A program made the translations under genes and the position numbers. From Bacteroidota bacterium (lineage in GTDB: Bacteria > Bacteroidota > Bacteroidia > Chitinophagales > Chitinophagaceae), in the NCBI GenBank assembly GCA_013288285.1, contig JABDCE010000011.1, positions 1 to 48,918 of the forward strand: a DNA stretch of 48,918 nt, written 5' to 3'. This document shows, in pieces, positions 1 to 48,918 of the stretch. Under the pieces are notes generated by a model that searched no databases, had not been told where the DNA came from, and worked only from the letters and a program-made list of their open reading frames with translations. Every line of letters begins with the position of its first letter. Within the stretch, counting starts at the first letter, position 1.

Positions 1-134
1 ATCAAAATGATAATTTTCAATTTGAGCTTGAAGATTTTCGGACGGTGCATTTTTAGCTAAAACTCTTTTAAAAATTCCTGAAGGTTTAGGAAAACAATAA
101 CTATCCTATGCTTTCACCACTGCAGCCCCTAAAA

Positions 135-150
135 AAATGTACTTACATTT
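135..150. promoter_or_regulatory. Perfect 7-bp inverted repeat upstream of peptide-symporter unit
   Basis: AAATGTA-CT-TACATTT is a perfect palindrome with a 2-bp centre. It ends 7 bp before the ATG of the small peptide. Its size and position suit a dimeric regulator's operator. AT-rich DNA makes chance palindromes common, so this is a weak call. Confidence 0.3.
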
Positions 151-157
151 ATGTGTT

Positions 158-265
158 ATGAATAACTCCGGTAAACAGGTATGGCGCAGTTGGTACGTAG
201 CAGTTTTGCTGGTACTATTGCTGCAGATAGCTTTGTATTACTGGTTCACCTGTCACTGGAGATGA
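158..265 (+). CDS. 35-residue single-span membrane peptide, coupled to symporter
   Basis: Begins at an ATG and ends in a TGA that overlaps the symporter's preferred ATG as ATGA (262-265), the usual arrangement of translationally coupled genes. The product has a short polar basic N-terminus (MNNSGKQVWRSW), then one strongly hydrophobic stretch of about 20 residues (roughly 13-32) and a basic end (HWR). That looks like a single-pass inner-membrane peptide. Known sodium:solute symporters are often preceded by a small membrane protein (YhdT before PanF, YjcH before ActP, DUF3311 elsewhere). This one is shorter than those, and I do not recognise a named family. A role in symporter assembly or stability is inferred from coupling only. 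It is too short for most gene callers. Confidence 0.6.
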   Translation: MNNSGKQVWRSWYVAVLLVLLLQIALYYWFTCHWR

Positions 266-1956
266 GCACACCTGATTGGATCGTTTTATTGGTGACGCTT
301 GCATCCATGATCGCCTACGGCATGTACAAAGGGCGGGGGCAGAGCGGTGCGCAGTCTTACCTGCTGGCCGACAGGCAGATGCCCTGGTATGTGGTATTAC
401 TGGGTATTATGGCTACACAGGCGAGCGCCATTACCTTTCTGTCGGCGCCGGGCCAGGCATATACAGATGGTATGCGCTTTGTGCAATACTACTTCGGGCT
501 GCCTATAGCTATGGTGGTCATCTGCGTTACCTTTATTCCCATATTCCGCCGGCTCAATGTGTATACCGCCTACGAGTACCTCGAACAGCGCTTTGACCGG
601 AAGACCAGGTTGCTCACATCATTGCTGTTCCTGTTGTCGCGCGGACTGTCCACGGGTATCAGCATTTATGCCCCGGCCATCATACTGTCGTCTATACTTG
701 GGTGGAATATTTACCTTACCAATGTGCTGATGGGCGGCCTGCTCATCATCTACACCTATACAGGTGGCGCCAAAGCCGTAGCGCATACCCAGAAACTACA
801 GTTCCTTATTATACTAGCATCTATGGGTATCGCCGGTTACCTGGTGGTGCATAGATTGCCCCAGGGTGTAGGCCTCAATGATGCCTTGTACATAGCAGGT
901 AAGTCGGGTAAGCTGAATGTGATCACGACAAAGTTTGACTGGAAAGACAAATACAATATATGGAGCGGACTTATCGGCGGTTTCTTCCTGGCTCTTTCTT
1001 ACTTTGGCACAGACCAGAGCCAGGTGGGGAGGTACATAAATGGCAAGGACGAAAATGAAAGCAGGAAGGGGTTGCTACTCAACGGCCTGGTGAAGATACC
1101 TATGCAGTTCATGATATTGCTGATAGGTGCGCTGGTGTTTGCCTTTTACAGTTTCCATCCGGCTCCTTTATATTTTAATAGCGCCGCATATAGTACTCTG
1201 AAAGAGCAGGAGCCGCAGGCAGTAGCACAGATGGAGGGCCGTTACAGCCAACTGCATCAGACATACGAAAAGCAGGTGCTCCAAGTCTCACAGTTACGGC
1301 AGGGTGGTGATGAACCCCGGCTTAATACTTCAGTTCAATCTTTCTTACAAACGCAGCACCAGATGCAGTTACTGAGGGATAGTGTTTCGCTCCATATTTC
1401 GGCACAGCATTACAGCCCTGATAAGAATGATACCAACTACGTTTTCCTGTATTTTGTAAAGAACGCCCTGCCCAAAGGCATAGTGGGACTATTGTTTGCG
1501 GTCATCATCCTGGCGTCCTGGGGATCTATTTCCGCCGCATTGAATTCCCTGGCTGCATCCTCGCTCATGGATGTACAGAGGATGGGGAAAACCATCATGA
1601 CTGCAAAGCAGGAACTGGCTTATGGCAGGCTGCATACATTGGTCTGGGGCATATTCTGTATTGGTGTGGCCATGTTCGCTGCAAGATTGGGTTCACTCAT
1701 AGAGGCAGTGAACATACTTGGGTCACTTTTTTATGGCACCATACTGGGTATTTTCCTGGTGGCGTTCTACGTAAAAAGGGCCAGCGCGAATACCGTATTT
1801 GCAGCAGCGGTGATCACAGAGTTAGGCGTTGTTGTCATTTATTGGTGCGACATTGTTTCGTTCCTATGGCTGAATGTGATCGGGGCATTGGCAGTAGTAC
1901 TGATCTGCCTTCCTTTCTCTTTTAAAAAGCTGCCCCCAACGGTAGATATGCATTAA
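262..1956 (+). CDS. Sodium:solute symporter (SSS family)
   Basis: Inner-membrane transporter of about 564 residues with many hydrophobic helices, expected to couple Na+ influx to uptake of a small solute. The substrate cannot be told from sequence. The stretch around residues 50-66 (MATQASAITFLSAPGQAY) matches the conserved SSS segment at the first core helix. I chose ATG 262 (MSTPDW) because it overlaps the stop of the upstream peptide as ATGA; the frame is open back to an ATG at 181, but that extension overlaps the peptide in another frame. Residues about 297-393 form a long polar, Gln/Glu/Leu-rich, coiled-coil-like insertion between two helices, which the core LeuT fold does not need. A strong hairpin follows the gene, so the peptide and symporter form a two-gene unit. 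Confidence 0.9.
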   Translation: MSTPDWIVLLVTLASMIAYGMYKGRGQSGAQSYLLADRQMPWYVVLLGIMATQASAITFLSAPGQAYTDGMRFVQYYFGLPIAMVVICVTFIPIFRRLNVYTAYEYLEQRFDRKTRLLTSLLFLLSRGLSTGISIYAPAIILSSILGWNIYLTNVLMGGLLIIYTYTGGAKAVAHTQKLQFLIILASMGIAGYLVVHRLPQGVGLNDALYIAGKSGKLNVITTKFDWKDKYNIWSGLIGGFFLALSYFGTDQSQVGRYINGKDENESRKGLLLNGLVKIPMQFMILLIGALVFAFYSFHPAPLYFNSAAYSTLKEQEPQAVAQMEGRYSQLHQTYEKQVLQVSQLRQGGDEPRLNTSVQSFLQTQHQMQLLRDSVSLHISAQHYSPDKNDTNYVFLYFVKNALPKGIVGLLFAVIILASWGSISAALNSLAASSLMDVQRMGKTIMTAKQELAYGRLHTLVWGIFCIGVAMFAARLGSLIEAVNILGSLFYGTILGIFLVAFYVKRASANTVFAAAVITELGVVVIYWCDIVSFLWLNVIGALAVVLICLPFSFKKLPPTVDMH

Positions 1957-1958
1957 AT

Positions 1959-1997
1959 ACATAAAATATCGTGCTATTTTAGCATGATATTTTATGT
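1959..1997. terminator. Hairpin terminator after the symporter
   Basis: A 17-bp stem with one G-U pair (arms 1959-1975 and 1981-1997) closes a 5-nt loop, starting 2 nt after the symporter stop. The arms are AT-rich at the base, giving U-rich sequence on either strand. It separates the symporter unit from gyrA. Confidence 0.75.
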
Positions 1998-2048
1998 AAT
2001 CCACAGAGTTATTAACATGCCTTATTTATAGCTATGAAGAGTTGCTGT

Positions 2049-2084
2049 TTTGGCCCTAAATACCGCCCTAAAACGTTATATTTG
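2049..2084 (+). promoter_or_regulatory. gyrA promoter, Bacteroidota type
   Basis: TATATTTG at 2077-2084 fits the Bacteroidota -7 consensus TAnnTTTG, 25 nt before the gyrA ATG. A TTTG at 2049-2052 could be the -33 element, although the 24-nt spacer is slightly long. Identified by consensus only. Confidence 0.5.
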
Positions 2085-2109
2085 CGCATCTTATTTTTAA
2101 TACCGGATT

Positions 2110-4752
2110 ATGGATCAAAATAACGAAGAACAATTGCCGCAGGAGCTTCCTGAGAATGATAAGATCATACAAATAAATATAGAAGAGCAAATGAAAACGG
2201 CCTACATAGATTATTCTATGTCGGTGATCGTTGGGCGTGCCCTTCCTGATGTTCGTGATGGCTTGAAACCTGTGCATCGCCGCGTGCTTTTTGCCATGCA
2301 TGAGCTGGGTAATACCTTCAATAAACCTCACAAAAAATGTGCCCGTATCGTAGGTGAGGTACTGGGTAAATACCATCCGCACGGAGACGTATCGGTTTAT
2401 GATGCTATGGTGCGTATGGCACAGCCATGGAGCATGCGCTACATGATGGTAGACGGCCAGGGTAACTTCGGCTCGCAGGATGGCGATAATCCGGCTGCCA
2501 TGCGTTATACCGAGGCCCGTATGCTGCGCCTGGGCGAGGCCATGATGGAGGACATTGAAAAAGAAACAGTTGACTTTTCGCTCAACTTTGATGATACGCT
2601 GCAGGAACCTACGGTATTGCCTACACGGTTGCCCAACCTGCTGCTCAATGGCTCATCAGGTATAGCTGTGGGTATGGCTACCAACATGATGCCGCATAAT
2701 CTGACGGAAGTAGTTGATGGTTGTCTTGCGTATATTGACAACAACGACATTACTATAGAGGAACTGATGAAGTTTGTGAAGGCGCCCGATTTTCCTACAG
2801 GGGGCATCATATTCGGCATAGAGGGTATCAAGGCGGGCTTTCATACCGGCAGGGGCAGGGTAGTGCTGCGGGGCAAGGTGACCGTGGAAACGCAGAAGAA
2901 TGGCAAGGAAATGATCATCATTACCGAAGTGCCTTACCAGGTAAGCCGCGATGCGCTTGCTGAGAAGATAGGATCACTGGTAAATAATAAAATAATAGAT
3001 GGCATTACCCATGTGGGCAATGAATCGAATAAGGAAGGTACGCGCGTTGTGGTAGAGCTGCGCAGGGATGCCGTGGCACAGGTAGTGATTAACCAGTTAT
3101 ATAAGTACAGCGAGTTGCAGACCTCTTATGGTATCAATAACGTGGCGCTGGTAAATGGCCGTCCGCGTACACTGAACCTGAAGGATCTGATCGTTGAATT
3201 CATCACTTTCCGCCATGAAGTGGTGGTGCGCCGCACTAACTACGAATTGCGCGAAGCAAAGAAAAGGGCACATATACTTGAAGGTTACCTCATCGCATTA
3301 GACCACCTCGACGAGGTGATCAGGCTCATACGCAATTCGGCTAACCCCGATATTGCAAAGGATGGATTGATCACAGAGTTCGGTATGAGTGATATTCAGG
3401 CCAAAGCAGTACTGGAACTCCGTTTACAGCGCCTTACAGGTATGGAGCGCGAGAAGATCAGGGAAGAACATGCCGAACTGATGAAATTGATTGCACACCT
3501 GGAAGAGATACTGGGCAACCAGAGCATCCGCTACCAGATCATAAAGGATGAACTCTTAGATGTGCAGAAGAAATTTGGAGACGAGCGTAAGAGTGAGATC
3601 CACTATATGGCAGATGAGATGCGCATAGAAGACCTTATAGAGAAGGAAGATGTGGTGATCACAGTTTCTCATCTTGGGTACATCAAGCGCACATCGCAGG
3701 ATGAATACCGCTCACAACGCCGTGGTGGCCGTGGTGCCATGGGGGGCAAGACCCGCGATACGGACTATATCGAGCATCTGTTTGTGGCTTCCACCCACCA
3801 TACGTTGATGTTCTTCACTGAAAAGGGAAGATGTTTCTGGCTGAAGGTGTACGAGATACCGGAGGCGGATAAGAACGGAAAGGGCAGGGCGATACAAAAT
3901 ATGATTCAAATACCTGCCGACGACAAGATACGTACCGTTATCGACGTGCCTAAGCTGGAGGATGAAGAGTTCATCAACTCACATTATGTGGTATTGTGTA
4001 CCAAGAAGGGTATTATTAAAAAGACAAAACTGGCCGATTTCAGTCGCCCACGCGCAAATGGCATCATAGCCATCACTATCGAAGACGGTGATGAACTGCT
4101 GGATGTCTCACTCACCAGGGAGGGCTATTATATTATGATGGCTGTAAAGTCTGGCAGGGCTATATGCTTCCCGCAGGATAAGGTGCGGTCTACCGGCAGA
4201 GGCGCGATAGGTGTATTTGGTATTGAACTGGATGAAAATAACGATGAAGTTATAGGTATGCTTTGCCTGGACAAAGAAGATGTGACCAAGCAAATACTCG
4301 TCGTGTCTGAAAAAGGCCTCGGCAAACGAACGCCATTCCTGGAGCGTGTGGAAGACAAAGTTGAAAACGAAGAAAAATCAGAGGAAGCAGATCCATACAA
4401 CCTGATAAAAATTGATGGGCAGGATTACCTGCTTTCCTATCGGGTAACTAACAGGGGAGGCAAGGGTGTAAAAACCATGAATATTACCGAGAAGACCGGT
4501 GCACTTGTCGGTTTGATGGGTGTTGAAGAGTCTGACGACCTCATGATCACCTGCGAGTCGGGAGTAACCATTCGTATGAAAGTGTCCGCTATCCGTGAGG
4601 CAGGCAGGGCTACCCAGGGTGTGAAACTGATAAATATAGACGAAGGCGATAAAATAGCGGCAATTGCCCGTATAGCAGAGCAGGAGGGCGATGACGAAGA
4701 AACCAGCCCGGAAAGTGGAGAAGAGACTAACGGACAACCTGTGGAGGAATAA
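2110..4752 (+). CDS. gyrA: DNA gyrase subunit A
   Basis: Breakage-reunion subunit of DNA gyrase, which with GyrB introduces negative supercoils. The 880 residues match the family length. The winged-helix/tower core contains the catalytic tyrosine in AAMRYTEAR (Tyr133), and the C-terminal beta-pinwheel carries the GyrA box QRRGGRG (about 535-541), which distinguishes it from ParC. The quinolone-determining segment reads [10 protein letters not shown] (91-100). The residue equivalent to E. coli Ser83 is Val94, while Asp98 (E. coli Asp87) is kept. The protein ends in an acidic tail (about 859-880) common in gyrases. It stands alone with its own promoter-like element, and the next gene starts 57 nt downstream. 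Confidence 0.98.
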
Positions 4753-4809
4753 TGTGGATTTTAAAAAATGGAATAAAAAATGCAAATTGCAGCCATAACC
4801 GAAAAACAG

Positions 4810-6069
4810 ATGAAAAAAACATTATTAGTTGTCGCTGCGTTGGCCGTTACAGTGCCGGGGATAGCGCAGGATAAATATGTGGTCTCGGCAAACGTAGCCT
4901 TAAATGCCAAGAACTATGATGAGGCTAAGGAAAATATAGATAAGGCTATGGCCAGCCCTGAAACAAAGGAAAAGCCAAAAGCGCTATTTACCAAGGCACA
5001 GGTTTATTTTATGCTGCAGAGCGTAGATAAGTATAAGTCAACCAGCCCTTACCGTGAGGCGGCCCAGGCGTCTATAAAGCTTGCCGAGGTAAAGCCGGAC
5101 TATGAAAAAAGCTCTGTTGACCAATTACTGGTGGCAAGCGCTTATATGTATTACAACGATGGGGTGAAAGCCAATAACGAAAAGAAGTTTGCCGAAGCTG
5201 CGGAACTGATGCAGAATGTGGTGAAGATACATGACATGGGTGGTGGTAAAAGATTCGAAAAGTCTGACCGTGCAAAACAATTTGATACGGTAGCGGCTGA
5301 TGCAGCGCTTACCATGGCAAATGGCGCTTATTATGCCCAGAAATATGACGAAGCGATCCCGCTATTGACCGCATCCAAAAATAATCCCATCACCAGGACG
5401 CCTACGGTTTATGAGTGCCTGATCGATGCCTACACCAGGCAAAAGAACACCAATGAAGCTTTTGCAACCATTACAGAAGCCCGCAAGGCCTTTCCGGACG
5501 ATGTAACGATCAGGAATTATGAACTGAATTACTACATTACTGCCGGCAAGCAGGACGAACTGGTAAAGAAATTGGAAGAGGCTGCTGTGAAGGAGCCAAA
5601 CAACGCTGATATTCAGTTCAATCTCGCTACTACGTACTTAGGAATGGCCAATCCGAAAGACGGCAAGAAGCCGGCGAATTCTGCCGAACTCAGCTCAAAA
5701 TCGGAGACTGCTTTCCAGAACGCACTGAAGATAGCGCCTACAAATGCAGGGTATAATTATAACTTCGGAGCACTGTATTACAACCAGGCCACCGAAGTGA
5801 ATGACCAGATGAACGCCATCACAGGTAATTCTGAAGCGGACACCAAAAAGTATAACGATCTGAAAGCGAAACGCGACGAATTGTTTGCGAAGTCAATGCC
5901 ATATTTTGAGGCGGCTTATAACGCCTTGTCTGGTAAAGAAGCTGATCTGAAAGGTGAAGACATGAGGACCTACAAGTCTACTTTGCTCGCGCTAAAAGAG
6001 GTATATGCACGACAGAATAAAATGGATAAATCGGTAGAGATGAAAAAGAAATACGACGCTATGAAGTAG
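4810..6069 (+). CDS. Secreted tetratricopeptide-repeat protein
   Basis: A 419-residue protein starting at MKKTLLVVAALAVTVPGIAQ, a clear Sec signal peptide; an in-frame ATG 30 nt upstream would spoil the signal, so I prefer 4810. The rest is helical with TPR-like units (for example YDEAIPLLTASKNN, LEEAAVKEPNNADIQFNLATTYL, and a last one containing APTNAGYNYNFGALYYNQ). It is probably a periplasmic scaffold or adaptor. No enzymatic motif is seen. It follows gyrA by 57 nt and ends at a strong terminator. Similar TPR proteins are common in Bacteroidota without assigned function. Confidence 0.85.
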   Translation: MKKTLLVVAALAVTVPGIAQDKYVVSANVALNAKNYDEAKENIDKAMASPETKEKPKALFTKAQVYFMLQSVDKYKSTSPYREAAQASIKLAEVKPDYEKSSVDQLLVASAYMYYNDGVKANNEKKFAEAAELMQNVVKIHDMGGGKRFEKSDRAKQFDTVAADAALTMANGAYYAQKYDEAIPLLTASKNNPITRTPTVYECLIDAYTRQKNTNEAFATITEARKAFPDDVTIRNYELNYYITAGKQDELVKKLEEAAVKEPNNADIQFNLATTYLGMANPKDGKKPANSAELSSKSETAFQNALKIAPTNAGYNYNFGALYYNQATEVNDQMNAITGNSEADTKKYNDLKAKRDELFAKSMPYFEAAYNALSGKEADLKGEDMRTYKSTLLALKEVYARQNKMDKSVEMKKKYDAMK

Positions 6070-6088
6070 TAATTAATAATCTTTTAAG

Positions 6089-6117
6089 AGCCGTCCGTGT
6101 AAAGCGGGCGGCTTTTT
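6089..6117 (+). terminator. Rho-independent terminator
   Basis: A 9-bp GC-rich stem (arms 6089-6097 and 6105-6113, one G-U pair) with a 7-nt loop, followed directly by a T-run. It lies 20 nt after the TPR gene stop and ends the gyrA-TPR region. Confidence 0.88.
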
Positions 6118-6149
6118 GCTTTTTTCCCCATTGTCATTTTATTCTGTCA

Positions 6150-6183
6150 TTGTATATAAGGCGGCTTTTTTTTCTTATATTTG
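6150..6183 (+). promoter_or_regulatory. Desaturase promoter
   Basis: TATATTTG at 6176-6183 matches the TAnnTTTG -7 element, with a TTG at 6150-6152 and a 23-nt spacer. It is 25 nt before the proposed GTG start, giving a short leader. Confidence 0.5.
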
Positions 6184-6208
6184 CGAGCATCCTAAATTGG
6201 CATAAAGA

Positions 6209-7303
6209 GTGAGTAAATTGAATATAGTGCGTTTCGCTCCTAAAAACGGAGAAGGTTTCTACGATTCGCTCAAGAAAAACATCGACGATTTTTTTACAGA
6301 AAATAATATCGGGCCTCACGGTAATAGTGCGTTGCGTTGGAAAACAGTTGCTATGCTGTCTCTTTTCTTTGTTCCCAACATTCTTATTATTACGGGTGTC
6401 GGAGCGTTAAGCCCCTACTTGTTTTTCGGTCTTTGGTTCCTTATGGGATTAGGGATGATAGGCATAGGCTGTGCTGTGCATCACGACTCTAACCATGGTT
6501 CCTATTCCAGCAACAAGAAAGTAAATAAGATCATCGGCGATGTGGTCAATGTAGTTGGTGGTTACGATGTGACCTGGAGGATACAGCACAATGTGCTGCA
6601 CCATACCTACACAAATATTGAAGGACTGGATGAAGATATAGATGCAGGTGGTCTTATGCGCTTTTCTCCACACAGCAAAAAGCACGCTATACACCGGTAC
6701 CAGCACATTTACGGCTGGTTTCTCTATTGCCTGCTTACCTTGCAGTGGGTTACTTACAAAGATTACCGGCTGATCTTCCTTTATGAAAAGAAAGGTTTGC
6801 TGAAGAAGGAAAAAATATCAATGCGCAAAGCGATCCTGGAACTGAGCATCTACAAGGTGATCTATTTTGGGTATGTATTGGTGTTGCCTATCATTTTTTC
6901 TGGCATGCCATGGCAGTATGTAGTTGCCGGTTTCCTGGTGCTGCATTTTACCGCCGGCCTTGGGCTCTCCTGTATATTTCAGTTGGCGCATGTGCTGGAA
7001 TCTTCTGAATTTCCTACACCTACAGAAGATATGAAGATGGAAAATAGTTGGGCAATACACCAGTTGTTGAATACTGCTAACTTTTCACCACGTAGTCATT
7101 GGGTGTTCTGGTTTGTAGGCGGCCTTAACTACCAGGTAGAGCACCACCTGTTTCCGCATATTTCACACGTACATTACCCGCAGATATCCAAGATCGTAAA
7201 GCGGACGGCGGAACAATACGGCGTTCCTTATAAGGTGATGCCAACTTTTGTTTTTGCACTCCGTGAGCATGGGCGTATGCTGAAGAAGATGGGCGCAGAA
7301 TAG
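6209..7303 (+). CDS. Membrane fatty-acid desaturase (acyl-CoA / linoleoyl-CoA type)
   Basis: Integral-membrane di-iron desaturase of 364 residues that introduces a double bond into fatty acyl chains. The three histidine boxes are visible: HDSNH (92-96), HNVLHH (127-132) and QVEHH (309-313). The last, with Gln in first position, is typical of front-end/omega desaturases of the FADS type. Two pairs of hydrophobic helices flank the boxes. The start is GTG (6209), because no in-frame ATG precedes the conserved region; MSKLNIVRFAPKNG fits family N-termini. No cytochrome b5 domain is fused, so electrons must come from a separate ferredoxin or b5. Probably used to adjust membrane fluidity. Confidence 0.92.
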   Translation: MSKLNIVRFAPKNGEGFYDSLKKNIDDFFTENNIGPHGNSALRWKTVAMLSLFFVPNILIITGVGALSPYLFFGLWFLMGLGMIGIGCAVHHDSNHGSYSSNKKVNKIIGDVVNVVGGYDVTWRIQHNVLHHTYTNIEGLDEDIDAGGLMRFSPHSKKHAIHRYQHIYGWFLYCLLTLQWVTYKDYRLIFLYEKKGLLKKEKISMRKAILELSIYKVIYFGYVLVLPIIFSGMPWQYVVAGFLVLHFTAGLGLSCIFQLAHVLESSEFPTPTEDMKMENSWAIHQLLNTANFSPRSHWVFWFVGGLNYQVEHHLFPHISHVHYPQISKIVKRTAEQYGVPYKVMPTFVFALREHGRMLKKMGAE

Positions 7304-7314
7304 GGTTTAATGTT

Positions 7315-8004
7315 TTAATTCTTTGCAGCCTTCTTAGGAATAGTTCCTTTCAGGTCTTTAGCTTGTCCTCCTGATAATTTCGAATTCAAATCGCTGGCAA
7401 AAGCTACGTACTGAATATCGAAATGTTTTGAAACAAAGTAGTATTTACTCTTGTTTGCGTCATGTTTGTGATAAGAGACTGCATATGCCGGCGGCGATGT
7501 GTGTGCGATCTGCCGGTATTTATCATTGAGAACTACCATTCCTTTACCACCTCTTTGTGTAGTCTCACCGGAAGATACGTTGTCCTTTTTCTCCTGCACA
7601 TCGGGATAGCCATAATAAACAATAAGGTATCCTGTACTATTACTGTTAAGCCCGGAGCCTGGCGCACTCGTACCATCCACATTTAGTAATACATTATCGA
7701 ACTTCTTTTGCCTGATCATTTCGGCATTAGTATCCATGTAATAGTATACCGGGCAAAATTTGAAATGGTCGCGAAAATCATTTTTCATGGCTGCTGCTGC
7801 ATTGTCTGCATCTTCCTTTACCTCTTGCAGCAGCTTATAGTCTTTTGCCTTTCTGAGCGCGGTTATCCTATTGGTTTCGGAGTTTAACTGCACCAATACA
7901 ACCGATGGGTATTTGTGGCCCAGTGAATCTGTAGCAAGACATACATTACTGCAGGTGATTAAAATGATTGCGATGGTTGATTTCAAATAAAAAGAAATGT
8001 TCAT
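7315..8004 (-). CDS. Secreted hypothetical protein
   Basis: I do not recognise a family. The start at 8004 gives MNISFYLKSTIAIILITCSNVCLA, a clear signal peptide; the frame is open to an ATG at 8046, but that would overlap the cyclase and mask the signal. The mature 200 or so residues are mixed alpha/beta with a lysine-rich end and the conserved-looking segments FCPVYYYMDTN and GYLIVYYGYP. It lies 31 nt downstream of the adenylate-cyclase gene on the same strand, so the two are probably co-transcribed. Its link to cAMP signalling is inferred only from this. Confidence 0.75.
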   Translation of the reverse strand: MNISFYLKSTIAIILITCSNVCLATDSLGHKYPSVVLVQLNSETNRITALRKAKDYKLLQEVKEDADNAAAAMKNDFRDHFKFCPVYYYMDTNAEMIRQKKFDNVLLNVDGTSAPGSGLNSNSTGYLIVYYGYPDVQEKKDNVSSGETTQRGGKGMVVLNDKYRQIAHTSPPAYAVSYHKHDANKSKYYFVSKHFDIQYVAFASDLNSKLSGGQAKDLKGTIPKKAAKN

Positions 8005-8035
8005 GGTGTTGTAATTTTTAGTGGTAATAGCACGA

Positions 8036-9934
8036 TCAACTGACAAAATACATGTCTATTTCACCTTTATTTTTTACTTCTATTTTGCCCCTGTGCGTGC
8101 ATGCATATTTTTCTTTCACCAGTCGGTAAGTGCTGTCCGAGATATTTATCCGGCCCTCTTCGCTGGTTTGCTCCATCCGTGCTGCTGTATTCACCGTGTC
8201 GCCCCATATATCGTAGGCGAACTTCTTTACACCTACTATACCCGCTACCACGCTGCCGCTGTTTATGCCTATTCTTATACCAAAGGTAGTGTTCCCAATC
8301 TGTTCTTTTCTCAGGCGCATAAATTCTCTAATCTCAATGGCCGCTGCCACTACTTCGGTAGCATGCTTCGGGTTCTGTGCCGGCAGGCCGGAAACAGCAA
8401 GATATGCATCGCCTACCGTCTTTATTTTTTCAATGTCGTACTTACTGAGTATGTCGTCAAATGCCTTAAAACAAGTGTGCAGTTCACCTACTAGTTCCTG
8501 CGGCGACATGCGCTCTCCGGCTTCTGTGAAATTCACAAAGTCGGTAAACATCACCGTTACATCATCAAATTGTTTGGCATGGGCGGCGCCATTATTTTTT
8601 AGTTCTTCCGCCACTTCCGGCGGCAAGATGTTCAGCAACAGGTCTTCCGATTTTTTCTTTTCTTTTGAAAGGAGATTGTTCGTGTCTTTTTGTGTTTTGT
8701 AGCTCCTCAATATAAACCCGATAACAAACAGCATCACTACAATGCTGGTAATAAAGAATACCGTTTCATTCCTTTTCTTGGCAAGTGCCAGGTGGCTGAT
8801 CTCCAGTTGTTCTTCTTCGATCTTGTGCTGATCAAATTCTGCTTTTTCCTGCGCCTTCGTTAGGCTGAGAGAATTGAACTGAGAAACAACGCTGTCTTTG
8901 GCTGTTAGCGCTGAGTCGGCGTATAAGTACGCGTTACGCATATCATTTTGGGCTGCGTAAATTTTATAGAGCAATGTATACAACTGCTCAGCCAGGGGGT
9001 ATTTAGGCCAGAAAGGCTTGCTTTCACAGATACTCAAGGCATTGGTTATAATTTCCTTCGCCTTATCTATGTTGTTTTCATCATAGTAGATGGATGCAAG
9101 AATATACATTGATGCAGCTGCATTCTGGATAATCCTGTGAGCCAGGCCATACTCAATATCTTTTTCCAGCAGCGGCTTTGCTTCTTCATATCTTTTCTGG
9201 TAGAAATAGGTGATCCCTATATTCCCTCCGGCAATACCTATCCATACACTGTCATTGTTTCGTTTTGCCTCATCATAAACTTTCCGGAAATACCACTCTG
9301 AACTGTCATAATTTTTTATTTTCCGGTAGCAAAGCCCGATCGTATTCTCCGTAGTATAACGCAAGATGTTCGTGTCGGGTGCGGGAGTGGCCACCGCAGC
9401 CTTCAGGAATTTTATGGCGTTATCAATGTCATCGTACCGGTAGTAGGCACCTCCCAATGTGTATATGTAAGTCTTTTTTGAAGGAAACTCGTCGGGTGTA
9501 TACCTGTTGTATATTTTATACGCAGCTATATAGCTTTCAATCGCTATCCCTTGTTTTTGGTTATTTGGCCAATAATAGTCGCCTATTGCCTGTAGCGCAT
9601 CGGCTTCCAGGATGGGCATGTTATTTTCATGGGCAGTATATGCAAGGTCCTGTATCTTCTTTACATCGTTATCACTCGGTTTATTATCCTTTGCATTTCT
9701 GAATCCAAGTATCGCCAATTCACCAGACAGTTCAGGGTCATCATGTTCTGATGCCCATATTTCTAAATTATTTATGTTATTGTTGATCTCTTGAGATGAA
9801 AGGTGTTTAAAAGTTTTTGTTAAAGAGTCTATGTAGCGCCATTTCTCCGGGTAAGATCTATTCAGCAGATAGGTCGGTTGTCCCATTGCGTTTACACACA
9901 GCAGGCAAAATAGAATAGTAGCGAAACGGGGCAT
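8036..9934 (-). CDS. TPR-sensor adenylate cyclase (class III)
   Basis: A 632-residue protein predicted to make cAMP. In order: signal sequence (MPRFATILFCLLCVNAMGQ), about 370 residues of periplasmic tetratricopeptide repeats, one membrane span (about 390-411), a signalling helix (ILPPEVAEELKNNG), and a C-terminal class III cyclase domain (about 455-632). Metal-binding aspartates lie in MFTDFVNF and KTVGDAY. The base-selecting pair is Lys in EKIKTVGDAY and Asp in YDIWGD, as in adenylate rather than guanylate cyclases, and the transition-state Asn/Arg are in VNTAARM. The catalytic site therefore looks complete. ATG 9934 is preferred over 9979 because it begins the signal peptide. The same-strand secreted protein lies downstream. 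Confidence 0.9.
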   Translation of the reverse strand: MPRFATILFCLLCVNAMGQPTYLLNRSYPEKWRYIDSLTKTFKHLSSQEINNNINNLEIWASEHDDPELSGELAILGFRNAKDNKPSDNDVKKIQDLAYTAHENNMPILEADALQAIGDYYWPNNQKQGIAIESYIAAYKIYNRYTPDEFPSKKTYIYTLGGAYYRYDDIDNAIKFLKAAVATPAPDTNILRYTTENTIGLCYRKIKNYDSSEWYFRKVYDEAKRNNDSVWIGIAGGNIGITYFYQKRYEEAKPLLEKDIEYGLAHRIIQNAAASMYILASIYYDENNIDKAKEIITNALSICESKPFWPKYPLAEQLYTLLYKIYAAQNDMRNAYLYADSALTAKDSVVSQFNSLSLTKAQEKAEFDQHKIEEEQLEISHLALAKKRNETVFFITSIVVMLFVIGFILRSYKTQKDTNNLLSKEKKKSEDLLLNILPPEVAEELKNNGAAHAKQFDDVTVMFTDFVNFTEAGERMSPQELVGELHTCFKAFDDILSKYDIEKIKTVGDAYLAVSGLPAQNPKHATEVVAAAIEIREFMRLRKEQIGNTTFGIRIGINSGSVVAGIVGVKKFAYDIWGDTVNTAARMEQTSEEGRINISDSTYRLVKEKYACTHRGKIEVKNKGEIDMYFVS

Positions 9935-10101
9935 TTCTGGTGTATTCTGTGGCAATATAACAAATAGACAGGTAAGCAATGGTTAATTTAAAATAAATTT
10001 ATTTGTTTGAAGGAATAATTTTTGTGCATGATTTTTTCACCTTTTCCCCCTTACTAATAATATTTATTATTTTAATAATTATTAAATATACGCTTAACAC
10101 T

Positions 10102-10142
10102 TACCTTTACGCACTATAAGGAATAGCGGTAATAAAAACCGC
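10102..10142 (+). promoter_or_regulatory. Possible promoter and leader hairpin for HD-YitT pair
   Basis: The 288-nt gap between the divergent cyclase and HD genes is very AT-rich around 10010-10095. TACCTTTA at 10102-10109 is one base off the -7 consensus. A small hairpin (GCGGT 10126-10130 / ACCGC 10138-10142) would lie in the roughly 100-nt leader. No known riboswitch was recognised. Confidence 0.25.
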
Positions 10143-10222
10143 GTACGTGAGCACTGATATTTTATAGATACCTGACTAAAGAAGTGAAATAAATATTACA
10201 TTAGCAAACTATTCCGCGAAAT

Positions 10223-10807
10223 ATGCAATTTGAAAAAACGAAGAAATTTATTTTTGCCAAACTAAAAAAGGATTTGGCAAAACATCTTAGTTATCATAGC
10301 GTTAATCATATTAAAGATGTTTATTCAGCGGCTGAACGGTTAGCTAAACACGAAGGAGTAACAGGCGAAGACCTTACCTTGCTGCTTACTGCCGTTTTGT
10401 TTCATGATTCCGGATTTTTGATGCAGCAAAAAGGCCACGAGAAAATATCTTGTGATATAGCCAAAGAATACTTGCCGCAGTTCGAATATAATCATGATCA
10501 GATAGAACGTATATGCGGCATGATCATGGCCACAAGTATTCCTCAAACGCCCCATAACCTGATGGAAGAGATCATTTGCGATGCTGATCTCGATTACCTG
10601 GGCAGGGATGATTTTTTCACTATTGGCAATAATTTGTATGCAGAGTTGCAGGTGTACGGGATGATAAACAGTGAGGATGAATGGAATAATATGCAGGTAG
10701 GCTTTTTAAAGAAACATCATTATTTTACCAAGACAGCGATCAGGCTTAGAAAAGCAAAAAAAGATGAGCATCTGAAAGAGGTAAAAGCAATGCTCAAAAA
10801 ACAATAG
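10223..10807 (+). CDS. HD-domain metal-dependent phosphohydrolase
   Basis: A cytoplasmic protein of 194 residues with the HD superfamily metal ligands: His in YHSVNH (about 25-29), the HD doublet in LFHDSGF (His61-Asp62), His in KGHEKIS (about 72) and a later Asp in ICDADLDYLG. The spacing suits a small single-domain HD phosphohydrolase acting on nucleotides or similar phosphates. The substrate cannot be assigned. It lacks the HDc-GYP or RelA signatures. It is 6 nt upstream of the YitT-like gene and almost certainly co-transcribed with it. Confidence 0.82.
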   Translation: MQFEKTKKFIFAKLKKDLAKHLSYHSVNHIKDVYSAAERLAKHEGVTGEDLTLLLTAVLFHDSGFLMQQKGHEKISCDIAKEYLPQFEYNHDQIERICGMIMATSIPQTPHNLMEEIICDADLDYLGRDDFFTIGNNLYAELQVYGMINSEDEWNNMQVGFLKKHHYFTKTAIRLRKAKKDEHLKEVKAMLKKQ

Positions 10808-10813
10808 ATTTCC

Positions 10814-11695
10814 ATGAAGATTCTTAACCATTTACCAAGTGGTTTACAAGACGTAGTTTATATTGTAGCGGGGATATTTGTAGCTGGTTTCGGGTTGAAA
10901 AGTTTCCTGATCCCAAATACGTTTTTAGATGGTGGGGTAACAGGTGTTTGCCTGCTCATCAATGAATTGTGGCATATAAACCTTGCCGTCCTCATCGTAT
11001 TGATAAATATCCCGTTCATCATAATGGGAGCATACCAGATCAATCGGAAATTTGCCTATAAAACACTCGCCTGCATTATAGGCCTTGCCATCTGTCTTCA
11101 GTTCGTTACCTATCCGGTTATTACGCAGGACAAATTGCTGGTATCACTTTTCGGCGGCTTCTTCCTGGGTATAGGTATAGGGCTGTGTATGCGTGGTGGT
11201 TGTGCCATAGACGGAATCGAAGTGCTGGTGCTCTACACCTGGAAGCGAAGCAGCTTTACTGTTAGCGAGATCATCCTGGGCATGAATACAGCTATATTTC
11301 TTATCGCTGCATTGAAATTCGGCCTGCCTATTGGTTTGTATGCGATGCTCACATACTATGCGGCTACACACACTATAGCTTATGTGGTGGAGGGGATAGA
11401 AGAATATACCGGTGTAACTATTATTTCAGGCAAAAGTGAAGATATAAAAGAGAAACTGGTGATGCACCTGGGCAGGGGTATAACAATATACAAGGGCGAG
11501 CGTGGCTTTATGAAGCACAGCTATGACGTAAGCCAGGATTGCGACATTGTATTTACTGTCATTACCCGCCTTGAAGTACGGAAACTGAAGAACGTGGTTT
11601 ATCACATAGACCCCAAAGCGTTCGTATTTACCAATACCATTAAGGAAGCTGCCGGTGGGGTATTGAAACGTCATGCGGGTGGCCACCAGGGGTAA
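10814..11695 (+). CDS. YitT family membrane protein (DUF161 + DUF2179)
   Basis: A 293-residue protein with five or so hydrophobic helices over residues 1-195, matching the YitT membrane part (conserved FLDGGVTGVCLL near residue 38 and CAIDGIEVLVLY near 132). It is followed by a soluble DUF2179 domain (about 200-285; TIYKGERGF, VVYHIDPKAFV) that resembles PII-like small-molecule sensors. Function is unknown in the family; transport or sensing is inferred. The gene starts 6 nt after the HD hydrolase stop. Confidence 0.88.
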   Translation: MKILNHLPSGLQDVVYIVAGIFVAGFGLKSFLIPNTFLDGGVTGVCLLINELWHINLAVLIVLINIPFIIMGAYQINRKFAYKTLACIIGLAICLQFVTYPVITQDKLLVSLFGGFFLGIGIGLCMRGGCAIDGIEVLVLYTWKRSSFTVSEIILGMNTAIFLIAALKFGLPIGLYAMLTYYAATHTIAYVVEGIEEYTGVTIISGKSEDIKEKLVMHLGRGITIYKGERGFMKHSYDVSQDCDIVFTVITRLEVRKLKNVVYHIDPKAFVFTNTIKEAAGGVLKRHAGGHQG

Positions 11696-11730
11696 GATGT
11701 TATCGCATAGAGGTTTGGGGTTTTTATCAT

Positions 11731-11738
11731 TACTTTTG
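11731..11738 (+). promoter_or_regulatory. -7 promoter element of the permease gene
   Basis: TACTTTTG fits TAnnTTTG exactly. It ends only 8 nt before the permease ATG, so the transcript would have almost no leader. No convincing -33 TTG lies at the normal distance. Confidence 0.4.
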
Positions 11739-11746
11739 ACCTTGTC

Positions 11747-13447
11747 ATGAAGCAGGATCTATTCCGGAAAAAAACACTGGATCATATTAATAAAGAGGTT
11801 GCTGCCGGGCTCACTGATGGCCATAGCAGCAGTATGAATAAGGTGCTTACCGTACGTGATCTTACATTCATGGGTATCGCAGCTATCGTAGGTGCAGGTA
11901 TCTTCTCTACAATTGGTAAGGCAAGTTTTGATGGTGGACCCGGAATCATACTTCTGTTTTTGTTTATCTCGGTAGCCTGTGGTTTCTCAGCTATCTGCTA
12001 TGCGGAGTTTGCCAGCATGGTGCCGGTATCGGGTAGCGCCTATACTTATTCTTATGTTGCGTTTGGCGAGATAATTGCCTGGATCATAGGGTGGGACCTG
12101 CTCATGGAGTACGCCATAGGTAATATTGCCGTTGCCATTTCCTGGAGCGACTATTTTACAGCGCTTGTGGACAGTATACGTATCGGCAGCTTTCATGCCC
12201 ATATACCCGAATACCTGGCAACAGATTACTGGACGGCAAAAGATGGGGCAACCGAGGCGGCTAAGTTAGCATGGGCTGGTGCGCCTGTTTTGGGTAGTAT
12301 CAGGTTTATCTGCAATCTTCCGGCTTTTCTTATCACGGCGCTGATAACCTGGGTTATATACATTGGTATAAAGGAATCAAGGCGCAGCACCAATATAATG
12401 GTGATACTGAAAATAGCCATTATACTCCTGGTGATGATAGCGGGCTGCTTTTATGTAAATACCGCTAACTGGACGCCCTTCCTGCCAAATGGTATCGGAG
12501 GCGTGCTTACCGGCACGTCGGCGGTATTCTTTTCCTACATAGGTTTCGACGCTATTTCCACAACGGCAGAAGAATGTAAAAACCCGCAGCGCGATCTGCC
12601 AAAGGCAATGTTTTATTCGTTGATCATCTGTACGGTAGTATATATACTGGTGGCATTGGTGCTCACAGGTATGACCAGCTATAAGAACCTGAATGTGGGT
12701 GATCCGCTGGCTTATGTCTTTAGCACTATGAACAGCAAGTGGGCAAACTGGATAGCTGGCGTCATTTCTATCAGTGCTGTCATTGCTACCGCCAGCGTGC
12801 TATTGGTTTTTCAACTGGGCCAGCCCCGTATATGGATGAGCATGAGCCGCGATGGCCTGTTGCCACCCATATTTGCAAGACTGCACCCAAAGTACAAGAC
12901 ACCATCGTTCTCCACTGTTCTTACTGGCATAATAGTAGGTATACCCGCCCTGTTCATGAATCTCACCGTAGTAGTAGATCTAACCAGCGTAGGCACCTTA
13001 TTCGCTTTCGTGCTGGTATGCGGTGGCATTCTAAAGCTGCAAAATGACCCCGAACGCCTGCAAAGCAAGTTTAAGACACCTTACGTTAACGGCAAATGGA
13101 TAGTACCACTCATGTTTATTGCATCAGTGGTACTATTTGAAAAATACTATCCGGGAGGTTTTCAGGGCTATTTGAATTTCAGCGATACCAAGGGAAGTGT
13201 GACCTGGGATACAATACATGGCAAGGTGCCTTTCCTGTTATTTGGCATCACATTTATTGTCACCACTATTCTATCCTTTATCAAAAATTACTCACTGATA
13301 CCAGTACTCGGTTTTCTGTGCTGCACCTACCTGCTTTCAGAGTCCGGCACTACAAACTGGGAGCGTTTTCTTGTATGGTTGGTGGTTGGGCTTGTCCTCT
13401 ACTTTATATACGGGTATAAGCACAGCAAGTTATCCATGGTCAAGTAA
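11747..13447 (+). CDS. APC superfamily amino-acid permease
   Basis: Inner-membrane transporter of 566 residues with about 12-14 hydrophobic helices. The GAGIF motif (49-53) in the first helix, and FFSYIGFDAISTTAEECKNP after helix 6, are typical of the cationic amino-acid transporter branch of the APC superfamily (TC 2.A.3). The length, with extra helices at the C-terminus, also fits that branch. The substrate is probably an amino acid, but which one cannot be read. It ends 4 nt before the convergent acidic-protein gene. Confidence 0.93.
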   Translation: MKQDLFRKKTLDHINKEVAAGLTDGHSSSMNKVLTVRDLTFMGIAAIVGAGIFSTIGKASFDGGPGIILLFLFISVACGFSAICYAEFASMVPVSGSAYTYSYVAFGEIIAWIIGWDLLMEYAIGNIAVAISWSDYFTALVDSIRIGSFHAHIPEYLATDYWTAKDGATEAAKLAWAGAPVLGSIRFICNLPAFLITALITWVIYIGIKESRRSTNIMVILKIAIILLVMIAGCFYVNTANWTPFLPNGIGGVLTGTSAVFFSYIGFDAISTTAEECKNPQRDLPKAMFYSLIICTVVYILVALVLTGMTSYKNLNVGDPLAYVFSTMNSKWANWIAGVISISAVIATASVLLVFQLGQPRIWMSMSRDGLLPPIFARLHPKYKTPSFSTVLTGIIVGIPALFMNLTVVVDLTSVGTLFAFVLVCGGILKLQNDPERLQSKFKTPYVNGKWIVPLMFIASVVLFEKYYPGGFQGYLNFSDTKGSVTWDTIHGKVPFLLFGITFIVTTILSFIKNYSLIPVLGFLCCTYLLSESGTTNWERFLVWLVVGLVLYFIYGYKHSKLSMVK

Positions 13448-13451
13448 TTAG

Positions 13452-13922
13452 CTATTCTCCCTTGTTCTCTTCCTGACCCTCGTGGAGGTCGCCACCCAGG
13501 CTGTAATAGTTATTTTCTTCATCTTCCTCACCAATAGCTTCATCTGCATCATCGGCTGCGCTGCCGGGCACATCCAGTCCCGCCCCGCTCAGGTCGTTGG
13601 CACTGTCTGATTCATTGAGCGGATCGCCATCTGTGTCATACTCATCAAGTTGTGCATGCAACAGGTTTATGTCGTCAGTGGTGTCCATGTTTTGTTCAGC
13701 TGCATTAAGTAGCTGCAAGTCTTCAGGGGTTACATCTGCATCAGTGCCGGGGACTATATCAGCTTCATTCTCCGCATCGTCAACAATCGCATCTTCTGTT
13801 GCAGGGCCTTGGTTCATGTCTGCCTTCAGCGCTCGGCCGGTATTGTTGTCCGGTTCGGTAATATCTTCACTTACAGGGTAGTGGGGGTAGCCGGGCAGAT
13901 TCTTATCTTCTTTATTTTTCAT
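13452..13922 (-). CDS. Small, very acidic hypothetical protein
   Basis: A 156-residue cytoplasmic-looking protein extremely rich in Asp/Glu/Asn and without hydrophobic segments, likely disordered. The ends look most constrained: LPGYPHYPVSEDIT near the start and EENNYYSLGGD near the end. I recall similar short acidic proteins with such ends in other Bacteroidota, but no function is known to me. The middle carries phrases such as DVTPEDLQLL and LDVPGSAADDADEAIGEEDE. It is convergent with the permease. Confidence 0.7.
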   Translation of the reverse strand: MKNKEDKNLPGYPHYPVSEDITEPDNNTGRALKADMNQGPATEDAIVDDAENEADIVPGTDADVTPEDLQLLNAAEQNMDTTDDINLLHAQLDEYDTDGDPLNESDSANDLSGAGLDVPGSAADDADEAIGEEDEENNYYSLGGDLHEGQEENKGE

Positions 13923-14011
13923 TTTGCAGTGTTTACTACAAAGCTAAAAAACACATGCCATGGGCTTTATGACGATGGTCAGCATAGACAGTATAGATAA
14001 CAAAATAGATA

Positions 14012-14047
14012 TCCCCCTGCAACCCTTTTCAGGATCACGCAGGGGGA
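14012..14047 (-). terminator. Terminator of the DUF4142-cupredoxin operon
   Basis: A 9-bp GC-rich stem (arms 14012-14020 and 14039-14047) with an 18-nt loop, located 17 nt past the cupredoxin stop on the minus strand. On that strand a T-rich stretch follows. Confidence 0.55.
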
Positions 14048-14063
14048 GTCTAAAAAAACCACA

Positions 14064-14471
14064 TCATTGAACTACTATCTTTCCCTTCATTACCGGGTGT
14101 ATCGTGCAGTAATAGTCTGAGCTTTGTGTTGCTACTAACTTCCACGAGGCATCTGCAGGTAGCGGCTTGGATGTCCATGCCTTGCTGTGTTCTTCGGTGA
14201 TGTCGTGTGTTACCATGTCGTGATTGTAAAATACAACGGTATCACCTTTCTTTACCGTTATAGTGTCCGGGTCGAATTTCATCAGCGCTATGGTCACTGC
14301 ATATACCTTGGGCATAGTGTCGCCTCCTGAAGCCTTGAGCTTAGTTGCATATTCGTCCTGCGCAAAATGAACCGTAGGTACCGATGGTGTATTCGATGAA
14401 CAACCGGCCAACATAAACGCACAGCAACCCACGCACAATACGCTTTTAAGTATCGTTTTTATTGTAGCCAT
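14064..14471 (-). CDS. Cupredoxin-like lipoprotein (type 1 copper)
   Basis: A 135-residue envelope protein. The signal ends in a lipobox (MLAGC, Cys24), so it should be lipid-anchored. The domain is a plastocyanin/azurin-like fold with probable type 1 copper ligands His89 (in MVTHDIT), Cys122, His125 and Met128 (YYCTIHPVM), all present. The likely role is periplasmic electron transfer or copper binding. It starts immediately after the stop of the DUF4142 gene with no gap, so both are translated from one message. The electron partner is not evident in the window. Confidence 0.88.
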   Translation of the reverse strand: MATIKTILKSVLCVGCCAFMLAGCSSNTPSVPTVHFAQDEYATKLKASGGDTMPKVYAVTIALMKFDPDTITVKKGDTVVFYNHDMVTHDITEEHSKAWTSKPLPADASWKLVATQSSDYYCTIHPVMKGKIVVQ

Positions 14472-15023
14472 TTACTTTGTAAATTCTTTTTGTACCATTT
14501 CGGCATGCATCAGGTGCTCTTTGAGTGCGGGTACTACGCTCTGCAGCAGTTGTTTCAGCTCTGCGTTCTGCGCCTGGGGTACCAATACACCTTCGACCAC
14601 TGAGATAACTGCTTTGTGATAAGCCACTTCGTTATCTATATAAGCCTTGTTGAACGCCTCACCTGATTTTGAATTCAGCATCTTCCTTGTTTTTGCTGCA
14701 TCTGAATTCAGCTTTTTACTTACGCTGTTGTCTTTTGGGGTTACACCCAGTTTTTTGCACAATGCTGCGGCCTTTGCAATAATTGCTTTGTGGTCGTTTG
14801 ACATGGTCTGCGCAAATTTAAGCACATCAGCGTTTTTAGATTTTTTCTGTGCTACTTCAGCATAGCTGATATCTACCTGGTTAGCAGTAACGGCTACCGA
14901 TGCGATCTCCGGGTCTGTGAGTTTGGAAGTTCCCTGCGCCACGGCAGATGTTGAAAACATTACGGAGCAGAGCATAGCGGCTGATGCCCATGCGGTGATT
15001 GTTTTGGTCAAGTTCATGTTCAT
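14472..15023 (-). CDS. DUF4142 secreted four-helix protein
   Basis: A 183-residue exported protein. The N-terminal signal is MNMNLTKTITAWASAAMLCSVMFSTSAVAQ (described here as residues 1-30 of the product). The body is a DUF4142 helical bundle: ASVAVTANQVDISYAEVA, FAQTMSNDHKAI and YIDNEVAYHKAV, with His residues in the ferritin-like pattern (NDHK, YHKAV, LKEHLMHAEM). Function is unknown in the family. It is the first gene of the two-gene operon with the cupredoxin. Met3 is an alternative start. Confidence 0.86.
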   Translation of the reverse strand: MNMNLTKTITAWASAAMLCSVMFSTSAVAQGTSKLTDPEIASVAVTANQVDISYAEVAQKKSKNADVLKFAQTMSNDHKAIIAKAAALCKKLGVTPKDNSVSKKLNSDAAKTRKMLNSKSGEAFNKAYIDNEVAYHKAVISVVEGVLVPQAQNAELKQLLQSVVPALKEHLMHAEMVQKEFTK

Positions 15024-15119
15024 AATTTTTGATGGTTATGAACATTAGAGTACCAAAATGAAAAAAGGTTACAAAATACTTTCCGGGAACATAAAAAACT
15101 GGTTGTCAGTGGGTTCAGG

Positions 15120-17738
15120 TCACTTCTGGTATTGTTTCAAAATGCCCTTCATTTCATTCAGTTTCAGTAGGGCTTCCACAGGAGTAAGTGTGTTGATGTC
15201 GGTTGCTTCAAGTAACTGTTGTATACGTCGCATATCGTCTGTTACACCGTCAAATATATTGAGTTGGTATTGCGCTGCCGGTTTTATTTGCTTCACTTTT
15301 TGCAGCGTATCTCCGGTGCTTGTGTGTTTGTCTTCCAGTTGTTTTAATATTTCATTGGCACGGTCCAGTAGTTTTGGTGGCATGCCGGCCATTCGGGCCA
15401 CCTGTATACCGAAGCTATGGCGGCTGCCACCAGGAGCAAGCTTGCGCAGGAAAATGACTTTATTGCCCGTCTCCTTATGAGTTATATGATAGTTGCGAAC
15501 GCGTGGCAATTGATGCTCCAGTTCATTCAGTTCGTGATAGTGTGTGGCAAACAGGGTCTTAGGCTTGTTCGGGCTGTTATGCAGATGTTCCACTATGCTC
15601 CAGGCCAGCGATATACCATCGTATGTGCTGGTACCTCTGCCTATTTCGTCCAGTAATACCAGGCTACGCTCACTGATGTTGTTGATAATGCTGGCGGTCT
15701 CATTCATCTCTACCATAAAGGTGCTCTCGCCGCCACTCAGGTTGTCAGACGCGCCCACGCGGGTAAATATTTTATCTGTCAGCCCTATAGTAGCTGCAGT
15801 CGCGGGCACAAAACTGCCCATGTGTGCCATAAGGGTGATGATAGCAGTCTGCCGCAGCAGCGCCGATTTACCACTCATATTCGGCCCGGTGAGTATGATG
15901 ATCTGCTGTTCTGTTTTGTCCAGTGTTATATCATTGGATATATAGCTTTCTCCCGGTGGCAGTTGTTGCTCTATTACCGGGTGGCGGCCCTCTTTTATGT
16001 CCAGCACAGGCTCGTTTACAAGGGTAGGGCGGTGATAGTTATACCTGTGGGCATTATTGGCAAAGCAAAGCAGGCAATCGAGTTGCGCGGTAATGCTTGC
16101 GTTGTTTTGTATGGCAGATATGAACGGCTCCGTACTTACAAGTAGCTGTTGGTACAGGTCCTGCTCTATCGTCATTATTTTATCTTCGGCACCCAGTATT
16201 TTTTCTTCGTATTCTTTTAGTTCCGGGGTTATATACCGTTCAGCATTTGCCAGCGTTTGTTTACGTATCCAGTCGGTTGGTACTTTGTCTTTGTGGGTGT
16301 GGGTCACTTCCAGGTAGTAACCGAAAACGTTGTTATAAGAAACCTTCAGAGACGATATGCCGGTACGTTGTGATTCCTGTTGCTGTATCTGCAGCAGGTA
16401 ATCCTTGCCGCTGCGCGATATACGCCTCAGGTGATCCAGTTCTTCCGATACGCCTTCCCGTATCATGCCGCCCTTGCTGGCCAGGGCCGGTGCGTCTTCT
16501 GTTATATATTTCAGTATGCGCTCCCGTAACTCAGCAAGTGGCTGTATCGGTTCCGCAATATGTCGCACTGCTTCATCTTCACACTGCATACACAATGCTT
16601 TCATGTCTGTCATGTATTGCAGGCTTTTCGCAAGCTGCAATACCTCTCTCGGGTTTATCTTTTTCAGCGGTATTTTGCCCACTATGCGCTCTACATCGCC
16701 TATCTGTTTTACCAGGTGGGTCAGCGAATGATTGAGGTCTTGTTCCAGTATGAAATAGCTCACCAGGTCCAGGCGGCGCTCTATGCGTTGCATGTCAAAC
16801 AGCGGGAAGATCATCCACCGCTTCATCAGCCGTGCGCCCATGGGCGTATGCGTGTGGTCTATGGCTTGCAGCAGGTTGGTGCCTTGTTCATAACTGCTGT
16901 GTATCAGTTCCAGGTTGCGGATAGTAAAGCGGTCCATCCACAAAAAGTCAGTGGCTATTATCCGTTGCAGTGTGTTCAGGTGCTGCAGATTGGCATGTTC
17001 TGTGTCTTTCAGGTAGTGCAGCGCCACGCCGCAGGCTATAATGGCCGATTTTAGTTCTTCTATACCAAACCCCTTCATCGATTGCGTCTGGAAATGTTGT
17101 AACAGCAGGTCGTAGCAATATTGTTCGCGAAATACCCATTCATCCAGTTGGAAGGTATAGACCTTGGTATCAAACTCCTCTTTGAATCGTTTCGATTGCG
17201 ACTTGGATATGATCACTTCCGATGGCTGGAAACTCTGCATCAGCTTGTCCATGTATTCCATGTTACCTTCCGCTGTATAAAATTCTCCTGTGGTGATATC
17301 CAGGAAGGCTATACCACATTTTGCATCATCGAGGTATAGGGCGCAGAGAAAATTATTGGTTCTGTTCTCCAGCAGTTTATCGCTGGTGGCTACACCGGGA
17401 GTAACCAGTTCGGTTACTCCGCGTTTCACAATGCCCTTGGTCAGCTTAGGGTCTTCAAGTTGGTCACAGATGGCCACACGGTAGCCTGCTTTAACTAATT
17501 TATGCAGGTAGGTATCCAGCGCGTGGTGAGGAAAACCGGCAAGATCAACAGATGCGGCAGATCCGTTAGAACGCTTGGTAAGGGTGATACCCAGCACGCG
17601 TGATGCAATATGCGCATCTTCACCGAACGTTTCATAAAAATCCCCTACACGAAACAATAATACAGCATCGGGATATTTTGTTTTAATATCCTTATGCTGC
17701 TTCATCAGGGGTGTTTCCGCCAGTTTTTCCTTTGCCAT
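15120..17738 (-). CDS. mutS: DNA mismatch repair protein MutS
   Basis: An 872-residue mismatch-recognition ATPase. The mismatch-binding Phe-X-Glu motif is Phe34-Tyr35-Glu36 in GDFYETFGEDA. The clamp/lever region fills the centre. The Walker A is GPNMSGKS (618-625), followed by a signature/Walker B segment (LVLLDEIGRGTSTYDG) and FATHYHEL. The full-length layout with a mismatch-sensing N-terminus makes it MutS1 rather than MutS2. The C-terminus ends at LNEMKGILKQYQK as in typical members. It is last in a minus-strand run, 102 nt after the M1 peptidase gene. Confidence 0.98.
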   Translation of the reverse strand: MAKEKLAETPLMKQHKDIKTKYPDAVLLFRVGDFYETFGEDAHIASRVLGITLTKRSNGSAASVDLAGFPHHALDTYLHKLVKAGYRVAICDQLEDPKLTKGIVKRGVTELVTPGVATSDKLLENRTNNFLCALYLDDAKCGIAFLDITTGEFYTAEGNMEYMDKLMQSFQPSEVIISKSQSKRFKEEFDTKVYTFQLDEWVFREQYCYDLLLQHFQTQSMKGFGIEELKSAIIACGVALHYLKDTEHANLQHLNTLQRIIATDFLWMDRFTIRNLELIHSSYEQGTNLLQAIDHTHTPMGARLMKRWMIFPLFDMQRIERRLDLVSYFILEQDLNHSLTHLVKQIGDVERIVGKIPLKKINPREVLQLAKSLQYMTDMKALCMQCEDEAVRHIAEPIQPLAELRERILKYITEDAPALASKGGMIREGVSEELDHLRRISRSGKDYLLQIQQQESQRTGISSLKVSYNNVFGYYLEVTHTHKDKVPTDWIRKQTLANAERYITPELKEYEEKILGAEDKIMTIEQDLYQQLLVSTEPFISAIQNNASITAQLDCLLCFANNAHRYNYHRPTLVNEPVLDIKEGRHPVIEQQLPPGESYISNDITLDKTEQQIIILTGPNMSGKSALLRQTAIITLMAHMGSFVPATAATIGLTDKIFTRVGASDNLSGGESTFMVEMNETASIINNISERSLVLLDEIGRGTSTYDGISLAWSIVEHLHNSPNKPKTLFATHYHELNELEHQLPRVRNYHITHKETGNKVIFLRKLAPGGSRHSFGIQVARMAGMPPKLLDRANEILKQLEDKHTSTGDTLQKVKQIKPAAQYQLNIFDGVTDDMRRIQQLLEATDINTLTPVEALLKLNEMKGILKQYQK

Positions 17739-17840
17739 CTGCTTTACGCAAACCTACTGAAAATTAATGGCTATATGGTTTCGCGGTGTTGGGGATATGT
17801 GGATAAAAATGTGCGCTCGTGCAACAACAGTGTGCTGGTA

Positions 17841-19493
17841 TTATTTCACTTTTATCAGGTAGTCGGGCGATACCTTCAGGTTATAACCATGCTTCCATTC
17901 TATATGCTGCCAGTCTGCCGTAGGTGAGATAATCTCAGTCTTTTTCTTAACTGATACTGGTATTGGCAGTGTAAACCCCGGAACTATATTTTCAAAGCGG
18001 TAATTCAGTTCACCGTCCTTTATATAATAAGCCAGTTGGGGTATGTTAGTAGTGCGCAGGTATTGATTGAAGAAAGCCGTCAGGTCAAGCCCGGTGGCCT
18101 TGGCAATGTATGATTCTATCTGCTGGGTAGTCACAGTCTGGTGATAAAAAGTCTTGCTCACACCTCGAAGCATCTGCCTGAACTTCTCATCATCGTTCAT
18201 GAGCATGCGTATCATATACATCATAGCTGCCCCCTTGTCATAGATGTCATTACTGCCCTCGTTATTCACGCCATAGTCGCCTGTTACCGGTTTGTCGTTT
18301 CGTATGTTACCCCATTCGCCCTTGCAGAATGTTTGTCCCTTTTCTTTACCCAGAAGGCATTCTGTAAACAGTGATTCTGAGAATGTGGTCATACCTTCAT
18401 GTATCCAGTTGTCGGCTATGTCTTTGGCTGTGATGCTGTTGCCAAACCATTCATGCCCGCTTTCATGGACTATAATGTAGTCGAAGTGCATACCGACACT
18501 CGTATTGGAGCGATCACTTCCCAGGTAGCCCATTTGGTATTTGTTGCCATATGCTATGGCGCTCTGGTGCTCCATACCTAAGTAAGGGGCCTCTACAAGT
18601 TTATATCCATCTTCATAAAAAGGGTAGGGGCCCAGCCAGTATTCGTAGCAGTGCAGCATAGGTTTTACCACCGCAAATTGTTTCCTTGCCTTTTCTTCAT
18701 TGTCACGCAACACCCAGTAGTCAAGATCCAGCTTCCCTTTTTCGCCCGTTAGTGTATCTTGCCAGTGTACATAGTCACCAATATAGAACGTAACATCATA
18801 GTTGTTGATCGGATTTTTCAACTGCCAGTAGAATACTTTTTTACTATTTACTTTCACGGTGTCTTTCAGTCTGCCATTGCTGATTGCAGAATAGTTTTCC
18901 GGAACGGTTAGGTATATATCCATTCCCTGTTCAGGTTCGTCCCATTGTGCGTCCTTGCAGGGCCACCATACGCTCGCCCCAAGTCCCTGGCACGAAACTG
19001 CCACCCACTGTTTTCCTTCATTGTCTGTCTTCCAGCTAAAACCGCCATCCCACGGCGGGTTTACTGCTTTCCGGGGTGTGCCATGGTAGTATATCTTTAT
19101 CGAGCGCATTTCCGTAGGCAGCCAGTTGTGAAACGGAAATCTTTCAAAATAGACCCAGCAGACATTTCCATCTCTTCTGAAGTTGATGGGCTGTAGCGTT
19201 TTTACACCGCCATAACGTTGGAATACGCTGTCTATCTCCATATGTTCCTGCAGGTCTATCTGCATTGAATCCGCCGGCTTTTTAGTCACTCTGAAGTCAA
19301 TAATGGTATACCCATTTATGCTTTGATTGTCAAGGTCGAAGTTCACACCCAGTTCGTAGCGCTGCACATCCCACCAGTCCCGGTATCTTCCATTGCTGCC
19401 GCGCAGTGTATCGGCATGGGTATAAGCAAGTGTGGTATTTGCTGAGAGCAAATACCACACCACAAAAAGAATATTTATCGATTTCTTCAACAT
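17841..19493 (-). CDS. M1 family metallopeptidase (aminopeptidase N-like)
   Basis: A 550-residue exported zinc peptidase. The signal is at residues 1-23. The N-terminal beta domain is followed by the catalytic domain with the GxMEN-equivalent GMEHQ (306-310) and the zinc site HESGH (343-347) plus Glu366 (in NWIHEGMTT), which is the correct HExxH-18-E spacing. Compared with 850-residue aminopeptidase N it lacks the large C-terminal helical domain; this short form is common in Bacteroidota. Its ATG overlaps the stop of the upstream FKBP gene by one base (TAATG), indicating coupling. Likely periplasmic peptide processing. Confidence 0.93.
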   Translation of the reverse strand: MLKKSINILFVVWYLLSANTTLAYTHADTLRGSNGRYRDWWDVQRYELGVNFDLDNQSINGYTIIDFRVTKKPADSMQIDLQEHMEIDSVFQRYGGVKTLQPINFRRDGNVCWVYFERFPFHNWLPTEMRSIKIYYHGTPRKAVNPPWDGGFSWKTDNEGKQWVAVSCQGLGASVWWPCKDAQWDEPEQGMDIYLTVPENYSAISNGRLKDTVKVNSKKVFYWQLKNPINNYDVTFYIGDYVHWQDTLTGEKGKLDLDYWVLRDNEEKARKQFAVVKPMLHCYEYWLGPYPFYEDGYKLVEAPYLGMEHQSAIAYGNKYQMGYLGSDRSNTSVGMHFDYIIVHESGHEWFGNSITAKDIADNWIHEGMTTFSESLFTECLLGKEKGQTFCKGEWGNIRNDKPVTGDYGVNNEGSNDIYDKGAAMMYMIRMLMNDDEKFRQMLRGVSKTFYHQTVTTQQIESYIAKATGLDLTAFFNQYLRTTNIPQLAYYIKDGELNYRFENIVPGFTLPIPVSVKKKTEIISPTADWQHIEWKHGYNLKVSPDYLIKVK

Positions 19494-20866
19494 TATTTAT
19501 CTATTCCCAGCACTTCTACATCAAACATAAGTATCGCATTTGCCGGTATAGATCCACCTGCACCTCTTTCTCCGTAAGCCAGGCCAGACGGGATGTAAAA
19601 GGTAGCTCTGCTGCCTAACTGTAGCAATTGAACGCCCTCGTCCCATCCTTTTATCACTTGACCCTGGCCCAGTACAAAACTGAATGGTTGAACATGCTTG
19701 AACTGCGGATCTGTGTTAGAGTCAAACGCCTTTCCATCCAGGGTTTTTCCTGTATAGTTCATGCTCACATGTTTGCCGGGTGTTGCCATTGGACCTAATC
19801 CCTTTTGGGTCATCACATAATACAGGCCTGACGGTGTTTTTGTTGCCTTTATATTGTTCTTGGCAAAATAATCCTGCAGCAGTTTGTCATCGGCCATCGC
19901 TTGTTCAGCAGGTTTTTTCGGCGTCTGTACGTCCGTAACGGCTATATCAAATATCAGGATGGAATTGGCTGGTATAGGAGCCCTTTCCTGTGCACCATAA
20001 GCCAGGCCAGATGGGATATAGAAGGTAGCCTTCGCGCCTTTCTTCAGCAGCATCAGACCTTCATCCCATCCTTTTATTACCCTGCCTTTGCCTACTTCTA
20101 CGTCAAATGGCTGCATGTGGTGGAAGTTTGAATCCGTGTTCGAGTCAAACGGCTTACCATCCATGAATTTTCCTGTATAGTTAACGCTTGCTTTATCTCC
20201 TGACTTCACAAGATCACCCGTTCCCGGATCAGACAGTGTATAATACAGGCCGGAAGCCGTTTTCAGTGGCTTGATGTTGTTTTTTGTAAAATACTCCTGG
20301 AGCAGCTTGTCATCAACAGCAGTTTGTTTTGCTTCACTCTCTTGTGCCTCTTTTTTGTCTTCTGCGTCAGTTTTTACAGATACCAGCAACACATCATATT
20401 CTATCTTCATTCCTGATTTCATCCACGGCAGCAACTGGTTGCCCGCAGCCGCCATTGTATCAACAGGTAGAGTGAATACTGCGCTGTCTCCTTCCACCAT
20501 CTTCATGAAGCCTTCTATAGGATCGCCTTTGAATTTTGGAGCCGAGATAGGAAACGGCACAGGGCCGCTGCTATACATTTTGCGGGAATCAAACATCACG
20601 CTGTCGCCACCAGCCACAGGAACATGCACATGTATGTACATTTTGATGTGGTCGTTGATCGCAGGCTTGCGCGTACCCGTGCCATGCTTGATGATCTTAT
20701 AACAAAGGCCACTGGGTAATTTTGTAAAACCAGCTTCAGTAGTTCCTTTAGTTGCAGACTTCGGGTTCTTAGGTGCAGGTTTTTTTGCCTGGGCGTTAGC
20801 AGCATTGCTATACAGTCCAAGCGCGAACATGCAGGACACAAGAGCTATTTTAGGTGTTGGTTTCAT
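19493..20866 (-). CDS. Three-domain FKBP-type peptidyl-prolyl isomerase
   Basis: A 457-residue periplasmic protein with a signal peptide (1-25) and three FKBP-like units. Unit 1 (about 50-155) is divergent and lacks the canonical AYG segment. Units 2 (about 195-312) and 3 (about 335-457) are canonical, with VNYTGKFMDGKPFDSNT / MNYTGKTLDGKAFDSNT and SGLAYGAQ / SGLAYGERGAGG. Each canonical unit is preceded by a linker of the form DDKLLQ(E/D)YF(T/A)KNNIK, so units 2 and 3 look like an internal duplication. It likely assists folding of exported proteins. It is coupled to the downstream M1 gene by TAATG. Confidence 0.92.
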   Translation of the reverse strand: MKPTPKIALVSCMFALGLYSNAANAQAKKPAPKNPKSATKGTTEAGFTKLPSGLCYKIIKHGTGTRKPAINDHIKMYIHVHVPVAGGDSVMFDSRKMYSSGPVPFPISAPKFKGDPIEGFMKMVEGDSAVFTLPVDTMAAAGNQLLPWMKSGMKIEYDVLLVSVKTDAEDKKEAQESEAKQTAVDDKLLQEYFTKNNIKPLKTASGLYYTLSDPGTGDLVKSGDKASVNYTGKFMDGKPFDSNTDSNFHHMQPFDVEVGKGRVIKGWDEGLMLLKKGAKATFYIPSGLAYGAQERAPIPANSILIFDIAVTDVQTPKKPAEQAMADDKLLQDYFAKNNIKATKTPSGLYYVMTQKGLGPMATPGKHVSMNYTGKTLDGKAFDSNTDPQFKHVQPFSFVLGQGQVIKGWDEGVQLLQLGSRATFYIPSGLAYGERGAGGSIPANAILMFDVEVLGIDK

Positions 20867-20905
20867 TTAATTCAGTTGTAAAATTGAATGTTATCAATGT
20901 ATGGA

Positions 20906-21919
20906 CTACTGCTGTGGCTGACCACCTTGTTGCTGGCCTTGCGCCTGCATCTGGCCTTGTGGCTGTGCGGGAGCTGCCTTTACATCAGTTACTTCCACTT
21001 CAAATATCAGTACAGCGTTCGGGCCTATAGCAGGGCTTGGGCTCTGTGCGCCGTATGCAAGTGGTGATGGCAGGTATAAAGTTGCTTTTGTACCTTTCTT
21101 CAGCAGCATAGCGCCTTCGTCCACACCTGGTATCATTTGTCCGCTGCCAACAGGCCATGTAAGTGGTTCTTTCTTGCCGCCTTTTTCTATCAGTTCACCT
21201 TTGTCGTCAACGTTCGAGTCAAACATTTTACCGTCAAGGGTAGTGCCTTTATACTTCATAGATACCAGTTGACCCTTGGCGATAGTCGCGCCGCTTCCCG
21301 GTTTCTGTATCGTATAGTAAAGGCCTGAAGCTGTTTTTTCAGCCTTGATATTATTTTTTGCGAAATAGTCCTGCAGTATCTTGTCGTCTATAGGCTTCTG
21401 CTGTTCTGCCTTAGCTTTCATTTCTGCCTGCATTTCTGCCTGTTTTGCAGTCATTTCTTTTTGGTACTCTTCCATCGACTTGATAGAAACAAGCACTACA
21501 GATATCTGGATCTTGTTACCCTTCTTTAGCCAGCTTGGCAATTGGCCCATCTGTGCAGGTGGTATAGTTTTCAATATTGTATCGCATGATACTTCTACGA
21601 TAGCACTGTCACCTGCTGACAAGTAAGGGAATACAGCCTGGAAATCACCTACATTCCTGATGCTGTCCACTTTTGTTACAGAAGGTTTGCCTTGTTTTCT
21701 TGAATCGGCAAGTATGAGCGCTTTACCTGGCAATGTGTCTACTTTTACCAGGATATTGAACTCAACTATGTCTCCCATTTTAGCAGTCTTACCAGGTACA
21801 TCCTTGATGATCTTGTAAGATATGCCATGTGTGTGCTTAAAATCACCATTGCTACTACATCCTGTGTTGCTGATGATTGCTGCGCTTAATAACGCGATCG
21901 GTAGAATCCTTTTTATCAT
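20906..21919 (-). CDS. FKBP-type peptidyl-prolyl isomerase lipoprotein
   Basis: A 337-residue lipoprotein (lipobox SNTGC at about residue 21). It has the same plan as its downstream neighbour: a divergent FKBP unit first (about 35-150), then the linker DDKILQDYFAKNNIKAEKT, then one canonical FKBP unit (about 205-315; MKYKGTTLDGKMFDSN, SPLAYGAQ). It ends in a Gln/Pro/Gly-rich low-complexity tail (about 316-337). It is probably a paralogue of the three-domain protein. It starts 9 nt after the DHH gene stop and is 39 nt upstream of the next FKBP, so all are likely on one transcript. Confidence 0.92.
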   Translation of the reverse strand: MIKRILPIALLSAAIISNTGCSSNGDFKHTHGISYKIIKDVPGKTAKMGDIVEFNILVKVDTLPGKALILADSRKQGKPSVTKVDSIRNVGDFQAVFPYLSAGDSAIVEVSCDTILKTIPPAQMGQLPSWLKKGNKIQISVVLVSIKSMEEYQKEMTAKQAEMQAEMKAKAEQQKPIDDKILQDYFAKNNIKAEKTASGLYYTIQKPGSGATIAKGQLVSMKYKGTTLDGKMFDSNVDDKGELIEKGGKKEPLTWPVGSGQMIPGVDEGAMLLKKGTKATLYLPSPLAYGAQSPSPAIGPNAVLIFEVEVTDVKAAPAQPQGQMQAQGQQQGGQPQQ

Positions 21920-21928
21920 ATTTGTTGT

Positions 21929-22927
21929 TTATTGGGGGTGAATATCGGACAAAATTTTCTTAAAATATGCAATAGTATCAATAAAACTTGTTTTTGTGCG
22001 CCCTCCGGAGGCATTAAAGTGCCCTCCGCCATCAAAATATTCCCTGGCAAACGAGCTCACGTCAAAATTTCCCTTACTGCGGAACGACAGCTTTACCTCA
22101 TCACTCCGTTCTGTGATCAGTGTGGCAAATTTAATGCCCGATATGCTCAGCGGGTAATTGACCAGCCCCTCAGTATCTCCGCTTTGTGCTTTGAACAGGT
22201 TCTGGTCTTTTCGCGACAATGTGATCAGCCCGGAATTATATTTATGGAAAATTTCCATTTTCTCTATCAGCACATATCCCAGGAAACGCATACGGCCTTC
22301 GCTCCATGAGTCATATACTTCTTCATGTATGCGGGTATGGTCCAGACCTAGTCTTTTCAGATCGGCAGCCATTGTATGCACGGATGCAGTAGTCGCCGGG
22401 AATTTGAACGATCCCGTATCAGTCATCACACCCGTATACAGGCAGGCAGCCATATCCAGGTCTATAAGGTGATTGTCGCCGTTGAGGTTGATAAAGTCAT
22501 ACACCATTTCACAGGTGCTGCTTTTTTCCGGAATGCTCATACCATAGTCCCATACCGGTTTTGGAAACAAATGGTGGTCTATCAGTATTTTAGGCTGGGT
22601 AGCGTCGGCCAGTTGTTGGGTCAGATGCTTTGTACGGCTGAAGTCGTTAAAATCAAGACAAAATATAAGGTCGGCGGCAGCCAGCGCAGCCAGCGACTCT
22701 TTGGGTTGAGCCTCGTAATTCAGCAGTTGAGCAACGCCCGGCATCCACATCAGGAAATCAGGCAATTCTCCCGGTGATACCGGTGTTACATGATGTCCCT
22801 TCAAAGTCAGGTAGTGATACAGGCCAAGCATACTCCCTATCGCATCCCCATCCGGTTTATGATGGGTAGTGATGAAGATCTTTTTAGGTGCTTGCAATAA
22901 AGGAAAAACGTCTTGTATGGGCCGCAT
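21929..22927 (-). CDS. DHH/DHHA1 phosphoesterase (NrnA-like)
   Basis: A 332-residue cytoplasmic phosphoesterase. Metal motifs: His22-x3-Asp26-x-Asp28 (THHKPDGDA), Asp92 (CLDFND), Asp117-His118-His119 (IDHHLFP) and Asp170 (TGVMTDTGSF). The C-terminal DHHA1 domain has the substrate-binding GGGHFNASGG. The family includes NrnA, which removes nucleotides from short RNA oligos and converts pAp to AMP. No extra domains (CBS, GGDEF) are present, arguing for NrnA rather than GdpP. First gene of the minus-strand run ending in mutS; its promoter region is shared with divergent ndk. Confidence 0.93.
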   Translation of the reverse strand: MRPIQDVFPLLQAPKKIFITTHHKPDGDAIGSMLGLYHYLTLKGHHVTPVSPGELPDFLMWMPGVAQLLNYEAQPKESLAALAAADLIFCLDFNDFSRTKHLTQQLADATQPKILIDHHLFPKPVWDYGMSIPEKSSTCEMVYDFINLNGDNHLIDLDMAACLYTGVMTDTGSFKFPATTASVHTMAADLKRLGLDHTRIHEEVYDSWSEGRMRFLGYVLIEKMEIFHKYNSGLITLSRKDQNLFKAQSGDTEGLVNYPLSISGIKFATLITERSDEVKLSFRSKGNFDVSSFAREYFDGGGHFNASGGRTKTSFIDTIAYFKKILSDIHPQ

Positions 22928-22967
22928 TTTATTTGTTAGTGGTGATAGTATTTTCCGTTTTGGGCTG

Positions 22968-22975
22968 CAAAAGTA
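22968..22975 (-). promoter_or_regulatory. -7 element of the DHH-FKBP-M1-mutS run
   Basis: On the minus strand this reads TACTTTTG, an exact TAnnTTTG, 40 nt before the DHH gene start. It lies in the 182-nt region between divergent genes. No clear -33 was found. Confidence 0.45.
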
Positions 22976-23073
22976 CGTATTCCTGACTGATACTTATATC
23001 CTTTTATCCACAATGGAGTTAAATAAATCTGAAAAAATGTCTTTTTTAACATTTACGTTTTTATGTTTTGGCT

Positions 23074-23081
23074 TACCTTTG
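23074..23081 (+). promoter_or_regulatory. -7 element of ndk
   Basis: TACCTTTG matches TAnnTTTG exactly and is 28 nt upstream of the ndk ATG at 23110. It gives a normal short leader. Confidence 0.55.
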
Positions 23082-23109
23082 CGCCATCAATTTAAAAAAC
23101 CAACTATAT

Positions 23110-23526
23110 ATGTCCAATCGTACATTCACAATGATCAAGCCTGATGCCGTAAAAGCTGGCAATATCGGTAACATCCTCCAGATGATAAATGCCGGCGGTT
23201 TCCGCATTGTAGCTATGAAGTATTTAAGCCTCAGCAGGCAGCAGGCCGAAAAGTTTTACGAAGTGCATGCCGCACGCCCTTTCTATGGTGAGCTCACCGA
23301 GTTTATGAGCAGCGGCCCTATCGTAGCCGCTATCCTGGAAAAAGATAATGCAGTAGCCGATTTCCGTAAACTGATAGGCGCTACCAACCCCGCACAGGCA
23401 GAAGAAGGTACCATCCGTAAAAAATATGCAGCATCCGTTGGCGAAAATGCTGTTCACGGTTCCGATAGCGATGACAATGCCGCTATAGAAGGAAACTTCT
23501 TTTTCAGCGGGCTGGAAAGATTCTAA
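23110..23526 (+). CDS. ndk: Nucleoside-diphosphate kinase
   Basis: A 138-residue cytoplasmic enzyme transferring the gamma-phosphate between nucleoside tri- and diphosphates through a phosphohistidine. The catalytic His116 is in NAVHGSDS, followed by the conserved EGNFFF end. The start ATG 23110 ([14 protein letters not shown]) gives the standard N-terminus; the frame is open further upstream but the family begins here. Single gene between a promoter-like element and a perfect hairpin. Confidence 0.97.
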
Positions 23527-23543
23527 ATTACAGAAGTAATATC

Positions 23544-23585
23544 ATAAACGATGAAGCCACCTTTTCGGGTGGCTTCATCGTTTAT
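23544..23585. terminator. Bidirectional terminator between ndk and GH20
   Basis: A perfect 18-bp stem (23544-23561 with 23568-23585) and 6-nt loop lie between convergent genes. A/T-rich arm bases give T-runs on either strand, so it can end both ndk and the glycosidase operon. Confidence 0.88.
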
Positions 23586-23601
23586 AGAGGTTATTCGTTC
23601 T

Positions 23602-25467
23602 TTACTTCGAATCATTGGCCATTTTTATATCACTTACTATACTCCTTTTCCCGGCCGGGGTAATTTCTATAGCCTGGAAGTCTATATGTTTCCCTGATGG
23701 TACTGTTATTTGTAACGGCGTAGTATATTCCAGGTCAGTTTCACGTGGTGTAAAACCATCAATGGTATAATGGATCTTAGCGCCCTCCACGGAAGGGGTT
23801 AGGTCTATATTGAATTTATTGCCGGTAAGCGTCGTGTCTTTAGCGCCTTCAGGTACCGGAACCCGGTAGTTATAACCCTCTTCTTCCAGCCTCGCCAGTT
23901 GATGGGGTAGCCGTTGCATGGAGAAATTCTTGTAGTCCTTGCCTGCTTGTTGTGTCCATCCCGTCTCCGCCATCGCCAGCATACGGGGCAGCAGCATATA
24001 CTCTACTTTGTCAGGCGTGGCTATATACTCTGTCCATAAATTTGCCTGCACACCTATTATATGTTGTTGCTGGTCCTTTGAAAGTGATGAAGGCACCGGG
24101 TCATAAGCATAAGTCTTAGAGAGGGGAGCGTTACCGCCTATACTCAAAGGCTCCTGTGTCGACTTACTTTGTGCATGATCGAAGTACAGGCCGCCGCTGC
24201 CCGGCGTCATAATTACGTCATGCCCCATTTGCGCAGCAGCTATTCCGCCAGCTTCTCCACGCCAGCTCATTACTGTCGCATTAGGCGCCAGCCCTCCTTC
24301 CAGTATCTCATCCCAACCTATAATGCTGCGACCCTGTGAGTTCACAAATTTTTCTATGTTGCTGATGAAATAGCTTTGCAGGCCATTCTCGTCACGCAGA
24401 CTCTGGTCCACAATAAGCTGCCGGCAAAAGTCCGACTTCTTCCAGGCGTCCTTGTTTACCTCGTCTCCGCCTATATGTATATACTTGCCGGGAAACAGTT
24501 CCATCACCTCATACAAAATTTCATGCAGCATTTTGAAAGTAACGTCATTGGGGCAGAACGCTTCTTTTGAATCTCCCCAGTTCTCAAATACCTTGTATTC
24601 CTTTGCCGGGTCACAGCTCATTTCCGGGTAGGCGGCAAGTGCAGCCATAGAGTGACCGGGCATCTCGATCTCCGGTACTATGTTAATGTAGCGGTCAGTT
24701 GCGTATGCCACTACCTCAGCTATCTGCTCCTGGGTGTAGAAGCCGCCATAAGGTGTATTGTCATACAGGTCTGAATCTACGCCATGTACCCTGCCTATCT
24801 TTGTCTGGGCCCTTTGGCTGCCTATCTCGGTGAGTTTAGGGTATTTTTTTATCTCTATTCTCCATCCCTGATCGTCGGTCAGGTGCCAGTGAAAATTATT
24901 GAGTTTGTACGCTGCCATCACGTCCAGGTATTTCTTGATAAAGTCCACATCAAAGAAGTGCCGCGACACATCAAGGTGCATGCCCCGGTATCCGAAACGC
25001 GGATAGTCTTTAATAGTGGCGCATGGAACTATGGCATAGCCCGGGCTTTTGCTCTTCTGTATCAGCTGTATCAGTGTCTGGATGCCATAAAACATCCCTG
25101 AATAACGCCCGTTGATGGTAATATTATTGGGTGTCACATGCAGTTCATAACCCTCTGCAGGCAGCTTGCCTTTGAAATTGAGGCTAAGCACTATTGAGTT
25201 TTTAAGGTTACGGTGGTTTTTGTCAATGGTATTGATATCCGTTACTGACGAAGCAAGCCCTGCTTTCTTCAAATAATTGGAAAAAAAGACCACAGCCTTG
25301 TTATCAGGCGAGTCCACAAATATGATGGTCTCAGGGGTGAGTTTAAATTCACCGCTCTCCCGTTTCGCAGACACCGGCGCGGGTACGATACCCATATTCG
25401 GGTCAGACTTCTGAGCAAAAGCACCGGTGGAAACTGTCAGTATAAATACCAGTAGTAAATTCTTCAT
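23602..25467 (-). CDS. Beta-N-acetylhexosaminidase (GH20)
   Basis: A 621-residue exported exo-glycosidase removing terminal GlcNAc/GalNAc. Signal peptide 1-19 (MKNLLLVFILTVSTGAFAQ). The GH20b N-terminal domain (about 27-150) is followed by the (beta/alpha)8 domain with the catalytic Asp335-Glu336 pair in HIGGDEVN, plus conserved HLDVSRH and HWHLTDDQGWR. A C-terminal chitobiase-type domain is visible (about 545-621, HYTIDGFTPRETD). The start at 25467 overlaps the upstream GH2 stop as ATGA, so translation is coupled. In this locus the likely job is to clear GlcNAc left by mannose removal from an N-glycan. Confidence 0.95.
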   Translation of the reverse strand: MKNLLLVFILTVSTGAFAQKSDPNMGIVPAPVSAKRESGEFKLTPETIIFVDSPDNKAVVFFSNYLKKAGLASSVTDINTIDKNHRNLKNSIVLSLNFKGKLPAEGYELHVTPNNITINGRYSGMFYGIQTLIQLIQKSKSPGYAIVPCATIKDYPRFGYRGMHLDVSRHFFDVDFIKKYLDVMAAYKLNNFHWHLTDDQGWRIEIKKYPKLTEIGSQRAQTKIGRVHGVDSDLYDNTPYGGFYTQEQIAEVVAYATDRYINIVPEIEMPGHSMAALAAYPEMSCDPAKEYKVFENWGDSKEAFCPNDVTFKMLHEILYEVMELFPGKYIHIGGDEVNKDAWKKSDFCRQLIVDQSLRDENGLQSYFISNIEKFVNSQGRSIIGWDEILEGGLAPNATVMSWRGEAGGIAAAQMGHDVIMTPGSGGLYFDHAQSKSTQEPLSIGGNAPLSKTYAYDPVPSSLSKDQQQHIIGVQANLWTEYIATPDKVEYMLLPRMLAMAETGWTQQAGKDYKNFSMQRLPHQLARLEEEGYNYRVPVPEGAKDTTLTGNKFNIDLTPSVEGAKIHYTIDGFTPRETDLEYTTPLQITVPSGKHIDFQAIEITPAGKRSIVSDIKMANDSK

Positions 25468-28130
25468 TTCGTTTCTTGTTTTAGTTCTATCCTTTGTTTG
25501 TCCACATTCCATCCTTCAATGGTCACATCCGGGTTCACACCTGCTTGTGGCGTAAAGGCTATTTGTATAGTTTGTTGCCCACCGGGTAGCACCGAAAAGT
25601 AGTTATTATTATAGAAAGCAGGTAAAATCCTTTTTCCGGTCGCAGCATCTGTTAGCGAAATGCGGTTGAAAAATGCCACCGGGCTGGATAGCGGATTAGC
25701 TACGGTCACTTCTGCAAGTCCTTCCTTGACCAAGTGCGATGAAGCAGAAATCTTTGCTCTGCCTATGCCCTGTAATCCTGTATAGTTTCCGTTCCCGTCT
25801 GGCATCCAGTAGAGGTTTTCATCTATCCGCTCTCCCGTCTCCATGTCCGATAAACGCAGGCTCAGGAAAAAACCACTGTTCTTATATAGTCCGTCAAGAG
25901 TGTTGTGCAGATTGCCATATTCGTTACAGCTGCCTGCCGGCGCCTGCGCAAAATTATCAAACAGGTCATGGTCAAGTCCATCCATAGTGTAGATGGTAAC
26001 CCACAAATGCAACTTATGCGTAGCCGTAAAACCATTGTTGGCAATGCGTATACCATTGCTTACCGGGTCATACATAATGTGTATTGGTTTGCTGCCTTCT
26101 GCCAGTCCGTACATACAGGCATTAGGGTCCAGTTCATGGTCATACATCTGGCCAACCATTGCCATCCACGGATTTTCTGTTTTCCATTCTATGATACCGG
26201 TATACCAGTTCCACATATGGGCTGTAGCGCCTTCCATAAGTGCGCGGTATTGGTTGTAATTAACAAGTTGGGCTTTGTTCGCAAAGTCCTTTACATCGGC
26301 TGGGTGACCATATTTTTCTATGGAAGAATCATAGCTAACGTATTTATGGTAAGTCCATACCGAATCTATATCCCATTTGCCGGTAGCTGCATTATAAGCA
26401 GGCACTTTCATATCTGCTTCCGGAATGAACCGCTGCAACGAAGTGTAGTCGTTTATGCCCGCAGAGCCTACCTCAGAATTGAACGCATAAGAACGGTGCG
26501 ACCAGAAAAAAGTATCTGGCTGAACAGTATACGGGCCATCATAGCTGTGTAACGACATGCTGTCATCATTGGAGTAGTCGAACAGGAAGCGGGTGCCGTC
26601 CAAGTGTGGCAGCAGCGTATCCTTCAGCGCTTTAAGTATATCCGCAGGCGGCTTTATCTCGTTACCACCGCACCAGAATGCCAGAGATGGGTGGTTGCGC
26701 AGCATTTTTATCTGGTCTTCCAGCGAGGCTACATACAGCCGGTGATCATCAGGGTATTTTCTTCTTGCATTGGTATCCTCCAGTTTCTTTGGGTCGTCCC
26801 ATCGGCCATTACAGTCCCCCGACGTCCAGAAGTCCTGCATCACCAGCAATCCATACTTGTCGCACGCTTCATAAAACTCAGGCCGCTCTGTAATGCCGCC
26901 GCCCCATACACGTATCAGGTTCAGGTTCATATCCCGGTGCATCCGTATCTCCGCATCATATCTTTCTTTCGATAGCCGCAGCATAGCGTCAGAGGTAATC
27001 CAGTTGCCACCTTTTATAAATATCTTTTGTCCGTTCACTCGTAGCTCCCGGCTTTTGGTATGGGTGTTCCATACAGCCTTTAGTTCCCTAATCCCGAACT
27101 GCACATGTTCTTCATCAGAAAGGTGTTTCCCTTTTATAAGGAACTGCACTTTCATGTCATACATATTTTGTGGGCCATAGCCATTGGGCCACCACAGCTT
27201 TGGTTCCTTAATAACTATACCGGGTAGTGAAACAAGCTGTTTGCCATGGGGGGCTATCGTTGCTACATTCACGCGCACTTTATTGCCATCAAATGCATAC
27301 ACCAATGTGCCGGATACCGGCTCGTCGCTGCTATTCTCTACTTCTGTTGTTATTTCCACAGTAGCCGCCGCCTGTGCGCTATCGGGCCATCGGGTACCCG
27401 GCACACGGGTAACCACATGTGTATTTCGAATAGCTATTTGTTTTGTCTTACTGATGAATACCTTATCCCAGATACCTGTGTTGCGGTCGTGTACAGGTTG
27501 TATCCAGTCCCACCCGGCCACAAATTGGTTCGTGATATTGTGAGCTATCATCCCGTCGCCACCTTGTCCGCCATTGGGATTCCCCACCGGATCTGGTGGG
27601 TACACGATCACCGCCAGCCTGTTCGCACCGTTTCGCGTGAGGTAAGGGGTAATGTCAAACTCCTGCCTGAGGAACATGCTTTTTTGCTGCTGCTTATTTA
27701 CTTTATGTCCGTTCACATACACATCAAAGCTGTTGTTTACGCCCCTGAATTGTACCCACACTTTCTCCTCCTTTTCAGGATAGGCCTCACTAAAGTCCGT
27801 CACAAACCAATAAGCATAATACGCCCGGCCAGCATCATAAATGTCAGGTATCTGTTTGTTGTTCATTCCATAAAGCGGGTCGGGTATCAGCTTGTTTGAT
27901 AGCAGAGTAGTGAGCACAGTTCCCGGTACCACAGCGGGTATCCAGTTGGCTGTCTGAAAATTAGTTTGCGATATTTCTTCGCCGCTTTTATTAATGTCTG
28001 ATGCCCGCATGGCTCTCCATCCGGTATTCAATTCATATTGTTGCTGCGCGGAAACAGGTAGCCAATAGTATAGCAGTAAGGCCAGCAGCGCTGTTTTGAT
28101 AGTCGATTTATTCACGGTCGTCATTGTCAT
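25464..28130 (-). CDS. GH2 beta-mannosidase, endo-beta-mannosidase-like
   Basis: An 888-residue exported GH2 enzyme. Signal (about 1-28), jelly-roll and Ig-like domains, then the TIM barrel with WGGGITERPEF, general acid/base Glu491 in WCGGNEI and probable nucleophile Glu553 in FNSEVGSAG. The barrel end (KAQLVNYNQYRALMEG, NPW...GQMYDHELDPNA) resembles what I recall of plant mannosylglycoprotein endo-beta-mannosidase, which cuts Man-beta-1,4-GlcNAc in N-glycan cores, more than E. coli-type beta-galactosidase. Exo-beta-glucosaminidase is an alternative. Start ATG 28130 overlaps the GH92 stop by one base (TAATG); Met3 is possible. Confidence 0.85.
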   Translation of the reverse strand: MTMTTVNKSTIKTALLALLLYYWLPVSAQQQYELNTGWRAMRASDINKSGEEISQTNFQTANWIPAVVPGTVLTTLLSNKLIPDPLYGMNNKQIPDIYDAGRAYYAYWFVTDFSEAYPEKEEKVWVQFRGVNNSFDVYVNGHKVNKQQQKSMFLRQEFDITPYLTRNGANRLAVIVYPPDPVGNPNGGQGGDGMIAHNITNQFVAGWDWIQPVHDRNTGIWDKVFISKTKQIAIRNTHVVTRVPGTRWPDSAQAAATVEITTEVENSSDEPVSGTLVYAFDGNKVRVNVATIAPHGKQLVSLPGIVIKEPKLWWPNGYGPQNMYDMKVQFLIKGKHLSDEEHVQFGIRELKAVWNTHTKSRELRVNGQKIFIKGGNWITSDAMLRLSKERYDAEIRMHRDMNLNLIRVWGGGITERPEFYEACDKYGLLVMQDFWTSGDCNGRWDDPKKLEDTNARRKYPDDHRLYVASLEDQIKMLRNHPSLAFWCGGNEIKPPADILKALKDTLLPHLDGTRFLFDYSNDDSMSLHSYDGPYTVQPDTFFWSHRSYAFNSEVGSAGINDYTSLQRFIPEADMKVPAYNAATGKWDIDSVWTYHKYVSYDSSIEKYGHPADVKDFANKAQLVNYNQYRALMEGATAHMWNWYTGIIEWKTENPWMAMVGQMYDHELDPNACMYGLAEGSKPIHIMYDPVSNGIRIANNGFTATHKLHLWVTIYTMDGLDHDLFDNFAQAPAGSCNEYGNLHNTLDGLYKNSGFFLSLRLSDMETGERIDENLYWMPDGNGNYTGLQGIGRAKISASSHLVKEGLAEVTVANPLSSPVAFFNRISLTDAATGKRILPAFYNNNYFSVLPGGQQTIQIAFTPQAGVNPDVTIEGWNVDKQRIELKQETK

Positions 28131-30355
28131 TAGTTACTTGCAGATGATGGCCAGTCTTCAGGTTTTGTTCCCCATTCTTTGTTGGGTTTGTCGCTCATCA
28201 CAAATTCCAGTACTCCGCCTTTCAGCAGCGTAGCGTGGTCTATATAGGTCTTTGTGTACGGCTTGCCATTGAGCGTCACACTTTGTATATACGGGTGGTC
28301 GCTGGCATTGTTCTTTGCTTTTATCACCATCTGTTTGTTAGAGGGTAACTTCATAGTTACTTCATCAAATACCGGGCTGCCAAATACATACTCACCACTG
28401 GCCGGATTGGCAGGGTAGAAGCCCATCATGCTCCATATGGCCCATGCGCTCATCTGTCCGCAGTCCTCATTGCCCGCATAGCCGTCTGGCTTGTCGTGGT
28501 ACATGGAGTCAAGTATATAACGTACCCGTTCCTGCGTTTTCCAGGGCTGGCCCACAAAGCTGTACATATAGGCTATGTGATGGCTCGGCTCATTGCCATG
28601 GGCATATTGGCCTATCAGCCCGCTTACATCCGGCGGCCCGTCTTCAAACCGTGCAGACGAAGACGATGCAGTAAACAGCGAGTCCAGTTTTCTTACAAAC
28701 TGTTCGTTGCCGCCCATCTCACTGGCCAGCCCTCTTACGTCGTGCGGCACAAAGAAGGTATACTGCCAGGCGTTACCTTCTTCATACATCGATGTCTCTG
28801 CCGTAGAAGTAAAGAAAGGATTGAACGGCTCTATCCACTTACCATGTGAGTTTTTACCCCTGATAAATCCTGTCCTCTGGTCATACAGTAGTTTATAGGC
28901 TTCACTCCGCTTCATAAACTCATGGTAGTCGTCCATCTTACCCAGCTTCTTTGCCACCTGCGCTATACACCAATCATCATAAGCATATTCCAGGGTTATG
29001 GTTACACTGTATCCTGCTTTGTCCTGCGGCAGGAACCCATATTTTATGTAGTCGGGAGTACCTCTTATCTCCTGGAAAGCACTCTTCCGCATAGCGGCAT
29101 AGGCCCGCTCCGGGTCAAGTCCTGCCGTGTTTTTGAGTATCGCATCGGCAAGCACAGGTACGGCGTGATAGCCGCTCATGCATCCTGTCTCCCAGGTACT
29201 GAGGTCCCATACCGGCAGTAAGCCATTCTCATCATAAAACGCCAGCATACTGTTCAGTATATCCACATTGCGCTCCGGTTGTGTCAGCGTAAATAATGGG
29301 TTCAGTCCCCGGAACGTATCCCACAAAGAGAACACAGTATACCGTTGTCCCTTATCCATTTTCTTTAGTTCGCCCTTGGCATTCTTATACTTTCCGTCAG
29401 CGTCTGAGTAGATCACGGGGGCCATGCAGGTATGGTACAGCCCGCTATAGAAGATACGTTTCAGATGGTCGTCACTTGTCTTTACCTCTATCTTGTCCAG
29501 TTCGTTTTCCCACTTCTGTGCTGCCGCTCTCTTCACCTGGTCAAAATCCCATCCCTTTATTTCGCCCAGCGCCAGCAGTGCTTTATCCGTACTAACCGAT
29601 GACAGCGCTACTTTCATCAATATCGGTTTCCCTTGCTGGTCTTTAAATTCCAGTTCACCATTATAAACCGTTCCGTTCTCGTCATCCTGGCTTACTTCTT
29701 TATGCCTGCTGTTGTGGTAAACGTGAAGTTTATAGATCGGTTTAGATACCCTTGCCGCGAAATAAAGCTGCTGCACATTGGCCCATCCCTTGGAATACCG
29801 GTAACCAACAATGGTAGTGTCGTTCAATTGTATGATGCGCGTCTTCACCGCCTGGTCATAGTTGATCGCAAAGCTGAGTTCGAAACGAAGTACCGGGTTA
29901 CAGCCTGCCGGAAACTCATACTTATGCAGCCCGCACCGCTCAGTAGCCGTCAGCGATGCCTGTATGCCATTATCCAGTTTCACACTGTAAAATCCTGGCG
30001 TAGCTACCTCATTCTTATGACTGAAATGTATTTTGAAATAGTCGGTTTTGTCTGGTATCAGCGAGGTATTCGGCATTACTGAGATATCTACCCAGTCGCC
30101 GCAGCCGGTGCCGCTAAGATGGGTGTGGCTGAATCCCGCTATAGTGGAGTCTCCGTAATTATAACCGCTGCACCAGTCCCAGCCTTCTGTACCGTTGTCC
30201 GGGCTCAGTTGCACCATGCCAAACGGCACCGTGGCGCCCGGATAGGTATGCCCATGCCCACCGGTGCCCACAAACGGGTCGGCATATTTTACCAGGTTTT
30301 GAGCAAAAGACGTGGAGTATAACAAAACGAGAATGACGCACCCTGCCAACCTCAT
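28130..30355 (-). CDS. GH92 alpha-mannosidase
   Basis: A 741-residue exported, calcium-dependent exo-alpha-mannosidase. The family signatures are clear: VGTGGHGHTYPGATVPFG near the N-terminus, HLSGTGCGD, WDTFRGLNPL, YEEGNAWQYTFFVPHD, HGNEPSHHIAYMY and GNEDCGQMSAWAIW, the last with the acidic residues of the active site. Linkage (alpha-1,2, 1,3 or 1,4) cannot be read securely. The chosen start gives MRLAGCVILVLLYSTSFAQ; in-frame ATGs at 30385 and 30415 are alternatives. First gene of the coupled GH92-GH2-GH20 operon and divergent from the GH125 gene. Confidence 0.94.
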   Translation of the reverse strand: MRLAGCVILVLLYSTSFAQNLVKYADPFVGTGGHGHTYPGATVPFGMVQLSPDNGTEGWDWCSGYNYGDSTIAGFSHTHLSGTGCGDWVDISVMPNTSLIPDKTDYFKIHFSHKNEVATPGFYSVKLDNGIQASLTATERCGLHKYEFPAGCNPVLRFELSFAINYDQAVKTRIIQLNDTTIVGYRYSKGWANVQQLYFAARVSKPIYKLHVYHNSRHKEVSQDDENGTVYNGELEFKDQQGKPILMKVALSSVSTDKALLALGEIKGWDFDQVKRAAAQKWENELDKIEVKTSDDHLKRIFYSGLYHTCMAPVIYSDADGKYKNAKGELKKMDKGQRYTVFSLWDTFRGLNPLFTLTQPERNVDILNSMLAFYDENGLLPVWDLSTWETGCMSGYHAVPVLADAILKNTAGLDPERAYAAMRKSAFQEIRGTPDYIKYGFLPQDKAGYSVTITLEYAYDDWCIAQVAKKLGKMDDYHEFMKRSEAYKLLYDQRTGFIRGKNSHGKWIEPFNPFFTSTAETSMYEEGNAWQYTFFVPHDVRGLASEMGGNEQFVRKLDSLFTASSSSARFEDGPPDVSGLIGQYAHGNEPSHHIAYMYSFVGQPWKTQERVRYILDSMYHDKPDGYAGNEDCGQMSAWAIWSMMGFYPANPASGEYVFGSPVFDEVTMKLPSNKQMVIKAKNNASDHPYIQSVTLNGKPYTKTYIDHATLLKGGVLEFVMSDKPNKEWGTKPEDWPSSASN

Positions 30356-30404
30356 CGTGTTTTTTATTTTATAAAAAGAAATCATTTGAATTGTCGTTGA
30401 GTGT

Positions 30405-30412
30405 ACAAAATA
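30405..30412 (-). promoter_or_regulatory. Possible -7 element for the glycosidase operon
   Basis: The minus strand reads TATTTTGT, one base short of the TAnnTTTG spacing, 50 nt before the GH92 start. A 7-bp inverted repeat (30361-30377) lies in the leader. Weak evidence. Confidence 0.22.
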
Positions 30413-30469
30413 CAACTACTTTTATTGAAGACCGTTAAAACGCTGTTTTTTCTTTGTTTGAACCTTGGT

Positions 30470-30477
30470 TACATTTA
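30470..30477 (+). promoter_or_regulatory. Possible -7 element for the GH125 gene
   Basis: TACATTTA is one base off TAnnTTTG and ends 4 nt before the GH125 ATG, so a transcript from it would be nearly leaderless. It shares the 126-nt divergent region with the GH92 operon. Confidence 0.25.
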
Positions 30478-30481
30478 TAAT

Positions 30482-31900
30482 ATGAATAGAAGACATTTCG
30501 TAAAGCAGGCATCGTTGGCTACAACAGCAGTTTTATTGTCTAAGTATACAACCGCCTGGGGTGCGGAAACTGGATTCCCTGTAGTGCGCGTAGCGCCGGA
30601 CAAACGGAATTTTTCCAGCAAGGCTGTAGAGCGCGTCATAGCCGACGTCACAAAGAACATCGGCAACAAAGAGCTCGCATGGATGTTCGGTAATTGTTTT
30701 CCCAATACTTTAGATACTACGGTCGATTTTGATATTACAGATGGTAAGCCCGATACCTATGTCATTACCGGTGATATTGATGCAATGTGGCTCCGAGATT
30801 CATCTGCCCAGGTATGGCCATACCTGCCCTTGTGCAAGGAAGATGAAGAACTGAAGCAGATGATAAAAGGGGTCATAAACCGGCAGGCAAAATGTATACT
30901 CAAAGACCCGTATGCCAATGCCTTCTATAAAGATGAGCACAAGAAGAGTCCCTGGCATACCGATGTAACTGCTATGCAACGTGGCATCCACGAGCGTAAG
31001 TGGGAGATAGACAGCCTGTGCTATCCCATAAGATTGGCGCATGGCTATCTCAAAGAAACAGGTGATACCTCTCCGTTCAACGAACAATGGATAGCGGCCA
31101 TGTCGCTGGTCATAAAGACGTTTAAAGAGCAGCAGCGTTTCGATGGTAAGGGTCCCTACAGCTTTATGCGCAAAACAGAATTTCCTACAGACAGTGTCCC
31201 GCTCAATGGTTATGGTTATCCTGTTCGCCCCAATGGGCTTATCTGCTCCATGTTCCGCCCCAGCGACGATGCCACTATCTATCCATACCTCATACCCAGC
31301 AACTACTTTGCCTTTGAAAGCCTGGCACAACTGACCACTATCATCAACAAGTCTAAGCAGAACTTCGATATGGATAAAGTCAGCGCCCTCATGGAGCAGA
31401 TAGCTACCGGCCTTGCCAACGACTCTAAAGTAAAGCACCCTCAGTTCGGTGAGATATTTGCCTACGAGGTGAACGGCTTCGGCAGTTACAACCTTATGGA
31501 CGATGCGAATGTACCGTCACTCTTATCAATGAGTTACCTGATCCCTTCTATGAAGTCTGATGCCGTCTATAAGAACACACGCAAATTTGTATTGTCAGGA
31601 GAGAACCCCTTCTTCTTCAAAGGCAAGGCAGGGGAGGGTATAGGCGGCCCGCATGTAGGTATGGACAGTATATGGCCTATCAGCATCACCATGCGCGGCC
31701 TCACCAGCGATGATGATGAGGAAATAAAAAAATGCCTGCAAATGTTGCAAAAAACTCACGCCGGTACCGGTTTCATCCACGAGTCATTCAATAAGGACGA
31801 TGCGTCAAATTATACCCGTCCGTGGTTTGCATGGGCCAATACGCTTTTCGGCGAGTTCATCTGGAAAGTATACAGGGAAAGGCCACATTTGCTGAATTGA
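30482..31900 (+). CDS. GH125 exo-alpha-1,6-mannosidase
   Basis: A 472-residue enzyme of the metal-independent alpha-1,6-mannosidase family GH125. The N-terminus NRRHFVKQASLATTAVLL looks like a Tat signal (twin Arg-x-Phe-Val-Lys, then a hydrophobic stretch), so it is probably exported folded. Conserved features include ITGDIDAMWLRDSSAQ (95-110), PWHTDVTAMQRGI, GGPHVGMDSIWP and a final IHESFN with the likely catalytic Glu. The ATG at 30482 is chosen because the Tat motif starts there; the open frame reaches further upstream. Divergent from GH92 and likely co-regulated with it. Confidence 0.93.
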   Translation: MNRRHFVKQASLATTAVLLSKYTTAWGAETGFPVVRVAPDKRNFSSKAVERVIADVTKNIGNKELAWMFGNCFPNTLDTTVDFDITDGKPDTYVITGDIDAMWLRDSSAQVWPYLPLCKEDEELKQMIKGVINRQAKCILKDPYANAFYKDEHKKSPWHTDVTAMQRGIHERKWEIDSLCYPIRLAHGYLKETGDTSPFNEQWIAAMSLVIKTFKEQQRFDGKGPYSFMRKTEFPTDSVPLNGYGYPVRPNGLICSMFRPSDDATIYPYLIPSNYFAFESLAQLTTIINKSKQNFDMDKVSALMEQIATGLANDSKVKHPQFGEIFAYEVNGFGSYNLMDDANVPSLLSMSYLIPSMKSDAVYKNTRKFVLSGENPFFFKGKAGEGIGGPHVGMDSIWPISITMRGLTSDDDEEIKKCLQMLQKTHAGTGFIHESFNKDDASNYTRPWFAWANTLFGEFIWKVYRERPHLLN

Positions 31901-31936
31901 GATGCTATGTCTCTGTTTGCGTGTTGAGGTAGCATC
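31901..31936. terminator. Weak hairpin between convergent genes
   Basis: GATGCTA (31901-31907) pairs with TAGCATC (31930-31936) around a 22-nt loop in the 41-nt gap between GH125 and the T9SS protein. No good T-run follows on either strand. Confidence 0.3.
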
Positions 31937-31941
31937 GTAAC

Positions 31942-32802
31942 CTATTTTACAACTACCATTTTTTGAGTGGAAGATATTGCGCCGCTTACCACAATATTGT
32001 AATAATATACTCCGGATGGCAATTCCGAATTATCTAGCAGAACATAACCAAAACGGTTATCTACTTGGTAAGTTCTTAGTTTCTGCCCGGTAGTGCTAAA
32101 AAGCTGTAATTCTCCTCTATTAATTCCATCCGGTAACGTAAAAGTAATTTTCACTTCATTTGATGATGGATTAGGAATGGGTTGCGTCGGAAAATCCTTT
32201 GGTTTTTCTAATTGAGACACCCCTAAGACCCCAGTTGTTCCACCTCCACAAGCATCACAAGGTATTGTTCCAGGCAGGTTGTATATCCTTGTCCCAGTGC
32301 CGGTATTTAAAGTAGCAACAAAGACCCCAGTATTTGTACTATGAACCTCAAAATTACTGCCCGCATTTAAGATTGAGTCAACGATAGTTCCATTTTCATT
32401 AATAATAAAGAGTTTATTAGCACCGCTTGTGGGGTAAGAGTTATACGTAACTGATACCTCCAAAAAAGTATCAGTATTAAACAGTGTTTCAGAGCAATAG
32501 GCTACATAAGCAGCTGATGAAGATATTGGGCCAAACCCAAATTCTCCAACGTACCCTGGAATTGCCGGACAGGGTACCATTTTCCAAAAACTGTAATCTA
32601 AGTTGTAAAAATAAATGGTATCGGCAGCGTTTGGTACGTTTTGGCTTCTCAGAATAGCTATTTTTTTTCCAGAACGGCTAAGATTGACTATCTGCGAGGT
32701 GTAACTTGAACTGCTTCCATAAGTGTAGGCTAATGTCATTTGCGCACTCGACTGGCTACTAAAAAAAAACATTATTGCAAGAGTAAGGTATAGATTTTTC
32801 AT
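31942..32802 (-). CDS. Secreted protein with T9SS type A sorting domain
   Basis: A 286-residue protein with a signal peptide (MKNLYLTLAIMFFFSSQSSAQ, start 32802 chosen over 32847). The middle has a beta-rich, Ser/Thr/Asn-rich region with no enzyme motif that I recognise and one CDACGGG segment. The C-terminal 80 or so residues are a type IX secretion sorting domain (PIPNPSSNEVKITFTLP, LQLFSTTGQKL, LPSGVYYYNIVVSG, KMVVVK). It should be exported across the outer membrane and anchored or released. The base composition is more AT-rich than its neighbours. Confidence 0.85.
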   Translation of the reverse strand: MKNLYLTLAIMFFFSSQSSAQMTLAYTYGSSSSYTSQIVNLSRSGKKIAILRSQNVPNAADTIYFYNLDYSFWKMVPCPAIPGYVGEFGFGPISSSAAYVAYCSETLFNTDTFLEVSVTYNSYPTSGANKLFIINENGTIVDSILNAGSNFEVHSTNTGVFVATLNTGTGTRIYNLPGTIPCDACGGGTTGVLGVSQLEKPKDFPTQPIPNPSSNEVKITFTLPDGINRGELQLFSTTGQKLRTYQVDNRFGYVLLDNSELPSGVYYYNIVVSGAISSTQKMVVVK

Positions 32803-32882
32803 ATCGTACATTTTTATAAAAATAAATAATGTTTTGCAATTAGACAAAAAATTAAAAAGAGAAGCTCTTACATATCAAGCCT

Positions 32883-35042
32883 CTACCGCTGCACCACTAC
32901 CTTCTCTGTATAATGGTAAGCGGCAGAATGTATAGTCATTAGGTACACACCCTCTTGTAGGTTTGCCATATTCAGGGCCATAGTGCCTTTATTGCTGCCA
33001 TTGTTGGTCAGTGTCTTGCTCATCACCGTCCGTCCGGCTATATAGGCGACAGTCACTGTGGCATCACCGGTCGGCAACCCGCTCCAGTCTATGTTCAGCA
33101 CCGTCGATACAGGGTTGGGATAGGTGCTAATAATAGGTGTAGCTGCAACTTCGGGTACGCCAGTCTCCCAGCAATAATCTATAGTTACAAACGTTTGCGC
33201 ATTCGATACACCACACCCATTTACCAGCATATATTCTACGTCTATCTCACCCAGCGATCCTGGTGTAAGTACACCGCTTGCCGATATATACCCGCTCATC
33301 GATTTCCAGGTGCCTCCCGGCAAGCTGTCTGTGTATGTTTCCGTATATTGCTCGCATACTGTATTAGGGCCTATTATTGTTTGGGACCCTGGTGTCAGTG
33401 GCTCGTCAACTGTTATCGTCTTTGTGCCGCTGATGGTACCGCACGCACCGGTAGCCGTATAGGTGATGATCGTTGTTCCGGGCTTTAGCCCACTCACCAC
33501 ACCTGTTGGAGATACTGTCGCTAATGAATTATCTGGCATGCTCCATGTACCGCCTGTTATGCCATTCACGAACGTAGCCGTTACGCCTACGCACACATCA
33601 TTTGCTCCGTCTATTTGCCCTGTCTGTTGTAATACATATATAGTGGTCGTGTCCATCAGCGTTCCGTCTGATACCTGTACCTGGAAGGAGTCAATACCCG
33701 AGTACGAAGGATCCATTGTATACGACGCGCCCGACGTAGTTGTTATGCTGGCGCTGCCCATACATGATGCCGTTAGTTCCAGTCCGGCCACCGTACCATG
33801 CATCGGCGCGGTGATCACATTCCACGTTTCCGTCTGTGCGGAATCCACATCAGTTATGGCCATGAGCGTATCTATCGGCAGTGCAGTGCCGGGGCAGGTA
33901 TACGCCGTCTGCCCCTTTCCGAAAGCAAACGTAGGCGTATGCGTCAGTTGTATGATCTTCCTGATGCGGTTGTTGAAACTGTCCGCCACGTATACATTGT
34001 TCCTATAGTCAACACAGATGCCAAATGGATTGTGCATATAAGCAACAGGCCCGCTTATATTATCGTTGAATGACTCTACATAGTAGTTGCCACCCACTTC
34101 GCTCACAGAGTCTGTAATGCTGTCTATCTTTCTGCAGGAGCAGCTTATTTCATTGAAGTAGATATCACCTGTATTATTGGTGCACATACCTGACACATTG
34201 CCCAGCATGGCACTCATTGCCGGCACATCAAAAAGGGCGACCGCACCTGCGCCTGCCACCGTAGAGATGTTACCCGTCACATGGTCTACTTTTCTGATGA
34301 ACGAATAGAGCGAATAGTACATAATGTTGTCCTGGTCTGAGAAGAAAATATCGCCTGCATTATTTATGCAAATACTGAATGGGTTGTTGAGCGTGGCGTC
34401 AGTAGCGGGCCCGCCATCGCCTGTATAGCCCGAATACAAAGCTTTTCCGGCAACTGTTGTTACCATACCTGTTCCCGCGTCTACTTTGCGCACGCAGTTA
34501 CTGACTTCATCCACTAAGTATATATTTCCCGTTTTATCGGCGCAGATCCCGGTTATGTTGTTAAATCGGGCTGCCGTAGCGGGCCCGCCATCCCCGCTAC
34601 AACCGTTTGCCCACATCCCTGCTATTGTTGTTATTTTATTTGTCGCTGCATCTATTTTCCTCACCTGGTCGCTGTACGATACTACATAAATGTTTCCTGC
34701 ATCGTCAATACACATGCTCCGTGGGAACAGCGATGCACTGGTTGCAGGTATGCCCTCAGAAAAGGATGTGCCTCCTCCGGCAATGGTTGTAACCGTGCCG
34801 TTTTGCGCAGATATCTTCCGCACCCGTCCGTTTAACATATCGGTATAGTAGATGTTCTGCGCCTTGTCCATACACACGTCATGAACCCCGCCTATCATGG
34901 TTTGTTTTCCAGGTACACCATCGCCCGTATATCCTGATATACCCGTCCCTGCAACAGTCACAGTTATTCTTTGAGCGTTCAGATGGGTGCTCATGAGCAG
35001 CGTCAGCAAGGCAATAAGAAGGGAACTGTTGAGGTGCTTCAT
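32883..35042 (-). CDS. NHL-repeat, Ig-like T9SS cargo protein
   Basis: A 719-residue surface protein. Signal (1-23), then about six NHL-type beta-propeller repeats (about 30-385; repeated pattern G.I..D..GN.Y..D....VRK...T...TTVAG). Next is an Ig-like/BIG2-type region (about 480-610; TGGTWSMPDNSLATVSPTG, VVSGLKPGTTIITYTATG) and a T9SS sorting domain (about 640-719; ISTYPNPVSTVLNIDW ending KVVVQR). Likely a secreted binding or adhesive protein; no catalytic residues seen. It lies 80 nt from the next T9SS gene on the same strand. Confidence 0.9.
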   Translation of the reverse strand: MKHLNSSLLIALLTLLMSTHLNAQRITVTVAGTGISGYTGDGVPGKQTMIGGVHDVCMDKAQNIYYTDMLNGRVRKISAQNGTVTTIAGGGTSFSEGIPATSASLFPRSMCIDDAGNIYVVSYSDQVRKIDAATNKITTIAGMWANGCSGDGGPATAARFNNITGICADKTGNIYLVDEVSNCVRKVDAGTGMVTTVAGKALYSGYTGDGGPATDATLNNPFSICINNAGDIFFSDQDNIMYYSLYSFIRKVDHVTGNISTVAGAGAVALFDVPAMSAMLGNVSGMCTNNTGDIYFNEISCSCRKIDSITDSVSEVGGNYYVESFNDNISGPVAYMHNPFGICVDYRNNVYVADSFNNRIRKIIQLTHTPTFAFGKGQTAYTCPGTALPIDTLMAITDVDSAQTETWNVITAPMHGTVAGLELTASCMGSASITTTSGASYTMDPSYSGIDSFQVQVSDGTLMDTTTIYVLQQTGQIDGANDVCVGVTATFVNGITGGTWSMPDNSLATVSPTGVVSGLKPGTTIITYTATGACGTISGTKTITVDEPLTPGSQTIIGPNTVCEQYTETYTDSLPGGTWKSMSGYISASGVLTPGSLGEIDVEYMLVNGCGVSNAQTFVTIDYCWETGVPEVAATPIISTYPNPVSTVLNIDWSGLPTGDATVTVAYIAGRTVMSKTLTNNGSNKGTMALNMANLQEGVYLMTIHSAAYHYTEKVVVQR

Positions 35043-35172
35043 ACGGATGTTTTTAAAGATCAGCTACCACTCCCACACGCCAACACTTCCATAACTGATT
35101 GTGTAAGTTAAAGTTAAAATAGCAAATAACGTGCCACATTTCCGGATTGCAACTAAAGGCGCCCGCACTCCT

Positions 35173-36114
35173 TTACCATACCAATGCGCTTGCCCCCAAT
35201 ATGGCTGCGTCAGCATCGGGCAGGGCAGACTGCAAAAACGCAACCTTATTCCGGTACACATGCAGCAGGTTCTTTTCCATGTGGGTATGTACATGGCTGA
35301 ACAATAGGTCGCCCGATTTAGCCAGTCCGCCAAAGAAGATAATGGCCTGTGGCGATGTAATAGCCACCGCATCTGCCAGGGTTTGGCCCAGTATTTTTCC
35401 TGTATAGGCAAATATTTCCAGCGCTATAGCATCACCTTGCGTTGCGGCATCGTGTATCAGTTTGGCGGTTATACTGCCCGCATGGGTGCGCAGCGTTGTT
35501 TCTTTGTTATTTTCCTTCAGCCATTCTTCGGCAGTATGTACTATTCCGGTGGCAGAGGCATACGTTTCCAGGCAGCCGTGCCGCCCGCAGCCGCATTTCC
35601 GGCCATCTCTCACGGCTATCACATGCCCCAGTTCTCCTGCAAATCCATCATGTCCGTATATCAGTTGCCCGTTGGCTACAAACCCGCTGCCCACACCGGT
35701 GCCTAAGGTCACCAATATAAAATCTTTCATGCCCTTCGCAGCCCCATACATCAGTTCTCCTAACGCAGCAGCATTGGCATCGTTGGTCAGTATGGTTTTT
35801 AAGTCCAGCGCCTCGCTCACCAACTTTGCCATAGGTATTACGCCCGGCCAGGGCATATTGGGTGCATCTACAATTTCCCCGGTGAACACATTCCCGCTCG
35901 GTGCGCCTATGCCTATCCCCGCCATACTTTCCTTTCCTGCTTTATCCAGCACAGGCCCCAACTCGTTTTTAAAAGCCACTATGTAATCCGCCACCGTGCC
36001 ATGCCCCGTGGTCGGAAAACTTCCCTTGCTCACTATCTCACCACGCCTGTTTACAAGTCCGTATGCAGTATTAGTACCACCTATATCTATCCCTAATGCT
36101 AATGGCTCATTCAT
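35173..36114 (-). CDS. ROK family sugar kinase
   Basis: A 313-residue kinase of the ROK family, phosphorylating a hexose such as glucose or N-acetyl sugars. ATP-binding DIGGTNTAYG (10-19), catalytic Asp112 in TNDANAAALGE, the zinc site His164 (ELGHV) and CxCGxxxC (Cys174, Cys176, Cys181 in KCGCGRHGC), then ETYASATG. No helix-turn-helix is fused, so it is a kinase rather than a regulator. It could phosphorylate sugar released by the nearby glycosidases, an inference from context only. It is not in the same operon, since two T9SS genes intervene. Confidence 0.92.
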   Translation of the reverse strand: MNEPLALGIDIGGTNTAYGLVNRRGEIVSKGSFPTTGHGTVADYIVAFKNELGPVLDKAGKESMAGIGIGAPSGNVFTGEIVDAPNMPWPGVIPMAKLVSEALDLKTILTNDANAAALGELMYGAAKGMKDFILVTLGTGVGSGFVANGQLIYGHDGFAGELGHVIAVRDGRKCGCGRHGCLETYASATGIVHTAEEWLKENNKETTLRTHAGSITAKLIHDAATQGDAIALEIFAYTGKILGQTLADAVAITSPQAIIFFGGLAKSGDLLFSHVHTHMEKNLLHVYRNKVAFLQSALPDADAAILGASALVW

Positions 36115-36144
36115 CTTTGTCTTTCTTTTTGTTTCCAGAATCCA

Positions 36145-36276
36145 CTACTATCTACTAAGTACCTGCCTGCTGATAGGTAGGCTATCGACTAAATACTTAG
36201 CACTAAGTACTATCTACTAAGGACTATCTACTAAGTACTAACGACTTTCTACTTTCTACTTTAGACTTTAGACTCT
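36145..36276. repeat. Degenerate short tandem repeats upstream of ROK kinase
   Basis: The 162-nt gap between panC and the ROK gene is filled with imperfect units resembling CTATCTACTAAGTA, then shorter CTACTTT and AGACTTT units toward panC. A perfect inverted repeat TACTTAG-CA-CTAAGTA lies at 36194-36209. It looks like low-complexity slippage DNA rather than coding sequence. Confidence 0.65.
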
Positions 36277-37125
36277 CTACTGCAAAAGCAAATTATCTAT
36301 CAACCTTATTTCCCCCACCTTCGCTGCGATAAGCGTCACCATCGGTATGTCTTTGTTATAATCCTCAAGTGGTGTCAGGTCTCGTGCATCGGCAAGGGCT
36401 ATGTATTCTGGTTTCAGCCCCTTGGCTGCCAGCAGATCCTCGCACTCCTTTCTTACGATCGCAAAACTGGCCGTTTGCTGTTTCGATTCTATCGATACTA
36501 AGCACTGGTATATAACGCCCGCTATCGCACGCTGGGTTTCTGTCAGTCTCCTGTTACGTGAGCTCATCGCCAGTCCATCGCTCTCGCGCAGTGTAGGACA
36601 GATGACTATTTTCATCTCCTCCATCCCTATCATTTTCGCCAGCTTCGTGATCACCATACACTGCTGGTAGTCTTTCTGGCCTATATATAGATTGTCTGGC
36701 TTTACTATCTCCAGCAATCTTGATACCACCTGCCCCACACCCTTGAAATGGCCCGGCCGGTTAGCACCTTCCAGTATAGTGTCTAAGTACCCGAAATCAT
36801 AGGTCGCTTCACCGTCTGTTCCGTTCGGGTATATCTCGCTTACATCAGGCAGGAAAAGCACATCACAACCGGCTTTTACCAATAACTCAATATCATCATC
36901 TGTCGACACCGGGTACTTTTCAAGGTCTTTTTTATCGTTAAATTGGGTGGGATTTAAAAAAATACTGCACACTGTAAGCATGCCTTCTGCGCCTGCTTTC
37001 TCCACCAGCGACAGATGCCCGGCATGCAGTGCGCCCAGGGTGGGAATAAAGCCTACAGCGGATTTCGCTGTATTTTGTAAAGATATATATACTTGTAAAT
37101 CCTTTATTTTTTTAAAGATGACCAT
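36277..37125 (-). CDS. panC: Pantothenate synthetase
   Basis: A 282-residue cytoplasmic enzyme joining pantoate and beta-alanine with ATP in CoA synthesis. The HIGH-like motif is HAGHLSL (34-40), with TLGALHAGH before it and FLNPTQF, GQKDYQQ and the KMSKS-like MSSRNRRL following. Start ATG 37125 (MVIFKKIKDL) is chosen because it gives the family length; the frame is open 40 codons more but that part has no homology I can see. Divergent from the half-length GT5 gene with a 106-nt promoter region. Confidence 0.96.
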   Translation of the reverse strand: MVIFKKIKDLQVYISLQNTAKSAVGFIPTLGALHAGHLSLVEKAGAEGMLTVCSIFLNPTQFNDKKDLEKYPVSTDDDIELLVKAGCDVLFLPDVSEIYPNGTDGEATYDFGYLDTILEGANRPGHFKGVGQVVSRLLEIVKPDNLYIGQKDYQQCMVITKLAKMIGMEEMKIVICPTLRESDGLAMSSRNRRLTETQRAIAGVIYQCLVSIESKQQTASFAIVRKECEDLLAAKGLKPEYIALADARDLTPLEDYNKDIPMVTLIAAKVGEIRLIDNLLLQ

Positions 37126-37180
37126 ATAACTATTTTTGGTTTCCGCAAACGCAAAGTACGGTTGGAATTCAATATTTTCG

Positions 37181-37188
37181 TAATTTTG
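37181..37188 (+). promoter_or_regulatory. -7 element of the GT5-DUF4270-glmS unit
   Basis: TAATTTTG fits TAnnTTTG, 43 nt before the start at 37232. On the other strand TACTTTGC at 37151-37158 could serve panC. Confidence 0.5.
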
Positions 37189-37231
37189 CAGACCAATTGC
37201 ATAATTTGTTTTTAAATTAATTGATAACCGC

Positions 37232-38059
37232 ATGTCTGCAGACACAAAGAAACGTGTTTTAATTATTGCTAACGAACTTTCCCCCTATACAGAGTTTACT
37301 GATTTTGCCCAGATACTTAACAAGCTGGCAATCAAGACCTTCGACGCCGGTCTCGAAATACGTGTGATCATGCCTCGGTTCGGCGTCATCAATGAGCGTC
37401 GCCACCGTCTGCACGAGGTAGTAAGGCTTTCCGGTATCAACATCATCGTCGATAAGGATGATTACCCTTTGATCATTAAAGTAGCTTCTTTACCCAATGC
37501 CCGCCTGCAGGTCTACTTCATGGACAACGAAGATTATTTCAAACGTAAGTCGGTCTTCCGCGACGATCAGGATAACTTCCATGACGACAATGCAGAACGC
37601 ATGATATTCTTTTGCAAAAGTGCTCTCGAAACCGTTAAGAAATTCGGATGGCCGCCACATGTTATACATTGCCACGGCTGGATGACCTCCCTCATACCGC
37701 TCTATCTCAAAACAACTTACAAAAAAGAACCCGTCTTTGGCTACTCAAAGATCATCTATACCGCTCAGGCCAACCAGTTTAAGGAAAAGCTGAATGCTAA
37801 TTTCGCTAAAAAAGCGCTCATCAGCAACGAAATAAAAGATAAGGATCTCGATCCTTACCGCGAGGGCACTAATATGGCGCTTACCATAGGCGCCGGTAAA
37901 AATGCCGATGTCGTTATCTTCGGTTCTGAAAAGATGGATAAGAAAGTGGTCGACGAATTAAAGCCGGGCCGCTATAAGAAAGTGCTTAAATATGAGCCGG
38001 AATGGAAAGAGGATGTTACGCCCTTATTAGAGCTGTATAAAAGCTTAACAGAGTCTTAG
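37232..38059 (+). CDS. Half-length GT5 (starch/glycogen synthase N-domain) protein
   Basis: A 275-residue protein matching only the N-terminal domain of GT5 glycogen synthase: VLIIANELSPYTEF in the place of the family's KxGGLGDV start, then EIRVIMPRFG, HVIHCHGWMTSLIPLYL and a tail with GAGKNADVVIFGSE. The C-terminal Rossmann domain that completes a GT-B fold is absent, and the ADP-glucose-binding Lys-x-Gly-Gly is replaced by TEFTD. It is therefore unlikely to be an active synthase. As I recall, a similar half gene sits beside panC in many Bacteroidota, so it is probably a conserved protein of unknown role. A DUF4270 gene follows 28 nt later. Confidence 0.88.
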   Translation: MSADTKKRVLIIANELSPYTEFTDFAQILNKLAIKTFDAGLEIRVIMPRFGVINERRHRLHEVVRLSGINIIVDKDDYPLIIKVASLPNARLQVYFMDNEDYFKRKSVFRDDQDNFHDDNAERMIFFCKSALETVKKFGWPPHVIHCHGWMTSLIPLYLKTTYKKEPVFGYSKIIYTAQANQFKEKLNANFAKKALISNEIKDKDLDPYREGTNMALTIGAGKNADVVIFGSEKMDKKVVDELKPGRYKKVLKYEPEWKEDVTPLLELYKSLTES

Positions 38060-38087
38060 TATTTCTTTTGCCATCTTAGCCCACAAA

Positions 38088-39518
38088 TTGTACGTCTTGA
38101 ACTATCGTTTTATAAGCATTAGGTTGTTGATTGTTTGCCTTCTTATCGCTGCTGTTGCGCAGAACGGTTGTAGGGAGAATACCCTCATTAATTCCAAGGT
38201 GGCCCCTTCCAATAATGCGGTGAATGTGTACAGCACTTCATTGAACTGTATCACCCACACATATAACGACGATACCACGCTCACAAGCGTCAACATCGGT
38301 GGGCTGCCTATGTACCAGGCGCTCGGGGCCATCAGCGATCCGTTTTTTGGTACCATCAATGCTTCTACCTATTTCCAGATCATACCTACTACTTACAGTT
38401 CTACATTATATGCAGGTATGACCATAGATTCTGCTGTGCTTATTCTGCCATACAGTGGGTTTACTTACGGCGATTCTGCCAATACCACCCTCACGCAGAC
38501 TTACCAGGTATTCTATGTCACCGCGCCCAACAGTGTATTTAACTTCGATTCTAACTTTTATTCTTACAATACCCTAACGGTCGATGCCGGTACGCCCCTT
38601 AGTCCACCTACCATTGCAAATCTGTATAGCACTAACGATACATTCTCTGTCCTTGGCGTATACTATACACAAGGCGTTCATATCAAGCTTAACCTTTCAG
38701 CCTTCCTGAACCGCCTCAACCCGGCCCAGAACATCTTAACTGCCAGTTCAGCGCCGGCCACAGACTTTGTCGCTCAGTTCAATGGCCTTTGCGTCAGCGT
38801 AGCTAATCCCGTTCAGTACGTCAACGCCTTGCCCTACATCAGATTAGATGGGGTTGACCAATACAGTGAGGCCAATGTTACCGTTTATTATCACGATGTA
38901 AATAATGTCGCGTATACGGAACCCTACTTTTTCAGCAATGCGGTCTGTGCCCACTTCAATAGCATCACCCGCAACTATGCCAGTTCTCCGGTCAATGCCC
39001 TGTTCAACTCCACTGCGGCCAATGATAGTATCATAGCCCTGCAGAACGAGCCGGGTGCCAGCATCGATGTAGTAATTCCTGGTATAAGCAAACTTCCGCA
39101 GGGTGTAATTAATAAAGCAGAGTTGCAGCTCTACCTCCTGCCAAACTATGCCTACAATAGTTTCCTTTTCCCTCCGGAAAAAGTCTATCCGCTGGGCATT
39201 GCCAATGCCAATTACCCTGCCGGTATAGGCGCAGGTGTTGCATATAACATTGCCGACCGTTACCCCCTCACCAGTTTAACGCCCCTTACCGTGCTCGACG
39301 GCTATGAGCATACGCTCAATGGCAGGTCGGTCTACACCATCGATATTCCTCGTGAGGTCATGGCGTCTATTGCCGCAAAAAACGATACGCTGCATCTGCA
39401 TATAAGTGGTACCCAGGACTTTTACGGGACATTCCACATGGTCGCCGCTGGTGGCAGCTATTCCGATACAACCTATCGTCCTAAATTATTTGTCGTATAT
39501 TCAAAGCTCACTAAGTAA
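38088..39518 (+). CDS. DUF4270 exported protein
   Basis: A protein of about 476 residues of the Bacteroidota DUF4270 family: a hydrophobic N-terminus ending NGC at about residue 28, suggesting a lipoprotein though the box is not canonical, then a long beta-rich region with ISDPFFGTINASTYFQI and VDSAVLILPY-like phrases, and an end PKLFVVYSKL. Function is unknown. No ATG precedes the signal; candidate starts are TTG at 38088 or 38097. It lies between the half GT5 and glmS, 9 nt upstream of glmS, so probably one transcript. Confidence 0.82.
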   Translation: MYVLNYRFISIRLLIVCLLIAAVAQNGCRENTLINSKVAPSNNAVNVYSTSLNCITHTYNDDTTLTSVNIGGLPMYQALGAISDPFFGTINASTYFQIIPTTYSSTLYAGMTIDSAVLILPYSGFTYGDSANTTLTQTYQVFYVTAPNSVFNFDSNFYSYNTLTVDAGTPLSPPTIANLYSTNDTFSVLGVYYTQGVHIKLNLSAFLNRLNPAQNILTASSAPATDFVAQFNGLCVSVANPVQYVNALPYIRLDGVDQYSEANVTVYYHDVNNVAYTEPYFFSNAVCAHFNSITRNYASSPVNALFNSTAANDSIIALQNEPGASIDVVIPGISKLPQGVINKAELQLYLLPNYAYNSFLFPPEKVYPLGIANANYPAGIGAGVAYNIADRYPLTSLTPLTVLDGYEHTLNGRSVYTIDIPREVMASIAAKNDTLHLHISGTQDFYGTFHMVAAGGSYSDTTYRPKLFVVYSKLTK

Positions 39519-39527
39519 CATCGATCT

Positions 39528-41366
39528 ATGTGCGGGATAGTAGGTTATATAGGTAAAAAAGAAGCTTTTCCAATACTTATCAAAGGGCTTAAACGCCTTG
39601 AATACCGTGGCTACGATAGCGCGGGTATAGCTTTATTAAACGGCGATATGACCGTTTTTAAGAAAGCCGGTAAAGTCAGTGAGCTCGAAAAAATAGTCGA
39701 TCACGATCATATTGCTGCCAATATCGGCATTGGTCACACACGCTGGGCCACGCACGGTGAGCCTAACGATTGTAACGCGCATCCCCATTTATCCCAGTCC
39801 GGAAACCTAGCCATTATCCATAATGGCATCATTGAGAACTACTCCTCCATAAAAGAAGAGCTCACGAAAAGAGGCTATAAGTTCCATTCAGATACCGATA
39901 CTGAAGTCTTGGTAAATCTGATAGAGGAAGTGCAACTGAAAGAAAAAACTACATTAGACCACGCAGTACGTATAGCCCTTAACCAGGTGGTAGGTGCTTA
40001 CGCCATTGTTGTGCTCAATAAAAATAATCCCGACCAGCTCATTGCCGCCCGCAAAGGCAGCCCGCTGGTTATCGGCATTGGCGATGATGAGTTTTATATC
40101 GCGTCAGATGCGTCCCCCATTATTGAATATACCCAGAATGTAGTGTACCTCGACGAGCAGGAATACGCCATCATTAACCGCGATGGCAGCTATTCCATTC
40201 GCACACTCGGCAATATCGAAAAATCCCATGAGATCCAGAAACTCGAGTTTTCTCTCGAAATGATCGAAAAGGGCGGCTTCGAACACTTCATGCTCAAAGA
40301 AATTTACGAGCAGCCCAAGGCCATCGAAGATTCACTCCGCGGGCGCATGAGCGCTTCCGGTGGATGGATAAAACTGGGTGGCCTCAACGAATACATCAAT
40401 CGTATCGACAACGCCAAGCGTTTTATCATCACAGCTTGCGGCACTTCCTGGCATTCCGGCCTCATAGGCGAATACCTCATCGAAGACCTTGCCCGTGTTC
40501 CGGTCGAGGTAGAATACGCTTCCGAGTTCCGTTATCGCAATCCCATCATCAGTGAGCACGACGTAGTGATCGCCATATCACAGTCCGGTGAGACCGCCGA
40601 TACACTGGCAGCTATTTCGCTCGCCAAAGAGCGCCAGGCGCTTATATACGGCCTGTGCAATGTCATCGGCTCTTCCATTGCGCGTACTGCTCATGCTGGT
40701 TCTTATACACATGCCGGCCCCGAGATAGGTGTCGCCTCTACCAAAGCTTTCTCCACGCAGGTATCTCTCATTACACTCATAGCCCTCCAGTTGGCTATGG
40801 TCAAGGGTACTATGCCTACTTCCAAGATCAGGGAGATACTCTACGAACTCGAGAACATACCTAAAAAGATAGAAGAAACATTGTTGCTCGATGCGCAGAT
40901 AAAAGAGATAGCGGCTATTTACAAAGACGCTACCAATTTCCTTTATCTCGGTCGCGGCTATAATTTCCCGGTTGCCCTCGAAGGCGCCCTCAAGCTCAAA
41001 GAAATATCCTACATACACGCAGAGGGTTATCCCGCTGCCGAAATGAAACACGGCCCTATCGCGCTTATTGATGAGAACATGCCTGTCGTGTTCCTCGCCA
41101 CCAATAAGAGCGCTTACGAAAAGATAGTGTCCAATGTACAGGAAGTAAAAGCGCGTAAGGGTAAGATAATAGCAGTGGTGCACAAGGGCGATACGCAAAT
41201 ACGTGCCCTTGCAGATCATATCATCGAGGTGCCGGAGACCGAAGAAATTCTTTCTCCGCTCATTTCTATCGTGCCGCTACAACTGCTGGCATACCACATA
41301 GCCATAATGCGCGGCTGCAATGTCGACCAGCCCCGTAACCTGGCCAAGTCGGTAACAGTCGAGTAG
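39528..41366 (+). CDS. glmS: Glutamine--fructose-6-phosphate aminotransferase
   Basis: A 612-residue enzyme making glucosamine-6-phosphate for peptidoglycan and LPS. The N-terminal glutaminase begins MCGIVGYIG with nucleophile Cys2. It is followed by two SIS isomerase domains (ACGTSWHSGL near 303, SQSGETADT, HAEGYPAAEMKHGP near 497) and the diagnostic end QPRNLAKSVTVE. Complete and uninterrupted. Located right after DUF4270. I see no glmS ribozyme in the 9-nt gap, as expected outside Firmicutes. Confidence 0.98.
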   Translation: MCGIVGYIGKKEAFPILIKGLKRLEYRGYDSAGIALLNGDMTVFKKAGKVSELEKIVDHDHIAANIGIGHTRWATHGEPNDCNAHPHLSQSGNLAIIHNGIIENYSSIKEELTKRGYKFHSDTDTEVLVNLIEEVQLKEKTTLDHAVRIALNQVVGAYAIVVLNKNNPDQLIAARKGSPLVIGIGDDEFYIASDASPIIEYTQNVVYLDEQEYAIINRDGSYSIRTLGNIEKSHEIQKLEFSLEMIEKGGFEHFMLKEIYEQPKAIEDSLRGRMSASGGWIKLGGLNEYINRIDNAKRFIITACGTSWHSGLIGEYLIEDLARVPVEVEYASEFRYRNPIISEHDVVIAISQSGETADTLAAISLAKERQALIYGLCNVIGSSIARTAHAGSYTHAGPEIGVASTKAFSTQVSLITLIALQLAMVKGTMPTSKIREILYELENIPKKIEETLLLDAQIKEIAAIYKDATNFLYLGRGYNFPVALEGALKLKEISYIHAEGYPAAEMKHGPIALIDENMPVVFLATNKSAYEKIVSNVQEVKARKGKIIAVVHKGDTQIRALADHIIEVPETEEILSPLISIVPLQLLAYHIAIMRGCNVDQPRNLAKSVTVE

Positions 41367-41395
41367 TCCACTGCTTTTTCGTCAATTGCATACTC

Positions 41396-41420
41396 CAAAC
41401 GTTAAAAAAGCGTTTGTTTC
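41396..41420 (+). terminator. Possible terminator after glmS
   Basis: CAAACG (41396-41401) pairs with CGTTTG (41411-41416), extendable by T-A and T-G pairs, and a short T-run follows. A GATATTTG at 41432-41439 resembles a -7 element for the next gene. Confidence 0.4.
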
Positions 41421-41471
41421 GTACAGCTTGCGATATTTGCATTAATTTCACATTTCACAATTACGATTGGC

Positions 41472-42263
41472 ATGAAGCGGTATTTCTTTGCGCTGTTCTT
41501 TTTATTGTCTGCTGCCTCCTCCTATGCCCAGGACGAGGGTTTGTTTGGCAAGGAAGTAACGCCGGGTACAAAACAGGGATTCATACTCAATGGCAACGCA
41601 GCCTTCGATATTCCGGGTGCTGATATGGCTAAGCGTTTTGGCCTCGACTACCGTTTAGGGCCTGCGGTATTATATAAGACCAAGTCAAACTGGCTCTTTG
41701 GCGCCAAGTTCGATTTTATACTCGGCAACACCATCAAGGGCGATTCCCTAATGTCCAATATCAGGGATAAATATTCAGCCACATCCGGGCAGTTGTATGA
41801 GTTTATCAACAACGCTGGTGAGCGTATAGGCGTGCCGGTTTATGAGCGTGGCTACGCTGTCGGCGTTAACGCTGGCTATATCTTCCGGCTCAATCACAAA
41901 CATCCGGATAACGGCCTTATGGTGCTCACTACCGCCGGCTTCATCCAGCACAAGATCGATATTTATGATAAGGATAAAAGTGTGAACCAGTTGGTTGGGC
42001 CTTACTTAAAAGGGTACGACCGCCTCACCAATGGTTCATTTGTGGAGCAATACGTTGGCTACGTCTATTTCAGTCGTAGCAGGCTCATCAATTTTACCCT
42101 CGGTTTCGATGCCCTGTTCGGGTTCACGCAGGGCCGTCGCGATTATCAGTACGACCTCATGCGGGCCGATAATGAAAAACGCCTCGATATTCTATTCGGT
42201 TTGCGCGGCGGTTGGTTCATTCCAGTCTTTAAACGCAAATCTGAAGAGATCTCATTTGAATGA
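41472..42263 (+). CDS. Outer-membrane beta-barrel-like protein
   Basis: A 263-residue exported protein with signal MKRYFFALFFLLSAASSYAQ. The mature part alternates hydrophobic and polar residues in strand-like segments with many aromatics (KSNWLFGAKFDFILG, YAVGVNAGYIFRLN, VGYVYFSRSRLINFTLGFDALFG) and ends GLRGGWFIPVF, consistent with a small outer-membrane barrel of the PorT type. Function not assigned. Its stop (TGA 42261-42263) overlaps the start of waaA as ATGA. The last 40 bp of the gene are also the source of the inverted copy inside waaA. Confidence 0.8.
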   Translation: MKRYFFALFFLLSAASSYAQDEGLFGKEVTPGTKQGFILNGNAAFDIPGADMAKRFGLDYRLGPAVLYKTKSNWLFGAKFDFILGNTIKGDSLMSNIRDKYSATSGQLYEFINNAGERIGVPVYERGYAVGVNAGYIFRLNHKHPDNGLMVLTTAGFIQHKIDIYDKDKSVNQLVGPYLKGYDRLTNGSFVEQYVGYVYFSRSRLINFTLGFDALFGFTQGRRDYQYDLMRADNEKRLDILFGLRGGWFIPVFKRKSEEISFE

Positions 42264-42278
42264 TGATACATACGGCCA
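42224..42278 (+). repeat. 55-bp inverted repeat, source copy (gene junction)
   Basis: Covers the last codons of the barrel-protein gene, the ATGA overlap and the first codons of waaA. Its reverse complement occurs at 42930-42984 with 53 of 55 positions identical. In coding terms the two differences would be Glu/Asp and Ser/Ala in the barrel protein's last residues. Confidence 0.95.
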
Positions 42279-43510
42279 TCTACCGGTTGGGCATTGCTGC
42301 ATACACCACTGCTATACGCATTGCTGCGCGGTTCAATGATAAGGCGAAACGCTTCACGGATGGCCGCAAAGGGCTGCTTCATAAGATTGGGGATGCCCTT
42401 GCCAACGATACAAGGCCCCGCTTGTGGATGCACTGTGCATCCCTGGGCGAGTTTGAGCAGGGTAGGCCTGTCCTGGAGGCGCTCCGCCGGCAGTACCCCG
42501 CATATTGTGTGGTCGTTACTTTTTTCTCCCCATCAGGTTACGAGGTCAGAAAAGATTACGATGGCGCAGACCATGTCTTTTATCTGCCCATGGATACGCC
42601 CGCAAATGCCCGTCACTTCCTTGATATAGTCCGTCCGGCTTTATGCCTGTTTGTTAAGTACGAGTTCTGGTATTTCTACCTGTCCGGACTTGCACAGCGT
42701 GGCATTCCTGCTATACTCGTATCCGCAGTTTTCCGTCGCGATCAGGAATTTTTCAAGTGGTACGGCGGGCTGCATCGCCGCATGTTGCGCTGCTTTGCGC
42801 ACATTTTTGTGCAGGACAATGCATCCCTTGGTTTGTTGCATAAGATCAAAATAACTAACGCCACCCTCGGCGGCGATACCCGTTTCGACAGGGTCATTGC
42901 AGCTGCGGCCAAGACGGAGGCTGTTCCATTGGCCGTATGTATCATCATTCAAATGCGATATCTTCAGATTTGCGTTTAAAGACTACAAAAGGCCGTAGCA
43001 CTCCTCCCTTCCGAATGGAAGTTCATTATCGTACCCCATGAGATTGGTGAAAGCCACCTTGCAGACATCGAAAAACGGTTCTCCGGCACTACCATGCGCT
43101 GGTCTCAGTGTGCATCGGGTCGTGATACCGGATCGGTCTTCACTGGAAAACGGATACTACTGGTAGATAAGGTGGGGTTGCTGCTGCAGCTATACAAATA
43201 TGGAAATGCAGCATGGATAGGCGGCGGCTTTGGCAAGGAAGGAGTGCACAATGTTCTGGAAGCTGCTGTTTACGGCATCCCTTGCTTCTACGGTCCCATA
43301 TTCCATCAGTTCATCGAGGCTCAACAGCTTATCGACAGGGGTGGGGGCTTCACTACCTCCGAAGCTGCCGATCTCGTCAGTTCCCTTAAGGAAATGGACG
43401 ATACCATCAGGTACCAACAGCATTGTACAGCGGCAAAGAATTACGTCCTTTCCGGTGCCGGTGCCACCGACAAGGTCCTTACCTACGTCAAAGCCAGCGT
43501 GCGTTTGTAG
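42260..43510 (+). pseudogene. waaA: Kdo transferase, interrupted by an in-frame stop
   Basis: 3-deoxy-manno-octulosonic-acid transferase adds Kdo to lipid A. The N-terminal half is normal: a hydrophobic start, HCASLGEFEQGRP with the catalytic Glu, VKYEFWYFYL, and GDTRFDRVI. The second half is also normal: KAVALLPSEWKFIIVPHEIGESH, WIGGGFGKEGVHN, ILEA-like NVLEAAVYGIPCFYGP. Between them, 42930-42984 is an inverted copy of the gene's own start region, ending in TAA (42977-42979). It replaces the expected AFKGxxxxxAGSTWPxDExLL segment. Both halves are in the same frame. As written it cannot make a full protein, although two separate half-proteins remain possible. Confidence 0.85.
42930..42984 (-). 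repeat. 55-bp inverted repeat, inserted copy within waaA
   Basis: Reverse complement of 42224-42278 with two mismatches (42956 and 42960). It sits at the boundary between the N- and C-terminal domains and carries the premature stop. It separates the copies by 651 bp. Confidence 0.95.
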
Positions 43511-43569
43511 GCGACCTTTACATTTTGCTAAACTCGTTTTCCCTCATTCGCCAAACCGGTTTTTTCAGT

Positions 43570-43577
43570 TACATTTG
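43570..43577 (+). promoter_or_regulatory. -7 element of the tolC-like gene
   Basis: TACATTTG matches TAnnTTTG exactly but ends 4 nt before the chosen ATG (43582), implying a leaderless or nearly leaderless message. Confidence 0.42.
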
Positions 43578-43581
43578 TCCT

Positions 43582-45042
43582 ATGCGCCTTTTTATCGCTA
43601 TCGCCGCGTGTTTATTGCTCGCCACTTACGCCCATGCCCAGCCGGTCACTGACCCCGACAATGTGTGGACGTTACAGAAGTGTGTACAGTACGCCATTGA
43701 TCACAACATATCTATAAAGCAGGACTCCCTTACTGCCCGGCTGGCCCGGTATACACTGAAGCAAAGCCAGTTTTCACAACTGCCTGTTTTGAGTGCCAAC
43801 GGTAGCCTTGGCCGCGATCTTGGCCGTTCCGTTAACCCTACTTCCAATCAGTTTGTCGATGCCAGTTATAATTCCTTGACTGCATCTGCTAATGGCAGCC
43901 TGCTCTTATTCGGCTGGCTGCAGGTACGCAATACCATCGAACGCAACAAATACTCGCTCGAAGCTTCTATGGCCGACCTTGACCAGCTCAAAGACGATGT
44001 CTCTGTCAATGTAGCCAATAGCTTTCTTACGGTCTTGCTCGCACAGGAGCAGATAAATATCAGCACAAATCAGGTCGCCCTGTCGAAGGCCCAGCTCGAT
44101 CAGACGCGTATTTTTGCCGAAGCTGGCAGGCTGCCGGAGCTCAATGTCGCGCAGCTCGAATCCCAGCTGGCGACCGATAGTTCTAACCTCATTAACGCAA
44201 TAGCCGCCTACAATTCCGATATGCTCGATTTGAAGTCGCTCCTCAATATCGACTTCTCCGTGCCGTTTTCTTTAAATGTACCGCAGGTAGAGGTAGGAGA
44301 TGAAATGTCGGTGATCACCAGCCAGCCCGAAGAGATATATCAGAAGGCGCACGGACATTTCGGATCTATAAAAGGTAGCGAATTACGCGTCACCGCCGCC
44401 GAGAAAGGCGTTGCCGCCTCAAAAGCCGCTTTATATCCTCAGCTATCACTGAGCTACCAGGCGGGTACTACATGGGCCAGCAATTACCTCACCGTCACAG
44501 GTGCTAACTATACCGGCACTGCCCCCAATGGCAGTTTCACTGCCGATACATTATCATCCGGGGCCGTTAAATACTCGCCGGTCTATTCACCACTCTACAA
44601 TCCCGTAACAACGCTCATACCCTTTGGTAAGCAATTCAACAACAACTTCCGTCAGTTGGTCTTTCTCAATCTGAACATCCCTATTCTTAATGGCTGGCAG
44701 TCTCAGTACGCCGTACGGCAGGCGAGGGTCAATCTCGATCAGGCGCAGTTGAATGAATACAATGCCGAGCTAACGCTGAGGCAGAATGTCTACAAAGCGC
44801 ACAACAACGCACTGAACTCCATACAAAAATATAACGCGGCAAAACGTGCCGACGATGCCGCAAAACGTGCCCTCGATTTCGCCAGGAAACGTTACGACCT
44901 CGGCCTCACAAGCACAGTAGACTTGCTCGTTACACAGAACTCCGAATTCGCTGCTGCCGCTAACCTGGTAGGGGCTAAATACGACCTCATCTTTAAACTC
45001 AAATTAGTCGACTACTACATGGGTAAGGAGCTAAAACTATGA
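43582..45042 (+). CDS. TolC family outer-membrane efflux protein
   Basis: A 486-residue trimeric outer-membrane channel component. Signal peptide MRLFIAIAACLLLATYAHAQ; start 43582 chosen because the signal begins there, though the frame is open to 43423 across the end of waaA. Two OEP repeats with long helices: LQKCVQYAIDHNISIKQ at the start, VNVANSFLTVLLAQEQI, QARVNLDQAQLNEYNAELTL and ALDFARKRYDLGLTSTVDLL near the end. The usual partners, a membrane-fusion protein and inner-membrane pump, are not adjacent. IMPase-like gene follows after 3 nt. Confidence 0.93.
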   Translation: MRLFIAIAACLLLATYAHAQPVTDPDNVWTLQKCVQYAIDHNISIKQDSLTARLARYTLKQSQFSQLPVLSANGSLGRDLGRSVNPTSNQFVDASYNSLTASANGSLLLFGWLQVRNTIERNKYSLEASMADLDQLKDDVSVNVANSFLTVLLAQEQINISTNQVALSKAQLDQTRIFAEAGRLPELNVAQLESQLATDSSNLINAIAAYNSDMLDLKSLLNIDFSVPFSLNVPQVEVGDEMSVITSQPEEIYQKAHGHFGSIKGSELRVTAAEKGVAASKAALYPQLSLSYQAGTTWASNYLTVTGANYTGTAPNGSFTADTLSSGAVKYSPVYSPLYNPVTTLIPFGKQFNNNFRQLVFLNLNIPILNGWQSQYAVRQARVNLDQAQLNEYNAELTLRQNVYKAHNNALNSIQKYNAAKRADDAAKRALDFARKRYDLGLTSTVDLLVTQNSEFAAAANLVGAKYDLIFKLKLVDYYMGKELKL

Positions 45043-45045
45043 TCT

Positions 45046-45828
45046 ATGGAAGACTTGAAAGAAGTGTTATTAAGTGCCGTCACTGAAGCGGGGAAGATCA
45101 TGCTCCATTATTTTAACGGGGTGTTTCAGATCGATCATAAGGAAGGCATCAATAACCTGGTCACCGAGGTCGACAAGCATGCCGAAAGCAAGATCATAGA
45201 CATTATCAGGGCGCGTTTTCCATCGCATACTATTATCAGCGAAGAGGTAGGGGAGATGATAAAGCCATCCGATTATCAGTGGCTCATCGATCCCATAGAT
45301 GGTACCGTCAATTTCGCCCATGGTATTCCTATTTGTTGCGTCAGCATCGGCTTGCTGTACAACAATGATTTGATTTTGGGTGCCGTCTACAATCCCATGA
45401 TGAATGAGCTGTTCTTTGCCGAAAAAGGCAAAGGCGCCACCCTTAATGGCAACCCGATAAGCGTTTCCCGCAAGGCAGATTTTAAGACAGCATGCCTCGT
45501 TACTGGCTTCCCATACAAGTGGCCGGATAGTCGCGAGCATCCTATAAAAGTATTTGAGCGGATAGTGCTGGAAGGGCTGCCCGTTCGCAGGCTCGGTTCA
45601 GCCGCCATAGACCTTTGTTGGGTGGCTTGTGGCCGCTTTGATGGTTTCTGGGAATACAACCTCAGTGCCTGGGATGTCGCTGCCGGTTATCTCATAGTTC
45701 AGGAAGCTGGAGGCACTATTACAGATTTTGATGGTGCTCCATACAATGTTTTCGAAAAAGAAACGTTGGCTACTAATGGACTTATACATGAGCAGATGCT
45801 CAAAGTGGTTCAGGGAAAGAAGATTTGA
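45046..45828 (+). CDS. Inositol-monophosphatase family protein
   Basis: A 260-residue Mg-dependent phosphatase. Metal motifs: Glu66-Glu67 in SEEVG, DPIDGT (82-87) and the C-terminal SAWDVAAG with Asp210. These define the IMPase/SuhB/CysQ group. NNLVTEVDKHAE fits SuhB-like members more than CysQ. Substrate not assigned. Directly follows tolC with a 3-nt gap. Confidence 0.92.
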   Translation: MEDLKEVLLSAVTEAGKIMLHYFNGVFQIDHKEGINNLVTEVDKHAESKIIDIIRARFPSHTIISEEVGEMIKPSDYQWLIDPIDGTVNFAHGIPICCVSIGLLYNNDLILGAVYNPMMNELFFAEKGKGATLNGNPISVSRKADFKTACLVTGFPYKWPDSREHPIKVFERIVLEGLPVRRLGSAAIDLCWVACGRFDGFWEYNLSAWDVAAGYLIVQEAGGTITDFDGAPYNVFEKETLATNGLIHEQMLKVVQGKKI

Positions 45829-45855
45829 TATTGTGATTAAATGACCCCGTGACAA

Positions 45856-46758
45856 ATGATATTGGAAAAACCGATTACTGATAATTTAGAGTTGCTGGCC
45901 CGGCAGGTGGTAGAAGGGTTTATTCTTGGCTTGCACAAAAGCCCCTTCCACGGGTTTTCCGTCGAGTTTGCAGAACATCGCCTTTACAATCCCGGCGACC
46001 CGCTCCGTCATATCGACTGGCGCGTATATGGCCGTACCGATAAGCTGTTTATTAAGCGTTTTGAAGAAGAGACCAATCTGCGGTGCTGCCTCGTCATAGA
46101 TACTTCCTCCTCTATGCGGTTCCCCGACGATCTTAAGAAACTGAGCAAGCTTCAGTTTTCCTGCGTCGCCGCTGCCAGCCTCCTGCAATTGCTCAAGCGC
46201 CAGCTCGATGCAGCTTCCCTGGCTTTGTTCGATGAGCAGGTCAATTATCTGTCTGATTGCCGCTCTGCCAATAGCCACTACCGTATGCTCACAAATGAGT
46301 TGCAGCAGACCCTGGATAGTACCGGTAGTAGCAAGGTCACTAATGCCACAAAGGCGTTGCACCTCATTGCCGAACAGATGCATAAGCGTTCGCTCATAGT
46401 TATTTTTAGTGATATGATGGACGATGCCGATAATATCGAGGATCTCTTTTCGGCATTGCAACATTTAAAATATAATAAACATGAAGTGATTTTGTTTCAT
46501 ATTGTCGATGGCGCGCAGGAACTTGATTTTGAATTTGAAAACCGTCCTTACGAATTCGTCGATATGGAAACCGGTGAACGCGTAAAATTGCAGCCGCAGC
46601 AGATAAAAGAACAATATATTAGTAAAATGCACGATTTTCAGCAATTGATCGAGACTAAGTGCCACCAGTACCAGGTCGATCGGGTGGCTGTTGACCTTTC
46701 TAAGCCCGTTGATGAGGTGCTGCACGCTTTTTTAATTAAGCGGAATAAGTTGATGTAA
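45856..46758 (+). CDS. DUF58 protein with von Willebrand A fold
   Basis: A 300-residue protein. The DUF58 signature HGFSVEFAEHRLYNPGDP is followed by RHIDWRVYGR (51-60). A MIDAS-type DTSSS (82-86) marks the VWA fold. In other bacteria these genes sit with a MoxR ATPase and BatA-like membrane proteins as chaperone-like systems; here the partner genes are not next to it. Possible cytoplasmic adaptor. It begins 27 nt after the IMPase gene. Confidence 0.9.
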   Translation: MILEKPITDNLELLARQVVEGFILGLHKSPFHGFSVEFAEHRLYNPGDPLRHIDWRVYGRTDKLFIKRFEEETNLRCCLVIDTSSSMRFPDDLKKLSKLQFSCVAAASLLQLLKRQLDAASLALFDEQVNYLSDCRSANSHYRMLTNELQQTLDSTGSSKVTNATKALHLIAEQMHKRSLIVIFSDMMDDADNIEDLFSALQHLKYNKHEVILFHIVDGAQELDFEFENRPYEFVDMETGERVKLQPQQIKEQYISKMHDFQQLIETKCHQYQVDRVAVDLSKPVDEVLHAFLIKRNKLM

Positions 46759-46782
46759 TCACAGTATTTTTTCCTAACTTTG
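46750..46782 (+). promoter_or_regulatory. Promoter of DUF177-rpmF
   Basis: TAACTTTG (46775-46782) with TTG at 46750-46752 and a 22-nt spacer. The resulting leader of about 65 nt contains a small CGCC/GGCG hairpin (46813-46816 with 46832-46835). No known ribosomal-protein leader motif recognised. Confidence 0.5.
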
Positions 46783-46855
46783 CATCCCGTTTGGAGGCTG
46801 CTTGTATAGAGTCGCCAAAAAATGCCCGTTAGGCGTTGGGGGTCAATAGTTTGAG

Positions 46856-47419
46856 ATGAAGCATAACCGGGAGTTTGAAATAGCCTGGCAGGGATTAAAA
46901 CCCGGACCGCATACTTACGTGTACGATATCGATGATCGTTTCACGCAGGAGCGTGAGGTCGATAAAAGTTTTAAGAACTGGAACGCTAAGATCACGTTGA
47001 CTTTCGATAAGCATGAAAGTTTTTTTATGCTGCATTTCGATGTCGACGGAAAGGTGACAGTGCCTTGTGATCGGTGTGGAGATGAATTTGTACTGAGGCT
47101 GTGGGATGAGTTCGATCTCGTCATAAAGTTGACGGGTGATGATACGGAGAAGATCGAGGATGAAGACGATGTGGCCTTTATACCGCGGAGTGAAACAGTG
47201 ATTGACATAAGTAGCTGGCTGTATGAATATTTGATGCTCAGTATACCGTTGCAGCGCGTTCACCCAGATAAGGAAGATGGGACGTCAGGTTGCAACCCGC
47301 AGGCGTTGAATTTGCTCGACCAGCTTTCCGAACAACCCGATCACAATGCCAATCCGCTTTGGAAGGGACTGGAAGGGATTAAAATTGAAAAAGAAAAAAA
47401 ACCGAAAACTAAAAAGTAA
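46856..47419 (+). CDS. DUF177 (YceD-like) protein
   Basis: A 187-residue protein, usually encoded directly upstream of rpmF as here. The CxxC pair is Cys71/Cys74 (PCDRCGDEF); a further Cys is in SGCNPQALN. In E. coli and plants YceD/DUF177 proteins are implicated in 23S rRNA or ribosome metabolism. The end is lysine-rich (EKEKKPKTKK). Its place before rpmF and plsX is the widespread DUF177-rpmF-plsX order. Confidence 0.93.
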   Translation: MKHNREFEIAWQGLKPGPHTYVYDIDDRFTQEREVDKSFKNWNAKITLTFDKHESFFMLHFDVDGKVTVPCDRCGDEFVLRLWDEFDLVIKLTGDDTEKIEDEDDVAFIPRSETVIDISSWLYEYLMLSIPLQRVHPDKEDGTSGCNPQALNLLDQLSEQPDHNANPLWKGLEGIKIEKEKKPKTKK

Positions 47420-47475
47420 TTATTTTGGTCACGGTGATAAAAAAGTAATTAATTAACAATCATAAATAAAGTAAA

Positions 47476-47685
47476 ATGCCTAATCCTAAAAGACGACACT
47501 CCCAGCAAAGAGGCGCAAAGCGTCGTACGCACTACAAGGCTACAGCAGAAACTTGGAGCGTAGATAAAGTTACCGGTGAAACACATTTGCGTCACCGTGC
47601 CCATTGGGTTGAGGGAAAGCTCTACTATCGTGGTAAAGTTGTAATGGACAAATCACCGGCCACAGAGGGAGAACCAAATCAATAA
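47476..47685 (+). CDS. rpmF: 50S ribosomal protein L32
   Basis: A 69-residue ribosomal protein of the large subunit. Starts [20 protein letters not shown] and ends [13 protein letters not shown]. There are no cysteines: the zinc-binding CxxC pairs of the common form are replaced by TAETWSV and THLRHRAH. This is the zinc-free (C-minus) type. Linked to DUF177 upstream and plsX downstream. Confidence 0.97.
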
Positions 47686-47703
47686 CTTATTATTTTCATT
47701 TCA

Positions 47704-48660
47704 ATGAAGATAGGGATTGACATCATGGGTGGCGATTACGCCCCTGCTGAAGCAATAAAAGGTGTGCAATTATATTTCCAGGAAATGCCGGATTCATCCG
47801 TGCATCTCCTGCTTATTGGTGATGCCGTTACCTGTGCGCCCTATATGTCATTGATAGATGCCTGGCATCACCGTTTCACATTTGTTGAGGCGAGTGAGGT
47901 CATTGGCATGCATGAGCATCCCACCAAAGCGCTTAAAGAAAAACCAAATTCCAGTATAGCCATCGGCTTCGGCCTGTTGATGAAGGGCAAGGCAGACGCA
48001 TTTATCAGCGCGGGTAATACCGGCGCTATGATGGTGGGTGCCATGTACTCCGTCAAGGCTATCGAAGGTATACTTCGTCCCACTATCGCTACACCCATCC
48101 CACGCATCGATGGCAAATTCAATTTCCTGCTCGATGCCGGTATCAATGCCGATTGCAAGCCGGAGCACCTCGTACAGTTTGCGCAGTTGGGTTCCCTATA
48201 TTCCCACAACGTCATTGGCGAGGAAAACCCGCGTGTAGGCCTGCTCAATATTGGCGAGGAAGAAGGCAAGGGTAACCTCCTTTGCCAGGCCACTTACCCC
48301 TTGCTAAAGGAACTGCCCGGTATCAATTTCGTTGGCAACATAGAAGGCCGCGACATCTTCCTCGACAAGGCCGATGTCATCGTTTGCGAAGGTTTTGTGG
48401 GCAATGTGGCTATAAAAATGGCAGAGTCCATCTACGACATCTTCAAAATACAGAAAGGCATCTCTGATCCTTTCCTCGATAACTTCAATTTCGAGATTTA
48501 CGGTGGTACCCCCATCCTCGGTATCAACAAGCCGGTAATGATCAGTCATGGTATTGCGCATGCCTTCGCATTCCGCAACATGATCGAGGCCACCAGCAAG
48601 ATCATCAGTTCAGATCTTATGGGCTCCTTCAAAGAGCGCTTTAAGCTTCCGGTAGCCTAA
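47704..48660 (+). CDS. plsX: Phosphate acyltransferase PlsX
   Basis: A 318-residue enzyme converting acyl-ACP to acyl-phosphate for phospholipid synthesis. Conserved features: IGIDIMGGDYAP at the start, FISAGNTGAMMVGA, LLNIGEEEGKGN, VCEGFVGNVAIKMAE and ISHGIAHAFAFRNM near the end. Full length. It follows rpmF by 18 nt. In many genomes fabH comes next; here a 258-nt non-coding stretch reaches the window end. Confidence 0.97.
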   Translation: MKIGIDIMGGDYAPAEAIKGVQLYFQEMPDSSVHLLLIGDAVTCAPYMSLIDAWHHRFTFVEASEVIGMHEHPTKALKEKPNSSIAIGFGLLMKGKADAFISAGNTGAMMVGAMYSVKAIEGILRPTIATPIPRIDGKFNFLLDAGINADCKPEHLVQFAQLGSLYSHNVIGEENPRVGLLNIGEEEGKGNLLCQATYPLLKELPGINFVGNIEGRDIFLDKADVIVCEGFVGNVAIKMAESIYDIFKIQKGISDPFLDNFNFEIYGGTPILGINKPVMISHGIAHAFAFRNMIEATSKIISSDLMGSFKERFKLPVA

Positions 48661-48662
48661 TC

Positions 48663-48703
48663 CCTCCTGCCGTCACCCGCCGTAGCCTTTTCGGCGTAGG
48701 AGG
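48663..48703 (+). terminator. Hairpin after plsX
   Basis: CCTCCTGCCG (48663-48672) pairs with CGGCGTAGGAGG (48692-48703), with a small bulge, and T-rich sequence follows. It may end the DUF177-rpmF-plsX message. Confidence 0.42.
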
Positions 48704-48800
48704 TCTGTTTCTCACTCTCGTTTTATTCTCGTCCATCGTCTGCGACGCGGATGCTGCGGTACAGCGTTTCCAACGCCATTCTCGTTACCCCTCTACCAGC

Positions 48801-48918
48801 AATTTGTACAAATTCTTTTTTCAGCATCCAATTTCTGATTTATTACATAGAAGCCCCTCCCAACCTCCCCCAAAGGGAGGAGCGCCCACATAACGTAGAA
48901 TTTGTACAGATTTTTTTT
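48801..48918. repeat. Direct repeats flanking a CCTCCC palindromic element
   Basis: AATTTGTACAAATTCTTTTT (48801-48820) and AATTTGTACAGATTTTTTTT (48899-48918) match at 18 of 20 positions. The first is a perfect 14-bp palindrome (48801-48814). Between them a hairpin CCTCCC-CCAAA-GGGAGG (48864-48880) resembles intergenic palindromes I recall in other Bacteroidota. The rest of 48661-48918 has no gene that I can see. Confidence 0.55.

Follow-up and report, generated by a model that had tools for sequence, protein, structure and literature searches.

An inverted patch in waaA of a draft Bacteroidota genome has a twin in metH and may be a chimera formed in vitro or during assembly

Does a waaA gene that carries, in its core, an inverted copy of its own start region record a mutation in a living lineage, or was the patch formed in vitro or during assembly? 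The question is raised by contig JABDCE010000011.1 of the Bacteroidota assembly GCA_013288285.1 (Chitinophagaceae; here G000), of which we analysed the stretch from position 1 to 48,918; this whole stretch of 48,918 nt is called the window. In the window, a repeat search showed that the 55 nt at 42224-42278 (forward strand) reappear reverse-complemented at 42930-42984, on the opposite strand. The two 55-nt arms are 53/55 identical (96% complementary) and are separated by 651 nt; they differ at positions 25 and 29 of the repeat. Self-BLAST of the pair gave E = 7e-19, which excludes a chance origin. The 55-bp inverted repeat with 53 of 55 matches that an earlier inspection of the letters (the sequence-only reading) had reported is borne out by both searches. 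Searched with a seed of 12 nt and a minimum length of 30 nt, the window holds only one further inverted pair, of 32 nt at 78%. A 63-nt query, consisting of the 55-mer and 8 flanking bases, matched the two known places in G000 and no third copy.

The native copy, which we regard as the donor, comprises the last 40 nt of the gene upstream of waaA and the first 19 nt of waaA itself, the two genes overlapping by 4 nt. The upstream gene (41472-42263, forward strand) encodes 263 amino acids; described as a barrel gene in the sequence-only reading, it has no Pfam or NCBIfam match. Similar sequence stands at the same place as the native arm in the relatives G009 and G022.

The identity of the interrupted gene is clear from its 5' part (42260-42979, forward strand, 239 amino acids), which contains a Glycos_transf_N domain (PF04413, E 1e-43, 149 bits against a cut-off of 23.9) and confirms the earlier gene call of waaA. 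The frame of this part ends at a TAA inside the inverted copy. The 3' part (42985-43510, forward strand) has no Pfam match, but shares the frame of the 5' part and is open to its own stop at 43508-43510. The NCBIfam Kdo transferase models match the 5' part, the 3' part and the full-length protein of G009, the closest relative compared, all below their cut-offs. At the sequence level, the full-length G009 protein matches the WaaA of known structure (2xci) with an E value of 1e-25; compared in the same way, the window copy is missing the conserved segment with the GS residues where the C-terminal half begins, and carries a stop at that place.

Relative to G009, 22 codons (66 nt) reading AHFANGHKVLIAGSTWKEDEQF, which include AGSTWKEDE, are replaced by 16 codons (48 nt) of the inverted copy, the 48-nt core at 42935-42982. 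The net change is -18 nt, so the frame of waaA is kept, and the TAA at 42977-42979 is the single internal stop in a frame that is open on both sides, from 42260 to 43508-43510. The search for relatives matched 35 of 40 genomes, G000 itself included, and the best 29 loci were aligned; two of these 29 rows stop earlier at contig ends, and the 27 that cross the place of the scar are all uninterrupted and all have Gly-Ser there. Both the Gly and the Ser of the lost segment are fully conserved (column value 1.00) across 103 distinct full-length relatives. The sequence-only reading had named the AGSTW region, with an in-frame TAA, as the lost segment and had suggested measuring the loss against the waaA of relatives; the region stands, and the loss amounts to 22 codons of G009. 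The uninterrupted frame with the GS-containing segment that marks a WaaA is absent from the window copy, where that segment is replaced, with a TAA inside.

A second waaA was not found in one search of the assembly, which is 57.67% complete. The same assembly contains an intact kdsA. A kdsB was not found in G000, an absence that is uninformative because completeness is only 57.67%. A broken waaA is not unique among the drafts compared, since the waaA of the same-genus draft G019 (L041, G019:C686) carries one TAG in its N-terminal part. The closest waaA among the compared relatives is 73% identical at the protein level, and a scan of the contigs of the genomes for waaA gave a best relative of 69% identity. 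One of the WaaA relatives (50% identity) is encoded by a sequence titled Bifidobacterium breve (L090, CALPQG020000097.1); this is unexpected in a Gram-positive bacterium, and the title is probably wrong.

The junctions of the patch are consistent with copying that returned to the original strand. At the left junction, the scar reads CCATTGGCCGTATG and the donor strand TAGATGGCCGTATG. A probable entry microhomology, TGGCC (42930-42934, forward strand), lies in codons for Pro-Leu-Ala; these residues are kept by G009, while G024 has Pro-Val-Ala, and on comparison with these relatives TGGCC was probably present originally on both sides of the junction. The probable exit microhomology, CT (42983-42984, forward strand), corresponds to the first two bases of a Leu codon, and 80% of the relatives have Leu at this position. 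The native junction bases of waaA are reconstructed from relatives, because the closest waaA compared has 73% protein identity. The scar is an inverted copy of nearby sequence between two collinear flanks, and together with the inferred microhomology this supports the copy-and-return shape proposed in the sequence-only reading.

How old is the scar, and where do its two mismatches come from? Outside the scar, waaA retains 78 of 78 columns that are conserved in at least 90% of the 103 relatives; one more such column, the 79th, is a Phe within the segment that was lost. Neither a stop nor a frame change occurs in the 395 codons beyond the patch. In a substitution model without indels, the probability that waaA would be so clean under drift is ~0.0007 at 0.036 substitutions per site, 0.018 at 0.02 and 0.40 at 0.0045. 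Because waaA outside the scar is undecayed, drift accounts poorly for the mismatches. Translated as the C-terminal residues of the protein encoded upstream, the inverted copy gives KSEDIAFE and the native copy KSEEISFE, and these conservative exchanges (E/D and S/A) weakly hint at a second allele. At one mismatch site the relatives lean to the inverted copy (an Asp codon in G009, G022 and G023, Glu in G029), at the other to the native copy (T at that base), so the relatives appear to leave both arms eligible as the ancestral one. A second allele or copying errors fit the two mismatches better than later drift. Quasi-palindrome correction was considered as a further source and rejected: the sites lie in a palindrome of the native copy, GAGATCTC, but by eye neither half templates the other. 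The sequence-only reading had taken the two mismatches to rule out an artefact; this does not hold, since a metagenome bin can merge strains, and a donor strand from another strain would carry mismatches.

The waaA scar is not alone in G000. A second inverted patch, in metH on contig 70 (L190), relates 1128-1216 to 2119-2207 over 89 nt, with 87/89 identical positions and arms 903 nt apart. The scar sits between GSGKMFLPQV and ARVMKK, where, by our own partition, 75 nt of inverted sequence stand in place of 8 nt in G009 and shift the frame. The metH search gave matches in 33 of 35 genomes, G000 included, and all 11 relatives with sequence compared at the scar read GSGKMFLPQVVKSARVMKK straight through. 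The two mismatches of this pair lie at its edges, where native sequence resumes; the core matches the donor at 75 of 75 positions, as compared with 53 of 55 for the patch in waaA. Imperfect matches are observed at both junctions, AGGT[G/T]G and G[C/A]CCGTGT. Downstream of the scar, metH is 94% identical to G009 over 211 amino acids, without decay.

We surveyed inverted pairs of at least 90% identity, with a gap of 20-5,000 nt and in the size class of at least 45 nt, in 61 stretches of G000, one of them the window, that total 975,701 non-N bases (976 kb, or 38% of the assembly). Two such pairs were found, the waaA and the metH scars. The controls, three congeners (G009, 243,912 bases; G005, 400,000; G024, 226,557) and 80 named loci (492,433), contained none in 1,362,902 bases, a sum slightly above the true total because L054 is part of the contig that L235 represents; the controls are often short contigs or loci of less than 7 kb. 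Recurrence in the same assembly, as expected of chimeras, is therefore seen in G000, with two scars against none in the controls. Both G024 and the named copy of the same contig, L054, have shorter inverted pairs (30-31 nt), as does G000 itself (L193). The G024 contig that carries waaA (L235, G024:C253) also has repeats at 1-72 and 1380-1471: 7-nt tandem repeats (TTCAAAA-type) lie just 3' of waaA, and related ones, in both orientations, separate it from its upstream neighbour.

Inverted pairs longer than 89 nt, and hence long fold-backs with a gap of 20-5,000 nt, were absent from the sampled stretches of G000, which are mostly partial contigs with many contig ends outside the sample. A wider self-comparison gave six direct pairs in G000 besides the two scars; the control G024 yielded 23 pairs, none of which was inverted within one contig; the inverted ones among them joined different contigs, mostly at their ends. 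Counted against relatives in half-kb bins, frame changes occurred in 0/142 bins of G000, 0/50 of G009, 0/97 of G005 and 1/59 of G024. This survey has low power: the metH scar went unreported too, and because only frame changes were counted, the in-frame waaA scar is invisible to it. Nothing in the frame-change survey suggests an assembly full of breaks.

The twin scar points to a process that affected this assembly and away from a single mutation in waaA. Therefore, the loss of waaA put forward in the sequence-only reading is not established in a living lineage.

What kind of assembly is G000? Its completeness is 57.67% and its contamination 0.03%; the sampled contigs are ordered by size, the smallest (the 128th) is 2,506 nt long, and 10-N gaps are present. 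A 16S gene gave no match in this 57.67% complete assembly. Common binning programs use a cut-off of 2,500 nt, and G000 looks like a binned short-read metagenome. The low completeness and contamination would also suit a single-cell genome, but a metagenome bin agrees better with the 2,506-nt size of the smallest contig and with the missing 16S. The length of the repeat, 55, is also a common assembler k value. As a cause of the scar, the k-mer length was rejected, the copies not being identical and the metH scar measuring 89 nt; no overlap of contig ends that would reveal k was found among the sampled contigs.

On balance, and with some reserve, we favour the reading that the scar is an inverted chimera formed in vitro or during assembly, which survived by returning to the same template. 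A few matching bases would have let the strand growing in waaA switch to the complementary strand some 650 nt away; after copying about 50 nt there, it would have returned about 66 nt further on, leaving an inverted patch with an in-frame stop. The most likely setting would be DNA amplification, library making or metagenome assembly, not a living cell. Inverted chimeras made by a single jump would be trimmed off or left at a contig end; those that copy and return would be collinear with the genome and, if assemblers filter in this manner, could for that reason survive assembly. The two mismatches would then stem from the allele of a second strain or from errors in copying.

This reading draws its support from the second scar of the same shape in an assembly that resembles a metagenome bin, set against controls without any pair of at least 45 nt, and from the condition of the genes: both scars lie in core genes that otherwise look intact, and kdsA is intact as well. 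Inverted orientation, short distance and junction complementarity, inferred for waaA and observed for metH, are all found. This signature is typical of chimeras from multiple displacement amplification (MDA): Lasken and Stockwell describe 406 of 475 MDA chimeras as inverted, with complementary bases at 93.5% of the inverted junctions less than 10 kb apart (PMC1855051), and in an MDA metagenome study the chimeras were mostly inverted and most were about 500 bp apart (PMC10945365). Like these, the two scars are inverted, have sources less than 1 kb away and show short matches at their junctions (PMC1855051, PMC10945365). In contrast, the MDA chimeras are described as joining two sequences at one junction, whereas each scar needs two (PMC1855051). 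They were also rare, at less than 0.07% of unmapped reads in the metagenome study (PMC10945365). Also counting against this reading, no long fold-back was seen in the sampled stretches of G000, and the absence of frame changes in its 142 bins, in a survey of low power, speaks against a generally poor assembly.

Given the fidelity of phi29 polymerase, internal mismatches are not expected when a single template is amplified. We hold the chimera reading no more firmly than stated because a single-template chimera leaves these mismatches unexplained.

An inherited origin, whether by a template switch or by patching with a fragment from another strain, is possible, but we give these two together distinctly less weight. 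Two recent breaks of the same type in core genes, with kdsA kept, make inheritance harder to accept. Of the two, an in vivo four-point template switch at a replication fork, which would have recently inactivated waaA in the sampled lineage and left mismatches through error-prone synthesis, is the stronger, though we consider it rather unlikely. A sound outer membrane normally depends on waaA, so that a null allele would not be expected to become dominant in a population, and the intact kdsA points the same way; about 650 nt is, moreover, a long distance for short-range template switching. The metH twin would demand a second rare, recent and gene-breaking event of the same kind. For such a switch speak the probable microhomology at the junctions, the undecayed remaining frame, which suits a very recent event, and the lack of a second waaA in the 57.67% complete assembly. 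The shape, too, fits the four-point model: a short native segment gives way to an inverted copy of nearby sequence, after which synthesis resumes on the original template (PMC7954356). The scar departs from the mutations described there in its distance of ~650 nt, its two mismatches and an in vivo origin that is hypothetical (PMC7954356).

A broader version of inheritance, in which inverted patching at microhomologies, from nearby or other-strain strands, is common in vivo in a wild Bacteroidota lineage and recently broke waaA and metH in its dominant genotype, leaving lipid A without Kdo, seems to us unlikely.

Less probable still is that a short single strand from another strain annealed at two microhomologies in vivo and patched the gene, carrying the donor allele KSEDIAFE in place of the native KSEEISFE. 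In Acinetobacter baylyi, short-patch double illegitimate recombination replaces native sequence at two microhomologies with a short ectopic segment, whose donor may be foreign. Such patching would account for two junctions and for two conservative mismatches, and the metH scar with its imperfect matches at both ends is in keeping with it. However, unlike in Acinetobacter baylyi, both donors here are local (less than 1 kb away) and inverted, which is not predicted for a random fragment; the metH core equals its donor at 75/75 positions, and two broken core genes raise the same difficulty as for the in vivo switch.

An old duplication followed by drift, in which the gene is long dead and the copies have diverged, would explain two mismatches in 55 but is highly implausible given the 395 codons free of stops and frame changes, the 78/78 columns kept and the low drift probability at 0.036 substitutions per site, though that probability rises to 0.40 at 0.0045. 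Equally implausible is a functional inverted repeat, an invertible element or regulatory switch around 651 nt of waaA: the 55-nt arms do bracket this segment, but no flip of it can restore waaA, the native arm is plain coding sequence that G009 and G022 also have, and the other arm destroys the segment with the fully conserved Gly and Ser columns. Moreover, Pfam matches were obtained for three of the four neighbours scanned (SIS/glutamine amidotransferase, outer membrane efflux protein and inositol monophosphatase), none of these three being a recombinase, and the fourth has no match.

If the scars are artefacts, as the chimera reading holds, they have a searchable signature, a core gene that is clean apart from a short inverted patch whose source lies less than 1 kb away, and such chimeras, which draft genomes can carry, create false pseudogenes. 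If the waaA scar is real, it would be a recent case of copy-and-return mutation over a long distance in bacteria, caught before decay blurs the trace.

Two other repeats were seen in G000. Positions 1-550 of L152 (G000:C20, a contig start) match 14985-15526 of L200 (G000:C6, contig interior) at 93.6% over 550 nt; the matching sequence encodes the start of an apparently exported protein and may represent a paralogue or a second strain. In L207 (G000:C14:20001-40000), near-identical direct repeats at 3611-4164 lie in a long open reading frame that, by eye, resembles a phage tape-measure gene.
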